From positions 682,001-746,000 of the forward strand of contig DASXDT010000006.1 in the NCBI GenBank assembly GCA_036490475.1: 64,000 nucleotides of DNA, read 5' to 3'. Made by a program: the position numbers and the translations under genes. Origin of the DNA: Candidatus Tumulicola sp. GTDB taxonomy: Bacteria; Vulcanimicrobiota; Vulcanimicrobiia; Vulcanimicrobiales; Vulcanimicrobiaceae. How positions within the stretch are numbered: the stretch's first letter is position 1; each line of letters begins with the position of its first letter. Below are positions 1 through 64,000 of the stretch, one piece after another. The notes beneath the pieces were generated by a model. The model was not told where the DNA came from. It searched no databases and saw only the letters and a list, made by a program, of their open reading frames with translations.

Positions 1-123
1 AGGTCGGACATTTTACCACACGGTCTATCCTGTGAGCAAATTAGAGGATTCTCCTTTCGGTGCGAAATTTTCCGGGGAAGCCTAGTGCCACGGGCTTCGT
101 CCCTTCCGGTTCTAGACTTATAA

Positions 124-1908
124 TTGCACGTGTCTGCGGATCGCCGGCGCGTCGTAATCGGACCCTTTCCAGAGGGCATCGTTCGATTGGACTGGGTCGG
201 CCCGATGCAACGGATGGAAGACGGACCGGTCTTCCCGGTCCAGTTTTCAAGGCTTCGGCACGGTCTAAGCGTCGTAACGGAGGACGAATCCATTTTCGAG
301 CCGCGCCGGATCGTCCTACGAACGGGCTTTGGCTACGCTCCAGTACTTCAGGCTGGTACGATTTGGGAAGATCGCGTCTTTAAGAGGCGTTGGCCTTTCA
401 AAGAGACTGTATTCGAAACCGTCGTGTCTACGTCGGTTCCAGTCGTCCATGCTTACGGTAAAGTTGGAATCGACGGTAATGAACGATTCATCATACCTTC
501 CGGACAATTTTTTATTGATGCTCGAGTCGCTGGTTCAAAAGTATGCTGCTTTCAGGCAATAACCGATGGGAAACCGGTGTTACTCCTGATCCCGTGTATG
601 GAAATCTTTCGGTTCTATTACGGTCATTCCACAAAACTTGCGTACAGAATTTTGCGCGGGGACTTTCTCACGGCGCCGTACTCGGTATACATTGCTGATG
701 GCAGCTTCGTTGCGTCGGACGGGACTGGGCGGCTTGAGCTCGCGCCCACAATGGACGGTGGCGATGCGTATACAGTTGCGCGGTTCGTCCTCGACCCCAC
801 AGGATTAGCGCGCGCTCGGGTTATCGTTGAACGAGCGATGCTTGACGCGGCGGGGTCGACTCCGATTGATGTGCTTCCGCCATTCGACGGTCTTTGGCGG
901 TTGAAAGTGCGCGGAAAGTGGCTTTCCTATGGTCGCGAACACGCGTTTCTCGTTTTCGCAATCGTGCGTTGCGCAGCGGCCGTGTCGTTCAACCACTTGG
1001 AGGTCTTCGGCGGTAGGGCCGCCGACGTAACATCTAGGCCTGCCGCTACGATCCGGGAGGAGCGCCGGGCACCAATCGAACGACGCAAGGGCGTACCACC
1101 GTCAGCCGATCTCACCTTAGAAAAAGGCGAACCGAGTGCGCGAAGCTTACCACAAAGACTGCCTACGCTTGACTCGGACGATCGATATCCGCAGATGGGG
1201 GTTCGGTACGCTATTCGCCGACGAAAGAAAAATTTGAGCCGCGGACGCAAAGCTAACATAACGGCAGTTGAAGACGATAGCTCGGCAGCCGTAGCCGATC
1301 TACTGTCTGAAACTGGTCCGAGTGAAGGTTCCTTCGGTGCGAAACGAACAACTCGTAAGTCGGAGATAGTAGAGGGACGCAATATGTTGGACCTTTATGA
1401 GAGGGCACTCAATGCGCTCCCAAAGATCGCCCGAGAGATCAGTATCTCTTGCATCATCGAACGAAGGACGGTTGACCTAGTAGAGGCGTTTAGCGGTATA
1501 GCGCCGCCAATCGCCTTTATCGATCGTAAGTCTGAAATTTCGCGTGTGGTATTGCTCGCCGAAGTTCAACTAGGAGAAGCGCGGGCGGCGGTGATGGAGA
1601 TTCAGCGTAGACCGGGGGTGCGCGAAGAAAGCCGAACGATAATCGTTATTGAAGAAGCGTTCAATGAAGTTGGAGAGGAGAAAATCAACAAGCTGCTCGT
1701 TCTTTGGGCCAGTCGGGGTGGGCACCTTCGCGACATACGGGGCCTGCCGGCACTGCGGAATTTACGCTTATCTGGAGTCAATCACCGTCAAAGCGACACT
1801 GCGGAGACGTACGCAACGAGAATGCTCGATGGACTCGTTCGTCTTATCCTTGATATCGAGCCTGACGTAGCACTCCAAGTGACGCCGTTGAGTTTTGAAG
1901 AACCTTAG
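124..1908 (+). CDS. TnsE-like transposition target-selection protein (putative)
   Basis: 594 aa from a TTG start. I see a central motif IPCMEIFRFYYG (about residues 155-166), a basic linker rich in RRRKK (about 365), and a C-terminal alpha/beta segment ending in LSGVNH (about 550) before a final helix. These match the order of landmarks in Tn7 TnsE as I remember it (IPxxELAR, a basic middle, EVQ..G/VQRNG strand, GVNH near the end). TnsE directs Tn7 to replicating DNA and conjugal plasmids. No TnsABC or TniQ gene lies in the window; only 123 bases precede this gene, so they could be off the left edge. A fossil of the same family lies at 50106-50870. It could instead be an uncharacterised family that shares only this motif. 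Confidence 0.5.
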   Translation: MHVSADRRRVVIGPFPEGIVRLDWVGPMQRMEDGPVFPVQFSRLRHGLSVVTEDESIFEPRRIVLRTGFGYAPVLQAGTIWEDRVFKRRWPFKETVFETVVSTSVPVVHAYGKVGIDGNERFIIPSGQFFIDARVAGSKVCCFQAITDGKPVLLLIPCMEIFRFYYGHSTKLAYRILRGDFLTAPYSVYIADGSFVASDGTGRLELAPTMDGGDAYTVARFVLDPTGLARARVIVERAMLDAAGSTPIDVLPPFDGLWRLKVRGKWLSYGREHAFLVFAIVRCAAAVSFNHLEVFGGRAADVTSRPAATIREERRAPIERRKGVPPSADLTLEKGEPSARSLPQRLPTLDSDDRYPQMGVRYAIRRRKKNLSRGRKANITAVEDDSSAAVADLLSETGPSEGSFGAKRTTRKSEIVEGRNMLDLYERALNALPKIAREISISCIIERRTVDLVEAFSGIAPPIAFIDRKSEISRVVLLAEVQLGEARAAVMEIQRRPGVREESRTIIVIEEAFNEVGEEKINKLLVLWASRGGHLRDIRGLPALRNLRLSGVNHRQSDTAETYATRMLDGLVRLILDIEPDVALQVTPLSFEEP

Positions 1909-1948
1909 CCACTGACTCGAATGTCACGCATCTAAAAGAACTTGCAGC

Positions 1949-2167
1949 CTACCGCTCGTGAGGATATTTCTTAAAATATTGATCAAGCGTATCGACACCT
2001 GCATCGTCGAGGATTCTAACAAGTGTGGCGTCAGGACGCCGTCCTGGAGCAAACTTCGGATACATTTCACGCAACGTGACGACACGCGTGTCGCGGCGCT
2101 TCTTTCGTCCGGTCCCGTCGCTATCTCGTTGACGTCCTCCGGGAGCGGGCTGAAACCGACTGGCCAT
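1949..2167 (-). CDS. Small hypothetical protein
   Basis: 72 aa from the ATG at 2167, chosen because AGGAAGAG lies just upstream; a longer frame to 2269 has no ribosome site and overlaps the preceding gene. The N-terminus is basic and Gly/Arg-rich, and the C-terminus (LVRILDDAGVDTLDQYFKKY) looks helical. It sits 17 bases after the 161-aa gene on the same strand and probably shares its transcript. I do not recognise the family. Confidence 0.5.
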   Translation of the reverse strand: MASRFQPAPGGRQRDSDGTGRKKRRDTRVVTLREMYPKFAPGRRPDATLVRILDDAGVDTLDQYFKKYPHER

Positions 2168-2184
2168 GACTCTTCCTTTTCTAG

Positions 2185-2670
2185 TTAGTTGAAAGCGCCG
2201 TGATTGCGCAGTTGATTGGCAACAGCTTCTGCTGCGATGAGGGGCGTGGTGGTTCGTAGGAATGTCCATTGTCTTGGAGCGGGACTGTCAGGTGTTACCG
2301 GCTGCGGACCAATGTATGGGAAAAATGGATCTGCTTCTTCGTCGGGTTGTCCGATTCGGTTCATCAACAAGACCGCATAAAACTTGCCAAACGTGCGCGG
2401 TGAGTAGGGGCTATTAAAGGCGTCATGATCGGGTTGCTCCATGAGGATGCCGAGCGCGTTCCAATATGCTTTCATCCACGCGCTCCGATTCGCGAATTGC
2501 CGATCATAACGTTGGATCTCGACCAGTTTCGCGATCTCGGACGGGGGTCTTTTTAGAACTTCCTTGATCGCGATCGCCGCCAGCAGAGAGAGGTTGCCAT
2601 CCGCGACCTTTCTAGCAAAATTACAGAATTCGTCGTACACGTGGTCTCCAATGCTCACGGAAAACTTCAT
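2185..2670 (-). CDS. Hypothetical protein
   Basis: 161 aa, ATG start. The N-terminal strand-helix pattern (MKFSVSIGDHVYDEFCNFAR) could be a small DNA-binding or antitoxin-like fold, but I cannot assign it. The middle is helical and the C-terminus is proline-rich then helical. It is divergent from the HTH/GrlR-like regulator at 2765, with 94 bases between the two starts, so that regulator may control it. It is the first gene of a probable two-gene operon with the 72-aa gene downstream. Confidence 0.6.
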   Translation of the reverse strand: MKFSVSIGDHVYDEFCNFARKVADGNLSLLAAIAIKEVLKRPPSEIAKLVEIQRYDRQFANRSAWMKAYWNALGILMEQPDHDAFNSPYSPRTFGKFYAVLLMNRIGQPDEEADPFFPYIGPQPVTPDSPAPRQWTFLRTTTPLIAAEAVANQLRNHGAFN

Positions 2671-2764
2671 TGAGTCGACTATACCATGTTTTCATACCGC
2701 GTCAAGCAAGCTGGTAGCATTACTTGTGCCGTGGTACTTGACTTTGTTCCCTAAATATAGAACA

Positions 2765-3361
2765 ATGTTCCGGATGACTGCAACCGAACTAAGAGCATTT
2801 TTGCGAGAAGCGGGGCTTTCGCAGAGTGACCTAGCCGCTCTACTTGGTATAACACCCAGAGCCGTGGCTTTCTGGCTGACAGGAGAGCGATCGATCCCTG
2901 GGGCGGTTCAAGCATACGCTCGTGTGTTTCAGGCTTTGCCGACAAGTCATCGGAACGTTGAGCGATCTCGCCTGAAGGAAAGACAAATTAGCATGAGAGA
3001 GGGTATGTATGCTGTTTCTTATCAGAACGAAACGGCGACGAACTATGGTTACGCTACCGTAATTCTCGAGAACGGAAGAATTCACGGCGCCGACGTACTG
3101 GGTAGCAAGTACGATGGTAACTATGCTTTTGACGAGACAGTAGCTCGCGCGGAAGTGCACCTCAAGGTGACGTTTCCACCCAATGTGGCTGCGGTCTTCG
3201 CGCCGGCTCAGCCGTTCGAGTGGTCGGTCGATATGTCGACCTACATGGATCCTGAGTTCGATCGAGGCTTCCTCGAACTGACAACGACGCTCGGTCAGAA
3301 GGTACACGCGCGATACCAATTCTTGCGCGACTTACCAAGTGTCGGATCTTTAGCCGCGTAA
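2765..3361 (+). CDS. HTH regulator with GrlR-like domain
   Basis: 198 aa. Residues 4-55 form an XRE-type helix-turn-helix (LREAGLSQSDLAALLGITPR, then TGERSIPG). The remainder, beginning MREGMYAVSYQNE with GYATVILENGRIHGAD, resembles the small beta-barrel of the GrlR family of type III secretion regulators. The longer frame from 2564 would run back through the divergent gene, so ATG 2765 was chosen although no clear ribosome site precedes it (possibly leaderless). Such fusions are probably ligand-sensing repressors. It likely regulates itself and the divergent 2670-1949 operon. The GrlR resemblance is inferred from the sequence pattern only. Confidence 0.65.
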   Translation: MFRMTATELRAFLREAGLSQSDLAALLGITPRAVAFWLTGERSIPGAVQAYARVFQALPTSHRNVERSRLKERQISMREGMYAVSYQNETATNYGYATVILENGRIHGADVLGSKYDGNYAFDETVARAEVHLKVTFPPNVAAVFAPAQPFEWSVDMSTYMDPEFDRGFLELTTTLGQKVHARYQFLRDLPSVGSLAA

Positions 3362-3398
3362 AATCTCGATCCGTCGAGGATATTCTCGGAGCTACCGG

Positions 3399-3629
3399 TT
3401 AAACCAGCCTAACACTGAGCGATAGCGGGGGCGTAGAGCGAATGGCGTGGACGACGATGTCATAGATCTTGTGCAGATCGATGTTCGTCGCACGTCCGAG
3501 TTCGCGGACAGTGAGCGGACCGTTGGCTGCAAGGCAGATGAGAGCACGATCCGCTCCACCTCGGCCGAACAGCCACGGAAGCTTCGTGCGTTTCGGCCTG
3601 GAACGCGAAGCTTTCTTCGCGTCAGTCAC
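3399..3629 (-). CDS. Small winged-helix DNA-binding protein
   Basis: 76 aa from a GTG start that overlaps the end of the preceding frame. LICLAANGPLTVRELGRATN is a typical winged-HTH segment, followed by an alternative recognition helix (HKIYDIVVHAI). The N-terminus is very basic (KKASRSRPKRTK). It lies at the distal end of the minus-strand run that includes the C39-like peptidase. It could be a complete mini-regulator or a truncated larger one. Confidence 0.45.
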   Translation of the reverse strand: MTDAKKASRSRPKRTKLPWLFGRGGADRALICLAANGPLTVRELGRATNIDLHKIYDIVVHAIRSTPPLSLSVRLV

Positions 3630-3849
3630 GTTTTTCGACGAGTTCCGGCGGGTGCTCCATCAGCAACGTGAGGCAGTCGCGGAGATGAAACAGAACCTGC
3701 CTTCGCTGCAGCGCGTACGGCAGGCTGAAGTCGCGGGCGACTGAGGCCGCCAGCAAAATAGGGTCCGGAACGGTCCATTGAAGGTCTTTGGGCAGCGAGG
3801 CCGGGGTGGGAAAGGTCGTACCGTCAACTGCTGCCCAGATTTCCCTCAA
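3622..3849 (-). CDS. Hypothetical protein, possibly partial
   Basis: 75 aa from TTG 3849. In-frame codons upstream of the TTG (KKILER) still read like protein until a TAG, and no ATG is available, so the true start may be lost. The sequence (LPKDLQWTVPDPILLAASVARDF, then RRQVLFHLRDCLTLLMEHPP) resembles the small helical sensor partners that sit beside HTH proteins. Its end overlaps the start of the winged-HTH gene by 8 bases, so the two are translationally coupled. Confidence 0.4.
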   Translation of the reverse strand: MREIWAAVDGTTFPTPASLPKDLQWTVPDPILLAASVARDFSLPYALQRRQVLFHLRDCLTLLMEHPPELVEKRD

Positions 3850-3867
3850 GCGCTCTAAGATCTTCTT

Positions 3868-5055
3868 CTAACCCCGAAACTCTTTCGCGTGTAGGTCCGA
3901 ATACAGAGTTCCATCGAGACTTGAGAAAAATGTCATTTCTCCGGCACGGATGCAATAGAAAGGGAAAAACGGGCTCCGTGATTCGACACACAACTTCCAT
4001 ACGAGTGTATCTCTAACCGTCGCGTTTGCTGTCTGCACCAGTCCTCGACCGGGAACCTTAATCTCTCTCCGCGATCTTAGTTTCTTTTGCAACGATTCCA
4101 CTGAGAGAATGCGTTCGGCTTCATCATTCGAGATGAACCGCGTGCCTCCGAAACTTCCGCCTTTTTGGTCGACCATACTGAGCAGAGCCCCGCGCTGACT
4201 GTGCCTCAAAAGCACGAGAAAATATTTTGCATCGGTGTCTAGTCTCTCAACCAGGAAGACGGCTTTTGAATTAATGCCGGGTCTAGTCACGAAATTAGCG
4301 TTCAGCGATTCCAGCTCCGGAACGAGGCCGTTTGCAACGAGTCCTCTTTGGGTTGCCGCAATGGCGTCGTCGGGCGAAATCGGCCCTTCAGGTTCTACGT
4401 CCATGAACGACCTTGCCGAAATAGGTGGCACAGGGGGCTTTCCGCCCCCGCCGCTTGGCGGGACCAGTACCGAAACAAACAGCGCAGCGCCGCTGCCAAT
4501 ATCTGTTGCGTTGAAGTACTTGTCACTGTTCCAGGCTGACCAAGCGAGGTAGAGGTTCGGCTGTCCGTTCTGCGTACAGGAGTCGGGGTCCGCGTGCGGG
4601 GGTATAGGGCCGGCGGGAACTGGAGGCCATGGGTCATTCACCCATACGCCGATGATGTTCGACGGATCGCTCGCGTTTGCTGGAACGCTAGTTTGAACAC
4701 CTTGCACCACAACCCAGTGATTTCCGTCCTGTACTAGCGCAGCTACAGGCGACTGCCCTTCGGACAGTGCGCCGAAAATGCGGGCCATGGCAAAAGCCAC
4801 GTCCGCTTGTGCGTCGACGGCAAAAGTTGACGTGAAGGCAGCGGGTTTCTCTTGATTCATGCAGGTCCGTAGTCCATTCGGATGTGTGTACCACCCCGCA
4901 ACCAGAGGATTGCCATGAGTCAAAGTATAGAGCGTCACTTGATCGATGAGGCTGGCTCCTATCTTATCCAACAACATTTGCGCGGATGCTGCTCCGCAGT
5001 AATAACTTGTGTCCTGTTGGTGATAGGGAACGTTAAGATTGACAATCGTCGTCAT
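3868..5055 (-). CDS. C39-like papain-fold cysteine peptidase
   Basis: 395 aa. The N-terminal 145 residues carry the peptidase C39-like signature: HQQDTSYYCGAAS with catalytic Cys20 and oxyanion Gln13/14, GNHWVVVQG with His113, and WVNDPW giving Asn140/Asp141. A proline-rich linker (about 200-215) leads to a C-terminal domain of about 180 residues that I do not recognise. No signal peptide or ABC transporter domain is visible, so this is not a bacteriocin-exporting C39 ABC protein. It is third in an operon with a membrane protein (5797-5069, 13 bases upstream) and a secreted protein (7005-5854). Processing of one of those partners is a reasonable guess. Confidence 0.7.
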   Translation of the reverse strand: MTTIVNLNVPYHQQDTSYYCGAASAQMLLDKIGASLIDQVTLYTLTHGNPLVAGWYTHPNGLRTCMNQEKPAAFTSTFAVDAQADVAFAMARIFGALSEGQSPVAALVQDGNHWVVVQGVQTSVPANASDPSNIIGVWVNDPWPPVPAGPIPPHADPDSCTQNGQPNLYLAWSAWNSDKYFNATDIGSGAALFVSVLVPPSGGGGKPPVPPISARSFMDVEPEGPISPDDAIAATQRGLVANGLVPELESLNANFVTRPGINSKAVFLVERLDTDAKYFLVLLRHSQRGALLSMVDQKGGSFGGTRFISNDEAERILSVESLQKKLRSRREIKVPGRGLVQTANATVRDTLVWKLCVESRSPFFPFYCIRAGEMTFFSSLDGTLYSDLHAKEFRG

Positions 5056-5068
5056 GAAATAAATCCGC

Positions 5069-5797
5069 CTATGAGGTCACGCCTTGCTCGGGCCAGCGTG
5101 CAGCTACAATGCTGTTTGCAAACACGAGAAGTGGAGCAATGAAGATGACCAACAACGAGACACCTATGGATCGAGACGGGTCAGCGCTAGGCGGATTAAT
5201 CCAGACCGTATCGATGCCCAGAGCATAAACAACGAAGCCGATGAGACCGGCGACAAGCTTCCAATAGGGGAAGACGAAATTCGGTTTTGGGTTACCCGGG
5301 GGCGCCGCATTCAGCTTCCTGTTGAAATCAAGGAACTGCAAACCCAGAATCCAGAGCATCGTGAAAGCAATGCAAATCCAGAATGCGATTGCCGCGTCCG
5401 TCCGCGCCCACATCGGATACGACGCGATGTCTGGTTTCGACTGAGTCGACGTTCCGACCATGGCTGAACTAGCATTTAGGGACCCTGTGGCGGCTGGCGA
5501 GTGGGTCGCTGCCGTAGTTGGGGGCGAAGCGAGAGCTGCACCCGTCGGCGATGGCGCGGGTTTGCTTGCGTCGGTACCTCTATCGCTTGAGCTGGTTTGC
5601 TTTGCTTGCGATGTTCCCGCCGAAGCGGCTGCTCCGCGAACAGCCGCTTCGGCGCTGACGTATATCGTCAGAACCTCACTAGGAATGAACACAACAACGC
5701 TACTTACGAAAGTCGCCACCGGCTGCAGTACAGGACTCGCACCGCCTCTTATAGCGATCGTTCCTTCGGTTCCAAGAACCATAGATGTCAGGCTCAT
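5069..5797 (-). CDS. Membrane protein of peptidase operon
   Basis: 242 aa from the ATG that follows GAAGG with good spacing; a start six codons upstream is less likely. The N-terminal part holds a hydrophobic stretch (about 25-45) and a low-complexity Ala/Ser/Thr/Pro linker. Three C-terminal transmembrane helices follow (AIAFWICIAFTMLWILGL, LVAGLIGFVVYALG, LLVIFIAPLLVFANSI). No family recognised. It sits between the secreted protein and the C39-like peptidase and is presumably the membrane anchor or channel of the trio. Confidence 0.6.
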   Translation of the reverse strand: MSLTSMVLGTEGTIAIRGGASPVLQPVATFVSSVVVFIPSEVLTIYVSAEAAVRGAAASAGTSQAKQTSSSDRGTDASKPAPSPTGAALASPPTTAATHSPAATGSLNASSAMVGTSTQSKPDIASYPMWARTDAAIAFWICIAFTMLWILGLQFLDFNRKLNAAPPGNPKPNFVFPYWKLVAGLIGFVVYALGIDTVWINPPSADPSRSIGVSLLVIFIAPLLVFANSIVAARWPEQGVTS

Positions 5798-5853
5798 GTA
5801 TTCGCCTTCTTTCAAGCATCAATGGATTGCCTTGTTGGTTTATTCCGTATGAA

Positions 5854-7005
5854 TCAGCATCCCGGCGGCGCTCCGAAATTGAAATGCGGGCCCTCGAGCG
5901 GCTTTTCGACATTGCCGTCGATTGCGAGCGGGCCCTTGGGTGCCATTAAAACCCCATCTTCCGACTTCTGAGGTAGCTGCTGCAATATTCGGTTAATGCT
6001 GGTAAGCATCGGCAACTGCGCGCGCGTTGCGACGTCGCATGCGACATCATGACGAACGTCCGCAGCGTAGACGCTCTCGAGCGCCCCGATAGAAGAGATG
6101 CAACTCATGGTCGACAGACTCGTAACACAATTTGTCAAGCCACTTACGTTGGAAGTCGCCGCTTCCCCGCCGCCCTTCGTCATGAGATTTTCCAAGTGCT
6201 GGTTGACTGAAGTGGCGACTGAGTAGAGGTATTCTCCGCGGAGTACGTTGTAATCGTACGAATGGTCCATGTCCAGACCGATGATCTGCTGATAAAGACT
6301 ATTTCCAGCGGAAAAAGCCGTTTTCAAATCAGTAGCATCTATATATGGTGCGACGTTTTGGGGATCAAAGCCGCACGTCGTGTCGTCGGTTTTGTCCGAA
6401 GCGGCGGAAGTGCTCGGCTTTGTCGAAACGGACTTGGCAGAGTTATCCGAAGCAGCGAAAGTGCTTGACTTGTCCGAAGCGGGCTTTGGGGATCTGTCCG
6501 AAGATCCAGATTTATCCGATGCCTTGCTTCCAGCATATATGAGCGCGTTCCAGCAAGTGCGTAGGGTTTCGAACTGGGCTCTAGCGCCTTTCCATGTACT
6601 CTCAGATATAGTTACCGGCGGATATCCAGGTAGCTTGGGTTTGGTGCGAATAGCGTCGAGTATATAGATGTTGTCGATGATGCTTACGCGAAGGTTGCGT
6701 AAAGAAGACGTCGGATCGTTCCGTTTCCAGTCGAAGTTCATGAGTTGATCGGCGGCGGCCCCCTGTGCGTTGGCCTGATCGGCGTCATGCTCGAACTTCG
6801 CGACGTTATATACGGCGTAACCGCCGCAAAGGATGATGCAGGTCCAGGTTGTACCGCTTATTTCCGCGCGGGCGGGCGATGGGCGGCCTACGACGAGCGG
6901 CACAACCAAAAGCATCGCTATCGCGATGCGAGTCGATCGTGCCGTAGCGAGCCGCGAGAAAAGCGACGATCGCAATGACGCCTTGGCAGCGAAAAGCGTG
7001 CTCAC
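5854..7005 (-). CDS. Secreted protein with Ser/Lys/Asp repeats
   Basis: 383 aa from GTG 7005, preceded by AGGAG nine bases upstream. A signal peptide is clear: basic n-region, then IAIAMLLVVPLVVG and an AXA-type site near PARAE. The middle contains a degenerate repeat built on SDKS/SDRSPKPASDKS (about residues 165-210), then a Cys-containing helical region (TNCVTSLSTMSCISSIGALE). No family recognised. It is the first gene of the operon with the membrane protein and C39-like peptidase, so it may be that peptidase's substrate. Confidence 0.6.
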   Translation of the reverse strand: MSTLFAAKASLRSSLFSRLATARSTRIAIAMLLVVPLVVGRPSPARAEISGTTWTCIILCGGYAVYNVAKFEHDADQANAQGAAADQLMNFDWKRNDPTSSLRNLRVSIIDNIYILDAIRTKPKLPGYPPVTISESTWKGARAQFETLRTCWNALIYAGSKASDKSGSSDRSPKPASDKSSTFAASDNSAKSVSTKPSTSAASDKTDDTTCGFDPQNVAPYIDATDLKTAFSAGNSLYQQIIGLDMDHSYDYNVLRGEYLYSVATSVNQHLENLMTKGGGEAATSNVSGLTNCVTSLSTMSCISSIGALESVYAADVRHDVACDVATRAQLPMLTSINRILQQLPQKSEDGVLMAPKGPLAIDGNVEKPLEGPHFNFGAPPGC

Positions 7006-7029
7006 AGTCGATATCTCCTCTCGGGCTGG

Positions 7030-8121
7030 ATCCTTTACTTAAGGCGCATGCTAACATCAGTTGCCCCTCAAATCAAGGGGTTAGTAGCTAAACTAGGCTA
7101 GCTATTTGGGTCTAGTGCCTCTCGGCCCACGAGCGATTAGGGAATCGGGCGAGTGACGGTGCCGCCCATTCCGGTCGTCGCGGTCACGTTAGCGTCACAC
7201 TTCCTTGTCCAATCGGAAGGCCGGCGGGCGAAAAGTTGAAGTTCCTGCCATTGACCTGAACCGAGGCGACTCGGACGCTGCCGACGGCAGCAGAAAGCAG
7301 TGGCCGCATGGCTCGACGATGGATCGCTCGACAAGGTCGATTTTCGGCGCGAATCTTGCCAAGCTTGCGAGGCATCACGGTCCGCGTTATCGCAGATGCG
7401 CTGGGCATTTCGCAGGGCTCACGCATCGAAGGCCGCGGTGGGAAGACGCCGCCGCATAAGCGGCATTAGAAGGTTTTGCGGGACCTGACTCGGCTCGCTA
7501 AATCCGAGTTAGAACCCGCTCGACCTCGCTCCACACAACGCCATGGCGCAACATGGTGGGACTCAATTGCGCCGTTGGAAGCCGTTCAAGTGGAAGGCGA
7601 TCTTCTAGACGTGGAGATTGACGGCCCATGGGACTACATGGATACAAAGCAGTCTGCATTTAGAGCGCGTATGACGTCACAAACGAGCAAGAGACGGCTA
7701 TGGAAGGCCTCGCAGCCATAGATTTCTCTACGATGATTGCCTCGCTGGGATCGTCTACGCAGCCTGGCCCGGCCTTGAAATTACTGGAGTGTTTTCCCGC
7801 CATCAACGGTTGCTGTCGATACCGCAAAAAGTAGTCAAAGCATGGTCGAAATCACCGAGCCGCTGCTTTTATGTCGCTCCCCGTCAAAAAAGGTCAACCG
7901 ACCCCGTCTTACTTACCAAAGAAAAATTTACGCTTGGGCTGCTAAGCAATAGAAGGGGCTTCAAGACGGGCTAGAAAAGGCTAGAAAAGGCTAGTTCCCG
8001 AGCCGCCACTGTGCTCAGCGAGGTGTGGGCAAAGTCGGTAGGTTGGAAAACTCATCGAGGTCCGTTACGCGGGACACCGGAGCGACTCGGCATCGCTTGC
8101 AAAACAAGGAGCCAACAAATA
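7030..8121. other. Gene-poor region with decayed coding
   Basis: About 1.1 kb without a convincing intact gene. On the minus strand two overlapping frames near 7137-7426 read as one protein if shifted (LPIGQGSVTLT joined to TATTGMGGTVTRPIP), which suggests a decayed gene. On the plus strand 7476-7800 holds protein-like pieces (DGPWDYMD, then YDDCLAGIVYAAWPGLEITG) in different frames. I cannot name either. Confidence 0.3.
7971..7994. repeat. Short tandem repeat CTAGAAAAGG
   Basis: Two exact copies of the 10-base unit CTAGAAAAGG followed by a further CTAG, about 130 bases upstream of the lipoprotein start. Phased CTAG-rich elements also occur upstream of other genes here (for example 13339-13350 and 34251-34262), so this may be part of a promoter region. 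Confidence 0.6.
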
Positions 8122-8607
8122 ATGCGTATGTCTACTTTAGTCACCACGTCGTTGATCGTCGGGCTGGGTCTTTCGGCATGCAGCGGCAGTCAACCAACCG
8201 CGACTCCGGGACTCACCAGCGCGAGTGGCATCAGCCAGCCCACGCATCGGGTCAAACCAGATTTCACTTCGACGTCGGTCACAATAATAAACAACTACAG
8301 TTCGGAGATATTCAAACAAGCCCTTAGCGCTTCATGTCTAAGTGGCACGCCACCGTCGTCTATCCCGGCAAATACGTCGGCGTCCCCGTTCACAGTCTCG
8401 TATAACATCGGTTGCACTCAACCGTCGTCGTTCTTCGACGTGACGTACGGGCCGACTGCCGCCAGCGGCGACCAGTGCACATTCAACATTGGCTACACTC
8501 CGTCGACAGGCGTTTTCTCATATGGGGTTACGAATGGCTCGAACACGAACTGCAGCACGCCGTCTACCTCGGGTGCTGGCGTTACCTTCAAGTACTCTCA
8601 CATGTGA
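8122..8607 (+). CDS. Small secreted lipoprotein
   Basis: 161 aa. ATG 8122 is preceded by AAGGAG, and the leader LIVGLGLSAC gives a lipobox with Cys at the processed N-terminus, so the longer frame from 8011 is rejected. The mature part is Ser/Thr-rich with paired cysteines (SASCLSG, IGCTQP, QCTFNIGY, NTNCST). The C-terminal half matches the lipoprotein at 52191 in pattern (xCTFNxxx...FSxxVTxGxxTNCS), so the two are paralogs. Function unknown; probably a beta-sandwich envelope lipoprotein. Confidence 0.7.
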   Translation: MRMSTLVTTSLIVGLGLSACSGSQPTATPGLTSASGISQPTHRVKPDFTSTSVTIINNYSSEIFKQALSASCLSGTPPSSIPANTSASPFTVSYNIGCTQPSSFFDVTYGPTAASGDQCTFNIGYTPSTGVFSYGVTNGSNTNCSTPSTSGAGVTFKYSHM

Positions 8608-8691
8608 CCGACGGCGTCACGAAGATCGCTGATGCCGTAGCATATAGTAGGTAGAAATGATTCTCGCTGCCTGATATGCAATTTCCGTAGC

Positions 8692-9705
8692 ATGGATCGC
8701 ACCGGCTATCCCACTTCCCGCACGCTAAACGACATAATAACCAACCTATCGGCGGGGTCCCACTGTTCGTTTTTAGAGCGTGTGGCAAGCCTGTCCTTAG
8801 ACGGCGCTTTATTCGGAAGTCTTCCATATAGAAATTTAACCGATCACGACCGCGAATCTCGTGGAGCAAAATCATTCCTGGAGGCTCTTACGTTGGCTCG
8901 CGGGCTGGCTTTTCTTAACCTCGGCAGTTGCGTTGGTCGTCGCACATTGCAACCAGATTTCGAAGTGCGACTTCCTAGTGGATGTGAGGTGGGGATCGAG
9001 GTGACCGACGCTTTCCGAACTGCTTCTTATCAGGGGCGTCTTCAAAACATTCGACTAGCAATAATTGATCGTATCCGGTCCGAGCCCTTAGCCTTGGATG
9101 GTCGACTCATCATGTTAACGTTTCGCGCGGTTATGGAAACGAGCGTTGCGATGAATCTCGGTCGCGAACCTACTGTCCCGGACCAAGCGATTCCTTACAA
9201 ACGTTCAGATGTGGATGCCTTCGTTTCAGACTTTGCAAGCTGGATATCCGCGGGAGAGCACCGCACCGACCGAAAAATTTCAGATGAATTCAGCGACCAG
9301 CGTTTCCCAGAGTTAACGCGATGGGACGTAATGTTGTCGTCGAGTTCTATGGGGGACGCGCACCAAGGCGAATTCGAAAACTTACTACCCCACATTGGCC
9401 AGAGCTCCGCGCAGGTACGCTCAACAGTCGAAACGAGGATCGACAAGAAGCGTCGAAAGGCTGAGACCTACGGACTCCATCGGCCGCTTTGGTTGTTTAT
9501 CGAGATCGCAGATCGCAACGTTCGCGCCTCACGCGCACTTGAAGAAATCGTCCAAGCGGCAGATACATCGGTTGCTCCATTCGAACGCATCGTTCTCATT
9601 TACGAGGCATTCGCCGTCGACCTACGGCCCGGCATGGCAACGAGGATGGACATGGTGTCTGTTAACCGAGATATACCATATTGGCCGGCTATCGGTGGTT
9701 TCTAG
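8692..9705 (+). CDS. Hypothetical protein, intact member of a duplicated family
   Basis: 337 aa, ATG start. The middle contains LPSGCEVGIEVTDAFRTASY, a hydrophobic-strand/Glu-Val pattern that could belong to a nuclease-like fold, and LDGRLIMLTFRAVMET. The C-terminal part contains RPLWLFIEIADR and FERIVLIYEAF. A 5'-truncated, frameshifted copy at 23665-24287 shows the same motifs in order, so this is a real coding family. No function assigned; a PD-(D/E)XK-like core is only a guess. Confidence 0.6.
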   Translation: MDRTGYPTSRTLNDIITNLSAGSHCSFLERVASLSLDGALFGSLPYRNLTDHDRESRGAKSFLEALTLARGLAFLNLGSCVGRRTLQPDFEVRLPSGCEVGIEVTDAFRTASYQGRLQNIRLAIIDRIRSEPLALDGRLIMLTFRAVMETSVAMNLGREPTVPDQAIPYKRSDVDAFVSDFASWISAGEHRTDRKISDEFSDQRFPELTRWDVMLSSSSMGDAHQGEFENLLPHIGQSSAQVRSTVETRIDKKRRKAETYGLHRPLWLFIEIADRNVRASRALEEIVQAADTSVAPFERIVLIYEAFAVDLRPGMATRMDMVSVNRDIPYWPAIGGF

Positions 9706-10128
9706 CGCGGATTTCTCGCGGCGTTCGCGGACCCCGACAAAAGCGATGATCAATTACCAAATTGTCGCCCGCTACGATAACATCGACCAGTTCTTCGCAA
9801 CGACTGCGACATCGAAGGCATATCGTTGCTAAAACGCGGCGACCTACCACGCGGCATCGATGGAGGCTGTTTCCGCGATCAAATGGGTGACACGCGCCAA
9901 GGTTATTCGATCCGAATTCGTAACAAGCGATGCAGTGGAGCGCGACGAGAGTCTTCTTTCAAGTCTCGAATCCAGCATTGTGGAAAGCAGTAGAAAGTTT
10001 CGACAAAGCCAGTTGGCCTGCCCGCGGTGCAGGGGATTCCAAAACCCGCGTTGACCGGGAGGTGGTTCCCGCGTTTGCGAGAGGCTCCGGCATGCTTCGG
10101 CGGGAGCGTCGGTGAAGCTCATGTGAGG
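9706..10128. other. Intergenic, no gene seen
   Basis: Short overlapping frames on both strands with no ribosome site or recognisable motif. Confidence 0.4.
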
Positions 10129-10489
10129 ATGGCTGAGAGCAACGCCCAAAAGTCGCAAGCGGACCTCGAACAGATGTGTGCGCGAAACGCTGAGCGCCTA
10201 GAAGCGCTGCGCGCAAGAATATTTACCGGATTGGTAGACGCTGCCGGTGCCGCAAGATTAATCTCGCGGTCGCGCTCGACTGTTCTGCGGCTTGCACGAA
10301 CGAAACGGTCTGCTGGCAGTTCGCGACGGTCGTCGCATTCAGTATCCTCGATGGCAGTTCCACGAGACGTCTGGGCGGATGCCATATATTACGCCGCATT
10401 GCGAGCTGTTGCGTCCAGTAGGGCTGACACCGCAAAGAAATTGCCCGAGACTACCGGAGACTAATTGTAGGCGGTTGGCGCCATCTTGA
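10129..10489 (+). pseudogene. Frameshifted HTH/DUF2384-type antitoxin remnant
   Basis: From ATG 10129 the frame gives a helical N-terminus and an HTH (GLVDAAGAARLISRSRSTVLR). Near 10290-10300 the reading continues in another frame as GLLAVRDGRRIQYPRWQFHET. That second motif recurs almost exactly in the fossil at 50850-50910 (ALLAIRDGRRIRYPRWQFDE), where it is followed by a DUF2384 (MbcA/ParS/Xre antitoxin) C-terminus. Here the C-terminus is lost after QFHET. The gene is broken by the frame change and by truncation. Confidence 0.55.
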
Positions 10490-10606
10490 GAACCGGCTAA
10501 GGGAAAAGGCGACGACTTCTTCTCGCCATGTTATGTAGTGCGTCACCTTGACTCGAGGGTGGTATTTATGGCTGTAAATGTGCCATCGCAGTTGGCGTGG
10601 TGCTCT

Positions 10607-10810
10607 ATGAGTGATCTGGAGGTCCAACCACTTTTGAGATTTGGGTGGGGTGAAGCAAGTTTCGACGAAACGTCTCCATCGGCGGTCGTGCGTGAACTCG
10701 TCGAAGCACTTGGTGCAGTTAGTTGCCACGATAGCTTTTGTGTGACGGAAACGCGCGTCTTCGCAAGTACGAATCGGTGGCGCCGTGCGAGCATTCCCAA
10801 ACTAAGAATT
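10607..10810 (+). pseudogene. N-terminal remnant of antitoxin-like protein
   Basis: The stretch SAVVRELVEALGAVSCHDSFCVTETRVF aligns by eye with the N-terminus of the intact antitoxin-like gene at 49403 (SEVVHELVEALGAQL, then VCATETRVV). After about 10810 the frame no longer resembles that protein and overlaps the GIY-YIG-like gene on the other strand, so the C-terminal toxin-binding part is missing. Confidence 0.45.
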
Positions 10811-10935
10811 CACCCCGCTACAGTAACAGCGCAGCTTAATAGTCCAAAGGTTACGAGAGGGGGTAAATCACTCGCAGCCCTTTCGCCTATAAGTAACGCA
10901 GCGCGCATTCGAGACCGCGTCACCCATTCGTCACG

Positions 10936-11433
10936 TCATGCTAGTCCCATGGTTGCACGAAGAAGACGCGCCGCCTTAAGTCGCGCGCCCTTTTTACGCT
11001 TGGCTCCCATAACGTCGATAACGTCAATTTCATCCTTGCGTGTGTGCATCACATTGCGCATACGTGGATTTCGCTCCATTCCGAGACCTATGAATGTTAC
11101 TTCTAAGGCCTTGATGGCCTTTTCGTTATATTTGGATTCAAGCGCCAAGAAGTACATCCATGCGGTCCCACGATGTCTCGCAAGAATGTCGTTGTACTTC
11201 TCGATCTTATGGGGCTGGAAGCACTCGCTGGCGAAGTCGTTCAGGGTGTGGCCAACATAATATGGATATTCAGCGCCACGCGAAGTTCTCAGCGTGAACA
11301 CGTAAACGCCCCGATCGTCGGCGCACTTGCTCTCTTCAAAAAAAGTCCGCATACGGTCTTTATCGATCCTGCGCCCGTGAGGCATCTTCGCTATTGGAAG
11401 TCGAAATGGTCCAAGCGGAACGAACGTTGCCAT
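10936..11433 (-). CDS. GIY-YIG-like protein
   Basis: 165 aa, ATG start. RGVYVFTLRTSRGAEYPYYVGHT fits the GIY-YIG core (GVY, about 13 residues, then YVG), followed by a basic helix and HKIEKYNDIL. GIY-YIG domains cut DNA or RNA in homing, repair and restriction. The catalytic Arg and Glu cannot be placed with certainty. The C-terminus is strongly basic (GAKRKKGARLKAARLLR), which fits nucleic-acid binding. It stands alone, overlapping the decayed antitoxin region on the other strand. Confidence 0.5.
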   Translation of the reverse strand: MATFVPLGPFRLPIAKMPHGRRIDKDRMRTFFEESKCADDRGVYVFTLRTSRGAEYPYYVGHTLNDFASECFQPHKIEKYNDILARHRGTAWMYFLALESKYNEKAIKALEVTFIGLGMERNPRMRNVMHTRKDEIDVIDVMGAKRKKGARLKAARLLRATMGLA

Positions 11434-11629
11434 GATGAGGCCAAATTATCCAAACTATCTCCGGGACCCTGCGCGCTTATTTTTATGCCATTCAGCTTCG
11501 CGGTAAGGACAACGACATACGACGTTATCGCCAGGCGTGCCCTTTCCGCATCAAATTTTTATCGGTTGCTTTCACAACGACTCACTCTCGGACCGAAAGT
11601 ATACTGCCTTCTCTCGCAGCATAGCAAAA

Positions 11630-11881
11630 ATGGGCTGGAGTTTACAAGAGCGAGCCGAGTATGCCGTACCTCGTGAACGCGCGCGCGCTCTATACAAGAT
11701 GGCGGAACTGTTGTGCGGATCGACAATCGACCGGATTTCGCAAGCTTCTGATACGGGGATCGATCCTTGGCTCGTCAGGTGGATTCTTAACAACGCACGC
11801 AAGCGCGCGTCGGACCTCAGGGGCGTGAATGCAGCGCGCGGCATAGTGATTCCGATCCGAAGCACAGATCTGGTCGGATGA
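11630..11881 (+). CDS. Small hypothetical protein
   Basis: 83 aa from an internal ATG; the frame extends back to 11537 but the upstream residues look non-coding. The content is helical and amphipathic (ERARALYKMAELL, WLVRWILNNARKRAS). No ribosome site or family recognised. Confidence 0.3.
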   Translation: MGWSLQERAEYAVPRERARALYKMAELLCGSTIDRISQASDTGIDPWLVRWILNNARKRASDLRGVNAARGIVIPIRSTDLVG

Positions 11882-11997
11882 AGCGACGAAAAGCGAAGCT
11901 TTGGAATGCTGAAAAGTGAAGGCGAACTTCCGACGAACGGTCGTATCGGTGCTGCTGAGCCTATGGCGGCTTCGCGGTCGCTTTTAAACTAGGATCA

Positions 11998-12546
11998 TTA
12001 CGTAAGCGACTGCTGAGATCCGATTTCTCGGAGCCCAAGGCGTTTGCTCAGGACGATTGATTCGTAATCTTGACGTTGCCATTGGTGTCGATCAACCTCT
12101 TCGAAGCCAAGACGTTTATAAAATAGCAGCAATTCCATTGCGGTGCTTGCTGTGTCGCAGCACAGTTCCGACATGCGGTCTGCGACAGCCCTGTCTTCAA
12201 CATGCGAAAGCAAGCTGCGTCCGATACCAAGGCGCTGTTTCCAGGGCGCGACGGCAAATTGTCCGAAGTGACCGACACTTGTGTGCGCATACCATTTAGG
12301 TTCGGCTCGCGGATACCGAACGTGATCGTAGTAGGAAATGACGCCCACGATGATTTGTCCCATTCTCGCAACCCACGTGGCCGTTGCCGTTTCGATTCGG
12401 CGGCGGGTAACCTTCAAAGATTGTGTGGCTGCCCCGAACCGTATTCCCTGGTCATTGTGAAGCGCGTATGCCTCATTGATTAGTTCCGTCGCGATGTCGA
12501 AGCGATCGCGATCCGACGCCCAAGGAGCGATTTCGACTTTTTCCAT
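11998..12546 (-). CDS. GNAT-family N-acetyltransferase
   Basis: 182 aa, ATG start. The acetyl-CoA-binding motif A is FAVAPWKQRLGIGRSLLSHVED (R/QxxGxG/A as QRLGIG, about residues 116-126), followed by motif B ending in LLFYKRLGFEEVDRH. This is the standard single-domain GNAT length. Substrate unknown. It is a single gene with no obvious antitoxin partner beside it. Confidence 0.8.
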   Translation of the reverse strand: MEKVEIAPWASDRDRFDIATELINEAYALHNDQGIRFGAATQSLKVTRRRIETATATWVARMGQIIVGVISYYDHVRYPRAEPKWYAHTSVGHFGQFAVAPWKQRLGIGRSLLSHVEDRAVADRMSELCCDTASTAMELLLFYKRLGFEEVDRHQWQRQDYESIVLSKRLGLREIGSQQSLT

Positions 12547-12661
12547 GCGATGCCCAGTTCACCATCTTCGACGATCAATTCTTCATTATCGACGACTAAG
12601 CAGCTCCGCCGGCACGTTTCTGATGTGCGACCAGCTACTGCTGTCCGCCGGAGAGTTCTGA

Positions 12662-12910
12662 TTACGCGATGACTCGGTTATCGTTCAGCTCGGCGACGAC
12701 GATATGGTAACCACTTACCAACATTGGAGCAATTCCTTCAGCGATCTCTAAAGCCCCGGTTCCTGGCATCGCTTCTATGAGCAACACGTTCGGCACAGGA
12801 TGCGTAAAAGGGTGTCCACGCTGCGCAAGAAATTGTTCGACGTCTTGCGCTTGCGCCACCGCATTCGAGTCGGGTGCAAAAAAGATATAGAGTAGAAAGA
12901 CTGCGCCCAT
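12662..12910 (-). CDS. Small exported hypothetical protein
   Basis: 82 aa from ATG 12910, seven bases after a strong GGAGGTGA ribosome site. The first 20 residues (MGAVFLLYIFFAPDSNAVAQ) are hydrophobic and signal-like. The remainder (QDVEQFLAQRGHPF, then PNVLLIEAMPG) is unrecognised. It starts 7 bases beyond the end of the truncated LuxR frame, on the same strand, so it may have been captured by the promoter of the duplicated peptide cassette. Confidence 0.5.
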   Translation of the reverse strand: MGAVFLLYIFFAPDSNAVAQAQDVEQFLAQRGHPFTHPVPNVLLIEAMPGTGALEIAEGIAPMLVSGYHIVVAELNDNRVIA

Positions 12911-12917
12911 GTTCAAG

Positions 12918-13115
12918 TCACCTCCGAAAACGATTACTTAGTGAGTCTACCGTCAGTAGCATACTGAATTGATGCATGCTACAGCCCCCGGTGCGAGGAA
13001 ACGCCCTATGCTCTTCGAAGATTGAAGCAGCGTTACGGTACTGTCCGCTGTTAAAAGCTTGCCTGAGAGTTTCGTGCCATTGCCGTCTCTTGAGAGAATT
13101 TCGGGAATTACTCAC
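12918..13115 (-). pseudogene. 5' fragment of TPR-LuxR regulator
   Basis: The first 36 codons (GTG start) match the regulator at 34023-32485 with about 30 identities (RQWH..LRQAFNSGQYR.AASIFEEH). The match stops near 13005, where unrelated sequence gives 29 extra residues and a stop. The TPR and HTH domains are absent, so this is a truncated duplicate. Confidence 0.75.
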
Positions 13116-13121
13116 GCCGCA

Positions 13122-13289
13122 TTATACGGGAAGGGGCTTGAGTTGCCCCTTCCCCCTTCCGAGGAGTTGGCCGCCCGGCATCCCTCCCGGGCTTCCGTCG
13201 CCAAGCGGTGCGACCACGGTCACTTCATGAGAACTGATGGAGTGACCGGTTGGAGAAAACAAGAGAAGAAGCGCTAGAAATAGCGCCAT
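13122..13289 (-). CDS. Small hydrophobic-leader Gly-rich peptide, copy 1
   Basis: 55 aa. ATG 13289 follows GGAGG by 8 bases. The leader MALFLALLLLFSPTG is signal-like and is followed by VAPLGDGSPGGMPGG, then a basic tail not present in copy 2. Copy 2 (34196-34074) has the same leader and VAPLGDGSTGGMPGG; many differences between the copies are at third codon positions, which argues for real coding. The stop lies 6 bases before the start of the truncated LuxR frame. It could be a secreted signal peptide precursor, or a leader peptide controlling the regulator. Confidence 0.5.
   Translation of the reverse strand: MALFLALLLLFSPTGHSISSHEVTVVAPLGDGSPGGMPGGQLLGRGKGQLKPLPV
13128..13154. promoter_or_regulatory. 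G-rich hairpin upstream of LuxR start, copy 1
   Basis: GGGAAGGGGC, loop TTGAGTT, GCCCCTTCCC: a perfect 10-bp stem. In this copy it lies inside the 3' end of the peptide gene and ends 13 bases before the LuxR GTG. No T-tract follows, so it is not an ordinary terminator. Confidence 0.6.
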
Positions 13290-13461
13290 TTGTAGTGCCT
13301 CCGCAGTCCATCGACACGAGGTCGAAAGGACTAGCTCAGTAGCTAGCTAAAAGCAGCCACCAGACTACGCTACTACGGAAGCACATCCAAGGCAACAGGG
13401 CGCTTGATTGGAAGCAGCATGCTGTACCAACGACGCTTGCCGGGAAGAATGGAAGAGTATG

Positions 13462-13611
13462 ATGGCCGATTACTACTCGATCAACGAAGGTCTTAAGCCC
13501 GTCAATGAACGGGTGTACCATAACAACGAAAACTGTCGCGCGGGCCGCGACATTCCGAAAAATGAACGAGAGGAAGGCAAAAACGGCTATCGGCTTTGCA
13601 AAGACTGTTAG
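13462..13611 (+). CDS. 49-aa His/Cys small protein, copy 1
   Basis: 49 aa from ATG 13462 (another ATG lies just before it at 13459), preceded by GGAAGAG. Key residues are His20 (VYHNN), Cys25 (NCRAG), and Cys46 and Cys49 (LCKDC), a plausible zinc site. Copy 2 at 34372 matches at 45 of 49 positions. It is divergent from the peptide gene. I recall similar short HNN...GYRxCxxC proteins in soil bacteria but know of no function. Confidence 0.65.
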   Translation: MADYYSINEGLKPVNERVYHNNENCRAGRDIPKNEREEGKNGYRLCKDC

Positions 13612-13619
13612 CCCCTTCG

Positions 13620-14013
13620 TGGGGGCACCGCTCTCGATAGCGCGGTTGAACGCCGTATTGCTTCGACATTCGAGCTCGCGCTTTGTCAGTTTTATGGCGC
13701 GGTTAGCTAACGTGCTTCATGCGTGAACGATTCATCTACACCCTCATGAAGACAAAACAAAGCTTACTGAGCAATCCCTACTGTGGCGGATCAAAAAATC
13801 TGACGAACGCCGCAACTGAAGAATCCCAACAAAAAATCGACTTAAGTGTTTAATTTGCTAGATTAGGCGCTCGAGACTTGCGCAAAATATCGGAAGCCTT
13901 GACTCAAGGAAGCGCCTGAGAGTATTCTTACATCGAGCCAAACCTCTTTAGAGGTCGGGCTGCGAAGCCAACACATTGTGCTGCCTTCAACGCACTTTCG
14001 AAAGGATTCGATT
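13620..14013. other. Intergenic region before lipoprotein gene
   Basis: After the 49-aa gene a small hairpin (GCCCC-TTCGT-GGGGGC, about 13611-13626) may end its transcript. Nothing else coding is seen before the lipoprotein at 14014. Confidence 0.35.
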
Positions 14014-15078
14014 ATGTCTCCACAAGTACGATATCTGCTAAGTGGGGCCGCAGGATTTATTCTCGCGGCGTGTTCTTCGGGGAGCTTCACCGCAGGTCCG
14101 ACGACTGCTGCTAGTTCTACGGTTCATGGATCCGTTGCGAAAAAGAACGCTAACGTGACTGTGTCTGCCCTGAATCTTGGTGGAAGCACCGCAACAGTAA
14201 CCGTATATTCGAACGCCGGAGCTCGTCTGCTTCGGACGATTTCACTAGTTGCGGTCGATGATCTAACCAAGAAGCTGTTCAACATGACTGCCAGTAGTTC
14301 GGGCTTTCTCTATATCGAATTGCCGGCTGATCCCGGTCAAGTAAAGAGTCCAGGACTTTTAACGATCTACAAGGGCAAAGGCGCCAAGAAAATCGCCTCG
14401 ATTGGCCTTTCGAGCAATTATTATTTACTCGTGGCCGATGCGGTCGGCAATGTGTACACGATGTGCAAAAACAGATTGATGTGCGAATATAACGCATCAG
14501 GTAAGTCCGTACGAAAAATTAATGTTGGAAAGTACGGATGGAACGGAGCCGAAGCGCTCGCAGTAGATAGTTCCGGTGATTTGGCCATTGTCTATAACGA
14601 TGCGGCCATGGTCTTCCCGCCTGGAGCTACTAAACCGTCGTGGTCGATCGGATCTTCTCAAGGGATGGGAGGGAACATTTCTGCGACGTTCGACCCATCT
14701 GGAAACCTATACATTGCCGGTATAAATGACAAAGTGTTCGTGTTTGCCCCTAACGCTAGTTCACCGAGCTATGTGATCGAAGATGGAGTAGCCAACCCCT
14801 CGGAAGTAGTCTGCGACTCGTTGGGTAACCTGTACGTGCTTAACGGCTCTACGATTGCAAGGTATGCACAAGGTGAGAGTACGCCGGAGAGTACAATCGG
14901 CGTTGGGCCGAGCGCAGTGTCTATGGCTCTGGATGCCGCTGACAATCTCTATGTTGCCAACGAAGGCGGAAGCGGCAATACTGGGAGCGTTACGGTGTAT
15001 GCGGCGGGATCAAATTCGCTTGTAAGGACCGTTACAAACGGAATTGAAGGTCCCGCTTCCGTCGGCGTTAGTCCATAG
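14014..15078 (+). CDS. NHL-like beta-propeller lipoprotein
   Basis: 354 aa. ATG 14014 follows AAAGGATT; the leader LLSGAAGFILAAC is a lipobox (Cys then SSG). About six degenerate propeller blades follow, each with a D.SGNLYIA/LAIV-type strand and VFAPNASSP or TVYAAGSNS-type turns; the last ends in VRTVTNGIEGPASVGV. These are surface-exposed, probably sugar- or protein-binding propellers. It is 42 bases upstream of the beta-helix gene at 15121 and likely cotranscribed. Paralogs at 37096 and 41635. Confidence 0.8.
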   Translation: MSPQVRYLLSGAAGFILAACSSGSFTAGPTTAASSTVHGSVAKKNANVTVSALNLGGSTATVTVYSNAGARLLRTISLVAVDDLTKKLFNMTASSSGFLYIELPADPGQVKSPGLLTIYKGKGAKKIASIGLSSNYYLLVADAVGNVYTMCKNRLMCEYNASGKSVRKINVGKYGWNGAEALAVDSSGDLAIVYNDAAMVFPPGATKPSWSIGSSQGMGGNISATFDPSGNLYIAGINDKVFVFAPNASSPSYVIEDGVANPSEVVCDSLGNLYVLNGSTIARYAQGESTPESTIGVGPSAVSMALDAADNLYVANEGGSGNTGSVTVYAAGSNSLVRTVTNGIEGPASVGVSP

Positions 15079-15120
15079 TTTAGCAGCGATTTAAGAACCT
15101 AAAGCTAAGGAGAACGTAAA

Positions 15121-17304
15121 TTGACATCGATCCCTGCCAACGTGGACCTATCCGCGCTTGGCATCTATAACGTAAAAGATTTTGGAGCCGTAGGAGACGG
15201 CCTGACCGATGATTCGCCGGCTTTTCAGCTGGCCATTAATGCTGCATATGAAGCGGGAGGTGGCATCGTGTATGCTCCTTCGGCGTCGTATCTGCTCAAT
15301 GGTGGTCCGATGTACACGCCGAGTGGAAATCTACCTGGAGACCCCACCGGCGTCACGTGCTCTGGCTTGGCTCCGATTCCGCCCGGGGTTGTTTATGCAG
15401 AGCTGGCCGGAACCAACTACATCGGACCGAACTGTCCTGCATCCTTCGGCAGGGGCGGAACGCTACCGGTTGACGTGCTGCCAAACGGACCACTTCTTTT
15501 GTTCGACAACGTCATTCTTTCAGGAGACGGTCCGGAACAAACGATCTTGTTGGCGGGCGAGCAGTTTTACGGAGGCTTGATGTTTAGCCCGACCGGTCCA
15601 ACGGGTGAGCCATATGAAGATCTTGCGACTCCTCAAGTTGGCACGGTGATCGCTACGATGAATTGGTGGTCAAGCTATCTGGCCGACATGGACAATTTTC
15701 CCGACGGCTACTTTGCTAAGAAAGTGTACGTGCGCAATCTCTCCATTGATTGCCAAGGTAGCAAGGGCATCAACGCGGGTCTCCCAACTCAAGTGTTTCT
15801 GGAAGAGAGCGATTATCCCGTTGCCAATCCGGCGATTGCTCCTTCCGCTCAGCCACCGACCCCCGCTGGCGCGCTGTACGGCTCGTGCATTTCACTCCAA
15901 GACGCACTCGACTGTGGCGTCGATAACGTGTGGGTTTATAATGGAAACGTTAATGGCATAGTTTTGCTGGGCACGCAGAATCTGGATGCGCACGAATCGG
16001 GTCCCGTACCGATCTCGTACCAGCAAACGCTTGCTGGATATCCGAGTTTTGTCGCCTCACCCCCGCTCTCTCAGCAAAACGTGCCTACGATGAACGGATC
16101 GGTGGCGAACTGCAAGGTCGACATGAATTACCCGGTCTGGCTCGCTGGCAGTCGTACTAATCCTGGCGGAAGCGCTGGGCAATTACCGATAAGATCAGTC
16201 GGATTGAGCGGGGTTCTCATAGCACACAACAAAGTTGGTCAGCGCAACGTCCCATCCGATTTTCCTCCTCCCGAGGAAGGCTATAGTAACCCACCCGCTG
16301 CCGGTCCGGGCACAAACGACGCGTTAGATTGCCCGGGGAGCTGGCACATACTCGTTCATGGAAACACCCTTACAAACTGCGGGGATGGAGTGGGAGCCAA
16401 TGGCAACGGCGACATGGTTGTTTCCAACAACGTCATGTACAACTTCGGATCCGTAGGCTTTAGCGCGGGTTCGGGAACCGGCAAGAGTGCAAGCCAGACA
16501 ATTTTTACCGGTAACACGATCTTCCTAGGATCGGATTTTGGCTCCCCGCAATCAGCAATCCTCATTCTCGATCAAATCCCACCAGACCCCGCTCATGATG
16601 TTCCGGCAACCGCAACGCCAGGCTCGTTAGTCATCTCTAATAATGTCATTTACGGGCCCGGCTACAACAGTATGGTCGATCTGACTGTCGTAGGCGCTAC
16701 CGTCATCGGAAATGTATTCGATTTCGGTTTCGGCGGTAGTGGGGGCACCCCCCCATATGGACAGCCAGGCTCAGCGGGTTGGGCGCTGCCTGGAGGTTAT
16801 GGCGTACGAATCGTCGGCAATGACATCGTCATCGAGGGAAATATTTTTCGAAATGGATCCACGGTCGAGGGAACCGTGACCACCGGAATCTTTTTCCCGT
16901 CAGGATTCCCCTCGGTAACGCCCGCGCGGGTACTCATCAAGGGAAATATTTTCGACAATACGATAGGTCGGCCGATACTTGACAGCTCCTCTGGCCCCAC
17001 GCATCTTCTCGGCGTCCGAATTTTGGACAATATCGGCATTAATCCAACCGAGACTCTGACGGCTGGGCTGACGCCTTTTCCGGCTTCAATGGCGACTTTT
17101 GAAAACCCATATCCTTACGATTGCTTTGTCAGCATCGCGGCAACAACCGGCGCAGTTTCAGCGGTAGCCCTCAACGGGGTTACCACAGGGGTAAAAGTCG
17201 CCACAAACGACCAAAAATCGTTCATTGTCAAGGCCGGCGGCAGTATTGCGGTAACCTACAACAACGTTCTACCGACGCCGACCTGGATTTGGGTCGGCCT
17301 ATGA
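15121..17304 (+). CDS. Pectate-lyase-superfamily beta-helix protein
   Basis: 727 aa from TTG 15121, eight or nine bases after AAGGAG. The N-terminus YNVKDFGAVGDGLTDDSPAF is the classic opening of the pectate lyase superfamily/GH28-like fold (polysaccharide lyase or phage-tailspike type). The body has parallel beta-helix repeats such as VLIKGNIFDNTIGR, VISNNVIYGPG and DIVIEGNIFRNG. No signal peptide is visible. The paralog at 40564-38216 has the same layout (GAAGNGITDDTPSIQAAINA). Enzymatic activity cannot be proved from the repeats; a carbohydrate-binding or surface role is also possible. Confidence 0.75.
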   Translation: MTSIPANVDLSALGIYNVKDFGAVGDGLTDDSPAFQLAINAAYEAGGGIVYAPSASYLLNGGPMYTPSGNLPGDPTGVTCSGLAPIPPGVVYAELAGTNYIGPNCPASFGRGGTLPVDVLPNGPLLLFDNVILSGDGPEQTILLAGEQFYGGLMFSPTGPTGEPYEDLATPQVGTVIATMNWWSSYLADMDNFPDGYFAKKVYVRNLSIDCQGSKGINAGLPTQVFLEESDYPVANPAIAPSAQPPTPAGALYGSCISLQDALDCGVDNVWVYNGNVNGIVLLGTQNLDAHESGPVPISYQQTLAGYPSFVASPPLSQQNVPTMNGSVANCKVDMNYPVWLAGSRTNPGGSAGQLPIRSVGLSGVLIAHNKVGQRNVPSDFPPPEEGYSNPPAAGPGTNDALDCPGSWHILVHGNTLTNCGDGVGANGNGDMVVSNNVMYNFGSVGFSAGSGTGKSASQTIFTGNTIFLGSDFGSPQSAILILDQIPPDPAHDVPATATPGSLVISNNVIYGPGYNSMVDLTVVGATVIGNVFDFGFGGSGGTPPYGQPGSAGWALPGGYGVRIVGNDIVIEGNIFRNGSTVEGTVTTGIFFPSGFPSVTPARVLIKGNIFDNTIGRPILDSSSGPTHLLGVRILDNIGINPTETLTAGLTPFPASMATFENPYPYDCFVSIAATTGAVSAVALNGVTTGVKVATNDQKSFIVKAGGSIAVTYNNVLPTPTWIWVGL

Positions 17305-17378
17305 TCAAGCTCGCACGTACACAAAATTGCTGCGTGCATGGGCTGTAACTTCGAAGTGACTTCGAGAGTTCTCTAATC

Positions 17379-17409
17379 AGTGGTCCGATTCGCCTCGAAT
17401 CGGGCCACT
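17379..17409 (+). terminator. Hairpin terminator after beta-helix gene
   Basis: AGTGGTCCGATTCG, loop CCT, CGAATCGGGCCACT: a 14-bp stem with one G-T wobble, followed by GTTCTCTTTCC. It lies 75 bases after the beta-helix stop. Confidence 0.65.
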
Positions 17410-17619
17410 GTTCTCTTTCCGACTTGTAAGCTGGCGATAACGACAAAATAGATGGCCGATGATCGAGCGAAGGGTTGCGCTTCCGGGGGGACGCGACATC
17501 ACCACCCTAATGCTTTGTCCCGATCGGTGCCCAAACTCCCATCATCGGGGTTCGGCCGGACTCGCTATCCGTCGCCCGCGATCGCGCAGCAAGTGTCCTC
17601 GACGCCTGCGATGGCGTCG

Positions 17620-17844
17620 TTATTTCTGGCTGTCTTGAAGTGTTTCAGCACGATCTAGCAGTCGTTGCGGCTTAATTTCAAGTGCTCTTCCTATTGCGAA
17701 GAGCGTTTGCAACCGGGGAAACGTCTGGCCCGCCTCACTTTTCTGCAGATGCCGTAGCGAAAGGTTGGCTTCGTATGCCAAATCCTCTTGGGTTCTATGG
17801 GAGGCTCGGCGTCGTTCGGCAATCGCGCGTCCGAGCCCGAGCAT
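17620..17844 (-). CDS. XRE-family HTH protein, copy 1
   Basis: 74 aa. HTH: RRRASHRTQEDLAYEANLSLRHLQKSEAG, split as scaffold helix, TQEDLAYEANL and SLRHLQK. The paralog at 46348 starts seven codons earlier (MVRKSDP); here one base is missing upstream, so that start is out of frame and translation would begin at the internal ATG. This keeps the full HTH. It is divergent from the 153-aa gene at 18414 with about 570 bases between. A probable repressor. Confidence 0.65.
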   Translation of the reverse strand: MLGLGRAIAERRRASHRTQEDLAYEANLSLRHLQKSEAGQTFPRLQTLFAIGRALEIKPQRLLDRAETLQDSQK

Positions 17845-18413
17845 GGATCGCCTTTTCGGACCATCTAATCATTGTTGGGGAAAGCCGCTCAACCAGCAAC
17901 GTCTAGACAGACGCGGCATTAACACGCAGGTTAAATTGCCATCTTTACGTAGTAGGACCTCCAGAATAGTGCGGAGTCGCGGTGGTAGTATTCAGCGAAT
18001 CATCAAGTCCAGGCGCTCGTGGCTTTTTCCGATGTCCAAATAGTGACCGTCGGCCGCTTAGCTTCCTGCGCGGCCCCCAATCCTCGAAGCCTGGGTAGAA
18101 ACGGGGAAGACGCATCCATCCAGACAGCGCACGGAATTGTGTGAAAGTGAGCGAAGGAGACTCCAGTCGTCAGTATTCAGAAACCATCGATTGTGACTTC
18201 GACCGCCGCCGCGGCCGGCATCACTCGACGATCACTAGCGCGGAAGTGCCGGCGAAATGCTTGAGCGAGCGCGGAGTTCGTACGCGCCAGATAACCTCGC
18301 AATAAAACCGTAAAAAGGGCGATACAGATCCAGTTCTCCTATCTGGCGCATACGCGATATTTGAACACCGATGAGTGCGGTATCCGTGCGTCATCGATGA
18401 TCGGTCAACATTC
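17845..18413. other. Divergent intergenic region, duplicated at 46349-46924
   Basis: No gene seen. The region is recognisably related to 46349-46924, so the whole XRE/intergenic/153-aa block was duplicated together. The length suggests promoter elements for both genes; I cannot place boxes with confidence. Confidence 0.4.
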
Positions 18414-18875
18414 ATGAAGCGACGCCGTCGCAAAACTGAAAAGCATGCTCCAAAGAGCGAGTCTGCTCAACGAACGGACATTGGGCCGATATACCGCGTG
18501 ACGCGTGATGCGCGGGCGTTCGCGGCTTTGGCGGGAGATGCACAACATCTCTTCGTCAAAGATATCAATGGCAGCATGCGGTGCGTCACCCACGACAGAC
18601 CAGCACCATCGTGCGTCCCTCCGTCTTCAGATCGTTGCGTGTGGAGTGACACTCTTGACGGTGGCCGTTACACTGTCGCGGTAACTCGCACGGCACCCTA
18701 TAATGCGCTATTGACCGCAGTGCGAGATGGTCGTCTCATTTCTGAACGATGCGTGGGTCTCATGTACAACGCTGAGTTCAGCCCAGATTATGAAGACGTG
18801 CAGTCATGGCAAGCGTTAGGAATGCCCGCGGCTGACGCCGACTATCGACGACGAGGTGAAACCCCGCCGGTCTGA
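18414..18875 (+). CDS. Hypothetical protein, copy 1 of duplicated pair
   Basis: 153 aa from ATG 18414; copy 2 has GTG at the same point, which supports this start over the frame from 18375. The N-terminus is basic (MKRRRRKTEK). The centre has QHLFVKDINGSMRCVTHDR and CVWSDTLDGG, and the C-terminus YNAEFSPDYEDVQSWQALG. Most differences from copy 2 (46925) are conservative, so the protein is under selection. No family recognised; probably controlled by the divergent XRE protein. Confidence 0.6.
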   Translation: MKRRRRKTEKHAPKSESAQRTDIGPIYRVTRDARAFAALAGDAQHLFVKDINGSMRCVTHDRPAPSCVPPSSDRCVWSDTLDGGRYTVAVTRTAPYNALLTAVRDGRLISERCVGLMYNAEFSPDYEDVQSWQALGMPAADADYRRRGETPPV

Positions 18876-18980
18876 AAGGTTGGCATACTCTCGGTTAAGG
18901 ATCGCCGCAATCGGAACCGAAGTCAAGCTACCGAAAAAGAGCTGCGATAAATTCTTCGGGATCAAGAACTGGCTTTATGA

Positions 18981-19346
18981 TCAAGAAATTGTGTTCACGC
19001 CTGGTGCGCCTTTGAACCTAAACCAACCATACGCATTTCGCGTTGGCTCAGAGGAAAGTCCGGCGGCCCCTTCCAGGGACAACTCGAATGGCTCTATGCC
19101 TGCGTAACGAGCGACATCAGTAGGGAATAATCCAATCTCATCGCATAGATCAACGATCCAACTAGGCTCTAGGTTCTTCATCATGCAAAGCGCATTAGCG
19201 AACAGTCGAGGCACTTCAAAACTTATGTGCTCGTCGAGCGGCTCAACGGTGCGCCATCCTCGGCGATTCCAGTTGAGCCAAAGTCGTTTCGCGCTCTGAG
19301 CCTCTATCATTCCAAGGTTCTCCGCGCGACGGAGCATTGCAGCCAC
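18981..19346 (-). pseudogene. C-terminal remnant of XRE/ImmA-IrrE-type protein
   Basis: 121 aa. SAKRLWLNWNRRGWRTVEPLDEHI followed by EVPRLFANAL resembles the C-terminal segment that follows the metallopeptidase domain in ImmA/IrrE regulators. The HTH and HEXXH parts are absent; the frame begins next to an IS-end remnant (19385-19432), so an insertion probably removed the 5' part. Confidence 0.45.
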
Positions 19347-19384
19347 AGAGATTTTCCACTACGCCTTTGCGAGTTGCAGTGTTT

Positions 19385-19432
19385 GGCCGGAACTCACAAT
19401 TTCAACTTCGGCTAGTTTCCCACCTCAGGTCA
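19385..19432 (-). mobile_element. Solitary IS3-type right end
   Basis: 48 bases matching the right end of the IS3-family element at 46058-46105 at about 41 positions (shared ACTCACAATTTCAAC and CACCTCA.GTCA). No transposase or left end is nearby. It abuts the truncated ImmA/IrrE remnant, as expected for an insertion followed by deletion. Confidence 0.55.
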
Positions 19433-19946
19433 CACCGACCACAAGTTTTCTAGGTTTCAGAGCAGCGCGTAACGGTAGGCTGTACCATGAACGCAACGAC
19501 GTCCACCTATATCTGTCGAGCGCCGCGAACGATTATCACGGGAATCTATAGGTGTGGGCGTATTTTGCAACGTCCCGCTAGCTCGCACGGTGCATTTGGT
19601 GTTGGGAATGGACGGGAATTACGATAGAACTGTCTGGCAGGCAGAGACGATGAAACGATAGTCGCTAGAGCGCCGCATTCTTGTCGACTGGCAGTCGAAT
19701 GGTCGGCGTCATTCCTATTTGCATACTCTGCGGGATGTACCGAACGCATTTTAGGCTTCAGTACCTGGCCGATCCGCAGATTGGGAACATCAAACCACAT
19801 ATCTTTGATCTCTCTGTCGACGCGTTGTACAGCAATGCCGATCGAAGCGTCGATGCTCAAAACCGAATTTGGTATGTCTGGTTGAGGGGGACGTACCGCG
19901 ACACTAGGCGGCCGGTCAACGCAGAGATCGGCCGGCGGGTCTCGGG
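19433..19946. other. No convincing gene
   Basis: Overlapping open frames on both strands near 19546-19950 lack ribosome sites and known motifs; I could not decide between them. Confidence 0.3.
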
Positions 19947-21302
19947 TTAGTAGTCCTCGGCATCGAGAATGGCATCCGGCGCGTTACCGGATTGGAAGGG
20001 CGGCGCTGTTATCGGAGTAAAAGCGCTTGGAGGGTCCTCGAAATTAAACGCATCCATCAAATCGTCCGAACGCATATCGGTGCCGTGCAGCGAACCCTTC
20101 TTGATACCGAATGTCTCCTCCGCGAAGGCTAGGATGCTCGCAAACTCATGTTGGCGATGCGAGACGTAGCCTTTCTTGGCGTAAGGCGAAACGATGACCA
20201 GCGGTACCCGGAAACCGAGCTCGTAGCGATTGTAGATTTTGGGCGGGATGTGATCGTACCAGCCGCCCCAATCGTCCCACGTGATAAAGATCGCAGTACT
20301 GCTCCAGTATTGGCTTTGCCCGACGGCGTTGACGACCGCGGCGACCCACGATGGACCCGCAGCACTTTTGCTTCCCGGGTGATCCGAATGCAAGTCGTCG
20401 GCTGGCATGACCCATGAGACTCCCGGCAGATTGCCGGTTGAGATGTCGGTGAGGATTGAGGCCGGCGGCGTAACGACGTTGGCGTAGTCCGAGCCGTACC
20501 GGATGTGTTTGATCGAGTCAAAGGCATGCCACCAACCGGGTCCGAGGTTGCGCTGATAGTATTTCCACGCGACGCCTTGCTCGTCCAAGAAATCGGTTAG
20601 CGAGGGCCGGTCGAAGCACGGGTACAGCGACGGACCTTGGATTGCGGCGTGTAGATTAATGGTATTGACGAGCATTTGTTCCGGGGCGTCGCAGCCGGCC
20701 GGGCCATTTCTACCGGTCTTGCGATAGTACGGTCCGCCCGCGATTTCGTCGACCGTTTGCGGCAGTGCGCGCGCGGTCGCGCTGACGATGTATTGGTGTG
20801 ATGGATAGCTGCTGGATTGATCGGTTTCGAACATGTGATCCCCGAAGGCATATTCCGTTGCCATGTCCCAGTATGGTTGCGCCTCGCTCGCGGGAACGTA
20901 GGAATACGGACGCCATGCTAGTTTCACCGGTTCGACAAGATTAAATCCGTCTTGTTTGCCGTTGTGCCACTCCTTTAAGAACGTGTGGTGGTTATGCTCG
21001 ATGTCCCATGGAGCAGCCAGAGACTGTGGCTGCAGCTGCACGGTCTGGCCGTGCGAATTGGGGCCGCTCTGCGCGATCGTCGCACCCTCGGCGATCAGCG
21101 CTGGCGATTGGAACAGATTATCGGGCGTGCGATTCTCTTGAAAAATGATGACGATGTGCTGGATGGGAGAGGTTCCCGTGAGTCCGGCTTTCGTGCGAGC
21201 ATTCGCGGAGTCGTAGCCCACCGGCAACGACGCCGTTTGCGGTGCGGAGCATGAAGCGAATGCGACGATGGTTACGAACGGAATAAGGCGTAAATGTTTC
21301 AT
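19947..21302 (-). CDS. Phosphoesterase-family (phospholipase C/acid phosphatase-like) lipoprotein
   Basis: 451 aa. ATG 21302 follows GGGAG; the leader MKHLRLIPFVTIVAFASC ends in a lipobox. IQHIVIIFQENRTPDNLF is the N-terminal metal-binding motif of the phosphoesterase family (PF04185), and FITWDDWGGWYDHI carries the second set of metal ligands. HNHHTFLKEWHNGKQDGF and GFRVPLVIVSPYAKKGYV are also family hallmarks. It hydrolyses phosphoester bonds, possibly phospholipids, outside the cytoplasm; as a lipoprotein it would stay membrane-bound. Confidence 0.85.
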   Translation of the reverse strand: MKHLRLIPFVTIVAFASCSAPQTASLPVGYDSANARTKAGLTGTSPIQHIVIIFQENRTPDNLFQSPALIAEGATIAQSGPNSHGQTVQLQPQSLAAPWDIEHNHHTFLKEWHNGKQDGFNLVEPVKLAWRPYSYVPASEAQPYWDMATEYAFGDHMFETDQSSSYPSHQYIVSATARALPQTVDEIAGGPYYRKTGRNGPAGCDAPEQMLVNTINLHAAIQGPSLYPCFDRPSLTDFLDEQGVAWKYYQRNLGPGWWHAFDSIKHIRYGSDYANVVTPPASILTDISTGNLPGVSWVMPADDLHSDHPGSKSAAGPSWVAAVVNAVGQSQYWSSTAIFITWDDWGGWYDHIPPKIYNRYELGFRVPLVIVSPYAKKGYVSHRQHEFASILAFAEETFGIKKGSLHGTDMRSDDLMDAFNFEDPPSAFTPITAPPFQSGNAPDAILDAEDY

Positions 21303-22366
21303 CAATTGCTCCCTTATTTGCCGACCATCGAGTGTCGACAGGTTCGCAGTCGAGCGGCTGGCCTCAGGTAACATTAACAGGAGGACAGCCTGATGACATC
21401 CCGCTCGACCAACTGCGCCCAGGTCAGCTGCAGGCAGTTGGCTGCAGGCCATGATTACGAGTTGTCAGCTGTGCCGCGCTTCGATCTTCCTATCGTGCGG
21501 CGCGAACTCTTCACGGTCTTCGGATGTGTCCGAGCCGTCCCGTTTCGGTTCTTCCCGTATTCGTGTGGGTTATCACTCCGAACGCGAGAGTGGTGACTTT
21601 AGGCATCATTCCGAATGAAGGAGGGTACAGCTGACCCATCGGAACCGAACGAAGATCGCATCTTCTCCAATCGAGAGCTTGCAAAAGTACGGCGGCGAGC
21701 TGATTAAGGCGCCTCCAGAAAAGGCACACACCCATCGACCTGAGATGCCGGCGACCTCTGAACAGCCCCGACCGCACAGGCGACCGTTACCATGAACAGC
21801 GAGTTGTCAGCGGCGGTTCCGTCTCCGTGACGGGAAGCTTGTGAGCACGTTGTCTTGGCCGAATGTTTTGACCCCAAATTGCGAGCGTGCGGACGGCGTG
21901 AGCCGCATACTAATCTTAGTCTTCGAAACGTTCAGCCGAAGGTTGCTAGGATATCGCGTTTGCTAAGTCCGATCAGCTTTTCGCCGTCGAAAACAAACAA
22001 GCGAGGAACTAGGTCCGATTAGGTTCGCTGCGAAACTTGCCGCAGTGATGCCCCGGTCGCGGCTCCTTGAAGCCCGACCGGATCATCCCGGGCGACGATT
22101 GGACGAACTCCATATGGCAGACGGTGCAATGACGCCCCGTTCCGATCGAAAAGGTGATTGCACCCTCAAAGCGAGTATTGCGAACCTTGATGAATAGTGA
22201 TAAACGGCAACGTTTGCGATCGGTTCGGCTACGAATGCTCATCGCAACGTCGTGGCAGTTCGGCGTATCACGAGTTGGTTCGTGCGTGCAACGCAGGCCT
22301 GCCTTATCGATGATGCCATTGTGGCATCGCGCCGTCGCCAATAAGTAACTCGGGGAAAGCGGTCCC
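21303..22366. other. Long region without a supported gene
   Basis: A minus-strand frame at 22009-22434 contains scattered Cys/His motifs (HCTVCHMEF, NCHDVAM), but it runs into the NRAMP gene and has no ribosome site. I see no recognisable metal riboswitch upstream of the NRAMP gene, though I could not fold it. Confidence 0.3.
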
Positions 22367-23647
22367 GTGAAGGACTGGGGGCTACGATCTCGGGTCGTCC
22401 ATTTTTTTCGAACGTTGGGGCCAGGATTGATCACTGGAGCGGCGGACGACGATCCATCCGGGATCTCAACCTACTCAGTAACTGGTGCCACAACCGGCTA
22501 CTCGCTGCTGTGGCTCACATTCATCTCGACGCCCATGATGGCGGTCATCCAAGGGATGTGCGCTCGGATCTCTATGGTCACGGGCGAGGGTCTCGCGACA
22601 TTGATGCGCAAACGGTTGCCGTGTTCGCTCATGTATCCGCTTGCGGCATTGGTCATTGTCGCGAACACATTCAATATTGGCGCCGACATTGGCGGTATGG
22701 CTGCAGCGGCGAAATTACTAGTCCCAATACCAGTCGAAGTATGGGTGATATTCTTTGGCATTGCGTTGATCGCCGCACAGGTCTGGCTGTCCTACAACAT
22801 GATCGCGTCGGTCTTTAAGTGGCTCACCGTCGTTCTCTTCGCGTATGTCATCACTGCGTTCGTCGCGCATCCACCGTGGGCGCAAGTTCTATCGGGATTC
22901 GTAATTCCGACCGTGCACTTTCAATCGCAGTGGCTGTCGACGATAGTTGCCATCCTCGGCACGACCATTACCCCGTACTTGTTTTTTTGGCAATCGGCGG
23001 AAATGGTGGAGGAAGAAAAGAAAGCTGGTCATGCGACCGTTGCATCGCGGAGGGGCACGGACGAACAATCGATTAAAGATGCGCACACCGATATCAACGC
23101 GGGTATGATCTATTCAAATATCGTGGCGGCCTTCATCATCGTTACCACGGCCGCAACGTTGGGTGCCCATGGCAAACACAACATTGCGACGGCGCAGGAC
23201 GCAGCGGAAGCCCTACGTCCGCTGGCTGGTAATTTCGCTGCCCTGTTATTCACAATCGGGATGGTCGGGACCGGCGTTCTCGCCGTTCCGGTGTTGGCGA
23301 CATCGTCGGCATACGTCGCGGCGGAGACGTTCAGATTCCGCGAGGGCTTAAGCGAGAAGCCGAGCCGGGCCAAGCATTTCTACGCCGTTATCGTCGCGGG
23401 GATTATTATCGGCGTCGTCATGGATCTGCTGAAGATCAATCCGATCAAGGCGCTCTTTTGGTCAGCGATTCTCAATGGTGTTGCCGCCGTGCCGCTAATT
23501 GCGGTCATTGTCTGGCTAGCATCGAATGAGTCCATCATGCGAGAGTGGCGCAGCTCGCGTGTCGCCGTTGCGTGGGGTTGGTTCAGCGTAACGCTGATGG
23601 GTGCTGCGACGTTAGGCATGTTCTACTTTATGGCCATTGGCGGATAG
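22367..23647 (+). CDS. NRAMP-family divalent metal transporter
   Basis: 426 aa, about 11 membrane helices. Helix 1 carries GAADDDPSGIST (Asp29, Pro30, where classic NRAMPs have DPGN) and helix 6 carries TTITPYLFFWQ (near residues 201-203, where MntH/NRAMP have MPH). The metal-ligating Met of classical NRAMPs is therefore replaced. In known NRAMP-related Mg transporters the loss of this Met goes with transport of harder ions such as Mg2+, so selectivity may differ from Mn2+/Fe2+. The start is GTG 22367, after GGGGAAAGCGG. The gene stands alone. Confidence 0.85.
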   Translation: MKDWGLRSRVVHFFRTLGPGLITGAADDDPSGISTYSVTGATTGYSLLWLTFISTPMMAVIQGMCARISMVTGEGLATLMRKRLPCSLMYPLAALVIVANTFNIGADIGGMAAAAKLLVPIPVEVWVIFFGIALIAAQVWLSYNMIASVFKWLTVVLFAYVITAFVAHPPWAQVLSGFVIPTVHFQSQWLSTIVAILGTTITPYLFFWQSAEMVEEEKKAGHATVASRRGTDEQSIKDAHTDINAGMIYSNIVAAFIIVTTAATLGAHGKHNIATAQDAAEALRPLAGNFAALLFTIGMVGTGVLAVPVLATSSAYVAAETFRFREGLSEKPSRAKHFYAVIVAGIIIGVVMDLLKINPIKALFWSAILNGVAAVPLIAVIVWLASNESIMREWRSSRVAVAWGWFSVTLMGAATLGMFYFMAIGG

Positions 23648-23664
23648 AATGCTTAAGCGGAGTG

Positions 23665-24287
23665 CTGTGAGGTCACAGTCGCTCGATGGCCGGTTGATCA
23701 TGTTGACCTTCCGCAGTGTGATGGACACAGGCGTCGCGATGAATCTCGGCCACCAACCTGCCGTGCCAGACGAGGCCATTCCGTATAAGCGCTCGGATCT
23801 TACGGCCTTTTTATCCGATTTTGCGAACTGGCTGTCTGCAGGTCAACATCTGCAAGACCGTAAGATCTCGGACGAGTTCACAGATGATTGCTTTCCGGAG
23901 CTTAAGCGATGGAACGTAATGTTGTCGTCAGCCCTAATGGCGGAACGTTCTCAGGGCGTTTTCGAAGTGTTCTTGCCGCACGTGGGTCAGAGCGCAGGGC
24001 AGGTGCGAAGTTCCATTCAAGCGCGGATTTCGCGGAAGCAAGCAAAGGCGAGAGGTTAAGGTCTACATCGACCGCTTTGGTTGTTTATCGAAGTTGCAGA
24101 TCGTGCGATTCGCGCGCCTCGCGCGCTCGAGGAGTTGTTTCAAGAAGGAAATCTCGGGATCGCTCCGTTCGAGCGGGTTGTCGTTATTCATCAGGATACG
24201 GCCCTTGACATACGACGCGCGTCTAAAACTCGAATGGACAGCGTATCTTTGCACCGCGAGCTACCCTTTTGGCCCGGGCTGCTGTAG
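23665..24287 (+). pseudogene. Truncated, frameshifted paralog of the 337-aa protein
   Basis: Matches the C-terminal two thirds of the gene at 8692: LDGRLIMLTFRSVMDT, PYKRSDLTAFLSDFANW, DRKISDEFTDD, then after a stop at 24059 another frame continues with LWLFIEVADRAIRAPRALEE and FERVVVIHQDTA. The first 130 or so residues are missing. It begins within about 20 bases of the NRAMP stop, so a deletion or insertion fused the two regions. Confidence 0.75.
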
Positions 24288-24371
24288 GAGTGCACCCAAG
24301 AACAAGTAGAACCAGAAATTTGCCGAAGACCTATTCGAACCTAACTAAAGTTGACTATGGAGAGCAAAGAT

Positions 24372-24653
24372 ATGGCCAGAGTTGTCGTCCGTGTAGAATT
24401 GCACGGGGCTACTACCGAGGAACAGTACGCGCGGCTGCACGTGCAGATGGCTGCGGCGAAGTTTGCACGTAGAATAAGCGGCGGCGACGGCGCAATCTAT
24501 CTGCTACCAACAGCTACGTACGTCAGCGATGCATTTGAAACAGTAAACGCCGCTCTTGATTCAGCGTGGAGCGCGGCAGCCGGCATAACCGCATCCTATG
24601 GGGTGATCGCGACGCAGGGCAGCAGTATGTGGACGGGTTTACCGAAGGTATAG
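24372..24653 (+). CDS. DUF2622 (GhoS-like) domain protein
   Basis: 93 aa from ATG 24372, nine bases after GGAG. The sequence MARVVVRVELHG, then EEQYARLHVQMAAAKF and YLLPTATYV, resembles the DUF2622 family, which in E. coli includes GhoS, the endoribonuclease antitoxin of a type V toxin-antitoxin pair. No GhoT-like small membrane toxin was found next to it. The assignment is from pattern memory; members in other phyla may have other roles. Confidence 0.5.
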   Translation: MARVVVRVELHGATTEEQYARLHVQMAAAKFARRISGGDGAIYLLPTATYVSDAFETVNAALDSAWSAAAGITASYGVIATQGSSMWTGLPKV

Positions 24654-24770
24654 CACTTTCGCACAGATATCAACTTATGCCACAGTAAAATGCGCCCTGC
24701 TCGTTGTGAAGCGGGTTCGAGGTTACCGTATTTTATGCTACGACTGATTTCCACCGGGTCAGTCGATGCG

Positions 24771-25107
24771 TCAACTTATGCCGCCGTATTCGATTCGACC
24801 GAGGATTTTGCGCACTTCGGAAAACCCTTGCTCCGTTGAAATCAGCCGCGCCGGAACGGCACCGCCTAACGCCAGATTCTCACGCCGTATCCACTTGAGC
24901 GCGCGCTTCCGATCGCCAATAGCTTTGCTGGCAGCCGCGATGATGCGCACCAGCGACAGAGCCTGTTTTGTTGATCGGTTGAAAGGCGCTCTTAGGTTCC
25001 CGACTCCCTAGGTTTTCCTCGGGTATTCCGAGCCAGTCGGAGATCTCGCTAGCGGTGGCATCGCGGCTGAGCAGAGTCTGTTTAAGCGCTTGAAACATCT
25101 GCGCCAA
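24771..25107 (-). pseudogene. Frameshifted MbcA/ParS/Xre-type (DUF2384) antitoxin
   Basis: The frame from 25107 gives MAQMFQALKQTLLSRDATAS and IPEENLGSREPKSAF. After about 24980 it continues in a second frame as ALSLVRIIAAASKAIGDRKR, then ENLALGGAVPARLISTEQGF and ILGRIEYGGIS with a stop at 24771. The second part is the standard DUF2384 toxin-binding end (LGG..P..L..T..G...V...L.RIEYG). A single-base shift separates the halves. No RES-domain toxin is adjacent. Confidence 0.6.
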
Positions 25108-25444
25108 TCCTACTGCTAAATCGTTAGCACCTCAACTCTGTCGCACGCCGCACGGGTACTAAGAGGAGGCGAGATTTCCTCGGCTCTAAGCGGAACTGGA
25201 TATCTGTCGATACTTAGACAATCAAGCGATAGCTCGCTACCCGCAGTTTATCAAAAAAAAAGATCCGACTAACGCCTATGTCTCAAGAACTCCTTCTTTT
25301 TGTGATTATGTCGGGTAGCTGGCCACGGCCAGCCGGGGCCGACCGCGAACGTGTGCGTCGCAAGAAAGGGCGGCCTCGGGATCCGCAGAGGCGGCCACCG
25401 ACAACAAAGCTCTCGACATCTTTTCGAGCGGGGGCGCCTATTGG
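25108..25444. other. Intergenic, no gene seen
   Basis: Contains an A-run (25254-25263) and a G/C-rich stretch; nothing interpretable. Confidence 0.35.
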
Positions 25445-25732
25445 ATGAACGTCAACACCAGTCAGTACAGCGGACTACCCGGAATCAACGGCCCGCACCA
25501 CTACGTCGTCACCTATGACGGGACGAGCGTGAAGCTCTACGTCGCTCTCGTCAACGTCGTTTCTGCAACCGCGACGGTGCCCACTCTATCGGAAACCGGA
25601 TCTCTTCTGCGTTGGGCAAACGGAGCAAACTTGCAGACGAACACGCATCGGTTTGCGAAGCTCACGTCGTATAGCGCGGTGCTCACCAGCTCGCAGATGG
25701 CAGCCAACTACGGCGCCGGCAACGGTGTCTAG
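25445..25732 (+). pseudogene. LamG/concanavalin-like C-terminal remnant
   Basis: 95 residues reading GPHHYVVTYDGTSVKLYVALV and FAKLTSYSAVLTSSQMAANYGAG, the typical closing strands of a LamG/concanavalin-A-like domain. The upstream strands and any signal sequence are missing, and no ribosome site precedes the ATG, so it looks like the tail of a lost larger protein. Confidence 0.5.
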
Positions 25733-25890
25733 CAAGTGCCTATCGACGAAGCGACGTTTGCGAGGCGTTCCGGCTTCGCTGGCGCGTGCTTCGGATATGA
25801 GCCGACTCCAAAGGCTCGCGGAAGTGCGGAAAGCGCGCCAGAGGCCCGCAATACCCGAAGGGGCATCCCGGGCCGATCGAAACTTGGCGC

Positions 25891-26046
25891 GTGCTGCTTG
25901 GGGATCCGAAGTCGCTCGTCGAGGCGGAGCGGAGTTACCGAAAGCACATGCTCACGGTGCATCCGGATGTCGGCGGCGAGACGGCCTTTGCCGTAAGACT
26001 AAACGCGGCTATCGAGACCGCGCGGCGATATTGGGGAACGGGTTGA
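25891..26046 (+). pseudogene. J-domain (DnaJ-like) fragment
   Basis: 51 residues from a GTG, with protein-like codons also upstream (GPIETWR). VLLGDPKSLVEAERSYRKHM then LTVHPDVGG contains the HPD tripeptide that defines J-domains, followed by a final helix. Preceding sequence in a neighbouring frame looks like the rest of the same protein, so a frameshift is likely. It may be a remnant cochaperone-like gene. Confidence 0.5.
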
Positions 26047-26111
26047 ATGCCGGTCGGGCAAGCCGTCGAGCGGGATGTTATCGCGCGCAGTCCCTAGAAG
26101 CAGGAAGCGTG

Positions 26112-26855
26112 GTGAGTGAGCAAGGCCCAAGTGAGTGGCCCTCGTATGCGTCTCCGCCGATCCTCGAAGCCTCTTTTATAATAAAAATCCGGCCAATTTC
26201 GACCGAGCGATTCGCCTTGCTAGGACGAGTGGGCGAAATGCTCGGATCAAAATTTCCCAGAGCGGAACTCCTAACGGATTCCAAGCCGAAGTACCTTGAG
26301 GTGCCTTCGACGGTATATGGCATGGTCTACACATCGGAAGATGAAAGCGAAAGCGTTCAAGCTCGATCGGACGGATTCTATTTTAGTCGGCAGGCACCGT
26401 ACGAGGGATGGCGCAAATTTTTGGAACACGCCCGGTCGGCCTGGGGCGCTTACAAAGAAGCCTTGTCCTCGCTTGCCATAGTCGAGGTGCAGGTGCGGTA
26501 CGTTAATTCTATACCCTTTCCGTTGGGCGTGCCGTTGCATGAGCTGTTTAACACTCATCCCACTTACCCGGACCCTTCGCAACTTTTCGATGCCCTCACA
26601 ATGTTCTACAGAGTTACGATACAAACTGAGCCGCGGACCGAGCTATCGGTGCTCATGACGAATCTACCGCGTGGCGAGCGGTACGGGTACATAATGCTCG
26701 ACAACACGGTAAGCATGACCGTGACAAGTGAAAGCGAAGTTTGGGAGCAAATTCCGACGCTACGAAACATCAAAAACAGCGTTTTCGAATCGCAATTAAA
26801 GCCCATATTGAAAGATCAATTTGGACGTACCTTAAAAGAGGAAACACATGAGTGA
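26112..26855 (+). CDS. TIGR04255-family protein
   Basis: 247 aa from GTG 26112; the frame is open further upstream but that part overlaps the J-domain fragment. PPILEASFIIKIRPI near the start, then DGFYFSR...YEGWRKFLEHARSAW and VEVQVRYVNSIPFP match the pattern of the sporadically distributed TIGR04255 family, whose function is unknown. The last eight bases overlap the next gene's ATG, so it is coupled to the 101-aa gene and probably the GNAT gene. Confidence 0.65.
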   Translation: MSEQGPSEWPSYASPPILEASFIIKIRPISTERFALLGRVGEMLGSKFPRAELLTDSKPKYLEVPSTVYGMVYTSEDESESVQARSDGFYFSRQAPYEGWRKFLEHARSAWGAYKEALSSLAIVEVQVRYVNSIPFPLGVPLHELFNTHPTYPDPSQLFDALTMFYRVTIQTEPRTELSVLMTNLPRGERYGYIMLDNTVSMTVTSESEVWEQIPTLRNIKNSVFESQLKPILKDQFGRTLKEETHE

Positions 26856-27153
26856 GTATGCCGTACCGACGCTTGATTACAAGCTGAGCGGCGACGACCC
26901 CCTCCTTCTTGGCAAGCTGCAGGGTGGAACCGCCAACAAACAGGTGAATAAAACGCTTGAGGCAGTGTTGGCTGAACTCAGCAAGAGCATCGACTTCAAC
27001 CGTCTTTACGCAAATATGGGGGAGCATGATCGCCGCCCTTATGCATTAAGGCCGATTACATTGACTGACGAAGAGGTTGCGGAACTTGATGACATCAAGA
27101 GGCGCCCTTCACCGTTAATCGGTCGGCATCTGCGTAGCATTCCCGACAAATAG
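26848..27153 (+). CDS. Hypothetical partner of TIGR04255 protein
   Basis: 101 aa, ATG overlapping the upstream stop. Predominantly helical (KTLEAVLAELSKSIDFNRLY) with a C-terminal LTDEEVAELDDIKRRPSP. No family recognised. Its position between TIGR04255 and GNAT genes suggests a small regulatory or antitoxin-like role, but that is inference. Confidence 0.6.
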   Translation: MSEYAVPTLDYKLSGDDPLLLGKLQGGTANKQVNKTLEAVLAELSKSIDFNRLYANMGEHDRRPYALRPITLTDEEVAELDDIKRRPSPLIGRHLRSIPDK

Positions 27154-27185
27154 GACTGGCGTATCTCTCTTAACTGACGGTCAAC

Positions 27186-27713
27186 TTGGCTCTTAGCAAG
27201 ACGCTCCTTGTCGAAGCGAATCTTAGCCTCGACGGGGTACGACTCTTTGATTGTGGGAGCTTGCCCCGCGATCGAAACGTAGCCAACTTTCTTCGCGATG
27301 AGGCCTTGCAGCAAATGAGAACTGACTCTGGCTTGCGTGTTTGGCTTTTCTGGAATGTAGATGAGCTCGTTGGCTTCGCCTCCTTGGGGCAAACCGAATG
27401 GAGCTATCCACGCCCGAACGGAAGCAAGAAAGTTGTCGTTCAAATTATCCCCAACCTAGCCGTTTCAGTAACTCACGGCAACCGCGGGTACGGCAGAGAA
27501 ATTTTGCAAGGCGTCATCGTTGAGGCTTTGAGACGCCGAGATACCGTTTCGGAACTGCTTGGATTATTAGTGCATGTCGAAAATGCGCGAGCCATTCATA
27601 TCTACGATACCGAAGGATTCGAGAATCACGGCAAGCCGAGTACTTATGATGGCGAGTCTTTCCAACGGATGATAATAACCCTACCTGCCGCTCACGAAGT
27701 GGTAGTGTCGTAG
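27186..27713 (+). CDS. GNAT-family acetyltransferase
   Basis: 175 aa from TTG 27186, 32 bases after the previous stop. Motif A region IIPNLAVSVTHGNRGYGREIL (acetyl-CoA loop NRGYGR) is followed by VHVENARAIHIYDTEGFENHG, the usual GNAT beta-5/alpha-4 segment. A GNAT protein with a small upstream partner recalls TacT-type toxin-antitoxin pairs, but the usual RHH antitoxin is not seen. Last gene of the three-gene operon. Confidence 0.75.
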   Translation: MALSKTLLVEANLSLDGVRLFDCGSLPRDRNVANFLRDEALQQMRTDSGLRVWLFWNVDELVGFASLGQTEWSYPRPNGSKKVVVQIIPNLAVSVTHGNRGYGREILQGVIVEALRRRDTVSELLGLLVHVENARAIHIYDTEGFENHGKPSTYDGESFQRMIITLPAAHEVVVS

Positions 27714-28071
27714 GTCTTGCAAATAATTTCGGTCGCTAGCGACACTTAGTAAAACTTCACGCTGTTAGACCGACTTAAGGCGCGGACGACCCGCTCCTAT
27801 GATTATTCCGTTCGCTTTCAGTTCTGTCAGGGGATTCGATTCGGCATTGCTCAGATGACTGTCAGCAACGAGCTTCCGCATGCGATTTCGCGCGATCAAC
27901 TGGATTGGCTCAAAGATCGTCAGACAGAGGGCTAGGCTCGCTTGCATTGAAGGGTATGGTAAGCACGATTAAGCGGCGCTTTGGGGTCAGGCTTCGCTGC
28001 TTGGTTTCGAACGTTCGCTTTGTCGCGGCTCCCTTACTTATAAATAGTGGGCTCTAGCCCAAGGAGCAGAC
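27714..28071. other. Intergenic; promoter-like sequence before lipoprotein
   Basis: TATAAATAG near 28038 lies about 30 bases upstream of the lipoprotein start and could be a -10 element; GGGCTCTAGCCC just after it is a small palindrome. No gene seen. Confidence 0.35.
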
Positions 28072-28473
28072 ATGACGAAATTAAGCGCGCGTGTATCGGT
28101 TCTAGTGGCAGCGGTCGTTCTAATCACCGCGTGCGGGGGAGCGGGATCTTCTTCGAGTTCGGGAGGATCGGCGTCAGCCGCGGTGCTCCCGGCGAGCGGT
28201 CACGCTCATCCCAACACAAGTTCGTTCACATGGGAAAGCCAGTCGTTCAGCTATACTTCAGCCGGTAATTATGCTCCAACGGTTAGCTGCCCCAGTGGTC
28301 AACATACCGCCGCTGGCGGATACCAGTTCGGAAGTTCCTACAGCCTAAGTTATGCCTATGTTTACGGCAGTTATCCCGTAATAGGACAGAATGAATGGCG
28401 AGTAAACGTCACGGATCTCAGTAATAGTGCCACAATCACCATCACGGTTTACGCTAGCTGTACTACCTCGTAA
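28072..28473 (+). CDS. Small secreted lipoprotein
   Basis: 133 aa. AAGGAG precedes ATG 28072; the leader VLVAAVVLITAC is a lipobox. A Ser/Gly linker (GGAGSSSSSGGSAS) leads to a beta-rich domain (FTWESQSFSY, CPSGQHTAAGGYQFGSS, NATITITVYASC). It has two mature cysteines besides the lipid-anchored one. Function unknown. Confidence 0.7.
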   Translation: MTKLSARVSVLVAAVVLITACGGAGSSSSSGGSASAAVLPASGHAHPNTSSFTWESQSFSYTSAGNYAPTVSCPSGQHTAAGGYQFGSSYSLSYAYVYGSYPVIGQNEWRVNVTDLSNSATITITVYASCTTS

Positions 28474-28622
28474 CATAGCTTAGAGTCTGGAAAGGTGGTG
28501 GCTCTAGTCTCGCGCTTAGGGCCGCCGTCTCATTCGGTTCAACGCTGCGAATCGTACGGTAAAACCCGGATCTCGCCAAGCCGTGATAGGATTTGTCAAA
28601 CACTCGGTCATTCAGCCAGATG

Positions 28623-29264
28623 CTAACCGGCATTCGTCTTGTCCGGATGACTGATGACGTTCCATCGCGCCACAAAGACTTCGTATGCCTTTGTTTTGAT
28701 GTGAGGCGGAGATACAGCCTGGGCGTATGGTAGGGCGCCTGCAGCTAAGTCTCCCAACGTCATCATAAGATCTTCGTCGATCAGCTTTCGCTTCAGCAGC
28801 GCTACGGCTCGTATGTAATAGTTATTTACGATAATTGCGGCACTGACCGCTTTTGTAAGAGCGCCCTGATCCGACACATTCGATCGCTGACCGCTATAAT
28901 AGTGTCCGACATCGGACTTAATGCTCGCGATCTTCTTGCTTTCCGCCAGCCTCATTAGGTGTTCCGAACACTCCGCAGCCGACCAAGTGATCCCCGAGAC
29001 AGTCGTCTTTTCGTGGTACTGTCGCAGCATCGCGAACGCAAGATTTACTTGCTGCTGGCCGTTTGCTTGGGTCAGCGCAGCTTGATAGTTCGCTTGCTGT
29101 GAGGAATTCGACGTTCGAACCTCGTCGATCTGTTTCATCGCGGAACGCCAGGCCCAACGGCCGACTAAAACGACCGCGACGATCTGAGCAACGCCAACGA
29201 TAACGAGCGCACCGCCGACGGCCACGGACCAATCCACATCGCACCACCAGCCTCCGCTACACAT
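28623..29264 (-). CDS. Membrane-anchored protein, DUF4760-like
   Basis: 213 aa. One N-terminal membrane helix (VGGALVIVGVAQIVAVVLVG) is followed by a helical cytoplasmic part (ANYQAALTQANGQQQVNLAF) and AIIVNNYYIRAVALLKRKLIDEDLMM, a pattern I associate with DUF4760-type membrane proteins. Its ATG overlaps the end of the Cys-rich frame upstream, so it is the last gene of the tiny-gene chain 30212-28623. Function unknown. Confidence 0.55.
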   Translation of the reverse strand: MCSGGWWCDVDWSVAVGGALVIVGVAQIVAVVLVGRWAWRSAMKQIDEVRTSNSSQQANYQAALTQANGQQQVNLAFAMLRQYHEKTTVSGITWSAAECSEHLMRLAESKKIASIKSDVGHYYSGQRSNVSDQGALTKAVSAAIIVNNYYIRAVALLKRKLIDEDLMMTLGDLAAGALPYAQAVSPPHIKTKAYEVFVARWNVISHPDKTNAG

Positions 29265-29421
29265 CTTTTATACGCATCCCCACTCGCCCGCTTCGTTCGC
29301 TCGCGGCCTTCTCACGGCATATCACACAGTGGCCGTCAGCGACGTGCATCGACACGATGTGCGGGCACTTCCCGGCGGGACACCGGTACGCGATCGATGC
29401 TGTCGGCCCGCTTCGACGAGC
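29257..29421 (-). other. CxxC open frame, start unclear
   Basis: CPAGKCPHIVSMHVADGHC then VICREKA closely parallels the 57-aa protein at 30051-29878 (CDKCQHMASMHVAGHCVVCR). The frame follows directly after the stop of the basic 62-aa gene, has no ATG/GTG/TTG before the first cysteine, and overlaps the start of the membrane protein. It may be a readthrough segment of the upstream gene or a decayed paralog. Confidence 0.4.
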
Positions 29422-29610
29422 TCACCGCCTACCTGATCGCGTGGCCTTCCGCTTGCCTTTACGAATGGGGCGGCGTTTACTCGACCGGGCGCCGGCGCCG
29501 CGCTTGCGGCCGGGAGACGCGGCCACTGTGCCCGGATTGCAACGATGACGACCCTTCAGGACCCGGCGGCAGATACGGCACCGATGCTTTCTTTTGACTA
29601 ACATCCCCAT
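29422..29610 (-). CDS. Small basic Cys-rich protein
   Basis: 62 aa. RCRICRRVLKGRHRC near the N-terminus could bind a metal; the rest is very basic (RKRGAGARSSKRRPIRKGKRK), which suggests nucleic-acid binding. It begins 7 bases after the preceding frame. No family recognised. Confidence 0.4.
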   Translation of the reverse strand: MGMLVKRKHRCRICRRVLKGRHRCNPGTVAASPGRKRGAGARSSKRRPIRKGKRKATRSGRR

Positions 29611-29616
29611 ATTGTA

Positions 29617-29856
29617 TCAGATCAGATTTTCACGTTTGCGCGTTTCGAAACAAGCGCTGCTAGACGCGTCTGAGCCGGCGCCGCTCGCCCGCGAGAATCT
29701 TGGCGGAGCCGCGGGCATCACCGCGCGGCAGAACACCAGCCAGACACCGACGCGGGTCCGTTCACCGTTTGCAGCTGGCGCGCTACGTTGGCGGTACTGT
29801 TTGGCACCCCGGTATGGGAGCTGCGCCGGGACTCGTTTACCCGACCTTCCCACCAT
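29617..29856 (-). CDS. Hypothetical small protein in tiny-gene chain
   Basis: 79 aa, basic, GTG-type start. Coding is doubtful: a second frame of the same strand also reads as plausible protein. It is kept because it fills the chain between neighbours with almost no spacing. Confidence 0.25.
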   Translation of the reverse strand: MVGRSGKRVPAQLPYRGAKQYRQRSAPAANGERTRVGVWLVFCRAVMPAAPPRFSRASGAGSDASSSACFETRKRENLI

Positions 29857-29877
29857 CCCAGCGCCGAAAACTTCGCC

Positions 29878-30051
29878 TTAAGCTACTGCGATATCCAGAC
29901 CAGGAAGCGCACAGGCCCAGTCACCCGGCTCTCTAGAGCGTGCCTTCTCCCGGCAAACGACGCAATGGCCGGCGACGTGCATCGAAGCCATGTGCTGGCA
30001 CTTATCGCAGCGGGTTCGGACAATGCGATCGGCGCGCTTAGAAATGCTCAC
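29878..30051 (-). CDS. Small zinc-ribbon protein
   Basis: 57 aa from a GTG that overlaps the stop of the upstream 54-aa gene (GTGA). TRCDKCQHMASMHVAGHC then VVCREKA gives two CxxC knuckles about 15 residues apart, a typical zinc ribbon. The tail is REPGDWACALPG. Coupled translation with the 54-aa gene. Confidence 0.5.
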   Translation of the reverse strand: MSISKRADRIVRTRCDKCQHMASMHVAGHCVVCREKARSREPGDWACALPGLDIAVA

Positions 30052-30212
30052 TCAATCTCGATGGACTTGGCCTGGATATACGGCGCGTGTGGCAGCATTG
30101 GGATCGCAGTGAGATAGTTCCTGAGAGATTTCTTGAAGTCTTCCTTGTCAGTCGCGCCGTATGCTTGTCGTGAGATAACCTCCAGCTTAATCGTCGCAGT
30201 GTACTTACTCAT
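30048..30212 (-). CDS. 54-aa hypothetical protein
   Basis: 54 aa. ATG 30212 is preceded by AAAGGA at seven bases. The sequence is MSKYTATIKLEVISRQ, then GATDKEDFKKSLRNYL and KSIEIE, a strand-helix-strand pattern of a small soluble protein. It is first in a run of overlapping tiny genes on the minus strand. No family recognised. Confidence 0.5.
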   Translation of the reverse strand: MSKYTATIKLEVISRQAYGATDKEDFKKSLRNYLTAIPMLPHAPYIQAKSIEIE

Positions 30213-30617
30213 GGTCACGTCCTTTCTTGAGCAGCTACAACCGCATTATGATGGAAAACGGACGTCAGCGTAAGTATGAGCCAGCGGACTGTATGAACCA
30301 GTGGGCCGCTGGCAAGTGTCCGCACATCGCTCCTATGCCACGTCTGCCACGTCGCGGTTGGCGATTGCGTCGTGTGTAGAGAAAAGGCAAAGGCCAGTAA
30401 GCCGGGGGAGTGGGGGCGCGCGTTAGTTGCCATGTCATGTGGCCGCTGTTAGAGGCCTCTCCGCGCCTGGGCTGGAGACTAAGCCTTCCTTGAGATCTCC
30501 TCATGGGTGGACATGTCAGGGGGATCCCCTAGGCCTACCTCAAGGAAACCCTAGGGTGGGACCGCTCTTATCAAGGTAAACTTGCCATTTGCCTAGGTAT
30601 ACGATAAGGTCCACGAT
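30213..30617. other. Intergenic between tiny-gene chain and Fic gene
   Basis: Divergent region of 405 bases. It contains the palindromes GGGGATCCCC and CCTAGG near 30520-30533 and another CCTAGG-like pair (ACCCTAGGGT) near 30550. No gene seen. Confidence 0.4.
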
Positions 30618-31874
30618 ATGGATGCATCCGAATTCACGGCCCGTAAGACGGGCGACCTCGTTAAAATCACCGAGGGAGGATGCGCTTTTGTTCCGGACCT
30701 TTTACCGATTTCGGTTGAACTCTCCCATATGGTCAACTTGGAGCTCGAACAAGCTAGCTTGGAACTCGGGCGACTGGACGGACATGGCCAGAACCTTCCC
30801 GATCCGCAGTTGCTTATCGCGCCATTTCTTCGCAAGGAAGCGGTACTGTCGAGCCGGATCGAGGGTACCCAAACAACGTTTTCCGACTTGGTACTGTTCG
30901 AAGCGATGCAAATCCAGGAAGCTGTAAGAAGTCGCGACAATCGCGAAGTCTCGAATTATGTGAATGCTTTGTTGTACGGGTTGCAGCGGTGTAAAGAGTT
31001 ACCGCTTGGCAAGCAACTACTATGTGAAATGCACCATCTACTGCTCAGGGGCATTGAAAAGGACGAGGCGCTGCTCGGATCCTTCCGAACCGCTCAAGTG
31101 CATATCGCTCCCGCAGGTGTGCCAATCCAGTTCGCGAGATTTGTTCCGCCGCCGCCGTATCAGATTCCGGCTCTATTCGATAATTTGCAGAATTATCTCG
31201 CGGCCCCGGACGACTTGCCCCTACTAGTTCGACTCGCGATCGTGCACTATCAGTTCGAGACCATTCACCCCTTCATGGACGGCAACGGTCGTCTCGGTCG
31301 ATTATTAATTGTTTTGATGCTTTGCGCCGCTGGGCGGCTCGCCGCGCCGATGCTTTACCTAAGTGCTTACTTCGAACGCCGGCGCGGACAATATACCGAT
31401 TTGCTGCTTAATGTCAGTAGGGAGGGACGTTGGGAGGAGTGGATTTTGTTCTTCTTGCGCGGCATCGCTACGCAGGCCAGAGATGCAGTCCAACGTGCGC
31501 GCCAGTTGCAAGCATTACGCAAAGATTACAACGAACGCCTCAAGGGAGCTACTGACGCTACGCATCGGCTTGTCGATGAACTTTTCAAGCTGCCAGTAAT
31601 GACGAACAAGATAGCGGAACGTGCGACTGGATTTTCATGGCAGTCTGCGCGCGATACCGTCAAACGGCTGGAAAAAACAAAAATCATCATGCGCGTTAAT
31701 AGCCAGGATAAGGAACACATCTACCTGGCGCCAGAAATTATCGCGATCGTTGATGCGGCGGAAGCCGTCCCTCCAGCGGTCCCAGTTCTAGAATCCTACG
31801 GGCCGCCGCAGCCCTTTGAGATCACACAAGACAGTTCCGAGGTTCACGTCATCGAGGCTGGTCGCTCAGCTTAA
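30618..31874 (+). CDS. Fic-domain protein (probable AMP-transferase)
   Basis: 418 aa. The Fic active site is HPFMDGNGRLGRLL with His217. An N-terminal inhibitory helix carries SSRIEGT (Ser78, Glu82-Gly83), which places it in the class II self-inhibited group where the Glu blocks ATP. A C-terminal winged-HTH-like region (MTNKIAERATGFSWQSARDT) follows, as in many standalone Fic proteins. It modifies target proteins with AMP or another nucleotide. No partner antitoxin is adjacent, consistent with intramolecular inhibition. Confidence 0.9.
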   Translation: MDASEFTARKTGDLVKITEGGCAFVPDLLPISVELSHMVNLELEQASLELGRLDGHGQNLPDPQLLIAPFLRKEAVLSSRIEGTQTTFSDLVLFEAMQIQEAVRSRDNREVSNYVNALLYGLQRCKELPLGKQLLCEMHHLLLRGIEKDEALLGSFRTAQVHIAPAGVPIQFARFVPPPPYQIPALFDNLQNYLAAPDDLPLLVRLAIVHYQFETIHPFMDGNGRLGRLLIVLMLCAAGRLAAPMLYLSAYFERRRGQYTDLLLNVSREGRWEEWILFFLRGIATQARDAVQRARQLQALRKDYNERLKGATDATHRLVDELFKLPVMTNKIAERATGFSWQSARDTVKRLEKTKIIMRVNSQDKEHIYLAPEIIAIVDAAEAVPPAVPVLESYGPPQPFEITQDSSEVHVIEAGRSA

Positions 31875-31879
31875 CTGGG

Positions 31880-31907
31880 GTCCGTGGCCCACAATTGGCC
31901 CACGGAC
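31880..31907 (+). terminator. Hairpin after Fic gene
   Basis: GTCCGTGGCC, loop CACAATT, GGCCCACGGAC with one bulged base. It begins 6 bases after the Fic stop; the T-tract is poor, so termination efficiency is uncertain. Confidence 0.5.
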
Positions 31908-32484
31908 TTACGCAGACAATAAAAGCCTGGCTAGGACACGGACGCGGCGATCTCTTTAGATGTCGCCTTTTTCGTCCTCTGTAGTCACGTCGGGTCTACC
32001 AAAGGTATCGCTTTCGATTCCCGTTGGCGCTATCACGTAGTGCGCTGGTGTCGCTTCGACTCCCGCTGAGGTCAAAAGGAAAGACCCCAGTTCTTCGCTG
32101 ATCTGCGTGCTATATCAGCCGAACAAAACAATTCTGCGTGCTTTATTCAGCCCGGAGGGCGCTCCTGACAAAGGCAACAATTAATTAAGCACCCAGAGTT
32201 GCTTCAGGATGTCGGCTATCATTCGCTAGAACACCGATTTCCAGTGAAGGTCTCAGCATCTAGGATGCCGCGCTAAGGCGGGGGTAGGATAAACACCAAC
32301 GCTCCTTCACTTTGGGCAAGCCGACTCCACATCGCATCCGGCCAATTGCTCCGCGACTAGCACAGAGCAGCTAGCCGCTTCAAGCCGACTATCGTTTGGT
32401 CGTTTGAGTCACTTCCTAGGCCTTTATCCGTAGCCGAAGACAACTGCCGATGGACGGGCGGTTCGCTGCGGGCACTATCTTGGG
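31908..32484. other. Intergenic, no gene seen
   Basis: 577 bases between the Fic stop and the LuxR stop with no supported frame. Confidence 0.4.
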
Positions 32485-34023
32485 TCACCGCATCGTCGGG
32501 GCCATACCTCGACGAACGGCTTCAACCAGAAGCGATTGGCGCGTCTTAACCCCAAAGGCTTTGAATATCTGCTTGATGTGATTGCTAATCGTGAACTCGC
32601 TTCGACTTAAGGTGTGGGCAATCTCCGCAGTGGACTTGCCTTCGCAAAGCTCTTCAAAGACGCGCTGCTGCATCGGAGGCAGAAGCGTTTCAGCCGGGCC
32701 TGACACTTTTTGGTATTCTCGCCAGAGCCAGCTCTCGCGGTAATGCAGCAGACGCTCACGGATGGACGGAAGGAGCGCCCGATTCCGCGTGATCGCAAAC
32801 TCGTCGAGAAGACAGCGCGCGGCACGTGCGTCGAAGCCGAAGCGCTCAAAAACAGTTCGTGCGGCACGCAGTTCGGTGAGCGCACGCTTTCGGTTGCCGA
32901 GCGCGAGCTCGACACTTCCGGCTGCGTACTGCGCATAAGCTGAGCGACGAGCGTCGTGACGATTATACAGAGGCGAACGCAGTTCTCCAAGCTCGCGGTA
33001 ACGTGCTAGGTACATAGCCGACCTTCCTGAGTCGATCTTGCCGAATAGTTCGGCCAATTGCAAGAGACCGATTCGTTCTTCGCCGAGCGTAGAGTGCCAA
33101 TCTACGGTGTCGGCGAGTGCTTCGGCCTCGTCCAGCTCCACGCGTGACCAGCAATGTTCGTCAAAGCATCCGGCCAAATAGGCGCGGTCGCAAGCGGCGA
33201 CCACCTTCCAAGCAATGGTGTCGCTCGTAGACGTCGCTTTCTTGAGATTTCGAAAAGCATTGAAATAATCACCCTGCAAGGCCTTCGCCCAAGCCAGCGC
33301 TCTGTACGCCTGAAAAACGTTGTGAGCAAAATCTTCCGGCAGCGGGACCCCGTCGAGTTGGCGTTCGACCTCCGGTATGGCGGCAGGTAAGTACAACTCT
33401 CGGGCGAGAGCCGCAAGCGTATGCGTTCCCCACACACGAATCTCCGTAAAATCTGTGCCCGCAGGATCAATCGATCGCAAAACTTCGATCAGTTTGTTTG
33501 CCTGCTCGAAGACGCGTTCTTCGTAAGGCAAAATGAGCGTTTCGCAGTACGCGGCATAGATAGCCGCTCGGCGAGATACTCCGCGCTGCGCTAGCTCTAA
33601 GCTTGCGCGAGCATTAGCCGGACGCTCTTCCAGAAGATAACGTCGCACGGCTCGATATCCTAGAGCCGCGATGACCTCCGGGTCGCCGAGCTGAAGCGCC
33701 GCGTGGACTGCCCTCTGGAGATTTTCGTCGGCCGCATCAAACGCTCCAGTGCGAGCATGTGCTTCCGCTAGAAGGCTCTCCCTTTCGATCGACAGGCGAA
33801 TGTTTGAAGTGGGCACTTTCAAACCAACGAGGCGGCGAAGCACTTCCGCAGGATCAGTCCGCATACGAGAAGACGCTGCTACCAGGACGATATCAATCGG
33901 TTCGCTTCCACCCTCATGCTCTTCGAAGATTGAAGCAGCCTTGCGATACTGTCCGCTATTAAAAGCTTGCCTGAGAGCGTCGTGCCATTGCCGTGTCTTG
34001 AGAGCGTTTCGAGAAGTACTCAC
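32485..34023 (-). CDS. TPR-like LuxR-family transcriptional regulator
   Basis: 512 aa from GTG 34023. A long helical-repeat region (TPR/MalT-like, about residues 15-430, with repeats such as FDAADENLQRAVHAALQLGD and GNRKRALTELRAARTVFERF) leads to a C-terminal LuxR HTH (QQRVFEELCEGKSTAEIAHT, then SRSEFTISNHIKQIFKAFGV). There is no AAA+ domain, so it is not a full MalT/LAL regulator; the solenoid probably binds a small molecule or peptide. No clear ribosome site precedes the GTG, and a strong hairpin lies just upstream, so translation may be controlled. The peptide gene 34196-34074 is directly upstream. Confidence 0.85.
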   Translation of the reverse strand: MSTSRNALKTRQWHDALRQAFNSGQYRKAASIFEEHEGGSEPIDIVLVAASSRMRTDPAEVLRRLVGLKVPTSNIRLSIERESLLAEAHARTGAFDAADENLQRAVHAALQLGDPEVIAALGYRAVRRYLLEERPANARASLELAQRGVSRRAAIYAAYCETLILPYEERVFEQANKLIEVLRSIDPAGTDFTEIRVWGTHTLAALARELYLPAAIPEVERQLDGVPLPEDFAHNVFQAYRALAWAKALQGDYFNAFRNLKKATSTSDTIAWKVVAACDRAYLAGCFDEHCWSRVELDEAEALADTVDWHSTLGEERIGLLQLAELFGKIDSGRSAMYLARYRELGELRSPLYNRHDARRSAYAQYAAGSVELALGNRKRALTELRAARTVFERFGFDARAARCLLDEFAITRNRALLPSIRERLLHYRESWLWREYQKVSGPAETLLPPMQQRVFEELCEGKSTAEIAHTLSRSEFTISNHIKQIFKAFGVKTRQSLLVEAVRRGMAPTMR

Positions 34024-34035
34024 GCCGCGTTATAC

Positions 34036-34064
34036 GGGGAAGGGGTTTGAGTTGCCCCTTCCCC
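34036..34064. promoter_or_regulatory. Perfect G-rich hairpin between peptide gene and LuxR
   Basis: GGGGAAGGGG, loop TTTGAGTTG, CCCCTTCCCC: a perfect 10-bp stem ending 13 bases before the LuxR GTG and 10 bases after the peptide stop. It is conserved in copy 1 (13128-13154). With no T-tract it is more likely an attenuator, a processing site or a translational control element than a plain terminator. Confidence 0.65.
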
Positions 34065-34073
34065 CTCTAGGGG

Positions 34074-34196
34074 TTAGCCGCCCGGCATGCCGCCCGTGCT
34101 TCCGTCGCCAAGCGGCGCGACCACAGGCCCTCCATGAGAACTGATGGGGTGACCGGTCGGAGAAAACAGGAGAAGAAACGCTAGAAATAGCGCCAT
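34074..34196 (-). CDS. Small hydrophobic-leader Gly-rich peptide, copy 2
   Basis: 40 aa, too short for ordinary gene finding. ATG 34196 is ten bases after GGAGG. MALFLAFLLLFSPTG is a signal-like hydrophobic leader, and the tail is VVAPLGDGSTGGMPGG. Copy 1 (13289-13122) preserves leader and tail with several synonymous changes. It lies upstream of the TPR-LuxR gene on the same strand. By analogy with other regulator/peptide pairs it may encode a secreted signal sensed by the TPR domain, but a cis-acting leader is equally possible. Confidence 0.55.
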   Translation of the reverse strand: MALFLAFLLLFSPTGHPISSHGGPVVAPLGDGSTGGMPGG

Positions 34197-34371
34197 TTTT
34201 GTTGTGCCTCCGCAGCCCACCCGACGCAACGTCGAGAGGACTAGCTTGGTAGCTAGCTAAAATCAGCCAGCAAACTTAAGCTACTACGGAAAGCGCTTCT
34301 AAGGCAACAGGGCGTCCGTTGGCGCAGCCTCTGCTGCTCCAACAAACCCTTGCCGGAAGACTGGGGATATC

Positions 34372-34521
34372 ATGGCCGACTACTACTCGATCAACGAAGG
34401 TCTCAAGCCCGTTAATGAACGTGTGTATCACAACAATACGAACTGTCGCGCGGGCCGCGACATTCCAAAAAATGAACGGAAAGAAGGCACAAATGGCTAT
34501 CCGCTTTGCAAAGACTGTTGA
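34372..34521 (+). CDS. 49-aa His/Cys small protein, copy 2
   Basis: 49 aa. Same protein as at 13462, differing at four positions (residues 23, 37, 40, 44). His20, Cys25, Cys46 and Cys49 are kept. It is divergent from the peptide/LuxR pair across 175 bases that include the conserved GTAGCTAGCTAAAA element, so the two transcripts may share control. Function unknown. Confidence 0.65.
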   Translation: MADYYSINEGLKPVNERVYHNNTNCRAGRDIPKNERKEGTNGYPLCKDC

Positions 34522-34640
34522 CTCCTTCGGTGAGGCATCGCTCTCGATAGCGAGCTTGAACGCCGCGACGCTTCGACGGGTCCGAAGCTCGCGCTTTACG
34601 AGCTTGATCGCACTGTCAGCATGAGCGATCGGACTGTCAA

Positions 34641-35569
34641 CACCTTATGAAAAGTTAAGGATAATAGAGGAGGTTACTCAGTGACTGCTAGCGATGCAAA
34701 GCCAGGCGAGTCGTGTCAAGTCTCGGGGATCTATGAAGTTTTATGACGCCGAGCACGGTTACCGAGAGATAATCTAGTTAAGGTGACAAGTTTCCGCCCT
34801 GCGGAAAATGCGAACACCCTAAATTTCGGTTAGTGAAGCGCGTCGACCATGTTACAAAAGACGTCGGAGCAATACCTCAGTCTTAATCGTTCCGACGCAC
34901 TCTGCGGAGAGCTTGAGACTTCTCATTCGTAGCCATGTTCCGGCCAACACTGAAAGCGTCGTCATGCTAGCGCGATGGCAATGCATTGTCAATTAGAGCA
35001 AAGTCCGCATCGGATCTGATGCAAGCCGCAAGCCAGGGCGATCTGTACGACGATAAAGCCGACGAAGTCGCCAAGTTGTGGTGCAAGTGCGGCCTGCTGC
35101 ATCGGCTGCTCTTACCGAAAAGCATGCCAGGATCGAAACTCCGTTCCGGTTCAGGCAACGTTGGTTCACCGGCGATTCCGAAGACGGTCTGCAAACAGAA
35201 GTTTACGAATGCCTTTCGTTTGCGGTCTGCGCCAAGAACAACGTGTCCCGAACAAAGCAGGGCGCCATTGCGAAGCCGGCGCTTACAAAAGGCCGATCGG
35301 TTATGCGGCTAGGACGTAGACCCGAGCGGGCCAAGATTCGCCGAAAAGGCGAAGGTCGTGACACGAAGCTTACACTCCTTGGCCTGGTGTCCTCGCCTCT
35401 ATGCGCAGAAACGCGATAGCTGTCAGGAAACTGCCCTTCGGCACTGCGTTTGGAACGGCGGTTGGGCGAGCGAGCATATGACATACGTTGCGCCGATCAC
35501 TCCTCTGCGAATCGCAGGATACAGACGAACTCTTTTCGATTCATTCGAAGCTAGCAACTGGGGGTTACG
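34641..35569. other. Long region without a supported gene
   Basis: Open frames at 34986-35312 and 35078-35419 on the plus strand overlap each other and a minus-strand frame; none has a ribosome site or known motif. Possibly decayed sequence. Confidence 0.3.
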
Positions 35570-36142
35570 ATGCCGATTTCGTTTTCACTTCGCGACATTC
35601 TGTCGACGGCGGAACGAACTGCGTTAAAGGCTGCTTTCGGAGTCGCTACAGATGCCGAACTCGAAACAACCATGACGAACGTCTCAAAAGCCGTTCTACG
35701 GGAGTTTTCAGATGCCGTTCTAGGCCTATACCCAGCTCGTTCTGGTCCCGAAATCAACGAGCGCCGCCTTCTGCATTTGATTCAATACCACTTTGGGATG
35801 CGTATACCAACCGAGCTGCAGCTGACGCAGTTGCTGCGAATCACGGAAACGAATGCAACAACGCTGTTGCGGAATCTCAGCGCTAGACAGCAAGCTGCGC
35901 TACAGCCTTCCTATGTTAACACGCTACAAATCATGTTCGATGCAAAGGTTCCGAACGTTGATAATGTTGCTCACCATGTCACGATTGTCTCGAAACACAT
36001 CGTTGAGTGGCTCAGAATGCGGTCTTCTGTTGTGGCGCCGACGTTCGGTGCAATCTCAAAGGTTAAGGGCACTAACGACAGATATGCGATCCCGCTAGAT
36101 ACGTATAATGCAATTTGTGCGTCGTTAGGGCTAAGAGCATAG
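35570..36142 (+). CDS. Hypothetical helical protein
   Basis: 190 aa, ATG after GGGGG. Predominantly helical (LSTAERTALKAAFGVATDAE, TNATTLLRNLSARQQAALQP). The C-terminus FGAISKVKGTNDRYAIPLDT is compact. No family recognised. The next gene begins 9 bases after its stop, so the two form an operon with a small membrane protein. Confidence 0.6.
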   Translation: MPISFSLRDILSTAERTALKAAFGVATDAELETTMTNVSKAVLREFSDAVLGLYPARSGPEINERRLLHLIQYHFGMRIPTELQLTQLLRITETNATTLLRNLSARQQAALQPSYVNTLQIMFDAKVPNVDNVAHHVTIVSKHIVEWLRMRSSVVAPTFGAISKVKGTNDRYAIPLDTYNAICASLGLRA

Positions 36143-36151
36143 GAACGGAAC

Positions 36152-36556
36152 ATGCCAGTCAACTTCGACAAAGAATTATTAGATAATTTTCAGGCGATAT
36201 CCACGCTTCTCGCACTTGCGGTCGTCTTGTTCGGGCTTCAGTATCAGAAGATTCTGGACGCCGTGCGAACGTCCATCCCCGAAGGGCCTCTTGCGCGCGC
36301 CGGTGTGCGGCGCGTATTCCTTGATACGTTATGGTACGGTACTCTACCCGTAGCCTTGGTTAGCGGCGGCGCAACGTATCTCTTACTCCCGGCGACGACC
36401 TATATAATTCTCAATTGCCATCTGTCACTCTGGACGTTTGATTTTCTCAGAAGTGCTTGGTTTCTTGTGTTCCTTCTTCTCGCCGCCGTCTTCATATGGT
36501 CTGTCCTCCAGATGGTAGCTCTATTTAGATGCGCACGCCGAGCGATAGGTCATTAG
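36152..36556 (+). CDS. Small membrane protein
   Basis: 134 aa with about three hydrophobic segments (residues 14-30, 60-88 and 102-124), joined by a short cytosolic loop (RTSIPEGPLARAGVRRV). GGAAC precedes the ATG. Cotranscribed with the 190-aa gene. Small two-gene units with a soluble protein and a membrane protein are common among defence and toxin modules, but nothing here identifies one. Confidence 0.6.
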   Translation: MPVNFDKELLDNFQAISTLLALAVVLFGLQYQKILDAVRTSIPEGPLARAGVRRVFLDTLWYGTLPVALVSGGATYLLLPATTYIILNCHLSLWTFDFLRSAWFLVFLLLAAVFIWSVLQMVALFRCARRAIGH

Positions 36557-36958
36557 CTAGAAATGTACTGCAATATAGTAGGCGCAGACTCTCTTCCCAA
36601 TCTGAAATAGTTTGTGCATCTTCGCAAGAAAGTAGGGGAAGAGTGCCGGTATCCGTTCAAGCCACGATTCTGGCAAAAGTTGTTGCGACGAGACCGTTAT
36701 CGACAACCTGGATAGAGTCCTAACGATCACACCCTCCTGATCGAGTAGCAGTGCCGAATAATCCGTGTTCGTCTTTGATCGCGCAGATTGTCGCAGCTCG
36801 CTGATCTCCGGCGTGCCTAGGCTGCCAAAGCGACGCTTCCATGTGTAGAACGTGTTCTCGTGAATACCGATCTCGCGAATGATCTCAGCGACTGGAACGC
36901 CGGCCTCAGCTTGTCGTAACGCAGATGCGATCTTGTTCGGGGTGAGTGGCTTTCGCAT
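36557..36958 (-). pseudogene. IS3-type OrfA transposase remnant
   Basis: The first 55 residues are an HTH_Tnp_1-type OrfA start: LTPNKIASALRQAEAGVPVA then IGIHENTFYTWKRRFGSLG. After about SELRQ the leucine-zipper region is replaced by unrelated sequence, and no OrfB lies nearby. Its stop abuts the stop of the membrane protein on the other strand. No inverted repeats recognised. Confidence 0.65.
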
Positions 36959-37095
36959 TGGCAAAGACTAAGTGTGCTGATAGAAAGTTTGCCGTTTTTT
37001 CGCGAGTCCCGCTGGTCCAGACATCGGGGCGGTCACTGGATCTGCGGCCCCGCTCCCAACTAGCCGTCTACGGAGATTCATTGAGTACCCAGAGC

Positions 37096-38184
37096 TCAAG
37101 GACCAATCGCGAGTCCTATCGGACTCTCGATACCGACGGTAATGGTACGGATGGGAGTACTCCCATTCGGGGCATAGACGGTGATGTTGTTTGCAGTATA
37201 GTTGGCGACGTACAGGCTTCCAGTGCCGTCGAACGCGATCGGATGGATGCAAGCGCTGTGAAGCCCGCAGCCGCCGACACCTTGCGTGATGGAGCGGATT
37301 GGCTCCGTTCCCGTGGGAGGGAAAACCGTTACTTTGCCTTGGTTCAGAACGTACGCGTTGCCCGAGGCATCAAAAGCGAGCGCATAGGGATTGACTATGC
37401 CGTCCGTCAGGGTGCGCGTTGCGTATTCGGCATTTGGCGCAAATTCCTCAACGGCCCCGTTCTCGCCAGCGACTGCAACGTATAGGTTTCCGGCTGGGTC
37501 AAATGCCGCGTCGTCAATCACAGTACCCGCATTGGCGGTCCAATACGGCTTGGATTGCCCCGGGGCGAAGACACACTCGACACCGTTGTAACCTTTGCCT
37601 CCACAATCGGAAACGGAAACGTCTCCACTGTTATCGACGGCGAGTGGAGACGTAGCGTGGGGGAACTTACGCGAAACCTTTCCCAAGACATTGTATTCGC
37701 AGACGGTAATGCCGCAGGTGGTATAGAGATTTCCCGAAGCATCGGGAGTTATGTCGACATAGGCGGGCTTCTGATGGCGCCAAGTGTCAACGAGTTTCGA
37801 GCCACGCTTGCCATAGATGCGGAGCACGGGACGACTGTGCCTGTTTCCACCGTAAACCGATTCGTACAGCAAGCCGTCGGTGCCGACGCCGAACGCCGGA
37901 GAACCGCTCTTTGGAACCGAGATGGTGCGAAGAAGCTTTGCTCCGCCGGAAGAATAGACGGCAATCGAGAAGCCGCCGGAGGACAGATCGGAATTCATTG
38001 CATAAAGCGTCCGGCCATTGCTTTTCGCTCCAGCGGCTTGCGCGAGACCGGCGACCGAAGTCAGCGATGTCGTATTGGCAGTCATCGGCTCGTTGCTGAC
38101 CCCGGAACACGCCGCGAACCCTCCACCAACCAGGATGGCCGCCATAATATTGATTACGAGTTTCACGCTTTTCTCCAATCGCAT
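37096..38184 (-). CDS. NHL-like beta-propeller lipoprotein
   Basis: 362 aa. ATG 38184 gives a good leader (MRLEKSVKLVINIMAAILVG then GGFAAC lipobox), so the frame back to 38253 is rejected; no clear ribosome site precedes it. Propeller blades have D.SGNLYT, VFAPGQSKPYWT, FDPAGNLYVA, VYAPNGSTPIRTIT motifs. It follows the beta-helix gene by 31 bases on the same strand, so the order is reversed relative to the pair at 14014-17304. Confidence 0.8.
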   Translation of the reverse strand: MRLEKSVKLVINIMAAILVGGGFAACSGVSNEPMTANTTSLTSVAGLAQAAGAKSNGRTLYAMNSDLSSGGFSIAVYSSGGAKLLRTISVPKSGSPAFGVGTDGLLYESVYGGNRHSRPVLRIYGKRGSKLVDTWRHQKPAYVDITPDASGNLYTTCGITVCEYNVLGKVSRKFPHATSPLAVDNSGDVSVSDCGGKGYNGVECVFAPGQSKPYWTANAGTVIDDAAFDPAGNLYVAVAGENGAVEEFAPNAEYATRTLTDGIVNPYALAFDASGNAYVLNQGKVTVFPPTGTEPIRSITQGVGGCGLHSACIHPIAFDGTGSLYVANYTANNITVYAPNGSTPIRTITVGIESPIGLAIGP

Positions 38185-38215
38185 CGAGGAAAGAAAGAAC
38201 GACTTCTTACTTAAT

Positions 38216-40564
38216 TTACATGCCCGCCCAGGCCCATGTTGGCGCTGCGCCACCTGACCAGGAAAGCTCTATCGTACCGCCAGCCTTCACGAGTAACGCG
38301 CGTTGCTGGCCAGTGGCGATTGCTCCAAAAGCGACGCCGTACAAGTGCACGGTTACCGTGCTCATTCCAGCGGCGACGTTCACTAGGCAGTCATAAGGAT
38401 ACGGATTAGCAAACACCGTACCGTTCGGCGGCGAGGAGCCAACCAGTGAGACGGTTAGTGGGCCGACAGGATTCACGCCGATGTTATCTGTGATCCGCAC
38501 GCCCAGCAGGCCGTCCGAGCCGGAGCTATTGTCCTGAATTGGTACGCCAATTGTTCCGTCGAACATATTGCCCTTAATGATAACCCGCGTGGTATCGACT
38601 CCCTGCAGCGGTGGGGGAAAACTGTTCGGGAATGATATCCCAATAACGTCCTCGTTTGTTTCCCCTGCAGGACAAGCGTTCCGGAAAATGTTGTCCGAGA
38701 TAATGATCTGATTGCCCTTTACTGCTATGCCTGTGCACGAGGGAAATGGCCAGCCGTCCGTTCCGCTTCCAACCGCGACAAACTCAAGCGGATTGTTGTA
38801 AGGTGTATGACTATATACAGGTTCTACTGACCCGCCTGCTGCAAAGTCGAAGATATTCCCCTTAACAATGGCGCCCCAAGCGGCGAGGTTAATCATCATG
38901 TTGTTGCCTGGGCCATAAAAAACATTATCACAAATTATGAGATCGCCTTGCTGGGACGTCGCTTGCTGTGACACGTCGCCGCTGCCGAAGTTTTGGCCAC
39001 TACGGTAGGGATCAAGGCCACCTGGCGAACTTGGGATTTGCTCGTCAATGTTTATGGCCATCTGCGGTTGACCGGAGTCAGCCGATAGGAAGAAGACGTT
39101 GTCGGCGATGATCGTTTGGCTGCATGTCTTTCCAGAATTTGACGGCGCGTCGACGCCAACGGACCCAAAATTGTGAAAAATGTTTCGAGCTACGGTCATC
39201 ACGCCGTTCCCTTCAGAGCCCACGCCGTCACCACAGTTTGTAATGATATTATCAATAATTAGCATGTGCCAGCAGCCGGGACAGTCCATTGCATCGTCCG
39301 TATTGGGCGGAACCTCTGGATAGTTTTGATACGGCGCAGCGGGCGGGAACTGGGCAAAATTCGATGGTTGGTTGTGGATTCCAACGCGATTGCCGGCAAC
39401 CACCACCGAGGCACAGCCGACCGCTCGGATCGGAAGGCTGCCGTCGCTACCGCCTGTTCTTCCATGTCCGGATTCCGGCCGGGTGCCTCCTACCCAGAAA
39501 GGAAAATTGAGATCCACTTCGCAGTCGCGTATGAAGCCGTTTATTGTGGGGACGTTTGAGGCTGACATGCTCGCCATCACCACCGGTGGTACATACACAT
39601 CCAAGCCGTCTGGATTCCCTGTCAGTGGTGCTGTGAGCTGTTGGAACGACTCCGGAACTGGCCCGTTCGCATGCGCGTTGACATTCTGCGTGCCGGTGAG
39701 GTTGATGCCGTTAACATTCGCATTTATCACTCGAACTCGTTGGACGCCGCAGTTAAGCGTCATCTGTAACGAGACGGCGGCCCCGTACAACGTGCCCCAC
39801 GGTATGCTGGTGTCAGCCCCTTCTGCAAACACGATTTCGGGGTTAATCACGTCACTCGAACCTACGCCCGTTGGATCGAAAAGATGCAGCGGTTTCCCGG
39901 CGTTCACTCCCTGGTCAGCTTGGCCGTCGACCGATAGTTCCTTTACGTAGCAATTATGTGCCGCGTAACCGTCGACGTCAGGGTAGCCAGGACCCGAGGA
40001 GCTCATTAATGGCCAAGACGCCCAGTTGTTCCACGTCGTGATGATGGCACCGAGCTGCGGAAGCGGCACAAGACTTCCGTGTGCCGGTGGGGGCGGATAC
40101 ATCTGACCTGCCGGATTGAAAATCCATCCGTCGTAGATGTTTTCTCCGGCGATCAGGATCGTAAGGTCGGGCCCATCCCCAAGCAATGTCACATTGTCGA
40201 ACAGCAGAAGTGGACCATTGGGCAACATGCCGTCCGGCAGCGTCCCTCCTCCAGTCGGGTTTAGTGAGTAGGGATAGTTTGGGCCGGCGTAACCCGTTTG
40301 CAGGTTCGATTCTAGAGCCCAACTGACTCCTGGCGGCATTGCGGCCGTTCCCATGCACTGAGCGCCAGAAACGTCGCCCGGAGCAGATCCCCTGACGATC
40401 GTTCCTCCGTCAATAAGGTAGGTGCCTTTCGGAAGATAAACGATACCGCCGTTTGCAACGAAGGCAGCATTGATGGCCGCTTGAATCGACGGCGTATCGT
40501 CAGTAATCCCGTTGCCAGCGGCTCCGTAGTCGAGTACGTTAAAGATGCCAGGAGTCGAACTCAC
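38216..40564 (-). CDS. Pectate-lyase-superfamily beta-helix protein
   Basis: 782 aa from GTG 40564, eight bases after AAGGAG. The N-terminus FNVLDYGAAGNGITDDTPSI is the superfamily opening; the body has right-handed beta-helix repeats (IIISDNIFRN, LIICDNVFYGPGNNMM, VIIKGNMFDGTIGV). About 55 residues longer than its paralog at 15121. No signal peptide visible. Together with the NHL lipoprotein downstream it may form a cell-surface carbohydrate module. Confidence 0.75.
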   Translation of the reverse strand: MSSTPGIFNVLDYGAAGNGITDDTPSIQAAINAAFVANGGIVYLPKGTYLIDGGTIVRGSAPGDVSGAQCMGTAAMPPGVSWALESNLQTGYAGPNYPYSLNPTGGGTLPDGMLPNGPLLLFDNVTLLGDGPDLTILIAGENIYDGWIFNPAGQMYPPPPAHGSLVPLPQLGAIITTWNNWASWPLMSSSGPGYPDVDGYAAHNCYVKELSVDGQADQGVNAGKPLHLFDPTGVGSSDVINPEIVFAEGADTSIPWGTLYGAAVSLQMTLNCGVQRVRVINANVNGINLTGTQNVNAHANGPVPESFQQLTAPLTGNPDGLDVYVPPVVMASMSASNVPTINGFIRDCEVDLNFPFWVGGTRPESGHGRTGGSDGSLPIRAVGCASVVVAGNRVGIHNQPSNFAQFPPAAPYQNYPEVPPNTDDAMDCPGCWHMLIIDNIITNCGDGVGSEGNGVMTVARNIFHNFGSVGVDAPSNSGKTCSQTIIADNVFFLSADSGQPQMAINIDEQIPSSPGGLDPYRSGQNFGSGDVSQQATSQQGDLIICDNVFYGPGNNMMINLAAWGAIVKGNIFDFAAGGSVEPVYSHTPYNNPLEFVAVGSGTDGWPFPSCTGIAVKGNQIIISDNIFRNACPAGETNEDVIGISFPNSFPPPLQGVDTTRVIIKGNMFDGTIGVPIQDNSSGSDGLLGVRITDNIGVNPVGPLTVSLVGSSPPNGTVFANPYPYDCLVNVAAGMSTVTVHLYGVAFGAIATGQQRALLVKAGGTIELSWSGGAAPTWAWAGM

Positions 40565-41634
40565 GCAATTGTCTCCTTCTTACCCGGTAGACCTGTGGCT
40601 TCGCACCGGTCCAAAAACGAATTACCGGCTATTTTTAGCTAGCCAATGGTTTGGGTCCTCTCCCGGCAAAACTTCACTCGAGGCCGGCGGCTCAGAGCGA
40701 GATCAAGCCGACAACAATGCACCTCTTCATCGGATCGACAACCCCTACGGCGTCTTTGGGTACTTTGTTCACCAAGTTGCGATCAGGGACGCGCAAGATG
40801 TCTCCAACGTGCGGAACGAGGGCGACCTACGGTCGTTCTCACATTCACACAGAGCTGCGTGACGATGGCATTACCGTATCCTCCATGCGCATTGCTCGAT
40901 TTGAGGGTCTCAATAATGTTGAGACCCCCTGCGTTTTTTTAAAAGCGTAAACATGTCTTCCGAACACGGTGGTTGTTGTACGAAATGGTCACGTTCTGAC
41001 TGGCTGACGTTACCCATTGGTCAATCAGCTCCGAGCGGACGTCTGTCTTCCGCGGCGGCCACAGATCGCGCGAATACGGGCGCCTACTCGACTGTAGAGG
41101 CTAGGGCATGTGCTCAGATTGAGCGGATGGAATGGCCCCATCGCGGAAACGTAATATACGCTCACCGATTCGTCATATTCGCGATCGCTGACGCGTAGTG
41201 CCCTAGAATCTTGCGAGCTACATGAAAGTTGGGTCGAGCTATACAGCCGTTGCGCCGTGATTCCAACCAGTCAGTGCAGGGCTTCCGGGTGGGTTCGAAG
41301 ATGCAGACTATGACGATTTCGCTGAGCAAATCTTCTGTGGCGATGTGCTACGCCTACAACCATAAACGTTCCATAATTATCTCGTCGAAAGCCTACGGAC
41401 GGTCGCACAAATCTGCTGGGAGCCTTCGGGGCGCATCTTTACGAACAACCTCGAGGCGCTTCAAGACGAGACAACTGGCTTGCCGTGCCGATCGGCGATC
41501 CGGGCTTGTAGTGCCGATCAGGGTGGCTAAGCTCTGCGTGCTGAACTCGCGGCACTCCTAAGCCACAAAAAGTAACTGAGGTCCCGGAAATCACTAGCGC
41601 GTGCTGGTCCTTGCGCGTGCGTCGCGTGAAGAGT
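40565..41634. other. Intergenic region with terminator, no supported gene
   Basis: Plus-strand frames near 40545-40950 overlap and lack ribosome sites; they end near the strong terminator at 40905-40940, so a short transcript (possibly noncoding) may arise here. 40950-41630 holds nothing recognisable. Confidence 0.3.
40905..40940 (+). terminator. Rho-independent terminator
   Basis: Stem GGGTCTCAA/TTGAGACCC with loop TAATG, then CCTGCG and a run of seven T (40934-40940). Strong canonical form. No coding gene directly precedes it on this strand. Confidence 0.75.
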
Positions 41635-42681
41635 CTAGGGCCCGACCACGACACTACTCGAGCGTTTAATGTTTTTCGTTATAGTCTCGCTTAGCGAATA
41701 CGTGCCTGCCGCGTAAACCGTGATACTTCCAGGGTCACTATTAGTCGCACCGACGTTCGCTACATACAAATTGTTTGACTGGTCGAAAGCCATCGAGGCA
41801 GCCCCGGCGATGCCTTGCGTAATGACCTTCGACGGTGAGTTGCTGCCGGAAGCGTAAATTGCAATGTTGGTGAAATTGAGGACGCCGAGATTTCCGCTGG
41901 AGTCCGTGCGGAGCATCGACGGGTTCGTGATACCTTGGCTGATCGTCCGCGTTGGCGAACTATCGCCAGGAGCATACACGGCGATGTCCGGCGTATCATT
42001 CGTACCAGCACTCGCATTAGCAACGTACAGATTTCCTTGCGGGTCGACAGTGAGAGCTTCGGGACCCACGACGCCACTAGTTATCGTTCGTTGTGGAGAC
42101 GTACTGCCCGGAGAGTAAACTAGCACCGCGTTATCAACTGCGAGATAGAGGTTGCCCGAGCTGTCAGTTGCTATGGCGCTGAACCTTCCAACGCTAAGTT
42201 CCCGTATCGGCCCTTGGTCTCCGATTTTATACTCGCAAACCAGACGATGTCCACATTCCACGTAGAAGTCGCCCAGACCATCGGCCGTGATCGCGTCGCC
42301 ATAAACTAGCGCTCGCGGACCGTTCTTAACCCGAAACTTCTGAACGAGCGTTTTCCCGGCGTCGGAGTAGACGGTTACAGGGTCGTGCGCAATATAAACA
42401 TTACCGCTAGCGTCCGCAGCAAGTGAAGCGCCGTGTTGAATCTTTCGTGAAAACGATGCTCCACCCTTAGAAAAGACGGCTACGAAAGGGAGGCCTGAGG
42501 CGTTTATACTTTCCGCGTAAACTGTCGGTCCGCCGGATCGTTTAACCGCGGGCCGCGCGTTGAGGCTACTGCTTACGGACGGAGTGCCCGCGCTCGGGCT
42601 TAAGATGTTCTGTCCAGCGCAAGCCGTAAGCAAGGCAAGCGAAGCGGCTACCGTTGGCAGCAGACGAAAAAGCGGAGACAT
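41635..42681 (-). CDS. NHL-like beta-propeller lipoprotein
   Basis: 348 aa. AAGGAG precedes ATG 42681; the leader LLPTVAASLALLTAC is a lipobox. Repeats include DASGNVYIA, DSSGNLYLAV, VDPQGNLYVANA, VYAPGDSSPTRTIS and VYAAGTYSLSETIT. A single gene without a beta-helix partner, unlike its paralogs at 14014 and 37096. Probably surface-exposed. Confidence 0.8.
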   Translation of the reverse strand: MSPLFRLLPTVAASLALLTACAGQNILSPSAGTPSVSSSLNARPAVKRSGGPTVYAESINASGLPFVAVFSKGGASFSRKIQHGASLAADASGNVYIAHDPVTVYSDAGKTLVQKFRVKNGPRALVYGDAITADGLGDFYVECGHRLVCEYKIGDQGPIRELSVGRFSAIATDSSGNLYLAVDNAVLVYSPGSTSPQRTITSGVVGPEALTVDPQGNLYVANASAGTNDTPDIAVYAPGDSSPTRTISQGITNPSMLRTDSSGNLGVLNFTNIAIYASGSNSPSKVITQGIAGAASMAFDQSNNLYVANVGATNSDPGSITVYAAGTYSLSETITKNIKRSSSVVVGP

Positions 42682-43436
42682 CGACCTCTCCTTACATGAA
42701 TAGCGGATATAGTGCGGACAAAAGAACTTGTGTTTGTGCGCCCATACTAGCTCAAGCGAGGTAGAGACGTCAAGCCGGACCGTGTGAGTCGAACCTTATC
42801 CTCGATTTTTCAACTGGACGAAACGCGCCGCGTTTGGAATTAAATGACTAAGATACACAATTGGGTTAAAATTATGCCCAGCGGAGTGGCGATCCGGGCT
42901 CGGTAGGCTCTCGTGGCGGCCTTGGCGATCGGCGGCTCATACTGCACTGCACAGTGCTATCTGCACGAGGCCCATTTGTGCGATTCGGCGCGCTTTTCGA
43001 CCCCGAACTCAGTCCCTCGCTTGAACCGGGCTCGAACTGACTGTGCCGCGGAGCGCGAAGAATATGAGACGCGACTGGATTCCTTTCGATTTTGCTGTTT
43101 GAAGAACAATATGATAGTTGGTTGTGCTAAAGTGACAGAAGACGATGGCTGACTGTCGACCGAGTCGCATTCTCGACGTCACAAATGAGCTCGGGACAAT
43201 GGTGGGATAGGCGATGCGCTTATAATTATGCGCGCTCCGAGCTATCGCTGTCTATGTACGCCTAATCGCAAAAACTCGATTGCTAATCGACGCGCGTCGC
43301 GATCTCCCACAACATCGAGACCGCTGAAACCGGTGCTACTTTATCCAAAGACGGACACGAACGCCGTGCACCATCAGTCGGAGAATGTCAACGAGCGTCA
43401 TTTCAGAGTCCTGGGGCTTTTGAGTAGAACTTGCCG
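42682..43436. other. Intergenic, no gene seen
   Basis: Plus-strand frames near 42913 and 43228 have no ribosome sites or motifs. Confidence 0.35.
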
Positions 43437-43826
43437 CTACTGCGGATACAAACAGTAGCCCGAACCGGCGACAATCAGCGAAGCGCATTGCGAAGAAAAT
43501 GTGACGACGACCACGCTCGTTATTGACGGTGTAAGCTCCACGCTCGAGAACGACCTATCAGATCCGGTTAACTCTTTCCCTCCTAACGTAATTTTGCCGA
43601 TGTATCCGGAAAGCGATATGGACTGACAGGCCCCGGGGGCTATAAAAAGTTCGGCCGGCTTGCTGCCGGCTAGGTCTCGCAACGTGTACGTCGCTGAAAC
43701 TGAGCCTGCAGTTCTATTACACAATTTCAGAGGATTTCCGGGCGTCTGTGCCTGGGCATCCACTTTACCCGTCGCGCATAAAGGCGCGAGTGCGATTAAA
43801 ACCATGGCTAGAGCAAACCGCTTCAT
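43437..43826 (-). CDS. Small secreted protein
   Basis: 129 aa. AGGGGA precedes ATG 43826; signal peptide MKRFALAMVLIALAPLCATG then VDAQA. The mature part has four Cys (LCNRTAG, GACQS, SQCASL, GYCLYP) and a beta-rich pattern. It follows the membrane protein gene by 11 bases and is probably exported by the general secretion route. No family recognised. Confidence 0.65.
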   Translation of the reverse strand: MKRFALAMVLIALAPLCATGKVDAQAQTPGNPLKLCNRTAGSVSATYTLRDLAGSKPAELFIAPGACQSISLSGYIGKITLGGKELTGSDRSFSSVELTPSITSVVVVTFSSQCASLIVAGSGYCLYPQ

Positions 43827-43837
43827 GAAGTCCCCTT

Positions 43838-44503
43838 TTATTGTCCAGTATCGATTGGGGTCGAAATAACCGCAAGTAGCTGCTTTTGTGGTCCTGTTGA
43901 AGTAACCTTTCCGAGTTGATAGAAGACCAAGTAGATCACCTCACCTGACGAAATGACCGGTGGCTTCTGCACGAAAAAATACTCTGCGGACTGGCGGCCC
44001 TTGAGCGCAAACACGTTGTCAACGAGCACGGGAGTTTCTTCTCGCAGCAGCGTTGAAAGCGCGGTGCTCGTTTTCAGGGTTCGTTCGGCGAAGAAGTACC
44101 GTACCTCGATGGTTCCAAAATCGTCTGGCACGAACTGAAAGTGAACCCAAAAGCCGAGGCGCTTTTGCGCATCCGCCGGCACGTTCGTCAACGCATTGCC
44201 GTTTTCGTCGAACGCCTTCGTGTGGAGATAGATGTCGAGATAAGATTGTAGCGCTAGCGGGTGAGCGGTGTCGACTTGAATCGTTGGCCCCGCAACGAAT
44301 GCGATCTGCTCGGAAAAGACGCTCGGGCCGACGCTCCAAACTGCATGCGCCCACCACAAAAGCCAGCCAAGCAGCGCTATGACAGCAGAGCTACCGAAGA
44401 ACTTTATGCATCCAGCTATGAGGCTGCCTGCAGCCGTCGCGGCATTAGAACTCGATCGATGAGGCCGATCGACCGGCGCAGGTGTGGGGGTACTTTCGGA
44501 CAT
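43838..44503 (-). CDS. Membrane-anchored hypothetical protein
   Basis: 221 aa from ATG 44503 with GGAG upstream; a TTG six codons earlier is less likely. A Pro/Ser-rich cytosolic N-terminus is followed by one membrane helix (FFGSSAVIALLGWLLWWAHA) and an exported beta-rich domain (FWVHFQFVPDDFGTIEVRYF, EVIYLVFYQLGKV). No family recognised. It is the first gene of a two-gene operon with the secreted 129-aa protein. Confidence 0.6.
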   Translation of the reverse strand: MSESTPTPAPVDRPHRSSSNAATAAGSLIAGCIKFFGSSAVIALLGWLLWWAHAVWSVGPSVFSEQIAFVAGPTIQVDTAHPLALQSYLDIYLHTKAFDENGNALTNVPADAQKRLGFWVHFQFVPDDFGTIEVRYFFAERTLKTSTALSTLLREETPVLVDNVFALKGRQSAEYFFVQKPPVISSGEVIYLVFYQLGKVTSTGPQKQLLAVISTPIDTGQ

Positions 44504-44727
44504 TGTCGCGACTCCACGCAAGTGATTACTTAAGGCTAGCTCGCACGGCTTAGGCTGTCAATAGGCCGCTTAATCTGCTTGTTCGTTTTAGTTCTTAATA
44601 TGGCCGCCGGACGAGAAGGGCGAAAGGATGAGTAAACCTGTTTTCCTGCGCTAAATAGAGCGGCGGCGCGGTCACGAAGTGAAGGTGCGCTCGGCTCGCC
44701 GTTTACCGATCGTCTCGAGCGTTTCAC

Positions 44728-44958
44728 AAGAAGTGCAGTATGTGGTCCACGGCGGCGAAGTAGAGCTTCAGCCGTTCACTCGTCCTTAAGGATCAATCGA
44801 TTAGCAGCGCTTTGAACCTCGAGAACGCCCTTACGAAGCGCTCCTCCCGGAGGCATCTTCACGCCGATTGGAGGATGTTGCGCCATGGAAGAATGCAACG
44901 AGCTACCGGTTAGCGGTACCGACTCCAATGGAAACATCTACGTTAATTGTGTGATAAC
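44728..44958. other. Intergenic before IS element
   Basis: No gene seen; the IS left end begins at 44959. Confidence 0.4.
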
Positions 44959-46105
44959 TGACGTGAGGTGGTCTTTAGCACAAGAAGGAATTGTGAGGGG
45001 TTAGCAATCTAGAACTTCCTCGCAAACTCTTTCGGAGTGAGACCGCCCAGCGTTGAATGCGGTCGAACCTCATTATAGTCCGTCTTGAAAGGGCCGGCCA
45101 GTTCTTTGACGTGAGCGGGGCTTGAGAAACTGTGAGCATTCAAGAATTCGTCGCGAACTCGGCCGTTGAACGATTCGATCTTTGCGTTTTGTGTCGGCTT
45201 TCCAGGCTGAATGAAATGCAGTGCAACCTTCTGGTCGGCAGCCCATTGTAACATTGCTCGGCTTGTGAATTCGCTCCCGTTGTCAAATCGCACGGTTTCG
45301 GGCAGATTGCCGCGCTCAAAAGCAATCGATTCAAAGCAGCGGATGACGTCATGGGTTCCGAACGAGAAGGACGGCTCGAGAGCTAAGCACTCGCAGGTGC
45401 AGTCATCGACGATGTTCATGGTACGAAATGTTCTACCGGTGCTTAGGCTGTCGTGCATAAAATCGATCGACCTTGCGTTTCTTTCTTGGCCGCACTTGTA
45501 GCGCCAGAGCGCGGTAAATCCGGCGAAATCGATATTCGCCGGTGCCAGGGATCTCGCGGCGCGCCAAAATCAGTAATCGACGCCAGCCAAAGCGTGGGCG
45601 CTGCTGCACATGCTGCTCGATACAGGTGCGCAACTTCTGATCTGCCACCCGCTCGGGGCGACGCTTGTTGAAGAGCGATCGGCGTGGCTGTCCGACGTAC
45701 ATACAGGCGCGAACTTGAGAAAGGCCCATCTGCTGCAATGCTACGACCGCCTCTCGGCGTTGCGCGGGCCCCAGCCGTTTTTTGAGATCAACTCCTTTAA
45801 CGGCGTCGAGCTCGAGCGTTTGGCGAGCGATGATACGCTGCATGCGCAGGTTATCGGATTCGAGCTGCTTGAGTCGAATGAGGTCGCTTCGTTCAAGGCC
45901 GGCGTATTTATCGCGCCAGCCGCGGATTGTATTCGGATGCAGCCCGTGCCTTCGCGCCAGCTCGGTGGCCGGCGTTTCACCGTCGAGTTCCCGCAGGATC
46001 CCAACGATTTGCCTTTCGGTGAAGCGGTTTTCTTCACATGAGTCTCCTTGGCCAAAAGGCCGGGACTCACAATTTCAACCTGAGCTAGATCCTCACCTCA
46101 CGTCA
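44959..46105 (-). mobile_element. IS3-family insertion sequence (decayed)
   Basis: 1147 bases. The ends are TGACGTGAGGTG (44959) and CACCTCACGTCA (ending 46105), with further similarity inwards (AATTGTGAG on both sides). The flanks show no obvious target duplication, so one side may have been rearranged. The transposase inside is frameshifted. Its right end sits in the 3' end of the XRE gene copy 2 and supplies that gene's stop codon. Confidence 0.75.
45009..46039 (-). pseudogene. IS3-family transposase, frameshifted
   Basis: The OrfA-like frame reads EENRFTERQIVGILREL, HGLHPNTIRGWRDKYAG (HTH) and a Leu-rich linker, and continues in one frame into the OrfB N-terminus (RFGWRRLLILARRE). The only ATG (46039) is out of frame by one base. 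Near 45433-45464 the frame shifts again to SIDFMHDSLSTG, IVDDC, RFDNGSEF and ESFNGRVRDEF, the DDE catalytic core. Two frame breaks and a likely short deletion before the core make it non-functional. Confidence 0.8.
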
Positions 46106-46348
46106 CCCTTTGCTGTCTTGGAGTGTTTCGGCGCGATCGAGCAGACGTTGCGGCTTAATTTCAAGTGCTCTTCCTATTGCGAAGAGTGTTTGCAACCGAG
46201 GAAACGTCTGACCGGCCTCAATTTTCTGTAGATGCCGTAGCGAAAGGTTGGCTTCATATGCCAAATCCTCTTGGGTTCTATGGGATGCTCGGCGTCGTTC
46301 GGCAATCGCGCGACCGAGCCCGAGCATGGGATCGCTTTTTCGGACCAT
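46103..46348 (-). CDS. XRE-family HTH protein, copy 2
   Basis: 81 aa from MVRKSDP. Nearly identical to copy 1 at 17844-17620 through RAETLQDS; the final residues differ (KG instead of QK) because the IS right end begins there and provides the TGA. The HTH is intact. It is divergent from the 153-aa gene at 46925. Confidence 0.7.
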   Translation of the reverse strand: MVRKSDPMLGLGRAIAERRRASHRTQEDLAYEANLSLRHLQKIEAGQTFPRLQTLFAIGRALEIKPQRLLDRAETLQDSKG

Positions 46349-46924
46349 CTAATCATTGTTGGGGAAAGCCGCTCAACCGGCCACGTCTGGCTGAACGCGG
46401 CATTAAAATGCAGGTTTAAGAGATATCTCCCACGTACTGAGGCCCAGAGCAGCATGGAGGTCGCGGATGCCAGTATTCATCGATTCGTCAAAGGGTGCGA
46501 GCGGTCGCGGTCAGAGCCCGAGTGGCGACCTCGGCTGTCCTGGCTTCTTCCTCCGCCCCAATCCTTGCAGCGTGGGGCTTTGAACGGGGACTCCAGACCC
46601 GGGACGCTTCCCGTCCGACAGCACGCAATTATCGCATCTAGTGCAAGTCAGCGACAAGAGACTTCGGGTCGTCGGCAGTTTCGAAACCGCCGCATATGAC
46701 TTCGACCGACACAGCGGCTGGCGTTGTTTTCCGATCGCTATTGCGGAAGCTGTCGGGGCATGCTCTTGAGTCTGACGACCGCGGTGTTCGTACGCACCAG
46801 ATAAGCTCGCAACAAAAAACGAGAAAAGGCGGCGCAGTTCCTGGTGATCTAAATAGCGGGTCCGCGATATTCGGTGCACTACTAAGTGTGGTATTCGTGC
46901 CTCACCGATGACGGGTCAACATTC
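46349..46924. other. Divergent intergenic region, copy 2
   Basis: Diverged copy of 17845-18413. No gene seen. Confidence 0.4.
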
Positions 46925-47386
46925 GTGAAGCGACGCCATCGCAAAACCGAAAATCACGGTCCGACGAGCGAGTCTGCGCAACGCACGGACACCGGGCCGA
47001 TATACCGCGTAACGCGCGATCCGCAGGCGTTTGCAGCTTGGTTGGGAGATGCCCAACATCTCTTCGTCAAAAACATCGATGGTAGCATGCGGTGCGTCAT
47101 CCACGATCGATCGGCAGCATCGTGCGTCCCTCCGACCTCAGATTATTGCGTGTGGCGGGACACTCTTGACGGTGGTGGTTATATCGTCACGGTAACTCGC
47201 ACGGCGCCCTATAAAGGCCTATTGACCGTAGTACGGGATAATCGCATCATCTCCGAACGGCGCGTCGGTCTCATGTACAACGCTGATTTCGGACCAGATT
47301 ATGAAGATGTGCAGTCATGGCAAGCGTTAGGAGTGGCGGCAGCTGACGCTGACTACCGACGGCGAGGTGAAACGCCGCCAGCTTAA
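46925..47386 (+). CDS. Hypothetical protein, copy 2 of duplicated pair
   Basis: 153 aa from GTG 46925. Same protein as at 18414 with shared blocks QHLFVKNIDGSMRCVIHDR, CVWRDTLDGG and YNADFGPDYEDVQSWQALG. Changes are mostly conservative. It could be a regulated effector of the XRE protein, but no domain is recognised. Confidence 0.6.
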   Translation: MKRRHRKTENHGPTSESAQRTDTGPIYRVTRDPQAFAAWLGDAQHLFVKNIDGSMRCVIHDRSAASCVPPTSDYCVWRDTLDGGGYIVTVTRTAPYKGLLTVVRDNRIISERRVGLMYNADFGPDYEDVQSWQALGVAAADADYRRRGETPPA

Positions 47387-47484
47387 ACTTCGGGCTTTCT
47401 CGGTCACTTCTGGCCCTAAAATCAACCTTGCTAACGAATCGCTTAGACTCAATAAGCTTCCACTACGTACTGAATCCTATGGTT

Positions 47485-48255
47485 CTACTTCGCATCATCA
47501 TCCGGCGCCTGAGGGGGCTTAAAGCCTTTAGCGTACCGTCGCGATGCACGGTCGACACGCGCGAGCCATCTGCGATTCTCGCTTGCGACAAGTTCACTAA
47601 TCAGTTTGATGTCGTTATCGGCCACATCAATCTCTAAGTGATCGTTTAGGAGCGTCTCAAGCGCCTGCCTAGCTTCGAGTGAAGGATTGACCTGATGCTC
47701 GAGGTGCCTGAGGGCCATAGCGGAACGACCAATATCGCCTTCTATGAACTCCCAGCTCAGCACGTCGTCTTCTTCGATGGGGTCGAGGTGGTCGGGAAAG
47801 TATAGCGCTGGAATATCCAGAGACGAGTTTTCAATAATACGAGCGCAACGCGAACGTAGATCTAGGTACAGGGCTTCGGCGTTGACGTTAACCGCGATAT
47901 ACGGTCCGCCGTACACTGCCCAAAAGAGTGTCGAAATGCGATCGTAAAATGCGCGAAGCATTACTATGTCGAAAGACTTTTGCAGACTTACCATGTGTAG
48001 TTCGTCAGCTATTTCTTCAGGCGAAAGCGCCTCTGCGACATAATATCCATCCCGATCCGTCGCGGCCACGAGTTCGCGAGCGTTTCGCCTCAGAGCATCT
48101 CCTAGCTTTGTTGTCACGCTGACACTTGCGGCAAGCGCTCCATTTTCAATACGTGAAATGCGAGGTTGACCAAGACCCGTCTTACGAGCCAGTTCTGCTT
48201 GTGAGATTCTTTGCTCGAGCCGGACAGCGGCCACGCGTTTACCAAAAGCTTCCAT
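47485..48255 (-). CDS. XRE-family regulator with C-terminal helical domain
   Basis: 256 aa from ATG 48255, preceded by TTGGAGGATGAA. HTH: RLEQRISQAELARKTGLGQP then RISRIENGAL (about residues 13-45). The C-terminal 200 residues are acidic and helical with no recognised domain (DHLDPIEEDDVLSWEFIEGD). The longer frame to 48723 is GC-rich non-coding-like sequence. Probably a transcriptional regulator. Confidence 0.75.
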   Translation of the reverse strand: MEAFGKRVAAVRLEQRISQAELARKTGLGQPRISRIENGALAASVSVTTKLGDALRRNARELVAATDRDGYYVAEALSPEEIADELHMVSLQKSFDIVMLRAFYDRISTLFWAVYGGPYIAVNVNAEALYLDLRSRCARIIENSSLDIPALYFPDHLDPIEEDDVLSWEFIEGDIGRSAMALRHLEHQVNPSLEARQALETLLNDHLEIDVADNDIKLISELVASENRRWLARVDRASRRYAKGFKPPQAPDDDAK

Positions 48256-48749
48256 TTCATCCTCCAAGCCAACCTTACCGCGCCGACAGCACGCATAGCA
48301 AGATGCATAGAACATGCATAAGAACGCGCACTCTAAATTCGGAAGCATCGGCTTAGCTGATTGCCGGCCAACTCTCCAAAAAGAGAGGCGAGATGCGGCG
48401 ACGAGACCCATGCCGGTCGACGGCCAGCCATCATCGGGAAGGCACTCAGCCGCGGCGAGCCGCGCTCGATCGACGTGTAGTATACCGGACGATCGATCTC
48501 GGCGCGCGTTGCCTTGGCCCAGCAGGCTTGAGCCTCTGCTCGACGGCGAGCGAGCCTCACGTCTTTGCCGTCGCATCGCCGTTTTTGTGTGGGCGGTGAA
48601 GATGAGAAAACGACGGCGCGGGCATTGGGGCGTGGCTCCTGCGCCGCGACGACAAGCCGATCTACATCGAGCAGCATCTGGTCCGCGGAGCGGGCTCAAC
48701 AAACATGGGCTCGCGTTGCTCAATTTGCACAGGTTGATGCTTCAAAAGC
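48256..48749. other. Intergenic, no gene seen
   Basis: Long open frames on both strands here arise from a GC-rich stretch and lack ribosome sites. Confidence 0.35.
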
Positions 48750-49073
48750 GTGGTACGGCATGACGTGGGCCGACATAAGGACGGGCTGACCCTAGCTTCA
48801 AACCTATTCAAGATAGAACGGCCAATCTTTGAACGCGCTCTTTCGAAAGAGACCTTGCATTCGTCTTCGCCCGAGCCGAACGAAGGAGCAGAACGTCTTC
48901 GCAACGCCATGCTTGGGCTGCGACGCGTCATACCCGAGGAGTTTTTCCCGAAATGGGGGCACATGCCGCTGCCACGTATTACCGAAAGCCCACTGGATAT
49001 ACTCAGAGGTAACAACGGATTCGAGGAATTCGTAAACTTGATAGAGGGAATCGTCCGTGGCGACTTCGCTTGA
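48750..49073 (+). pseudogene. DUF2384-like antitoxin remnant
   Basis: About 107 residues. The C-terminus PLDILRGNNGFEEFVNLIEG then IVRGDFA resembles the toxin-binding end of MbcA/ParS/Xre antitoxins (PLELL.T..G...V..LL.RI..G.F). The N-terminus has no HTH and no good start, so it may be truncated, or a distant relative. Confidence 0.4.
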
Positions 49074-49402
49074 TAATCGTTGAGTTGCACATTCTCCGAT
49101 GAACAGAACCCGGGGTTGAAGCCGAGCCGTAGTGCCCAATGTCTACATGGCGTCGCTGGACCGTGACCGGACCGGCTGGCGCACGTAGCTCCGTTCGGGC
49201 GGGAGTTTGGCCGCGGATAATCGAAATTATTGGCGAACTTGAGCAAGCGCTCGGTGTGCGGGCAGTGTTGCTGATTATATAATGCTATCAGGTATCAAGT
49301 GTTCGACCGAGCGAGTACGGAAACTTGGCTAGCAGCACATGCATTGCCGGGTACGCCGAAGCACTACAAGGGCAGTTATATTTGGTGAAACGCTAGCTCC
49401 CT

Positions 49403-49786
49403 ATGGATGATCCAAACATCGAGCGTCTTTTGCGAATTCCGTCGGCGATCGAAGAGGTTCAACAAATGTCGCCGTCCGAAGTCGTGCATGAACTCGTCGA
49501 GGCACTGGGGGCACAGTTGGTTGCTGCAATAGTTTGTGCGACAGAAACGCGCGTCGTTCGCTCGTGGGAAACCGGTGAGGCTCCCAAACGCGTCGGCTCG
49601 CTGCGTGCAGCGCTACAAGCCACGCGTAGCATACTCATGACTTGTAGCTCGGCTACTGCGCGCTCGTGGTTCGTCGGCTGTTCAAGCCGGCTCGGTTACG
49701 TTTCGCCTCTCGAGGTAATCCGCGAGGACACAGAGGAGGGGCGCGCGCGCGTCGTGCGGGCTGCAGTCGGGTTCGCTTCGGACTAG
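49403..49786 (+). CDS. Antitoxin-like protein of MbcA/ParS/Xre (DUF2384) type
   Basis: 127 aa, ATG start. N-terminal helix-rich DNA-binding part (SEVVHELVEALGAQLVAAIV, ETRVVRSWETGEAP) and a C-terminal ARSWFVGCSSRLGYVSPLEV then IREDTEEGRARVVRAAVGF, in the style of DUF2384 domains (RSWL.G.N..L....P.EVL...). It is the best-preserved of at least five related sequences in this window. No RES/GNAT toxin is directly downstream. Confidence 0.55.
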   Translation: MDDPNIERLLRIPSAIEEVQQMSPSEVVHELVEALGAQLVAAIVCATETRVVRSWETGEAPKRVGSLRAALQATRSILMTCSSATARSWFVGCSSRLGYVSPLEVIREDTEEGRARVVRAAVGFASD

Positions 49787-50105
49787 AATTGTACGCATCA
49801 TCATTTGCTCACATTTTTTCTCGCGGCAAGCGGCAGCTCGGGGCAGACAACAAACCGATTTACAAGACCGAGGAGGCCAGAATTCACTCGAAATCCCTGA
49901 TCGATTTCCTCAAGTAGCTAGTCGCACATGCCCTCAGACATGGCGAACTATCGTGCCTTTTAGAAATCTTCCAATTGTAAGGAGCGTCGCAGACCTCAGG
50001 GTAGCGAACGTTGTCTTAACGTTGGTTCTTAACGAGAAGGCTAGACGGCTTTGAGCGCGCACTGCAGTTTGACGTTTTCTTCCGCGAAAGGAATCTGCTA
50101 ACGAG

Positions 50106-51102
50106 GTGGCATCGGAAGCGCCGGCAGTTCTCGGCGAAGTGGTGCCGCGCGACCGCCGCCTTTGGAGACTCGAGTTCCCCGGACATGTCGTCAGCATCCC
50201 GGGACGACAAACACCGATGGTCCAGGTGGCTCTTACGCCGTTCGTCACTCGGGCCGTATCTCGCCAGTCGCTCGAGCTAGAGCGCAACTTCGATCGCAAA
50301 AACGTAGTTCAAGGTCTGGCAGCGGGTTCTGATTTCGGATTCCTGCGAGCCGGGTCATTTTGGATCAATGGAGTTCCGTGCAGCGCATTTCCGCCGTACG
50401 ACGTTCGGAACTTTACAATTGACGTTTCGGAAGCGACTACAGGGCTGTACGCTGCTTATCAAAAGATAGGCCAACGCCATCTGATCCCACCATTCGCTCG
50501 ATACGTGCCTTTTGTCCACACGTATTTCCTTGCTCTCAAGACGACCTCTCCATCGCTGACCGTTCTCATTCCGTGCAGCGAGATTTCCGTTTCTATTATT
50601 CTGGGATATCGGGCAAGCTAGGAACCGCGATATTGGACGGTACGCATCTAACCGAACGATGGAAAGTCGTCAACGAAAGCGCTTGCTCGTGGCCAGATCA
50701 GGCCGGCAAAGCGGTACTTCGGCGAGGACCGTATGTCAACGACGACGATGTGATCGACGTCGCTCGATTAACATTTTCTCCGTATGCTCGAGCCCAAGCC
50801 GAATTCATCTGCACCAGTCTGCCGAATCCGCATGGAGGAGCGTGCATTCGAATGCACTGCTGGCAATTCGCGACGGCCGTCGCATCCGCTATCCTCGCTG
50901 GCAGTTCGATGAAACGTCTGCCAATGGCGTCGTCACCGGCCTGGACATTGTCTTGGCGGCGATGGATGCATCGACATTCCGAAAAGCTGCTTGGCTCATC
51001 AAGCCCAATAGGCACCTTGATGATCTCGCGCCTATTGAAGCGCTGCGCCTGGGTTTACTCGCGCGCGTTTACGCCGAAGCCAAAACGGTAGCGAGTAGCT
51101 GA
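50106..51102 (+). pseudogene. Composite fossil: TnsE-like N-part joined to DUF2384 C-part
   Basis: The first frame reads VLIPCSEI, continued in a second frame as FRFYYSGISGKLGTAILDG and DVARLTFSPYARAQAEFI, parallel to IPCMEIFRFYYG and TVARFVLDPTGLARARVIVE of the TnsE-like gene at 124. Near 50850 a third frame begins ALLAIRDGRRIRYPRWQFDE and continues to VVTGLDIVLAAMDASTFRKA and WLIKPNRHLDDLAPIEAL, a DUF2384 antitoxin end. Two unrelated genes have been joined and frameshifted. Confidence 0.6.
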
Positions 51103-52190
51103 CGAAGGTAAAGCGCTCTTTGGCAGCTAGTGGAGCAGTAAAAAATCCCATGTTCCTCATTGCTCGAAGCCCTTAGAAAGCCTAGTTTCGATTCAAACCT
51201 ACGGCCCAAGAGTGTATCCAAGGCTTTCCCGAGGCTTTCGCGATATAGTACGTCCTCGAGAGACGCTGGTCCCAACAGCTTCGAGAGTCGAAACCTGATG
51301 ATCGCTCGATTCTCGCGGCTGCAAGCCGACGTTGCCGCCGTGCATGTTGATTGCGTAGCCAAGCCAGCGTTCTAGAAATCGGCCGCGCCATACGCCAAAC
51401 CGATGTCGTGCTCGTTTGTAGGCGGACAGGTCAGCAAGTAGATCCCGCGCATACTGGGGAGCGCCGTTGTCAAATCGAAGCGAATGCGACATTTGCGAAG
51501 ACTGCACATATCTGTTACGGTCGTCCTCATCTGTCACGGGTTGTAGAATTTGCTGCATGATGTAGCGAGGTTGCATCCCATTGTCGCCGGCGCGATTGGT
51601 GCGACAGGTTTGGTCGGAGTGGTAACCCTGTTGCGTCGCGTTTCACCTGAACTTCGGCTTGCCTTGGATGACCGGATGGCCGAATTCGTCAACTTCGCCA
51701 TGGAGTTTTTAGCGTTTCGCGACCAATCTGAGGCGGCGTTTCGAAGCGCTTATCCGCCAGCGCCCGACGCCGCGCATTTGTCTGACTTAGAGCGTACCGC
51801 GATTTTGCGGCGTTTCGTGCTTTCCACGGCGAGTGGGCAACGTCAAGTGAGTCCCTCGGCGCACGGGATCTGGAAAATGCTTCCTGACCTCGGTGTACCA
51901 CAGCGTGAGCAGCTCATTCGTTCCGAGTTACGCACGCGGTAGGTCCGAACAGTAAATCCACCGAGCCAGCGTTCAAGAGATGTCAGGCCCGGGTGCAGTC
52001 GAGCTTCGGGCGATGAACGCGTTGCGCGGGGTCAGTTCGAACCTAAGCTTTTCATATGCGCAATGCGAAGCAAGTAACCAAGCGCATGAACGTCTGTACC
52101 ACTAGATCAGGCTAGTGAGCTAGTATTGAAACCCCGGGGAAGTTTGCGGGGACCTATCGACGTAAAGTGTGCTGAATTTAGGAGAACTCC
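51103..52190. other. Weakly coding region before lipoprotein
   Basis: Minus-strand frames at 51069-51576 read as protein only if joined across a frameshift (FERWLGYAINMHGG, then RFRLSKLLGPASLEDVLYR), suggesting another decayed gene. A 130-aa plus-strand frame at 51550-51942 from TTG has a hydrophobic N-terminus (VAGAIGATGLVGVVTLL) and ERTAILRRFVLST; weakly supported. The last 250 bases are non-coding. Confidence 0.3.
51550..51942 (+). CDS. Hypothetical protein (weak)
   Basis: 130 aa from TTG with no ribosome site. Hydrophobic N-terminal segment then helices (AMEFLAFRDQSEAAFRSA, SDLERTAILRRFV). No family recognised; could be spurious. Confidence 0.25.
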   Translation: MLHDVARLHPIVAGAIGATGLVGVVTLLRRVSPELRLALDDRMAEFVNFAMEFLAFRDQSEAAFRSAYPPAPDAAHLSDLERTAILRRFVLSTASGQRQVSPSAHGIWKMLPDLGVPQREQLIRSELRTR

Positions 52191-52703
52191 ATGAAAGCAT
52201 CCCTTGTCGGTTTCGGTTACCAATGTTGTGTTATCGCCGCGCTAGGGGTGGCGCTTGCCGGTTGCAGTGAGCAGCAATCCTCGGCGATAAGCTCCTCCAT
52301 TCCTTCCAACGTTCGACCGCTCACGGACGCTTCTACGCAGGTCGATATCAGCAACAGTTGGACAGCGTCCATTGCTGGGACGACCTCCGCGTCGTCATGC
52401 TGGACGATCTCGTCGCTTCCGATTGTCGGCGCCGGCGATACTGCGGGTCCCGTGACAATCACGTATAACGCGTCGACCTTCTGCGGCATTCCCGCGTCAG
52501 CCGGCATATCGTACAGCCCGGCGGCTTCGACCGGCCCGCGCTGCACGTTTAATGTCGTGTTTGACGTAAACTTCTCGTTCTCTGTCACCCAAGGCACTGG
52601 GACGAACTGCAGCATCAAGTATCCGCCGACGATCAGCGCGATATTTGACTACAGCCAATTAACGCCTACTCGAGTTCGATCGAGCCATCCAATTTCGAAC
52701 TAA
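52191..52703 (+). CDS. Small secreted lipoprotein
   Basis: 170 aa. TAGGAGAACTCC precedes ATG 52191; the leader CCVIAALGVALAGC is a lipobox. The C-terminal half RCTFNVVFDVNFSFSVTQGT then NCSIKYPP matches the pattern of the lipoprotein at 8122, so these are paralogs. Function unknown. Confidence 0.7.
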   Translation: MKASLVGFGYQCCVIAALGVALAGCSEQQSSAISSSIPSNVRPLTDASTQVDISNSWTASIAGTTSASSCWTISSLPIVGAGDTAGPVTITYNASTFCGIPASAGISYSPAASTGPRCTFNVVFDVNFSFSVTQGTGTNCSIKYPPTISAIFDYSQLTPTRVRSSHPISN

Positions 52704-52986
52704 GACCATCGAAGGGGCGTGGCTCAACGTCGTCGCGCTCCTTCCACCTTTTTCGAAGTCACGTATTGCAACAACCGAGTCGCACATCGCCCCCGCCTTT
52801 CTTTCAATCGTTTTGCGGCTTTACCAACAGGGCGATGTCAACTGATCGAACCCGCGTTATGCACGAAAGGGCTCCGGAACGGCTCGACGCTCGTGCATGC
52901 GTCGAACGACGTGTGATCTTAACAATCACTTAGCTTCGCTTGCGCGTCGTACTTTGCGCGAACAAGCCACTAGCGATGGAGGAATC

Positions 52987-54930
52987 ATGAGCGCCGCGAT
53001 AACTGAGGATGCCAACGAAGCAATAGCGGTCATCGTCGTGCATGGCGTCATGCCACATCCCAGGTATGAGATTCAAGACTTTGCGGCAAGCAACTTGCTG
53101 AAGGAGCTTCAGGTAGATCCCTATTGGGGCCAAGGTCGAACGTGGAAATCGAGCGTGTATAATCGCCCGGATCCGAAGGTCGAGAAGTCATACATGCCCA
53201 AGCCAACGATATCTCGAGTGCAGACAGTTGGCATAGACGCTGAGCCGACTCCGTATTTTGACGTCATAGAATCGTACTGGAGTCCCCTTGATAAAGGTAA
53301 GACGTCTTTTATTTCCGTCGCTGCCTGGTTGCTACGATCAGTTTTCGTCCCTTTGAACACCAGCGCGCATTATGCTGCCCGGTTTTGGAAAACGGTTTAC
53401 GATTTCGGTCTCATCTTCTCAGGCATCATCGCGGTCGTCGCATTTCTTTTGGGGGCGCTACTCGCCACCGTCGCTACTATGACGCGTCTTGTTGCGTTAG
53501 CTGGACGCTGCGAAACCGGCTCCTCGGCCAGCACTTGGATCGTACGGCTCCGTCAGGGTTCATTGCCATACTCCTGGAATGTGCTGCTTCACAAAAACTC
53601 GCTACCGCTCTTCTGGAACGCGCTGCTTCATCAGGGACCCGTGCCGAGCTCTTGGGACCTCCTGCTGAGTCCCGCAACCCGGTCGAACGTCCAACACGCG
53701 GCGCCGTGCGCTGTCGCGAGTGCCTGGAGCGTTCTTCTGAACCCAACGACTCTAGAGAGCATTTTCTCCCCGTGGACGTTAGGCATCATTGCCGCCGGAG
53801 TGGTTGGAGCATTTCTTGTTGCGCAAGTCTGCAAAGCCGTCGTGACGGTGGTATCGCAGGATAAGCAATTGCGCCGTTACGGCGAACAGCGCTACGAACG
53901 CTGGGCATTCATCGTGCTCGCGCTCGCGGGCGGTCTCGCTTTACTATTCGTGACTGCCGTTTTGCCGATCAAACCTGGCGAACCGGCGGGTGGATTAGTG
54001 CCGGTGTACTTCGTGCTGGCGGCAATGTTGTTCGTTGGCGGCCGCACCATCGCGAAGTCTTGGATTGTCAATTTTTTTGGCGATGTGCAGATCTACACGA
54101 CTCGTAACGAAAATCTCGACTTTTTCGCGATGCGCGAAGCGATATTGGAACGCGTTACGAAGACCATCGTTTCCGCATGTAAGCATGCCGGGCCTGATGG
54201 AACATCGTACGACCGGGTGTACGTGTTGGCCCATAGCCTAGGTTCGACGATCGCGATGGACGCGCTCATCCGATTTTTCGACCTGTGCGAGCAGGCTCCT
54301 GATTTGAGCCAAGCGATGAGGCGCCTTCGCGGCTTCGTGACGTTCGGATCGCCGCTCGAGAAGACGAAGTTCTTTTTTGATGTTAACGATCCGAGCCCGT
54401 CATTGGCTCTCGACCAGTGGAATAGCGATCTTTACGGCACGCTATTCACGCCAGATGCGCGCGAACTGACAAGATCGAATGAGGATGCGCAGGGAATATT
54501 CTGGTTGAACGATTGGTACTTCTTGGACGCTGTCAGCAATAAGATAAACTCGTACCGATCGTTTACCCGTGCTGGCGCTGGACTTGCCCAAGGCCCGGCC
54601 GCTCGGACCGATGCGCTGAATGCAGCGAGGGGAGGGCCAAAGAATTCCGCAGTGGTCGCGCCGGTGGTGGCGATGAATCAAATCGGGTCAAAGGGCTTCG
54701 TCTTTCCTGAAATTATTCCGCATAGCGAGTATTTGAGTGATCCTTGGTTCTGGGAAAGTAGCGGCACACACCTGGGCGTGCTTGATGTTCTGACGGGTCA
54801 ATACGCCGCTACACAGAACAGGCTCGATGCAATCCCGCCACCGCAATATCGAACCTTCAAGAGTGCGCGCTATTCCGTTGTTGAAGCCAAGGAGGCTGCG
54901 CGTTATCCCGAGCATTACAAGATCTACTAG
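52987..54930 (+). CDS. Membrane alpha/beta-hydrolase-like protein
   Basis: 647 aa. ATG 52987 follows GGAGGAATC; the frame from 52897 lacks a site. AVIVVHGVMPHPRYEIQDF near the start and VLAHSLGSTIAMDALIRFF (GHSLG-type nucleophile elbow read as AHSLGS, Ser near 416) mark an alpha/beta-hydrolase/lipase fold; SGTHLGVLDVL near the C-terminus may supply the His. The middle has three or four membrane helices (SGIIAVVAFLLGALLATV, TLGIIAAGVVGAFLVAQV, AFIVLALAGGLALLFVTA) and a tandem repeat of about 12 residues around 188-240 (SLPYSWNVLLH, SLPLFWNALLH, PVPSSWDLLLS). Substrate unknown. Confidence 0.65.
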   Translation: MSAAITEDANEAIAVIVVHGVMPHPRYEIQDFAASNLLKELQVDPYWGQGRTWKSSVYNRPDPKVEKSYMPKPTISRVQTVGIDAEPTPYFDVIESYWSPLDKGKTSFISVAAWLLRSVFVPLNTSAHYAARFWKTVYDFGLIFSGIIAVVAFLLGALLATVATMTRLVALAGRCETGSSASTWIVRLRQGSLPYSWNVLLHKNSLPLFWNALLHQGPVPSSWDLLLSPATRSNVQHAAPCAVASAWSVLLNPTTLESIFSPWTLGIIAAGVVGAFLVAQVCKAVVTVVSQDKQLRRYGEQRYERWAFIVLALAGGLALLFVTAVLPIKPGEPAGGLVPVYFVLAAMLFVGGRTIAKSWIVNFFGDVQIYTTRNENLDFFAMREAILERVTKTIVSACKHAGPDGTSYDRVYVLAHSLGSTIAMDALIRFFDLCEQAPDLSQAMRRLRGFVTFGSPLEKTKFFFDVNDPSPSLALDQWNSDLYGTLFTPDARELTRSNEDAQGIFWLNDWYFLDAVSNKINSYRSFTRAGAGLAQGPAARTDALNAARGGPKNSAVVAPVVAMNQIGSKGFVFPEIIPHSEYLSDPWFWESSGTHLGVLDVLTGQYAATQNRLDAIPPPQYRTFKSARYSVVEAKEAARYPEHYKIY

Positions 54931-55324
54931 AGTGCGCTCGTATGCGGAAAGCATGCTGCCTTGATAGGAAGTGCCGCGCGCTTGAGCCTCGCCGTTCCAG
55001 TCAATTGTGGGTCTATCGTATTCATGGACACCTGGCCATCCGGAGCGGTCGTTCCGCCTAGGTCGTTGATCGACGATGAGAGGCGAGTTAAGTGTCACCG
55101 TCGCGCTCCAAAGCTCAGGGTATTTCGCTCGACATTGGTGCCTGACGCCGTCGCGGTCGTAGCGTAGAATGATGAAAATCGCTGGACGGCAACCGTGGGT
55201 GCGTTTGGGGGGCAAAGGCGCTCGCAACGAGCGCGACATAGCCCCCAGGTCATCAGACGTGATAGGGCTAATAACCGCGAACCTGCCTCGAATGCTCTAC
55301 AAAAAAAGGGAGGGCTAAAGTCAA
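54931..55324. other. Intergenic, no gene seen
   Basis: No supported frame between the hydrolase and the PHP gene. Confidence 0.4.
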
Positions 55325-56137
55325 ATGACCTTTCAGTCGCTGCTGAACTTACCAAATGGAGCGCGGTTCTACAAGTGCGCACTCCAGGTGAATCCGTACC
55401 ATTATGTTCAGAGCGAACAGAAGCCGACGCCGTTTGAAAACGAGACAGATTACAATCGGGCTATGGTTGAGGCTATGGCGGCCGCAGGCATCGCGGCGAT
55501 CGCAGTAACGGACCATCAAAATGTAAAGTCTTCCATCACTCTGTCGAATGCGGCTCGGGAAGCCGGCATCCACGCCTTTAACGGTTTTGAGCTTGAGTCT
55601 AAAGATGGAATTCATTTTCTAGCCCTGTTTGACGCAAGCAAAGACATCAATGTTCTTGATCGTATTCTCGGCAGCTGTGGCATCGTCGATGGCGACCGAG
55701 CTCGCAACAATCCGTGCGATCTTGAATCACATGCATTATTATCGACTATTCGACAGCACGAAGGGGTTGCTATTGCCCCGCATGCCATCATGAAGAAAGG
55801 TTTATTATACGCCGGTGGCCGTAGCCGAGCCGCGCTTTGGAGAGATACGAATCTCGAGGCCGTCGGCATACACTGCCCAGTTGTAGATATAGACGCCAAA
55901 TACCGGGACATAATCAGCAATGTAGACCCCGCGTATGACCGACCGCGGCCCGTCGCGATTTTGCACTGCAATGATGTCTGGTCGCCGGAGCAGTTCAAAC
56001 TACCCGAATCGACGAGCCTGATAAAAATGTCTGCATTTTCGCTTGCCGCATTACGTCAGGCATTCCTAGATCCTGAATCCAGGGTTCTACTGAGCAGCGA
56101 CGTTCCCCCGGAGCGAGAATGGAACTCATCGGTATAG
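55325..56137 (+). CDS. PHP-domain phosphoesterase, partner of SMC-like ATPase
   Basis: 270 aa. PHP metal motifs: YHYVQ near the N-terminus (a degenerate HxH), AVTDHQN (about 62-66), FELESKDGIHFLALF, and IAPHA (about 150). The end overlaps the start of the SMC-like gene by 19 bases. In TrlF-type proteins a PHP domain and an AAA-like ATPase occur in one chain; here the two halves are separate but coupled. Probably a nuclease or phosphodiesterase. Confidence 0.7.
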   Translation: MTFQSLLNLPNGARFYKCALQVNPYHYVQSEQKPTPFENETDYNRAMVEAMAAAGIAAIAVTDHQNVKSSITLSNAAREAGIHAFNGFELESKDGIHFLALFDASKDINVLDRILGSCGIVDGDRARNNPCDLESHALLSTIRQHEGVAIAPHAIMKKGLLYAGGRSRAALWRDTNLEAVGIHCPVVDIDAKYRDIISNVDPAYDRPRPVAILHCNDVWSPEQFKLPESTSLIKMSAFSLAALRQAFLDPESRVLLSSDVPPEREWNSSV

Positions 56138-57984
56138 AATGGATAGGAGGTTTTCTTGACGGCGTCCGGCTCCATCTCAACGATGCGATGAATGTTCTAA
56201 TCGGAGGTCGAGGGAGCGGGAAGTCCACGGTCATCGAGAGTATCCGCTATGCACTGGATCTTCAGCCCTTAAGCGAAGATGCTAAGAAGGTCGCGAGCAA
56301 TGTTCAACGCTACGTTCTTGGAAATGGAGCGAAGGTGACGCTTTACCTGAAGACACACACGCCGTCACCAAAAGTGTTCACGATAGAAAGAACCGTACCG
56401 GAACCACCTATTGTGCGTGACGATTCGGGTAAGACGCTAGACGTAAAACCTAGCGCGGTATTCGAAGGCATTCAGGTCTATGGACAGCACGAGATTGGAG
56501 AGATCGCAAAGTCGGGTAGTCAGATGACTGATCTGCTGAGACGATTCGTAGAGAAAGACGAGAATCTAGCCGTCTCTCGCATCAATTCGCAAAAGCAATT
56601 GGAAAGCAATAGGAACGCGATAGTTGGACTTTCTTCCCGCATCGATACTCTAACGGAACGTCTCTCGGCACTGCCCGCTCTCGAACTTAAGATCGAAAGA
56701 TTCGAGGAAATGAACGTTCAGTCTAAACTTCACGCCAAAACACGTCTCGTCCAAGAAGAAGCAACAATAAAACGAGCAAAGAAGCTCATCGAGCCGATAA
56801 TGCAAATGCAGCGTGACCTGAAGTCTCGATTGCCCTTAGATTCCGGGTTTGTCAATCAGACAGCACGCGAACAGGGCGGTCTTGATGCGGGACTAGAAGA
56901 AGTTGAAGCTACGTTGCTCGACCTTTCTTCGAGCTTGGTTACACTAGCAGAGGGCATCGGTAGTGTTCTAAGCGCTGCTGACGCTCGACTCGAATTGGCG
57001 GCGGCGCAATGGAAGTTGCGATCAGAAGCAAATGCGGAGGAATATGCTGCGATCCTTCGGGATTTGCAAGAGGACAACATTGATGGAACCGATTACATCG
57101 CGCTGCAGGCCAAGTTGCAAGAGCTTAGGCCGCTCAACGCCGAGTTGGCTGCGACTAAATCGCTGCTGCAGAAGTCCCAGGAAGACCGACGCGAGTTACT
57201 CGCTCAGTGGGATGATGTCCAACGACAACAGTTTGCGCTGTACGACAGCGCTGCTAAACGTCTCTCTAAGCGGTTGAACGGTCGACTGTGGGTTAGGGTG
57301 CTGTTTCAGGCCGACAAGGCGCCGCTTATCCGTCGGATTGAAAAACTTGGCGGTCGAACGAAGGAAACCAAGGAAGTGATCGGCTCCGACCAATTTTCGC
57401 TAAGGGAGTTCTCGCGAAGTGTACTGGATGGGCGGAGCGCTATTCGGGAGCGATATCCAAACATTTCTGAAGCGCAGGCCGAAAAACTGGGGTCTGCTGA
57501 TCTGTCCTTCAAGCTAGAACTACAGGAGATCGAATCGTCTCACAACACCGAAGTTCTCCTCAACGTAGGGCCGCCGCAAGGAAGCGTTCAATGGCGCTTG
57601 ATTGATCATCTCTCGACTGGTCAGCGCGCTACCGCTGTACTGCTACTTTTGCTAATAGGGACAAACGCTCCGCTCGTCATCGACCAGCCAGAAGATGATT
57701 TAGACAACGCGTTTATCAGCGAGTCCATCGTCCGAGAGCTACGGCTGTCCAAGAAAAGCCGTCAGTTTGTATTTGCCACGCACAACGCAAATATTCCAGT
57801 TTTGGCGGATGCCGAACTCATAGCAGGCTTATTTCCTGAAGGAGAAGCGGGCTCTGGACACGCGGCGATACCGATAGAGACAGTTGGTTCGATTGACTTG
57901 CCCAGCGTTCGTGATTTGGTCGGACAGGTCTTGGAAGGGGGGCGTGACGCATTCGACACGCGCCGAGTTAAATACGGATATTGA
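56119..57984 (+). CDS. SMC/RecF-like ATPase
   Basis: 621 aa. Walker A GGRGSGKST (29-37), a long coiled-coil centre, signature LSTGQRA (about 497), Walker B LVIDQPEDDLDNAF (about 518), and FATHNANI as the H-loop. This is the ABC-ATPase half of a PHP/SMC unit. It probably binds DNA and drives the PHP nuclease. The ATG lies inside the PHP gene's 3' end, ensuring coupled translation. Confidence 0.8.
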   Translation: MELIGIEWIGGFLDGVRLHLNDAMNVLIGGRGSGKSTVIESIRYALDLQPLSEDAKKVASNVQRYVLGNGAKVTLYLKTHTPSPKVFTIERTVPEPPIVRDDSGKTLDVKPSAVFEGIQVYGQHEIGEIAKSGSQMTDLLRRFVEKDENLAVSRINSQKQLESNRNAIVGLSSRIDTLTERLSALPALELKIERFEEMNVQSKLHAKTRLVQEEATIKRAKKLIEPIMQMQRDLKSRLPLDSGFVNQTAREQGGLDAGLEEVEATLLDLSSSLVTLAEGIGSVLSAADARLELAAAQWKLRSEANAEEYAAILRDLQEDNIDGTDYIALQAKLQELRPLNAELAATKSLLQKSQEDRRELLAQWDDVQRQQFALYDSAAKRLSKRLNGRLWVRVLFQADKAPLIRRIEKLGGRTKETKEVIGSDQFSLREFSRSVLDGRSAIRERYPNISEAQAEKLGSADLSFKLELQEIESSHNTEVLLNVGPPQGSVQWRLIDHLSTGQRATAVLLLLLIGTNAPLVIDQPEDDLDNAFISESIVRELRLSKKSRQFVFATHNANIPVLADAELIAGLFPEGEAGSGHAAIPIETVGSIDLPSVRDLVGQVLEGGRDAFDTRRVKYGY

Positions 57985-58165
57985 GTAGGGTCCGACCGCA
58001 TTCCCGGCAAGTCCACGAACTCGACTGGTAACCCACGTATTAATTGGCGATTCATGGATAGTCATCGCTCAGCGAAAAGGACGAGAGCCACAAGAAACTC
58101 TTCGCCTCGATTCGTTCGAAGTTATAAGGGCAGGCTACAATGGAGACGGTACCGTACGTAGATTC

Positions 58166-59158
58166 ATGACAAAGCTTGAGTCAGGTAAGGCCGATCTTTA
58201 CGAACGCTTGAGGTTGGATGTCACTGCGAGTGGCGGGTCCATGCTGCTGCTATCACCGGTAGACGAGTGGCCACAAGTGTTCTCTGTTTCACTGGGAAGC
58301 ACATCAGCAAGCGTACGCGTTTATATTTGGCATCTCACGCATGACCTTGCTCGTGGCGACTATAAGTTTCAACTTACCGGCGTTTCAGGTAATCAATTCG
58401 TATTCGAAAGTGGCGTCCGCACGATAGTCCTTGGATATTACGAACCGTTGCGGGTTTACCTGGCTGCCGACGCGAATCATCGCAGAGGCAAATTTGGTCG
58501 ATCGCCTGCGATTCAAACCCGCCAGAGTCTACTTGATAGTGCGAATGCGGACGGTTTTTGCGCGTTTACAAAGGCTCGCACGAGCGAGAGCGCGATCGTT
58601 CTGAGGCGGGATGTTATGGCGTCGTACTTAGTGGAAGCGCACTCCATCCATGCGGTCGTTGCCGGAACAAATGGCGTACAACAACTGAACGCGATGACTG
58701 CCCTAGTGGGAAACCCGTCATCAGTCATTCTGAAGCCTCGCGCAAAAGCGGCGACTACGGTGGTTCGTTCCATACGGAGTTTCGACTTCAGTAACCGAAT
58801 CATGATTGCGTACCAACACGCGTGCTGCGTCTGCGATATTCAGATGGACCTTCTGGATGCCGCTCACATTGTGCCCGTCGGGGCTCCGCTCGGAAGCGAC
58901 GACACTCGCAACGGTTTGGCGCTTTGTACGCTGCACCATAAAGCTTACGATGCTGGTTTGCTCGGGATAAAGCCGGACTATTCTATTGAAATAAGCAGTA
59001 ACCAAAGCTCGTACCTTCATGGAATTGCGCGATCGGGGGGGCTCGACATGTTCAAGGCAAACTTGCGGTCGTCCATTGCGCTTCCGTACAACAAAGCGGA
59101 CCGTCCTGACCCATCTTGCCTTCAACTTGGACTCGGATCGCGAAACTGGAAGCAATGA
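58166..59158 (+). CDS. HNH endonuclease
   Basis: 330 aa. C-terminal HNH fold: CCVCDIQMDLLDAAHIVPVG with AAHIVP, then NGLALCTLHHKAYDAGLL (about residues 218-262). The N-terminal 200 residues lack a known domain and may read DNA sequence or structure. In-frame codons upstream of the ATG (GDSWIVIAQRKGREP, FEVIRAGYNGDGTVRRF) still look like protein and are open back to 57990, but no standard start is there; the 5' end may be damaged or use a rare start. It follows the SMC gene by about 180 bases. Confidence 0.75.
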   Translation: MTKLESGKADLYERLRLDVTASGGSMLLLSPVDEWPQVFSVSLGSTSASVRVYIWHLTHDLARGDYKFQLTGVSGNQFVFESGVRTIVLGYYEPLRVYLAADANHRRGKFGRSPAIQTRQSLLDSANADGFCAFTKARTSESAIVLRRDVMASYLVEAHSIHAVVAGTNGVQQLNAMTALVGNPSSVILKPRAKAATTVVRSIRSFDFSNRIMIAYQHACCVCDIQMDLLDAAHIVPVGAPLGSDDTRNGLALCTLHHKAYDAGLLGIKPDYSIEISSNQSSYLHGIARSGGLDMFKANLRSSIALPYNKADRPDPSCLQLGLGSRNWKQ

Positions 59159-59178
59159 AGCTGTTTCTCCTGCGCGTT

Positions 59179-60375
59179 TTAGGTGATAGCCCTCGCGGCC
59201 CAAGAGCGGAGGCCGTCGCAAATGCCCTCGAATGTCGTTATTGTCGGTGAGAGCATTGATAGAGGTTTCGGTGACTCTGATTCGACGGACCACACTGCAA
59301 TGAGGGATCGCCCGATCAGTTCCTCGACGCTCTGTCGCTTCTCGTAAGCCCGAGCGTACAGTATAACTTGCGCAGTCGCACCTCGAACGCGGTCCCTCCA
59401 GTCGTCGTCCTCAAAGTATTTCGCTTCTCCTATTGCTACGACAAGATTAGAACGTCGGTCAAAGACTACAACGTCTGGTCGATCATAGCCGGTCGAGATG
59501 CCGTATTCGCGGAGGATATCAAACTCGCGCTGTTCCCAGTCGGTCAGCGTCGGCGGTGCAAAATCGGGTCCGGCTTGCTGCCAACGCACCGCGTACGGGC
59601 CGACCTCAATTATGGCGTCTGCAGTCCCTGGCAAGATGTTTTTCAAGGAGAGATCAGTATCGATACGCTCGGCTATTGCGCCCGCCATTGCAAGCGCAAG
59701 AGCTAGTTCAAACTGCCGCCAACGTTCCATGGGGCCGATCAATGCATCGGCAAGCAGATCGCGGATTGCGTCTTCGCCAAGGCGCTCGATTGCACGAAGA
59801 TGGTCATAGGCCAGGGCTGCCTTACGATACAGTTGTCGACGTGAAGAGCGCGCGGCACGAATGTCGCCAGGACTGGGTATCGTCGCTACGTCGGCCAACG
59901 GTAGGAGATGTCGCACGGTTTCTAATAGCCGGAGTCGCTCCATCGTTAGTGTAAAGTACGTGCCGGCGGTCGGGAGAATAAAACGGAATCGCCGCGCCAA
60001 CTGTACAGCGTATTTAAGGGTCCATAAAAGTACGCGATTCGGCCCAGTATAAGTCGATCGATAGGGTTCGTCGCAAACAAACATTCCATCGTCACCAGTT
60101 CGTGCCTGTAACACTAGCGTCTGCGTGGCGCGTACTGAGCCGCGAATGCCTCCTCGATTGACTAGGGTTTCTGAGTGAAGCACGGTCCCTACTTCGTGCT
60201 TGTTGTGTGCGAGGTGAAGGCAAAGATCATATACTGGTTTCGATATCGACCATTGTAGTAATAGTAGGTCGCGGTCCGATTCGTGGACGGTCGGATTCGT
60301 AACATTTTGTGGAGAACCGTTCCGGAAATACCTCAGGAGAATGCGAGTTAAATAACTCGCTAAAGGGTCACTCAC
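59179..60375 (-). CDS. PD-(D/E)XK nuclease, McrC-like partner of AAA+ protein
   Basis: 398 aa from GTG 60375, overlapping the AAA gene by 4 bases (GTGA). The C-terminal core RPDVVVFDRRSNLVVAIGEA then AKYFEDD has Asp, Glu and Lys in the PD...ExK pattern (about residues 300-322), followed by a QVILYARAYE helix. The long helical N-terminus resembles DUF2357-type McrC relatives. It would cut DNA when driven by the AAA+ partner. Last gene of the four-gene operon. Confidence 0.75.
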   Translation of the reverse strand: MSDPLASYLTRILLRYFRNGSPQNVTNPTVHESDRDLLLLQWSISKPVYDLCLHLAHNKHEVGTVLHSETLVNRGGIRGSVRATQTLVLQARTGDDGMFVCDEPYRSTYTGPNRVLLWTLKYAVQLARRFRFILPTAGTYFTLTMERLRLLETVRHLLPLADVATIPSPGDIRAARSSRRQLYRKAALAYDHLRAIERLGEDAIRDLLADALIGPMERWRQFELALALAMAGAIAERIDTDLSLKNILPGTADAIIEVGPYAVRWQQAGPDFAPPTLTDWEQREFDILREYGISTGYDRPDVVVFDRRSNLVVAIGEAKYFEDDDWRDRVRGATAQVILYARAYEKRQSVEELIGRSLIAVWSVESESPKPLSMLSPTITTFEGICDGLRSWAARAIT

Positions 60376-61442
60376 AACCCGATGGAAATCATCTGTTGTT
60401 TGAACCGGCTGGCGGTGCCCGGCTCAAGGTCTAATTGTTCGATCACTGCATCAGCCACCTTGCGAATCTCATCCTGCAAGATTCCATCGAGCATTGGCAT
60501 GACATTTATCATGAATGCGTCCAGGTAACTTTGCGACGTTCCGGTGTCAGGTGCCGCAGAAAAATCGAAATTAGCGTCTACGACCAGGCAGTGATTTATG
60601 ATGTCGATAAACGGTGCTGAGCCAATCGGGCGAATGGAATTTACTGATTGCAAGATCGTTCCTAGAGGAAGATTCCCGCCGGTCAATGTTTTATTTTTGC
60701 GCTTCGTTATAAATTCAAACAAGAATCCATTGAGATCGATCGGCACGTCGATGAAAATCCAAGCGAAGCGACGACTCAATGCGTAGCTCATCTGGTAGAG
60801 CGAGGCCTTGTCGATCGTGTTAATCGTAGCAAGAATCCGCCACTCGGGTCCCGGAGAATACTTTGGTTCCGCGTACCCAGGCTGAAAGGTCCCGAAGATT
60901 TGGTATTGTTCCGAGTCCCTATTCGCAACGTCGACGCGATAAGGAAGAGTTGTTGTGTGGCCCGAGAGCACAGTGAACATTGGGCCAAGCACTTTATCGA
61001 TATCGCAACGATTCAACTCATCAATGATGATTGGGCGATCGAAGGAGCGTAGCATGATGCCGGGGATGAAAGAGATTTTTCCGTCGCCGATTGGTTGATA
61101 TCCGCCGATGAGATCCTGCGAGGTCCAGTCTGCCGAGCCTGTTACGAGTGTAAATCCGTTCGAGCTGACCTGCGCGGCAATCTCCGAGGCGAGTTGTGTT
61201 TTCCCTGTGCCAGGAGGCCCGTACAGCATCAGGTGGCGCTTCCCCGATTTAATGGCGGCTTCAACTTGACGATAGACGGCCTCGTCAATTCCTATCAGAG
61301 TCGAACTTTTCGCGATGGTGTGTAGTAGCAGCGGCTCGGCCGCCTTCGAAGCGTTATATTCTACCAGTGCTGTCCGGCTCGCTTCAACCGCTGCGGCCAA
61401 TGATGCCGGATCGTCGGCTTGGTAGACGGGAACAGTACTCAT
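60372..61442 (-). CDS. McrB-like AAA+ ATPase
   Basis: 356 aa. Walker A GPPGTGKT (75-82), Walker B RPIIIDELNR (136-145), sensor-1 LATINTIDK (Asn208), and an arginine-finger-like LSRRFAW (about 223). This is the MoxR/McrB branch of AAA+ proteins that pairs with a nuclease partner. It carries no modified-base-reading domain itself. Start overlaps the preceding stop (ATGA). Confidence 0.8.
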   Translation of the reverse strand: MSTVPVYQADDPASLAAAVEASRTALVEYNASKAAEPLLLHTIAKSSTLIGIDEAVYRQVEAAIKSGKRHLMLYGPPGTGKTQLASEIAAQVSSNGFTLVTGSADWTSQDLIGGYQPIGDGKISFIPGIMLRSFDRPIIIDELNRCDIDKVLGPMFTVLSGHTTTLPYRVDVANRDSEQYQIFGTFQPGYAEPKYSPGPEWRILATINTIDKASLYQMSYALSRRFAWIFIDVPIDLNGFLFEFITKRKNKTLTGGNLPLGTILQSVNSIRPIGSAPFIDIINHCLVVDANFDFSAAPDTGTSQSYLDAFMINVMPMLDGILQDEIRKVADAVIEQLDLEPGTASRFKQQMISIGL

Positions 61443-62119
61443 TCTTCGTTCTTCTCTTCGCCGGCCGGTGTCGTTACCACAGGAGTAATGTTAATCAACT
61501 GTGTTAGAGCCTTCGTCGCGTCGCCGTATGTCAACTGTCCGCTATCGACCTTCCAGACGTCGCTATCGGGGGTAAGTTCAAAAAGCGACGCGGTGACATA
61601 GGGCTGCGCGACGGCGCGACCGTCAATGGTGCTTTCGAGGCGACCGGTTCTCGGGTCGAAATCAATTGTGGCGCCCGAGCTTCCGCGTTCGACGAAAAGC
61701 GCCAATCCAGGAAAGACAAACGCGAGTCCCCACTCCCAGTACGGGTGAGCCTCGAATCGAACGCTACTTGCCGCGGATTCTATCCGCACCACAGGGATAA
61801 TGCGGCACAAAACGCCTTGCAGCGGACTTTTAGTGTTGTAGGTGCCTGTTAGGCGTTTGGCATGCGTTGCATTTGGTAGAACGGCTTTCCAGGATCCGCT
61901 ACTCGCGTTAAAATGAAAGTGCACGAGCCATGCGAGCGGCTTACCATCGACGCCATCCGGTTTCCAATTGCCAGTCATTGTGCTGATTTCGGGAAGCTGC
62001 TCGCGCGTCTTCTTCGAGCCTGCCTGGCTAATCTGCCGGTCAGAAATGTCGTTGAGCAAGGCAGTTAGCGCAGCTCCGACCTTTTTCCGTGCTGCTGCTA
62101 CGGACTCCACATCTGGCAA
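61439..62119 (-). CDS. Unknown component of restriction-like operon
   Basis: 226 aa from TTG 62119, ten bases after AAGGAGG. Beta-rich centre (KPLAWLVHFHFNASSGSW, FEAHPYWEWGLAFVFPGLAL) and a short helical start. No family recognised. Its end overlaps the AAA gene and it lies between the methyltransferase and the AAA+ protein, so it may be the specificity or modified-DNA-reading subunit. Confidence 0.6.
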   Translation of the reverse strand: MPDVESVAAARKKVGAALTALLNDISDRQISQAGSKKTREQLPEISTMTGNWKPDGVDGKPLAWLVHFHFNASSGSWKAVLPNATHAKRLTGTYNTKSPLQGVLCRIIPVVRIESAASSVRFEAHPYWEWGLAFVFPGLALFVERGSSGATIDFDPRTGRLESTIDGRAVAQPYVTASLFELTPDSDVWKVDSGQLTYGDATKALTQLINITPVVTTPAGEEKNEE

Positions 62120-62175
62120 AAGACAGCACCTCCTTCGACGGCGCCTTCGCCGGGAAGAAGCGAGAAACTAGCCAC

Positions 62176-63453
62176 TCAGGCGAAGGTTGGTGTCGATCGA
62201 ACGAGCCGACTCACACCAGCGCTCTCTTGAGTTTCACAATGTTCTTCAGCAACATATCGCTGAGGCCGCCGAGCGCCACCGTCGGCCGGCAACGGCTCGT
62301 CTCTGCCAGAATCTAACGGGAGAGCGCAGGGTTGATGGATCGCGTACTTGACCGGCGTCGGTCGCTCCGGTGTGCCGTCGCTGAGGAACCGGCCACGCGC
62401 ACCCTCCAAATATGTTTGCTCGAGTTCGCAGCAGAGCCAGCGGCGCTTTAGAGTTTCCGCAACCTCGCCGGTTACACACGAACCGGCGAATGGATCTAAC
62501 ACGGTGTCCCCCGGATCGGTTAGCATTCGGATGAAGTATTCAGGGAGCGCTGCGGGATAGCGTGCGGGGTGAGGCTGGATGCCGTGTTGCTTGCAATATG
62601 CCTGATAACGACCGTTAGATTCGGTGTTTGCTACTGCGAGTAAGTTCGGCGGAACAGATCCGGCATTTCGTTTCGAAAAGTTCTCGGAAATGTCGTGCCC
62701 GGACGGACGCAATTTCGCCTTATAACCGTTTTTCAAGAGGTATTCCATGGCTTCGGAGTACGGAGCAAGAACGCGCTTATTGCTTGCTTTCGGCCACGGC
62801 GTTTTGCTCAACCACCAAACGGTATTGATCGCATCCTTGACGCGTACGCGACGGATGTTCACCCACTCCGCAGGCGTGGGAAGTTTGGCCGGGTTCCACC
62901 AGTAGTGCTCCTGACACAAATGAAAGCCGTACTCTCTGCAGAGCATGATCAACAATTCGAAGTGATAGAGCGATCTGGCGGGGATACCGGGCTTCCACGA
63001 TCCGCCAATATCTATGACCAAGCTTCCTTTTGGAGCAAGTACTCGGTTAAAGCCTTCAGCAAATGGGCGGAACCATTGCAAGTATGCATCCGCGTCCTCA
63101 TTCCCATACGATTTTTTTCGCACCAAGCCGAATGGGGGCGAGGTCATAATTAAGTTCACAGAATTCGGGGCGAGCGTGTGATGCATCAACCCCAGTGAAT
63201 CACCCAGGTACATAGTCCCGCTCGGTGTGTGGTGGAACTGACGCGGCCGCCCGTAACGGGAATCGGCTTTTTTCCTTTGCGCATTTTCTGCTGACATACT
63301 CTGCCTGTACGCGACGTGAAGGTAACGCACGTACTGGCTGAGTGACTCGAACCCCAAGGTTCGATACTCGGCTTCCATTTGGGAGCGCTCAGTTGACGTT
63401 AGGCGGACGTTGGCGATCGAGATCCTAGGGGCGGGGGACTTCGGTCTGCCCAT
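62176..63453 (-). CDS. DNA methyltransferase with N-terminal RHH-like segment
   Basis: 425 aa from ATG 63453, preceded by AGGAGAACA; frames further upstream are non-coding. Motif IV is TSPPFGL (104-110), the SPP form typical of N4-cytosine and some N6-adenine enzymes; motif I DPFAGSCVTGEV (320-331) follows it, giving the beta-class order. The first 50 residues (NVRLTSTERSQMEAEYRTLG, then LSQYVRYLH) look like a ribbon-helix-helix DNA-binding segment, which could allow autoregulation. It would protect host DNA for the downstream nuclease. Confidence 0.8.
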   Translation of the reverse strand: MGRPKSPAPRISIANVRLTSTERSQMEAEYRTLGFESLSQYVRYLHVAYRQSMSAENAQRKKADSRYGRPRQFHHTPSGTMYLGDSLGLMHHTLAPNSVNLIMTSPPFGLVRKKSYGNEDADAYLQWFRPFAEGFNRVLAPKGSLVIDIGGSWKPGIPARSLYHFELLIMLCREYGFHLCQEHYWWNPAKLPTPAEWVNIRRVRVKDAINTVWWLSKTPWPKASNKRVLAPYSEAMEYLLKNGYKAKLRPSGHDISENFSKRNAGSVPPNLLAVANTESNGRYQAYCKQHGIQPHPARYPAALPEYFIRMLTDPGDTVLDPFAGSCVTGEVAETLKRRWLCCELEQTYLEGARGRFLSDGTPERPTPVKYAIHQPCALPLDSGRDEPLPADGGARRPQRYVAEEHCETQESAGVSRLVRSTPTFA

Positions 63454-63482
63454 TGTTCTCCTAGCAGGCTTCGGCTGAAACG

Positions 63483-63517
63483 AGTATAGCTCAGGGTTTC
63501 TTGTATTACAAGAACCC
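63483..63517 (-). promoter_or_regulatory. Methyltransferase promoter with overlapping operator
   Basis: On the minus strand: -35 TTGTAA (63511-63506), 17-base spacer, -10 TATACT (63488-63483). The -35 lies inside an inverted repeat, GGGTTTCTTGTA (63494-63505) and TACAAGAACCC (63507-63517), broken by one base. It fits binding by a dimeric HTH controller, most likely the divergent gene at 63561 or the RHH-like part of the methyltransferase. Confidence 0.65.
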
Positions 63518-63560
63518 CTCTGGGAGGAATCAACCCAGTGTGGCTCGTTGCTAGAGGGCC

Positions 63561-63779
63561 ATGAAGAGCAGCTTGACCTACCGGGACGCAGAACATGAGG
63601 GAAGAGCCTCCGCGCTCCGCAACCGAATAGAGACAGCCGGCTTGACGATTGCGGAATTTCGTCGGCGAGCCGGCTTCTCTCGAAATATTGCCTACGCCAT
63701 TTCCAAGGGGCGCGAGATGACACCAGATGAGCGAAAGCGAGCCGACAAGGCCCTGGAGGGCGGCAAGGCCCCAAACTAG
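63561..63779 (+). CDS. Small HTH controller protein
   Basis: 72 aa. HTH: AGLTIAEFRRRAGFSRNIAYAI then SKGREMTPDERKRADKAL. It is divergent from the methyltransferase with the operator/promoter between them, the arrangement of C-protein-controlled restriction systems. Single-domain, so probably a repressor or activator of the methyltransferase operon. Confidence 0.65.
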   Translation: MKSSLTYRDAEHEGRASALRNRIETAGLTIAEFRRRAGFSRNIAYAISKGREMTPDERKRADKALEGGKAPN

Positions 63780-64000
63780 CCGAGTCGTAGGTGGTTCGGA
63801 ACGTCCTGAGCGCTCCAGGAGCACCAGGTGTCCCGAGTCCGACCGCTGGTTCTAGTTGCGGGTCTACAATGAAGTCGCGCTGAGGGCCAGAGCTACCGAA
63901 AGACATGCGCAGGAGAACTCATTCTGCTCGTCTGCATCGCAATAGGTCTGGCGATCGAAACCATTCAATGAGGACAGGCCACCTACGTTCCATACCGGAG
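63780..64000. other. Window edge, no gene seen
   Basis: No supported frame in the last 221 bases. Confidence 0.4.

Follow-up and report, generated by a model that had tools for sequence, protein, structure and literature searches.

Our analysis of a 64,000-nucleotide stretch of a Candidatus Tumulicola sp. genome (contig DASXDT010000006.1, positions 682,001 to 746,000; hereafter the window) suggests that a 40-aa peptide and the TPR-LuxR regulator encoded downstream of it quite probably form a signalling pair, one that, by analogy, would work like the RRNPP systems while being built from different parts. The sequence-only reading of this locus had proposed a three-part cassette made of the regulator, the peptide, and a divergent 49-aa His/Cys protein; the peptide and the regulator do recur together, whereas the 49-aa protein falls away as a member. 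The coordinates (Table 1) confirm that the 40-aa frame has its own GGAGG site and ends 50 bases before the regulator start on the same strand, and a GGAGG site likewise precedes the peptide frames of the related loci L079, L113, L041, and L011. The relatives of the window peptide include MALFFAFLVALSSGGFFHAAQGAGIVQPLDSTGGMDGD (L079) and MAIFFALLVSLMSGGLSGPVPAAAIVAPMDSVGGMSGG (L113). A promoter scan gave no sigma-70-like site near the pair, and an Rfam scan of the window gave no matches. A gene for a Fic/DOC-family protein with a Fic_N domain (window 30618-31874) converges on the regulator gene.

Table 1. Features of the peptide-regulator locus, its second copy, and the lipoprotein partners (window positions, unless a locus is named)
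Feature	Position	Strand	Description
TPR-LuxR regulator, 512 aa	32485..34023	-	GTG start; TPR solenoid at about residues 1-440, GerE/LuxR HTH at 452-500
Stem-loop, 10-bp, GGGGAAGGGG/CCCCTTCCCC	34036..34064	-	in the gap from peptide stop to regulator start; no U tract
40-aa candidate propeptide MALFLAFLLLFSPTGHPISSHGGPVVAPLGDGSTGGMPGG	34074..34196	-	hydrophobic leader, C-terminal core GDGSTGGMPGG
Candidate core peptide PLGDGSTGGMPGG			window locus
GGAGG ribosome-binding site of 40-aa frame	34207..34211	-	10 nt before ATG
Divergent 49-aa His/Cys protein	34372..34521	+	H-x4-C ... C-x2-C
Copy 2, regulator N-terminus remnant	13002..13112	-	residues 2-38 (37 codons), 78% identical
Copy 2, peptide frame	13122..13289	-	extended by 15 aa after loss of the original stop; core GDGSPGGMPGG kept
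Copy 2, 49-aa protein	13462..13611	+	92% identical
Lipoprotein partners	L025:433-1449, L156:472-1452, L063:4568-5548, and 14 other loci		

The regulator matches GerE (PF00196) over residues 452-500 (Pfam, E 5e-8), with TPR matches below threshold only, and no ATPase domain (AAA/NB-ARC) was found in its 512 residues with Pfam. The autoinducer-binding domain of LuxR acyl-homoserine-lactone receptors is absent among its Pfam hits up to E 10, and no RRNPP-family model appears among its Pfam or NCBIfam hits up to the same value. The AlphaFold2 model, computed from an alignment of 33 relatives (pLDDT 94), is an all-helical TPR-type solenoid of helical pairs with the HTH at the C terminus, bearing out the earlier description of a TPR-LuxR protein devoid of an ATPase. 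The profile matches the consensus TPR, and the fold matches of the model in the PDB are TPR superhelices in general; one of them, at rank 39 (TM 0.31-0.42), is the Rap phi105 receptor, whose structure was solved together with its peptide. About 124 distinct relatives were collected, the closest full-length match being 61% identical (PMTY01000033.1), and the named ones belong to Candidatus Eremiobacterota. Full-length members are common and multiplied in genomes of the window's own family; outside it, one more family of the order and one more of the class have single full-length regulators, L032 comes from an additional genome belonging to the sister family, and the rest of the phylum shows HTH-level matches only, as does G009, a single contig of 3.5 Mb. 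No relatives were found on viral contigs. In the window's genome, GerE has 23 matches in total, and five regulators belong to the family. A second TPR-LuxR regulator, L039 (G000:C6:747731-749251), lies 1.7 kb past the window end, and its lipobox peptide holds two DSGGAMTGD repeats.

The sequence-only reading had proposed looking for short upstream frames beside related regulators, and these were found. At 66 of the 119 regulators with at least 450 bases upstream, the same strand carries, directly upstream, a short frame that encodes a hydrophobic leader together with D-x(1-3)-GG or a tandem repeat; such a frame precedes 4 of 126 other genes of these loci and appears in 3 of 119 antisense controls. 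The corresponding Fisher values (p ~1e-21) overstate the evidence because related loci are not independent, and the spread of partners over the deep clades is the better argument: every deep clade of the tree, built from 121 regulators, includes members with the peptide partner, so the association looks ancestral. This rule was first noticed on the first 40 loci and holds in 43 of the 73 collected afterward. In the reverse direction, scanning a regulator-free 400 kb of the same 3.3 Mb genome gave 32 frames, none of them family-like, and in the window the rule finds only the two peptide copies. Among 118 classified regulators, 71 have a short-peptide partner (a count that includes a few by-eye additions), 17 have a lipoprotein partner, and 30 have no recognisable partner. 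Two partnerless family regulators lie head to tail at one locus (L161 and L167, G090:C80) and may be receptors that lack their own peptide.

The peptides share a core with the approximate consensus P-x-D-[ST]-x-G-G-[GIP]-P, whose end lies, at the median, 5 aa before the C terminus. A repeated stretch of at least 5 residues, mostly the core itself, occurs in 26 of the 71 peptides, for example as DSVGGGPP seven times (L021), STHGGAVD eight times (L057), TPGGPIP units three times (L042), and ADSIGGPL repeats (L184 and L185); several pheromone copies in tandem are established for Rap propeptides (PMC11343458). The sister-family loci L029 and L032 have the same architecture with another core (ADGTLPPY and AEGSHPPY). 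All peptides carry hydrophobic leaders, many of which, including that of the window, lack basic residues such as a typical Sec signal has, and 26 of 71 have a lipobox-like sequence. The second check proposed at the outset, for purifying selection on the short frame, showed that silent changes exceed amino-acid changes, with pN/pS between 0.11 and 0.64 over the compared pairs and significance in all tested pairs except window/copy 2. The values include 0.11 for L129/L133 (Fisher p 2e-13), 0.18 for L018/L135 (p 9e-8), 0.31 for L011/L044 (p 0.005), 0.56 for the window peptide and its closest relative L079 (p 0.008), and 0.38 for the window peptide and copy 2 (p 0.07). By the values for these last two pairs, the window's own peptide is less strongly supported by selection than the family as a whole. 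Together, the controls, the reverse scan, and selection rule out a chance frame.

The anatomy, conservation, and linkage of the pair can be read from the genomes, and from these we infer the steps of a signalling path by analogy with RRNPP. Export of the peptide would be directed by its leader and use Sec, some members leaving as lipoproteins; proteases would then release short core peptides, which an oligopeptide permease would re-import; the core peptide would bind the TPR solenoid and thereby turn the LuxR domain on or off at target promoters, probably including the regulator's own. Binding of the peptide to the regulator is part of the analogy. Similarity among the peptides and similarity among the regulators are weakly correlated (Mantel rho 0.16), which is expected from linkage and is not evidence of binding. 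Regulators with odd cores (L029, L032, L170, and L172) differ at positions 245, 279, and 317 among others, many partnerless regulators keep the residues at these positions, and none of the solenoid columns listed tracked core type significantly over independent pairs in the tree; we therefore claim no binding site. Likewise, conserved solenoid residues do not track partner type once relatedness is allowed for.

A variant of the pair bears on what the peptide is for. In one regulator clade, the upstream gene encodes a lipoprotein of 300-360 aa that ends 10-37 bases before the regulator and carries CarboxypepD_reg, with DUF4382 in one of the two members scanned. D-x-x-GG follows soon after the leader or lipobox in 15 of the 17 lipoprotein partners under a strict definition (e.g. 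FDTHGGIAT, KDTLGGIPT, and LDVLGGAPS) and in 17 of 17 under a relaxed one that admits ETIGG and NSVGG, as compared with none of 26 other lipoprotein-like frames of at least 150 aa in the window and the 400 kb. The motif is therefore the shared element, and a short motif behind a predicted export leader is common to the great majority of partners. In the L112 and L156 lipoproteins, D-x-x-GG is found again between the domains. The larger lipoprotein at the same place, together with the lipobox-like sequences among the short peptides, would also suit a small surface peptide or lipoprotein that is secreted and co-transcribed with the regulator, or is a target made under its control, while the regulator senses something else. 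We consider this unlikely, as only the short D-x-x-GG core is shared and no fold, tandem cores and their C-terminal placement suit pheromone precursors better, and the linkage to one regulator family has been kept over very deep divergence.

The envelope of the host raises a difficulty for the signalling reading, because the peptide must cross an outer membrane. The phylum's cultivated member is a Gram-negative diderm whose outer membrane is covered with lipopolysaccharide (PMC9758169), and genes for BamA and lipopolysaccharide are present in WPS-2 genomes (PMC6664022). No need for two such crossings arises if the precursor is sensed by the regulator before export, within the cell, and the pair monitors the export flux of that cell without cell-cell communication, and the lipoprotein-embedded motif would fit this as well. 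Such an export monitor is nevertheless improbable, since it leaves the tandem multiplication of the core unexplained and since the ten oligopeptide-binding proteins of the window's genome could provide a route for peptide uptake.

Among the 105 neighbour proteins surveyed, the pair has no recurring exporter, protease, or permease. Nor do target genes, modification enzymes, or peptidase exporters recur there, and no Pfam family is found in more than 3 of the 105. A RiPP or bacteriocin precursor whose pathway the TPR-LuxR protein regulates is therefore a very improbable reading of the peptide; a leader followed by a Gly-rich, sometimes repeated core would agree with such a precursor, but the GG is placed within the C-terminal core rather than at a leader cleavage site.

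Strong folds (z below -2) lie in the 75 bases before the regulator at 46% of peptide-bearing loci, as compared with 7% before partnerless regulators and 8% before control genes. Despite this hairpin, a reading of the short frame as a cis-acting leader or attenuator before the regulator gene, with a functionless product, is scarcely credible, given selection on the amino-acid sequence, the repeated cores, and the motif inside the larger lipoprotein, which rule out attenuation as the main function. As part of a signalling pair, the hairpin probably makes expression uneven, letting the peptide be made in excess of its receptor.

The divergent 49-aa frame of the sequence-only reading is a genuine gene, with dN/dS ~0.08 between the window copies (Fisher p 2e-6) and strong purifying selection across a family with the pattern YHNNxNCxAGRDIPxNER...YxLCKDC. 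Homologues occur in 13 of 148 genomes, with up to five copies in one of them (G066), and mostly away from regulators of this TPR-LuxR family; the protein is therefore outside the recurring cassette. It is carried along in a duplicated segment: a partly decayed second copy of about 700 bp (13004-13707, 84% identical) comprises the regulator N terminus, the peptide, and the 49-aa gene and keeps the inter-gene stem-loop. A further 1.27-kb repeat of 79% identity joins window positions 46112-47379 and 17629-18868, and one of its copies ends beside an XRE-type HTH protein (47488-48576). With this repeat and several shorter repeat pairs, the window bears the marks of repeated segmental duplication.

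In RRNPP(A) systems, the propeptide gene adjoins that of a TPR-type receptor, and some propeptides contain several pheromone copies (PMC10075063, PMC9765709, PMC11343458). Compared with Rap-Phr, NprR-NprX, PlcR-PapR, Rgg-SHP, ComR-XIP, PrgX, and AimR-arbitrium, the pair described here shares the adjacent small propeptide gene with a hydrophobic leader and the TPR-type intracellular receptor. On the other hand, its HTH is of the LuxR/GerE type and C-terminal, whereas RRNPP(A) transcription factors have an N-terminal HTH; no RRNPP model matches the regulator; the core is D-x-x-GG; the host belongs to a diderm phylum and not to Bacillota; and one clade has the core inside a lipoprotein. With HTH type, HTH position, and sequence homology all differing, the pair lies outside the RRNPP family proper and, judged by sequence, is not homologous to it. 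MalT/LAL-type LuxR regulators, proteins of ~900 aa, have an ATPase domain and a C-terminal LuxR HTH behind a TPR superhelix; the regulator shares the latter arrangement but is without the ATPase, measures ~510 aa, and has a peptide gene as its partner. Enterococcal sex pheromones are peptide signals cut from lipoprotein precursors, with the pheromone within the signal peptide; by analogy, the candidate signal of one clade would lie within a lipoprotein precursor, although here the motif comes after the leader. Double-glycine peptides of the ComC/bacteriocin type are also short precursors with Gly-Gly, but there the exporter cuts at the leader GG and a two-component system senses the peptide (PMC10617681), whereas in the present peptides the GG belongs to the C-terminal core, with no such exporter recurring.

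Genetically encoded peptides that act on cytoplasmic TPR receptors have been described for Bacillota and their phages, and the large RRNPP surveys covered Bacillota and viruses only (PMC10075063, PMC9765709). A description of such a system in Eremiobacterota was not found in the literature covered, most subscription papers and bioRxiv being outside its scope. On balance, we favour the view that these genes represent an undescribed, multiplied pheromone family of a diderm phylum, in which TPR-LuxR receptors would have been assembled independently of RRNPP and would respond to their own D-x-x-GG signals carried in single or tandem propeptides or in lipoproteins. The core sequences are open to direct synthesis and testing. 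If this view is true, RRNPP-like signalling logic would have arisen more than once and would work in double-membraned cells, and the cores would be candidate cell-cell signals for the largely uncultivated, widespread phylum Eremiobacterota.

What the first reader, a model, noticed from the sequence alone, without database searches (positions are those of the whole stretch)
55325..59158. PHP nuclease, SMC-like ATPase and HNH nuclease module converging on the restriction operon
The PHP and SMC-like genes overlap by 19 bases; together they match the two halves of TrlF-type PHP-ATPase proteins, here split. An HNH nuclease with an unknown N-terminus follows. The module ends 20 bases from the restriction operon's end. 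Two potential antiphage systems share a convergent junction.
Basis: partly seen in the sequence, partly recalled or inferred. Interest (0 to 1): 0.6.

Follow-up and report, generated by a model that had tools for sequence, protein, structure and literature searches.

The report
Frameshifted TrlF gene beside restriction locus
Three genes read as one new antiphage module are really two neighbours: a known two-domain defence gene cut in two by a one-letter frameshift, and an HNH cutting enzyme that, judging by its relatives, belongs to a DNA-methylase restriction system.

Summary
The three-gene 'module' is not supported. (1) The PHP and ATPase ORFs are the halves of a TrlF protein. In 166 other loci, 103 are fused and none is split; where most close relatives have 9 bases between two homologous residues the window has 8, so the split is a one-base frameshift, real or an assembly error. 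(2) The usual TrlF partner (Schlafen AlbA_2 plus HATPase_c_4, TrlG-like), directly downstream in 29 of 34 close relatives, is missing here. (3) The HNH gene does not travel with TrlF (no full-length HNH relative in 80 TrlF loci). Its N-terminus is MTaX1. In 6 of 6 full-length relatives found it lies beside a DNA methylase, in 5 of them of the same family (55-65% identical) as the methylase heading the opposing operon. The HNH gene therefore most likely belongs to the restriction locus. All lies in a low-GC (54.5% against 61%) island. Ordinary overall; a methylase family shared by two restriction arms is the more interesting part.

The parts
55325..56137 (+). PHP half of a TrlF-family protein (270 aa)
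   Evidence: NF045780 profile 1-278, 125.4 bits; Pfam PHP; AlphaFold model pLDDT 90.6 with PHP fold, best Endonuclease Q Z 18.5; 28-48% identical to 29 relatives
56077..56137 (+). frameshift zone: both frames open here; C5 run at 56105-56109, GGAG and the ATPase ATG at 56119; 8 bases between PHP residue 263 and ATPase residue 2 where most close fused relatives have 9 (others 6, 12, 15 or 18)
56119..57984 (+). SMC-like ABC ATPase half of the TrlF-family protein (621 aa); Walker A, signature LSTGQ, Walker B DQPEDD and THNANIP kept
   Evidence: NF045780 profile 298-944, 329.4 bits; invariant columns of alignment A1
57985..58165 (+). 181-base gap where a TrlG-like (SLFN_AlbA_2/HATPase_c_4) gene lies in most relatives; no credible remnant found
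58166..59158 (+). MTaX1-HNH endonuclease gene (330 aa), assigned here to the restriction locus
   Evidence: PF20296 and HNH_2; relatives beside methylases
59179..60375 (-). 398-aa protein with a PD-(D/E)XK-like motif (read by eye); homologues follow the AAA ATPase in Ensifer and Novacetimonas plasmids
   Evidence: no Pfam match
60372..61442 (-). AAA_5 (McrB/MoxR-like) ATPase, 356 aa
   Evidence: PF07728 E 6.6e-20; 49-50% to two plasmid relatives
61439..62119 (-). 226-aa protein; looks like the N-terminal half of the 583/586-aa fused ATPase of Ensifer and Novacetimonas (similarity read by eye, no BLAST match)
62176..63453 (-). N6/N4 DNA methylase with an N-terminal extension; likely true start Met-152 of the longer ORF 62176-63906
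   Evidence: PF01555 E 3.6e-37; 55-67% to methylases beside MTaX1-HNH and beside AAA/398 genes; start region

Best explanation
Two unrelated defence loci lie side by side in a horizontally acquired island. Locus 1 is a TrlF gene (PHP domain plus SMC-like ABC ATPase, normally one ~900-aa protein followed by a TrlG-like gene) that has a one-base frameshift exactly between its two domains and no TrlG next to it. The frameshift leaves two intact ORFs; the second has its own ATG with a GGAG five bases before it, so two polypeptides could be made by coupled translation, or the gene may be inactive, or the missing base may be an assembly error. Locus 2 is a restriction-modification locus that includes the HNH gene: the methylase marks host DNA, and the MTaX1-HNH nuclease and the AAA_5/398-aa pair are its restriction arms. 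Shown by sequence: domain content, the one-base difference, absence of TrlG, methylase linkage of the HNH family. Inferred: all biochemical activities; that TrlF works like its distant relative Ppl (nucleic-acid-end sensing by the ATPase, cutting by PHP); that HNH and methylase share a target site.
For: 103 fused and 0 split among 166 other loci; among the 34 loci at 36% identity or more to the window ATPase, 33 are fused and 1 is cut by its contig end; linker 8 bases here, a multiple of 3 in all 33 listed fused relatives. Partner gene directly downstream in 29 of 34 close loci (3 too short downstream, 2 absent) and in 27 of the other 46; none found in the window's genome (one query only). MTaX1-HNH beside a methylase in 6 of 6 full-length relatives (L037, L038, L137, L138, L152, L153), 5 of them the window's methylase family at 55-65%. 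L137 holds the 398-aa gene, methylase and HNH gene together. GC 54.5% in the window against a mean of 61.1% over 38 stretches of the same genome. No full-length HNH relative in the other 102 genomes of the order and no ATPase match in the one other genome of the genus.
Against: In the window the HNH gene is 3 kb from the methylase, on the opposite strand, and on the same strand as TrlF with no terminator found between, so co-transcription with TrlF is possible. The HNH sample is small (6). The window's TrlF halves depart from conserved positions more than most relatives (10 of 60 PHP, 49 of 205 ATPase; rank 31 of 33 each); this fits either decay or a deep separate branch with its own biology. 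Two of 34 close loci also lack the partner.
Confidence: 0.82

Rival explanations
1. The split is selected: a working two-subunit TrlF in which PHP and ATPase are made by translational coupling across the 19-base overlap and then assemble.
For: Both ORFs intact; ATPase ATG has GGAG five bases before it; the Met is at a position that is ATG in 5 of 33 fused relatives; motifs kept; no other frame jump without stop codons inside the match in 99 homologous regions (108 kb) of the same genome.
Against: No second example in 166 loci; the usual partner is missing; a C5 run at the site is a typical place for a chance or sequencing indel (recalled); long branch and raised number of unusual residues.
Confidence: 0.15
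2. Assembly or consensus error: the living cell has a normal fused TrlF gene.
For: One-base difference next to a C5 run; relatives fused; the genome is a draft of 7 contigs.
Against: Other homologous genes of this genome show no credible frameshift (1 of 99 regions, the TrlF itself).
Confidence: 0.35
3. The first reader's module: PHP, ATPase and HNH are three subunits of one antiphage system.
For: Same strand, short distances, no terminator between.
Against: No full-length HNH relative in 80 TrlF loci; HNH relatives go with methylases in 6 of 6.
Confidence: 0.04
4. The HNH protein is a stand-alone modification-dependent (type IV) nuclease, MTaX1 reading a modified base, independent of the methylase across the junction.
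For: HNH part is nearest to TagI among solved structures (E 2.4e-6) and to the PT-DNA restriction family (54.8 bits, below its cut-off of 180); MTaX1 is described as potentially involved in discriminating modified DNA (PMC10853773, passage seen).
Against: Methylase next to it in 6 of 6 relatives, which suggests protection of self rather than attack on methylated DNA; the two ideas are not exclusive.
Confidence: 0.2
5. Septu-like pair: the SMC-like ATPase plus HNH act as PtuA and PtuB.
For: ATPase plus HNH on one strand; weak PtuA profile matches (17.9-22.3 bits).
Against: Far stronger TrlF match (329 bits); HNH carries MTaX1 and matched two restriction-type HNH profiles, no PtuB profile.
Confidence: 0.01

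Closest known systems
TrlF family (NCBIfam NF045780), trl operon of Photorhabdus (PMC7554251, abstract and passages seen)
   Same: PHP domain then SMC-like ABC ATPase; the halves together align over nearly the whole profile
   Different: two ORFs with a one-base frameshift instead of one; no trlG-like gene downstream (L098, Photorhabdus akhurstii, has one)
Ppl anti-phage protein (NF042955; PADLOC Ppl)
   Same: PHP plus NTPase in one protein; distant match (47.0 and 120.4 bits); described as a 3'-5' ssDNA exonuclease system released by nucleotide depletion and 3' ends (PMC12904381, passage seen)
   Different: far below the Ppl cut-off of 1000 bits; first PHP metal motif HxH replaced by Q-x-N in the window's clade
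MTaX1-containing restriction systems (PF20296; PMC10853773, passage seen)
   Same: MTaX1 domain joined to HNH, linked to a DNA methylase
   Different: here the methylase is across a convergent junction, with the AAA_5/398-aa genes between
McrBC-like AAA_5 plus nuclease
   Same: AAA_5 ATPase with a weak McrB match (31.6 bits) and a partner with a PD-(D/E)XK-like motif (by eye)
   Different: partner has no Pfam match; own methylase in the same operon
Septu (PtuA-PtuB)
   Same: ATPase and HNH genes in one direction
   Different: neither protein is the Septu one by profile

Membership tests
TrlF (NF045780) | PHP plus ABC ATPase sequence over the whole profile | tested here: met
   profile 1-278 and 298-944 covered by the two ORFs
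TrlF (NF045780) | one protein scoring over the curated cut-off of 350 bits | tested here: not met
   125.4 and 329.4 bits apart; three fused relatives score 481-553
TrlF (NF045780) | single continuous ORF | tested here: not met
   window split; of 166 other loci 103 fused, 0 split, 63 without a PHP profile match
trl operon (trlF-trlG) | SLFN_AlbA_2/HATPase_c_4 gene directly downstream | tested here: not met
   present in 56 of 80 genome loci, absent in the window
Ppl | score over the Ppl cut-off | tested here: not met
   47.0 and 120.4 bits against 1000
MTaX1-HNH restriction endonuclease of an R-M system | MTaX1 and HNH domains with HNH residues kept | tested here: met
   H234, N249, H257, H258 and C220, C223, C254 invariant in alignments of 3
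MTaX1-HNH restriction endonuclease of an R-M system | methylase of the cognate family in the same locus | tested here: met
   methylase 62176-63453, 55-65% to those beside HNH relatives; but 3 kb away and on the other strand here
MTaX1-HNH restriction endonuclease of an R-M system | cuts DNA that the methylase does not protect | not testable with these tools
   needs enzyme assay
Septu | PtuB-type HNH and PtuA ATPase as best matches | tested here: not met
   PADLOC and NCBIfam scans
MADS | full mad gene set | tested here: inconclusive
   only weak mad3 (57 bits) and mad8 (25.8 bits) profile matches listed for 10 window proteins; other mad genes not sought beyond these
Anti-phage function of any of these genes | protection in phage challenge | not testable with these tools
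   experiment

The most novel reading that the evidence does not exclude
One methylase family serves two different restriction arms: an MTaX1-HNH nuclease and an AAA_5 plus 398-aa nuclease-like pair. The window holds both arms with this methylase, viral contig L137 holds the methylase with HNH and the 398-aa gene, other loci hold one arm each; so the locus would be a two-effector restriction system with one shared self-mark.
Probability: 0.4. Interest if true: 0.5.

Novelty: new member of a known kind. Interest (0 to 1): 0.3.

Why it matters
It stops a false 'three-gene antiphage module' from entering the record and gives a simple rule for sorting such junctions: compare fused relatives base by base, and ask which neighbour the nuclease family follows elsewhere. 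If the methylase-plus-two-arms reading holds, it shows how restriction loci swap or stack effectors around one protective enzyme.

Tried and rejected
Programmed -1 frameshifting: none of the 21 in-frame heptamers listed across the zone where both frames are open is a canonical X XXY YYZ site. A conserved internal start making a separate ATPase in all TrlF: only 5 of 33 fused relatives have ATG there. A remnant of a methylase or of TrlG in the 181-base gap: only chance-level matches (E 0.02 or worse). A longer HNH protein with a non-ATG start: the open frame runs 59 codons upstream, but the plasmid relative L038 begins at the window's Met-1. Pervasive indel errors in the genome: 5 frame-jump candidates in 99 homologous regions; the four besides TrlF have stop codons inside the matched piece; the control genome gave 3 in 111 regions, not inspected further. 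Two splits in one window as a sign of bad assembly (226-aa and AAA_5 genes, fused in Ensifer): their junction is an ordinary ATGA overlap after a variable linker. The structure of the HNH protein could not be predicted usefully (3 sequences, pLDDT 43) and was not searched. Viral contigs gave no close TrlF relative: those aligned over the full ATPase in one stretch at best 30%, higher figures being for single segments. Paper searches for TrlF/PHP systems gave one relevant primary paper (Photorhabdus) and one relevant review; 'MTaX1' gave one relevant paper; searches for Schlafen/AlbA_2 with PHP and for methylase/McrBC/HNH gave nothing relevant. I make no claim that the split or the two-arm locus is unpublished beyond these searches.
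Full report
WHAT IS THERE. NCBIfam TrlF (NF045780) is the best family for the first two, the first covering profile positions 1-278 and the second 298-944. The third has MTaX1 (PF20296) at residues 50-155 and HNH_2 at 220-268. The minus-strand operon encodes an N6/N4 methylase, a 226-aa protein, an AAA_5 ATPase and a 398-aa protein; the 226-aa and 398-aa proteins have no Pfam match.

THE SPLIT IS A ONE-BASE FRAMESHIFT. Of these, 71 carry at least 200 aa ahead of the ATPase in the same ORF, 6 have an ATPase-only ORF and 3 are cut by a contig end; in the class with 36% identity or more to the window ATPase, 33 of 34 are fused and the other is cut by its contig end. With profiles of both domains over the 80 genome loci, 79 viral loci and 7 others, 103 are fused, 63 have no PHP profile match (8, 52 and 3; some are cut by contig ends or have a divergent N-terminus, for example G087/L140, which matches TrlF over its full length), and none except the window has the PHP in a separate ORF. 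Between PHP residue 263 and ATPase residue 2 the 33 listed fused relatives have 6, 9, 12, 15 or 18 bases, mostly 9, and 31 of 33 have a His codon just before the ATPase part; the window has 8 bases. The zone holds a C5 run, and the ATPase ATG follows a GGAG. No canonical -1 slippery heptamer is present.

ERROR, DECAY OR FUNCTION? I tested the genome for other frameshifts. In 824 kb (38 stretches and the window) 1702 reference ORFs gave 99 homologous regions and five frame-jump candidates; the four besides TrlF have stop codons in the matched piece. The control genome gave 3 in 111 regions. So the assembly is not generally riddled with indels, but a single error beside a C5 run is not excluded. 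The two halves keep the residues invariant in the alignments, yet depart from positions conserved in relatives at 10 of 60 (PHP) and 49 of 205 (ATPase) sites, rank 31 of 33 in both, and the window is a long branch with weak placement (clade support 0.459). These data fit decay and deep divergence alike.

THE USUAL PARTNER IS MISSING. A neighbour comparison showed one gene directly downstream of TrlF in most loci. It has SLFN_AlbA_2 and HATPase_c_4 domains (three members scanned). It is present within 1.5 kb downstream in 29 of 34 close loci (3 have too little sequence, 2 lack it) and 27 of the other 46. The set includes Photorhabdus akhurstii (L098). In Photorhabdus laumondii the gene next to trlF, trlG, is described as having a RecG-like helicase domain, and mutations in it lift a temperature restriction (PMC7554251, abstract and passages); that L098's neighbour is trlG is my inference from position and domains. 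The window has no such gene and no match to 51 partner proteins, and one partner query found none in the whole genome (an empty answer to one query is weak).

THE HNH GENE MOST LIKELY BELONGS TO THE RESTRICTION LOCUS. Full-length relatives were found on two plasmids (2 of 31 plasmid records with any match cover 80% or more), in one of 390 genomes of another order, in one of 48 TrlF-bearing genomes and in two viral contigs; none of the other 148 genomes of the window's phylum has one at E 1e-35. In all six a methylase gene is adjacent: Roseivivax L037 and L152 (same strand, directly upstream), Thiothrix L038 (overlapping), viral L137 and L138 (divergent), Actinomycetota L153 (two C5-methylase-like genes, identified from the sequence by eye). 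In five of six the methylase is of the window's own family, 55-65% identical. The window's AAA_5 and 398-aa genes have relatives on an Ensifer and a Novacetimonas plasmid, there too next to a methylase of this family (63.5% and 67%), and viral L137 carries the 398-aa gene, this methylase and the HNH gene in a row. In the TrlF loci, by contrast, no full-length HNH relative occurs (0 of 80; one weak domain match). TrlF itself often lies among type I restriction genes: an annotated case is Citrobacter L044, and neighbour clusters that I read by eye as HsdM, HsdS and HsdR occur in 7, 6 and 4 loci. The annotated plasmid copies in Xanthomonas, Staphylococcus and Acetobacter have no restriction gene within 5 kb in the listed annotation.

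SETTING. Window GC is 54.5% with the TrlF ORFs at 52%, against a mean of 61.1% over 38 stretches of the genome. The stretch before the window (660001-680000) is at 62-65%, the one after it (746001-766000) at 51-55%. So the window lies in an island of at least 84 kb that begins within about 2 kb of the window start. The other genome held of the genus has no match to the ATPase or to the HNH gene.

HOW IT LIKELY WORKS. Shown: domains, order, linkage, frameshift. From the literature: Ppl, a distant relative, is described as a 3'-5' ssDNA exonuclease system released by nucleotide depletion and 3' ends (PMC12904381, passage), and MTaX1 as potentially involved in discriminating modified DNA (PMC10853773, passage). 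Inferred: TrlF senses nucleic-acid ends or damage through the ATPase and acts through the PHP domain. The PHP model has the PHP fold (best Endonuclease Q, Z 18.5, rmsd 4.3 over 229 residues), but 28 of 30 aligned proteins, the window's included, have lost the N-terminal HxH, so its chemistry is open. The restriction locus would mark self DNA by the methylase and cut unmarked DNA by HNH and by the AAA_5/398 pair. In the window, TrlF works only if the two polypeptides assemble, or if the frameshift is an assembly error.

VERDICT. The three-gene module reading is not supported; the TrlF reading is. Ordinary in kind, with one open and testable point: whether one methylase family protects against two kinds of restriction arm.

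Noticed in passing
L119, L121, L124, L125; L043 4995-9141: TrlF-like ATPases of ~610-660 aa without a PHP domain are followed by a related ~380-aa gene (HATPase with HEAT repeats in the two scanned) and, in L121, L124 and L125, by a response-regulator receiver gene; in Rhizobium L043 by a HATPase gene and a receiver plus TCAD9/APH gene. A separate arrangement that I did not look up in print.
   Followed up: partly
L139 9358-14280 (genome G096, same family as the window): ATPase-only TrlF relative with a TatD-type DNase gene divergent upstream and a TCAD9/APH gene overlapping its end.
   Followed up: partly
window 60372-62119: The 226-aa and AAA_5 genes correspond in length and order to a single 583/586-aa gene in Ensifer and Novacetimonas; ordinary ATGA overlap here.
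   Followed up: yes
window 62176-63906: The methylase ORF is probably over-long; homology starts at Met-152 (63453); its N-terminal part recurs in L137, L138, L150 and, in part, L151.
   Followed up: partly
window 1-64000 and on to 766 kb of contig C6: Low-GC island of at least 84 kb; no tRNA in the window.
   Followed up: partly
window 52897-54930: 677-aa ORF just upstream of the TrlF halves without any Pfam, PADLOC or NCBIfam match.
   Followed up: no
window 30618-31874: Fic/DOC family protein in the same island.
   Followed up: no
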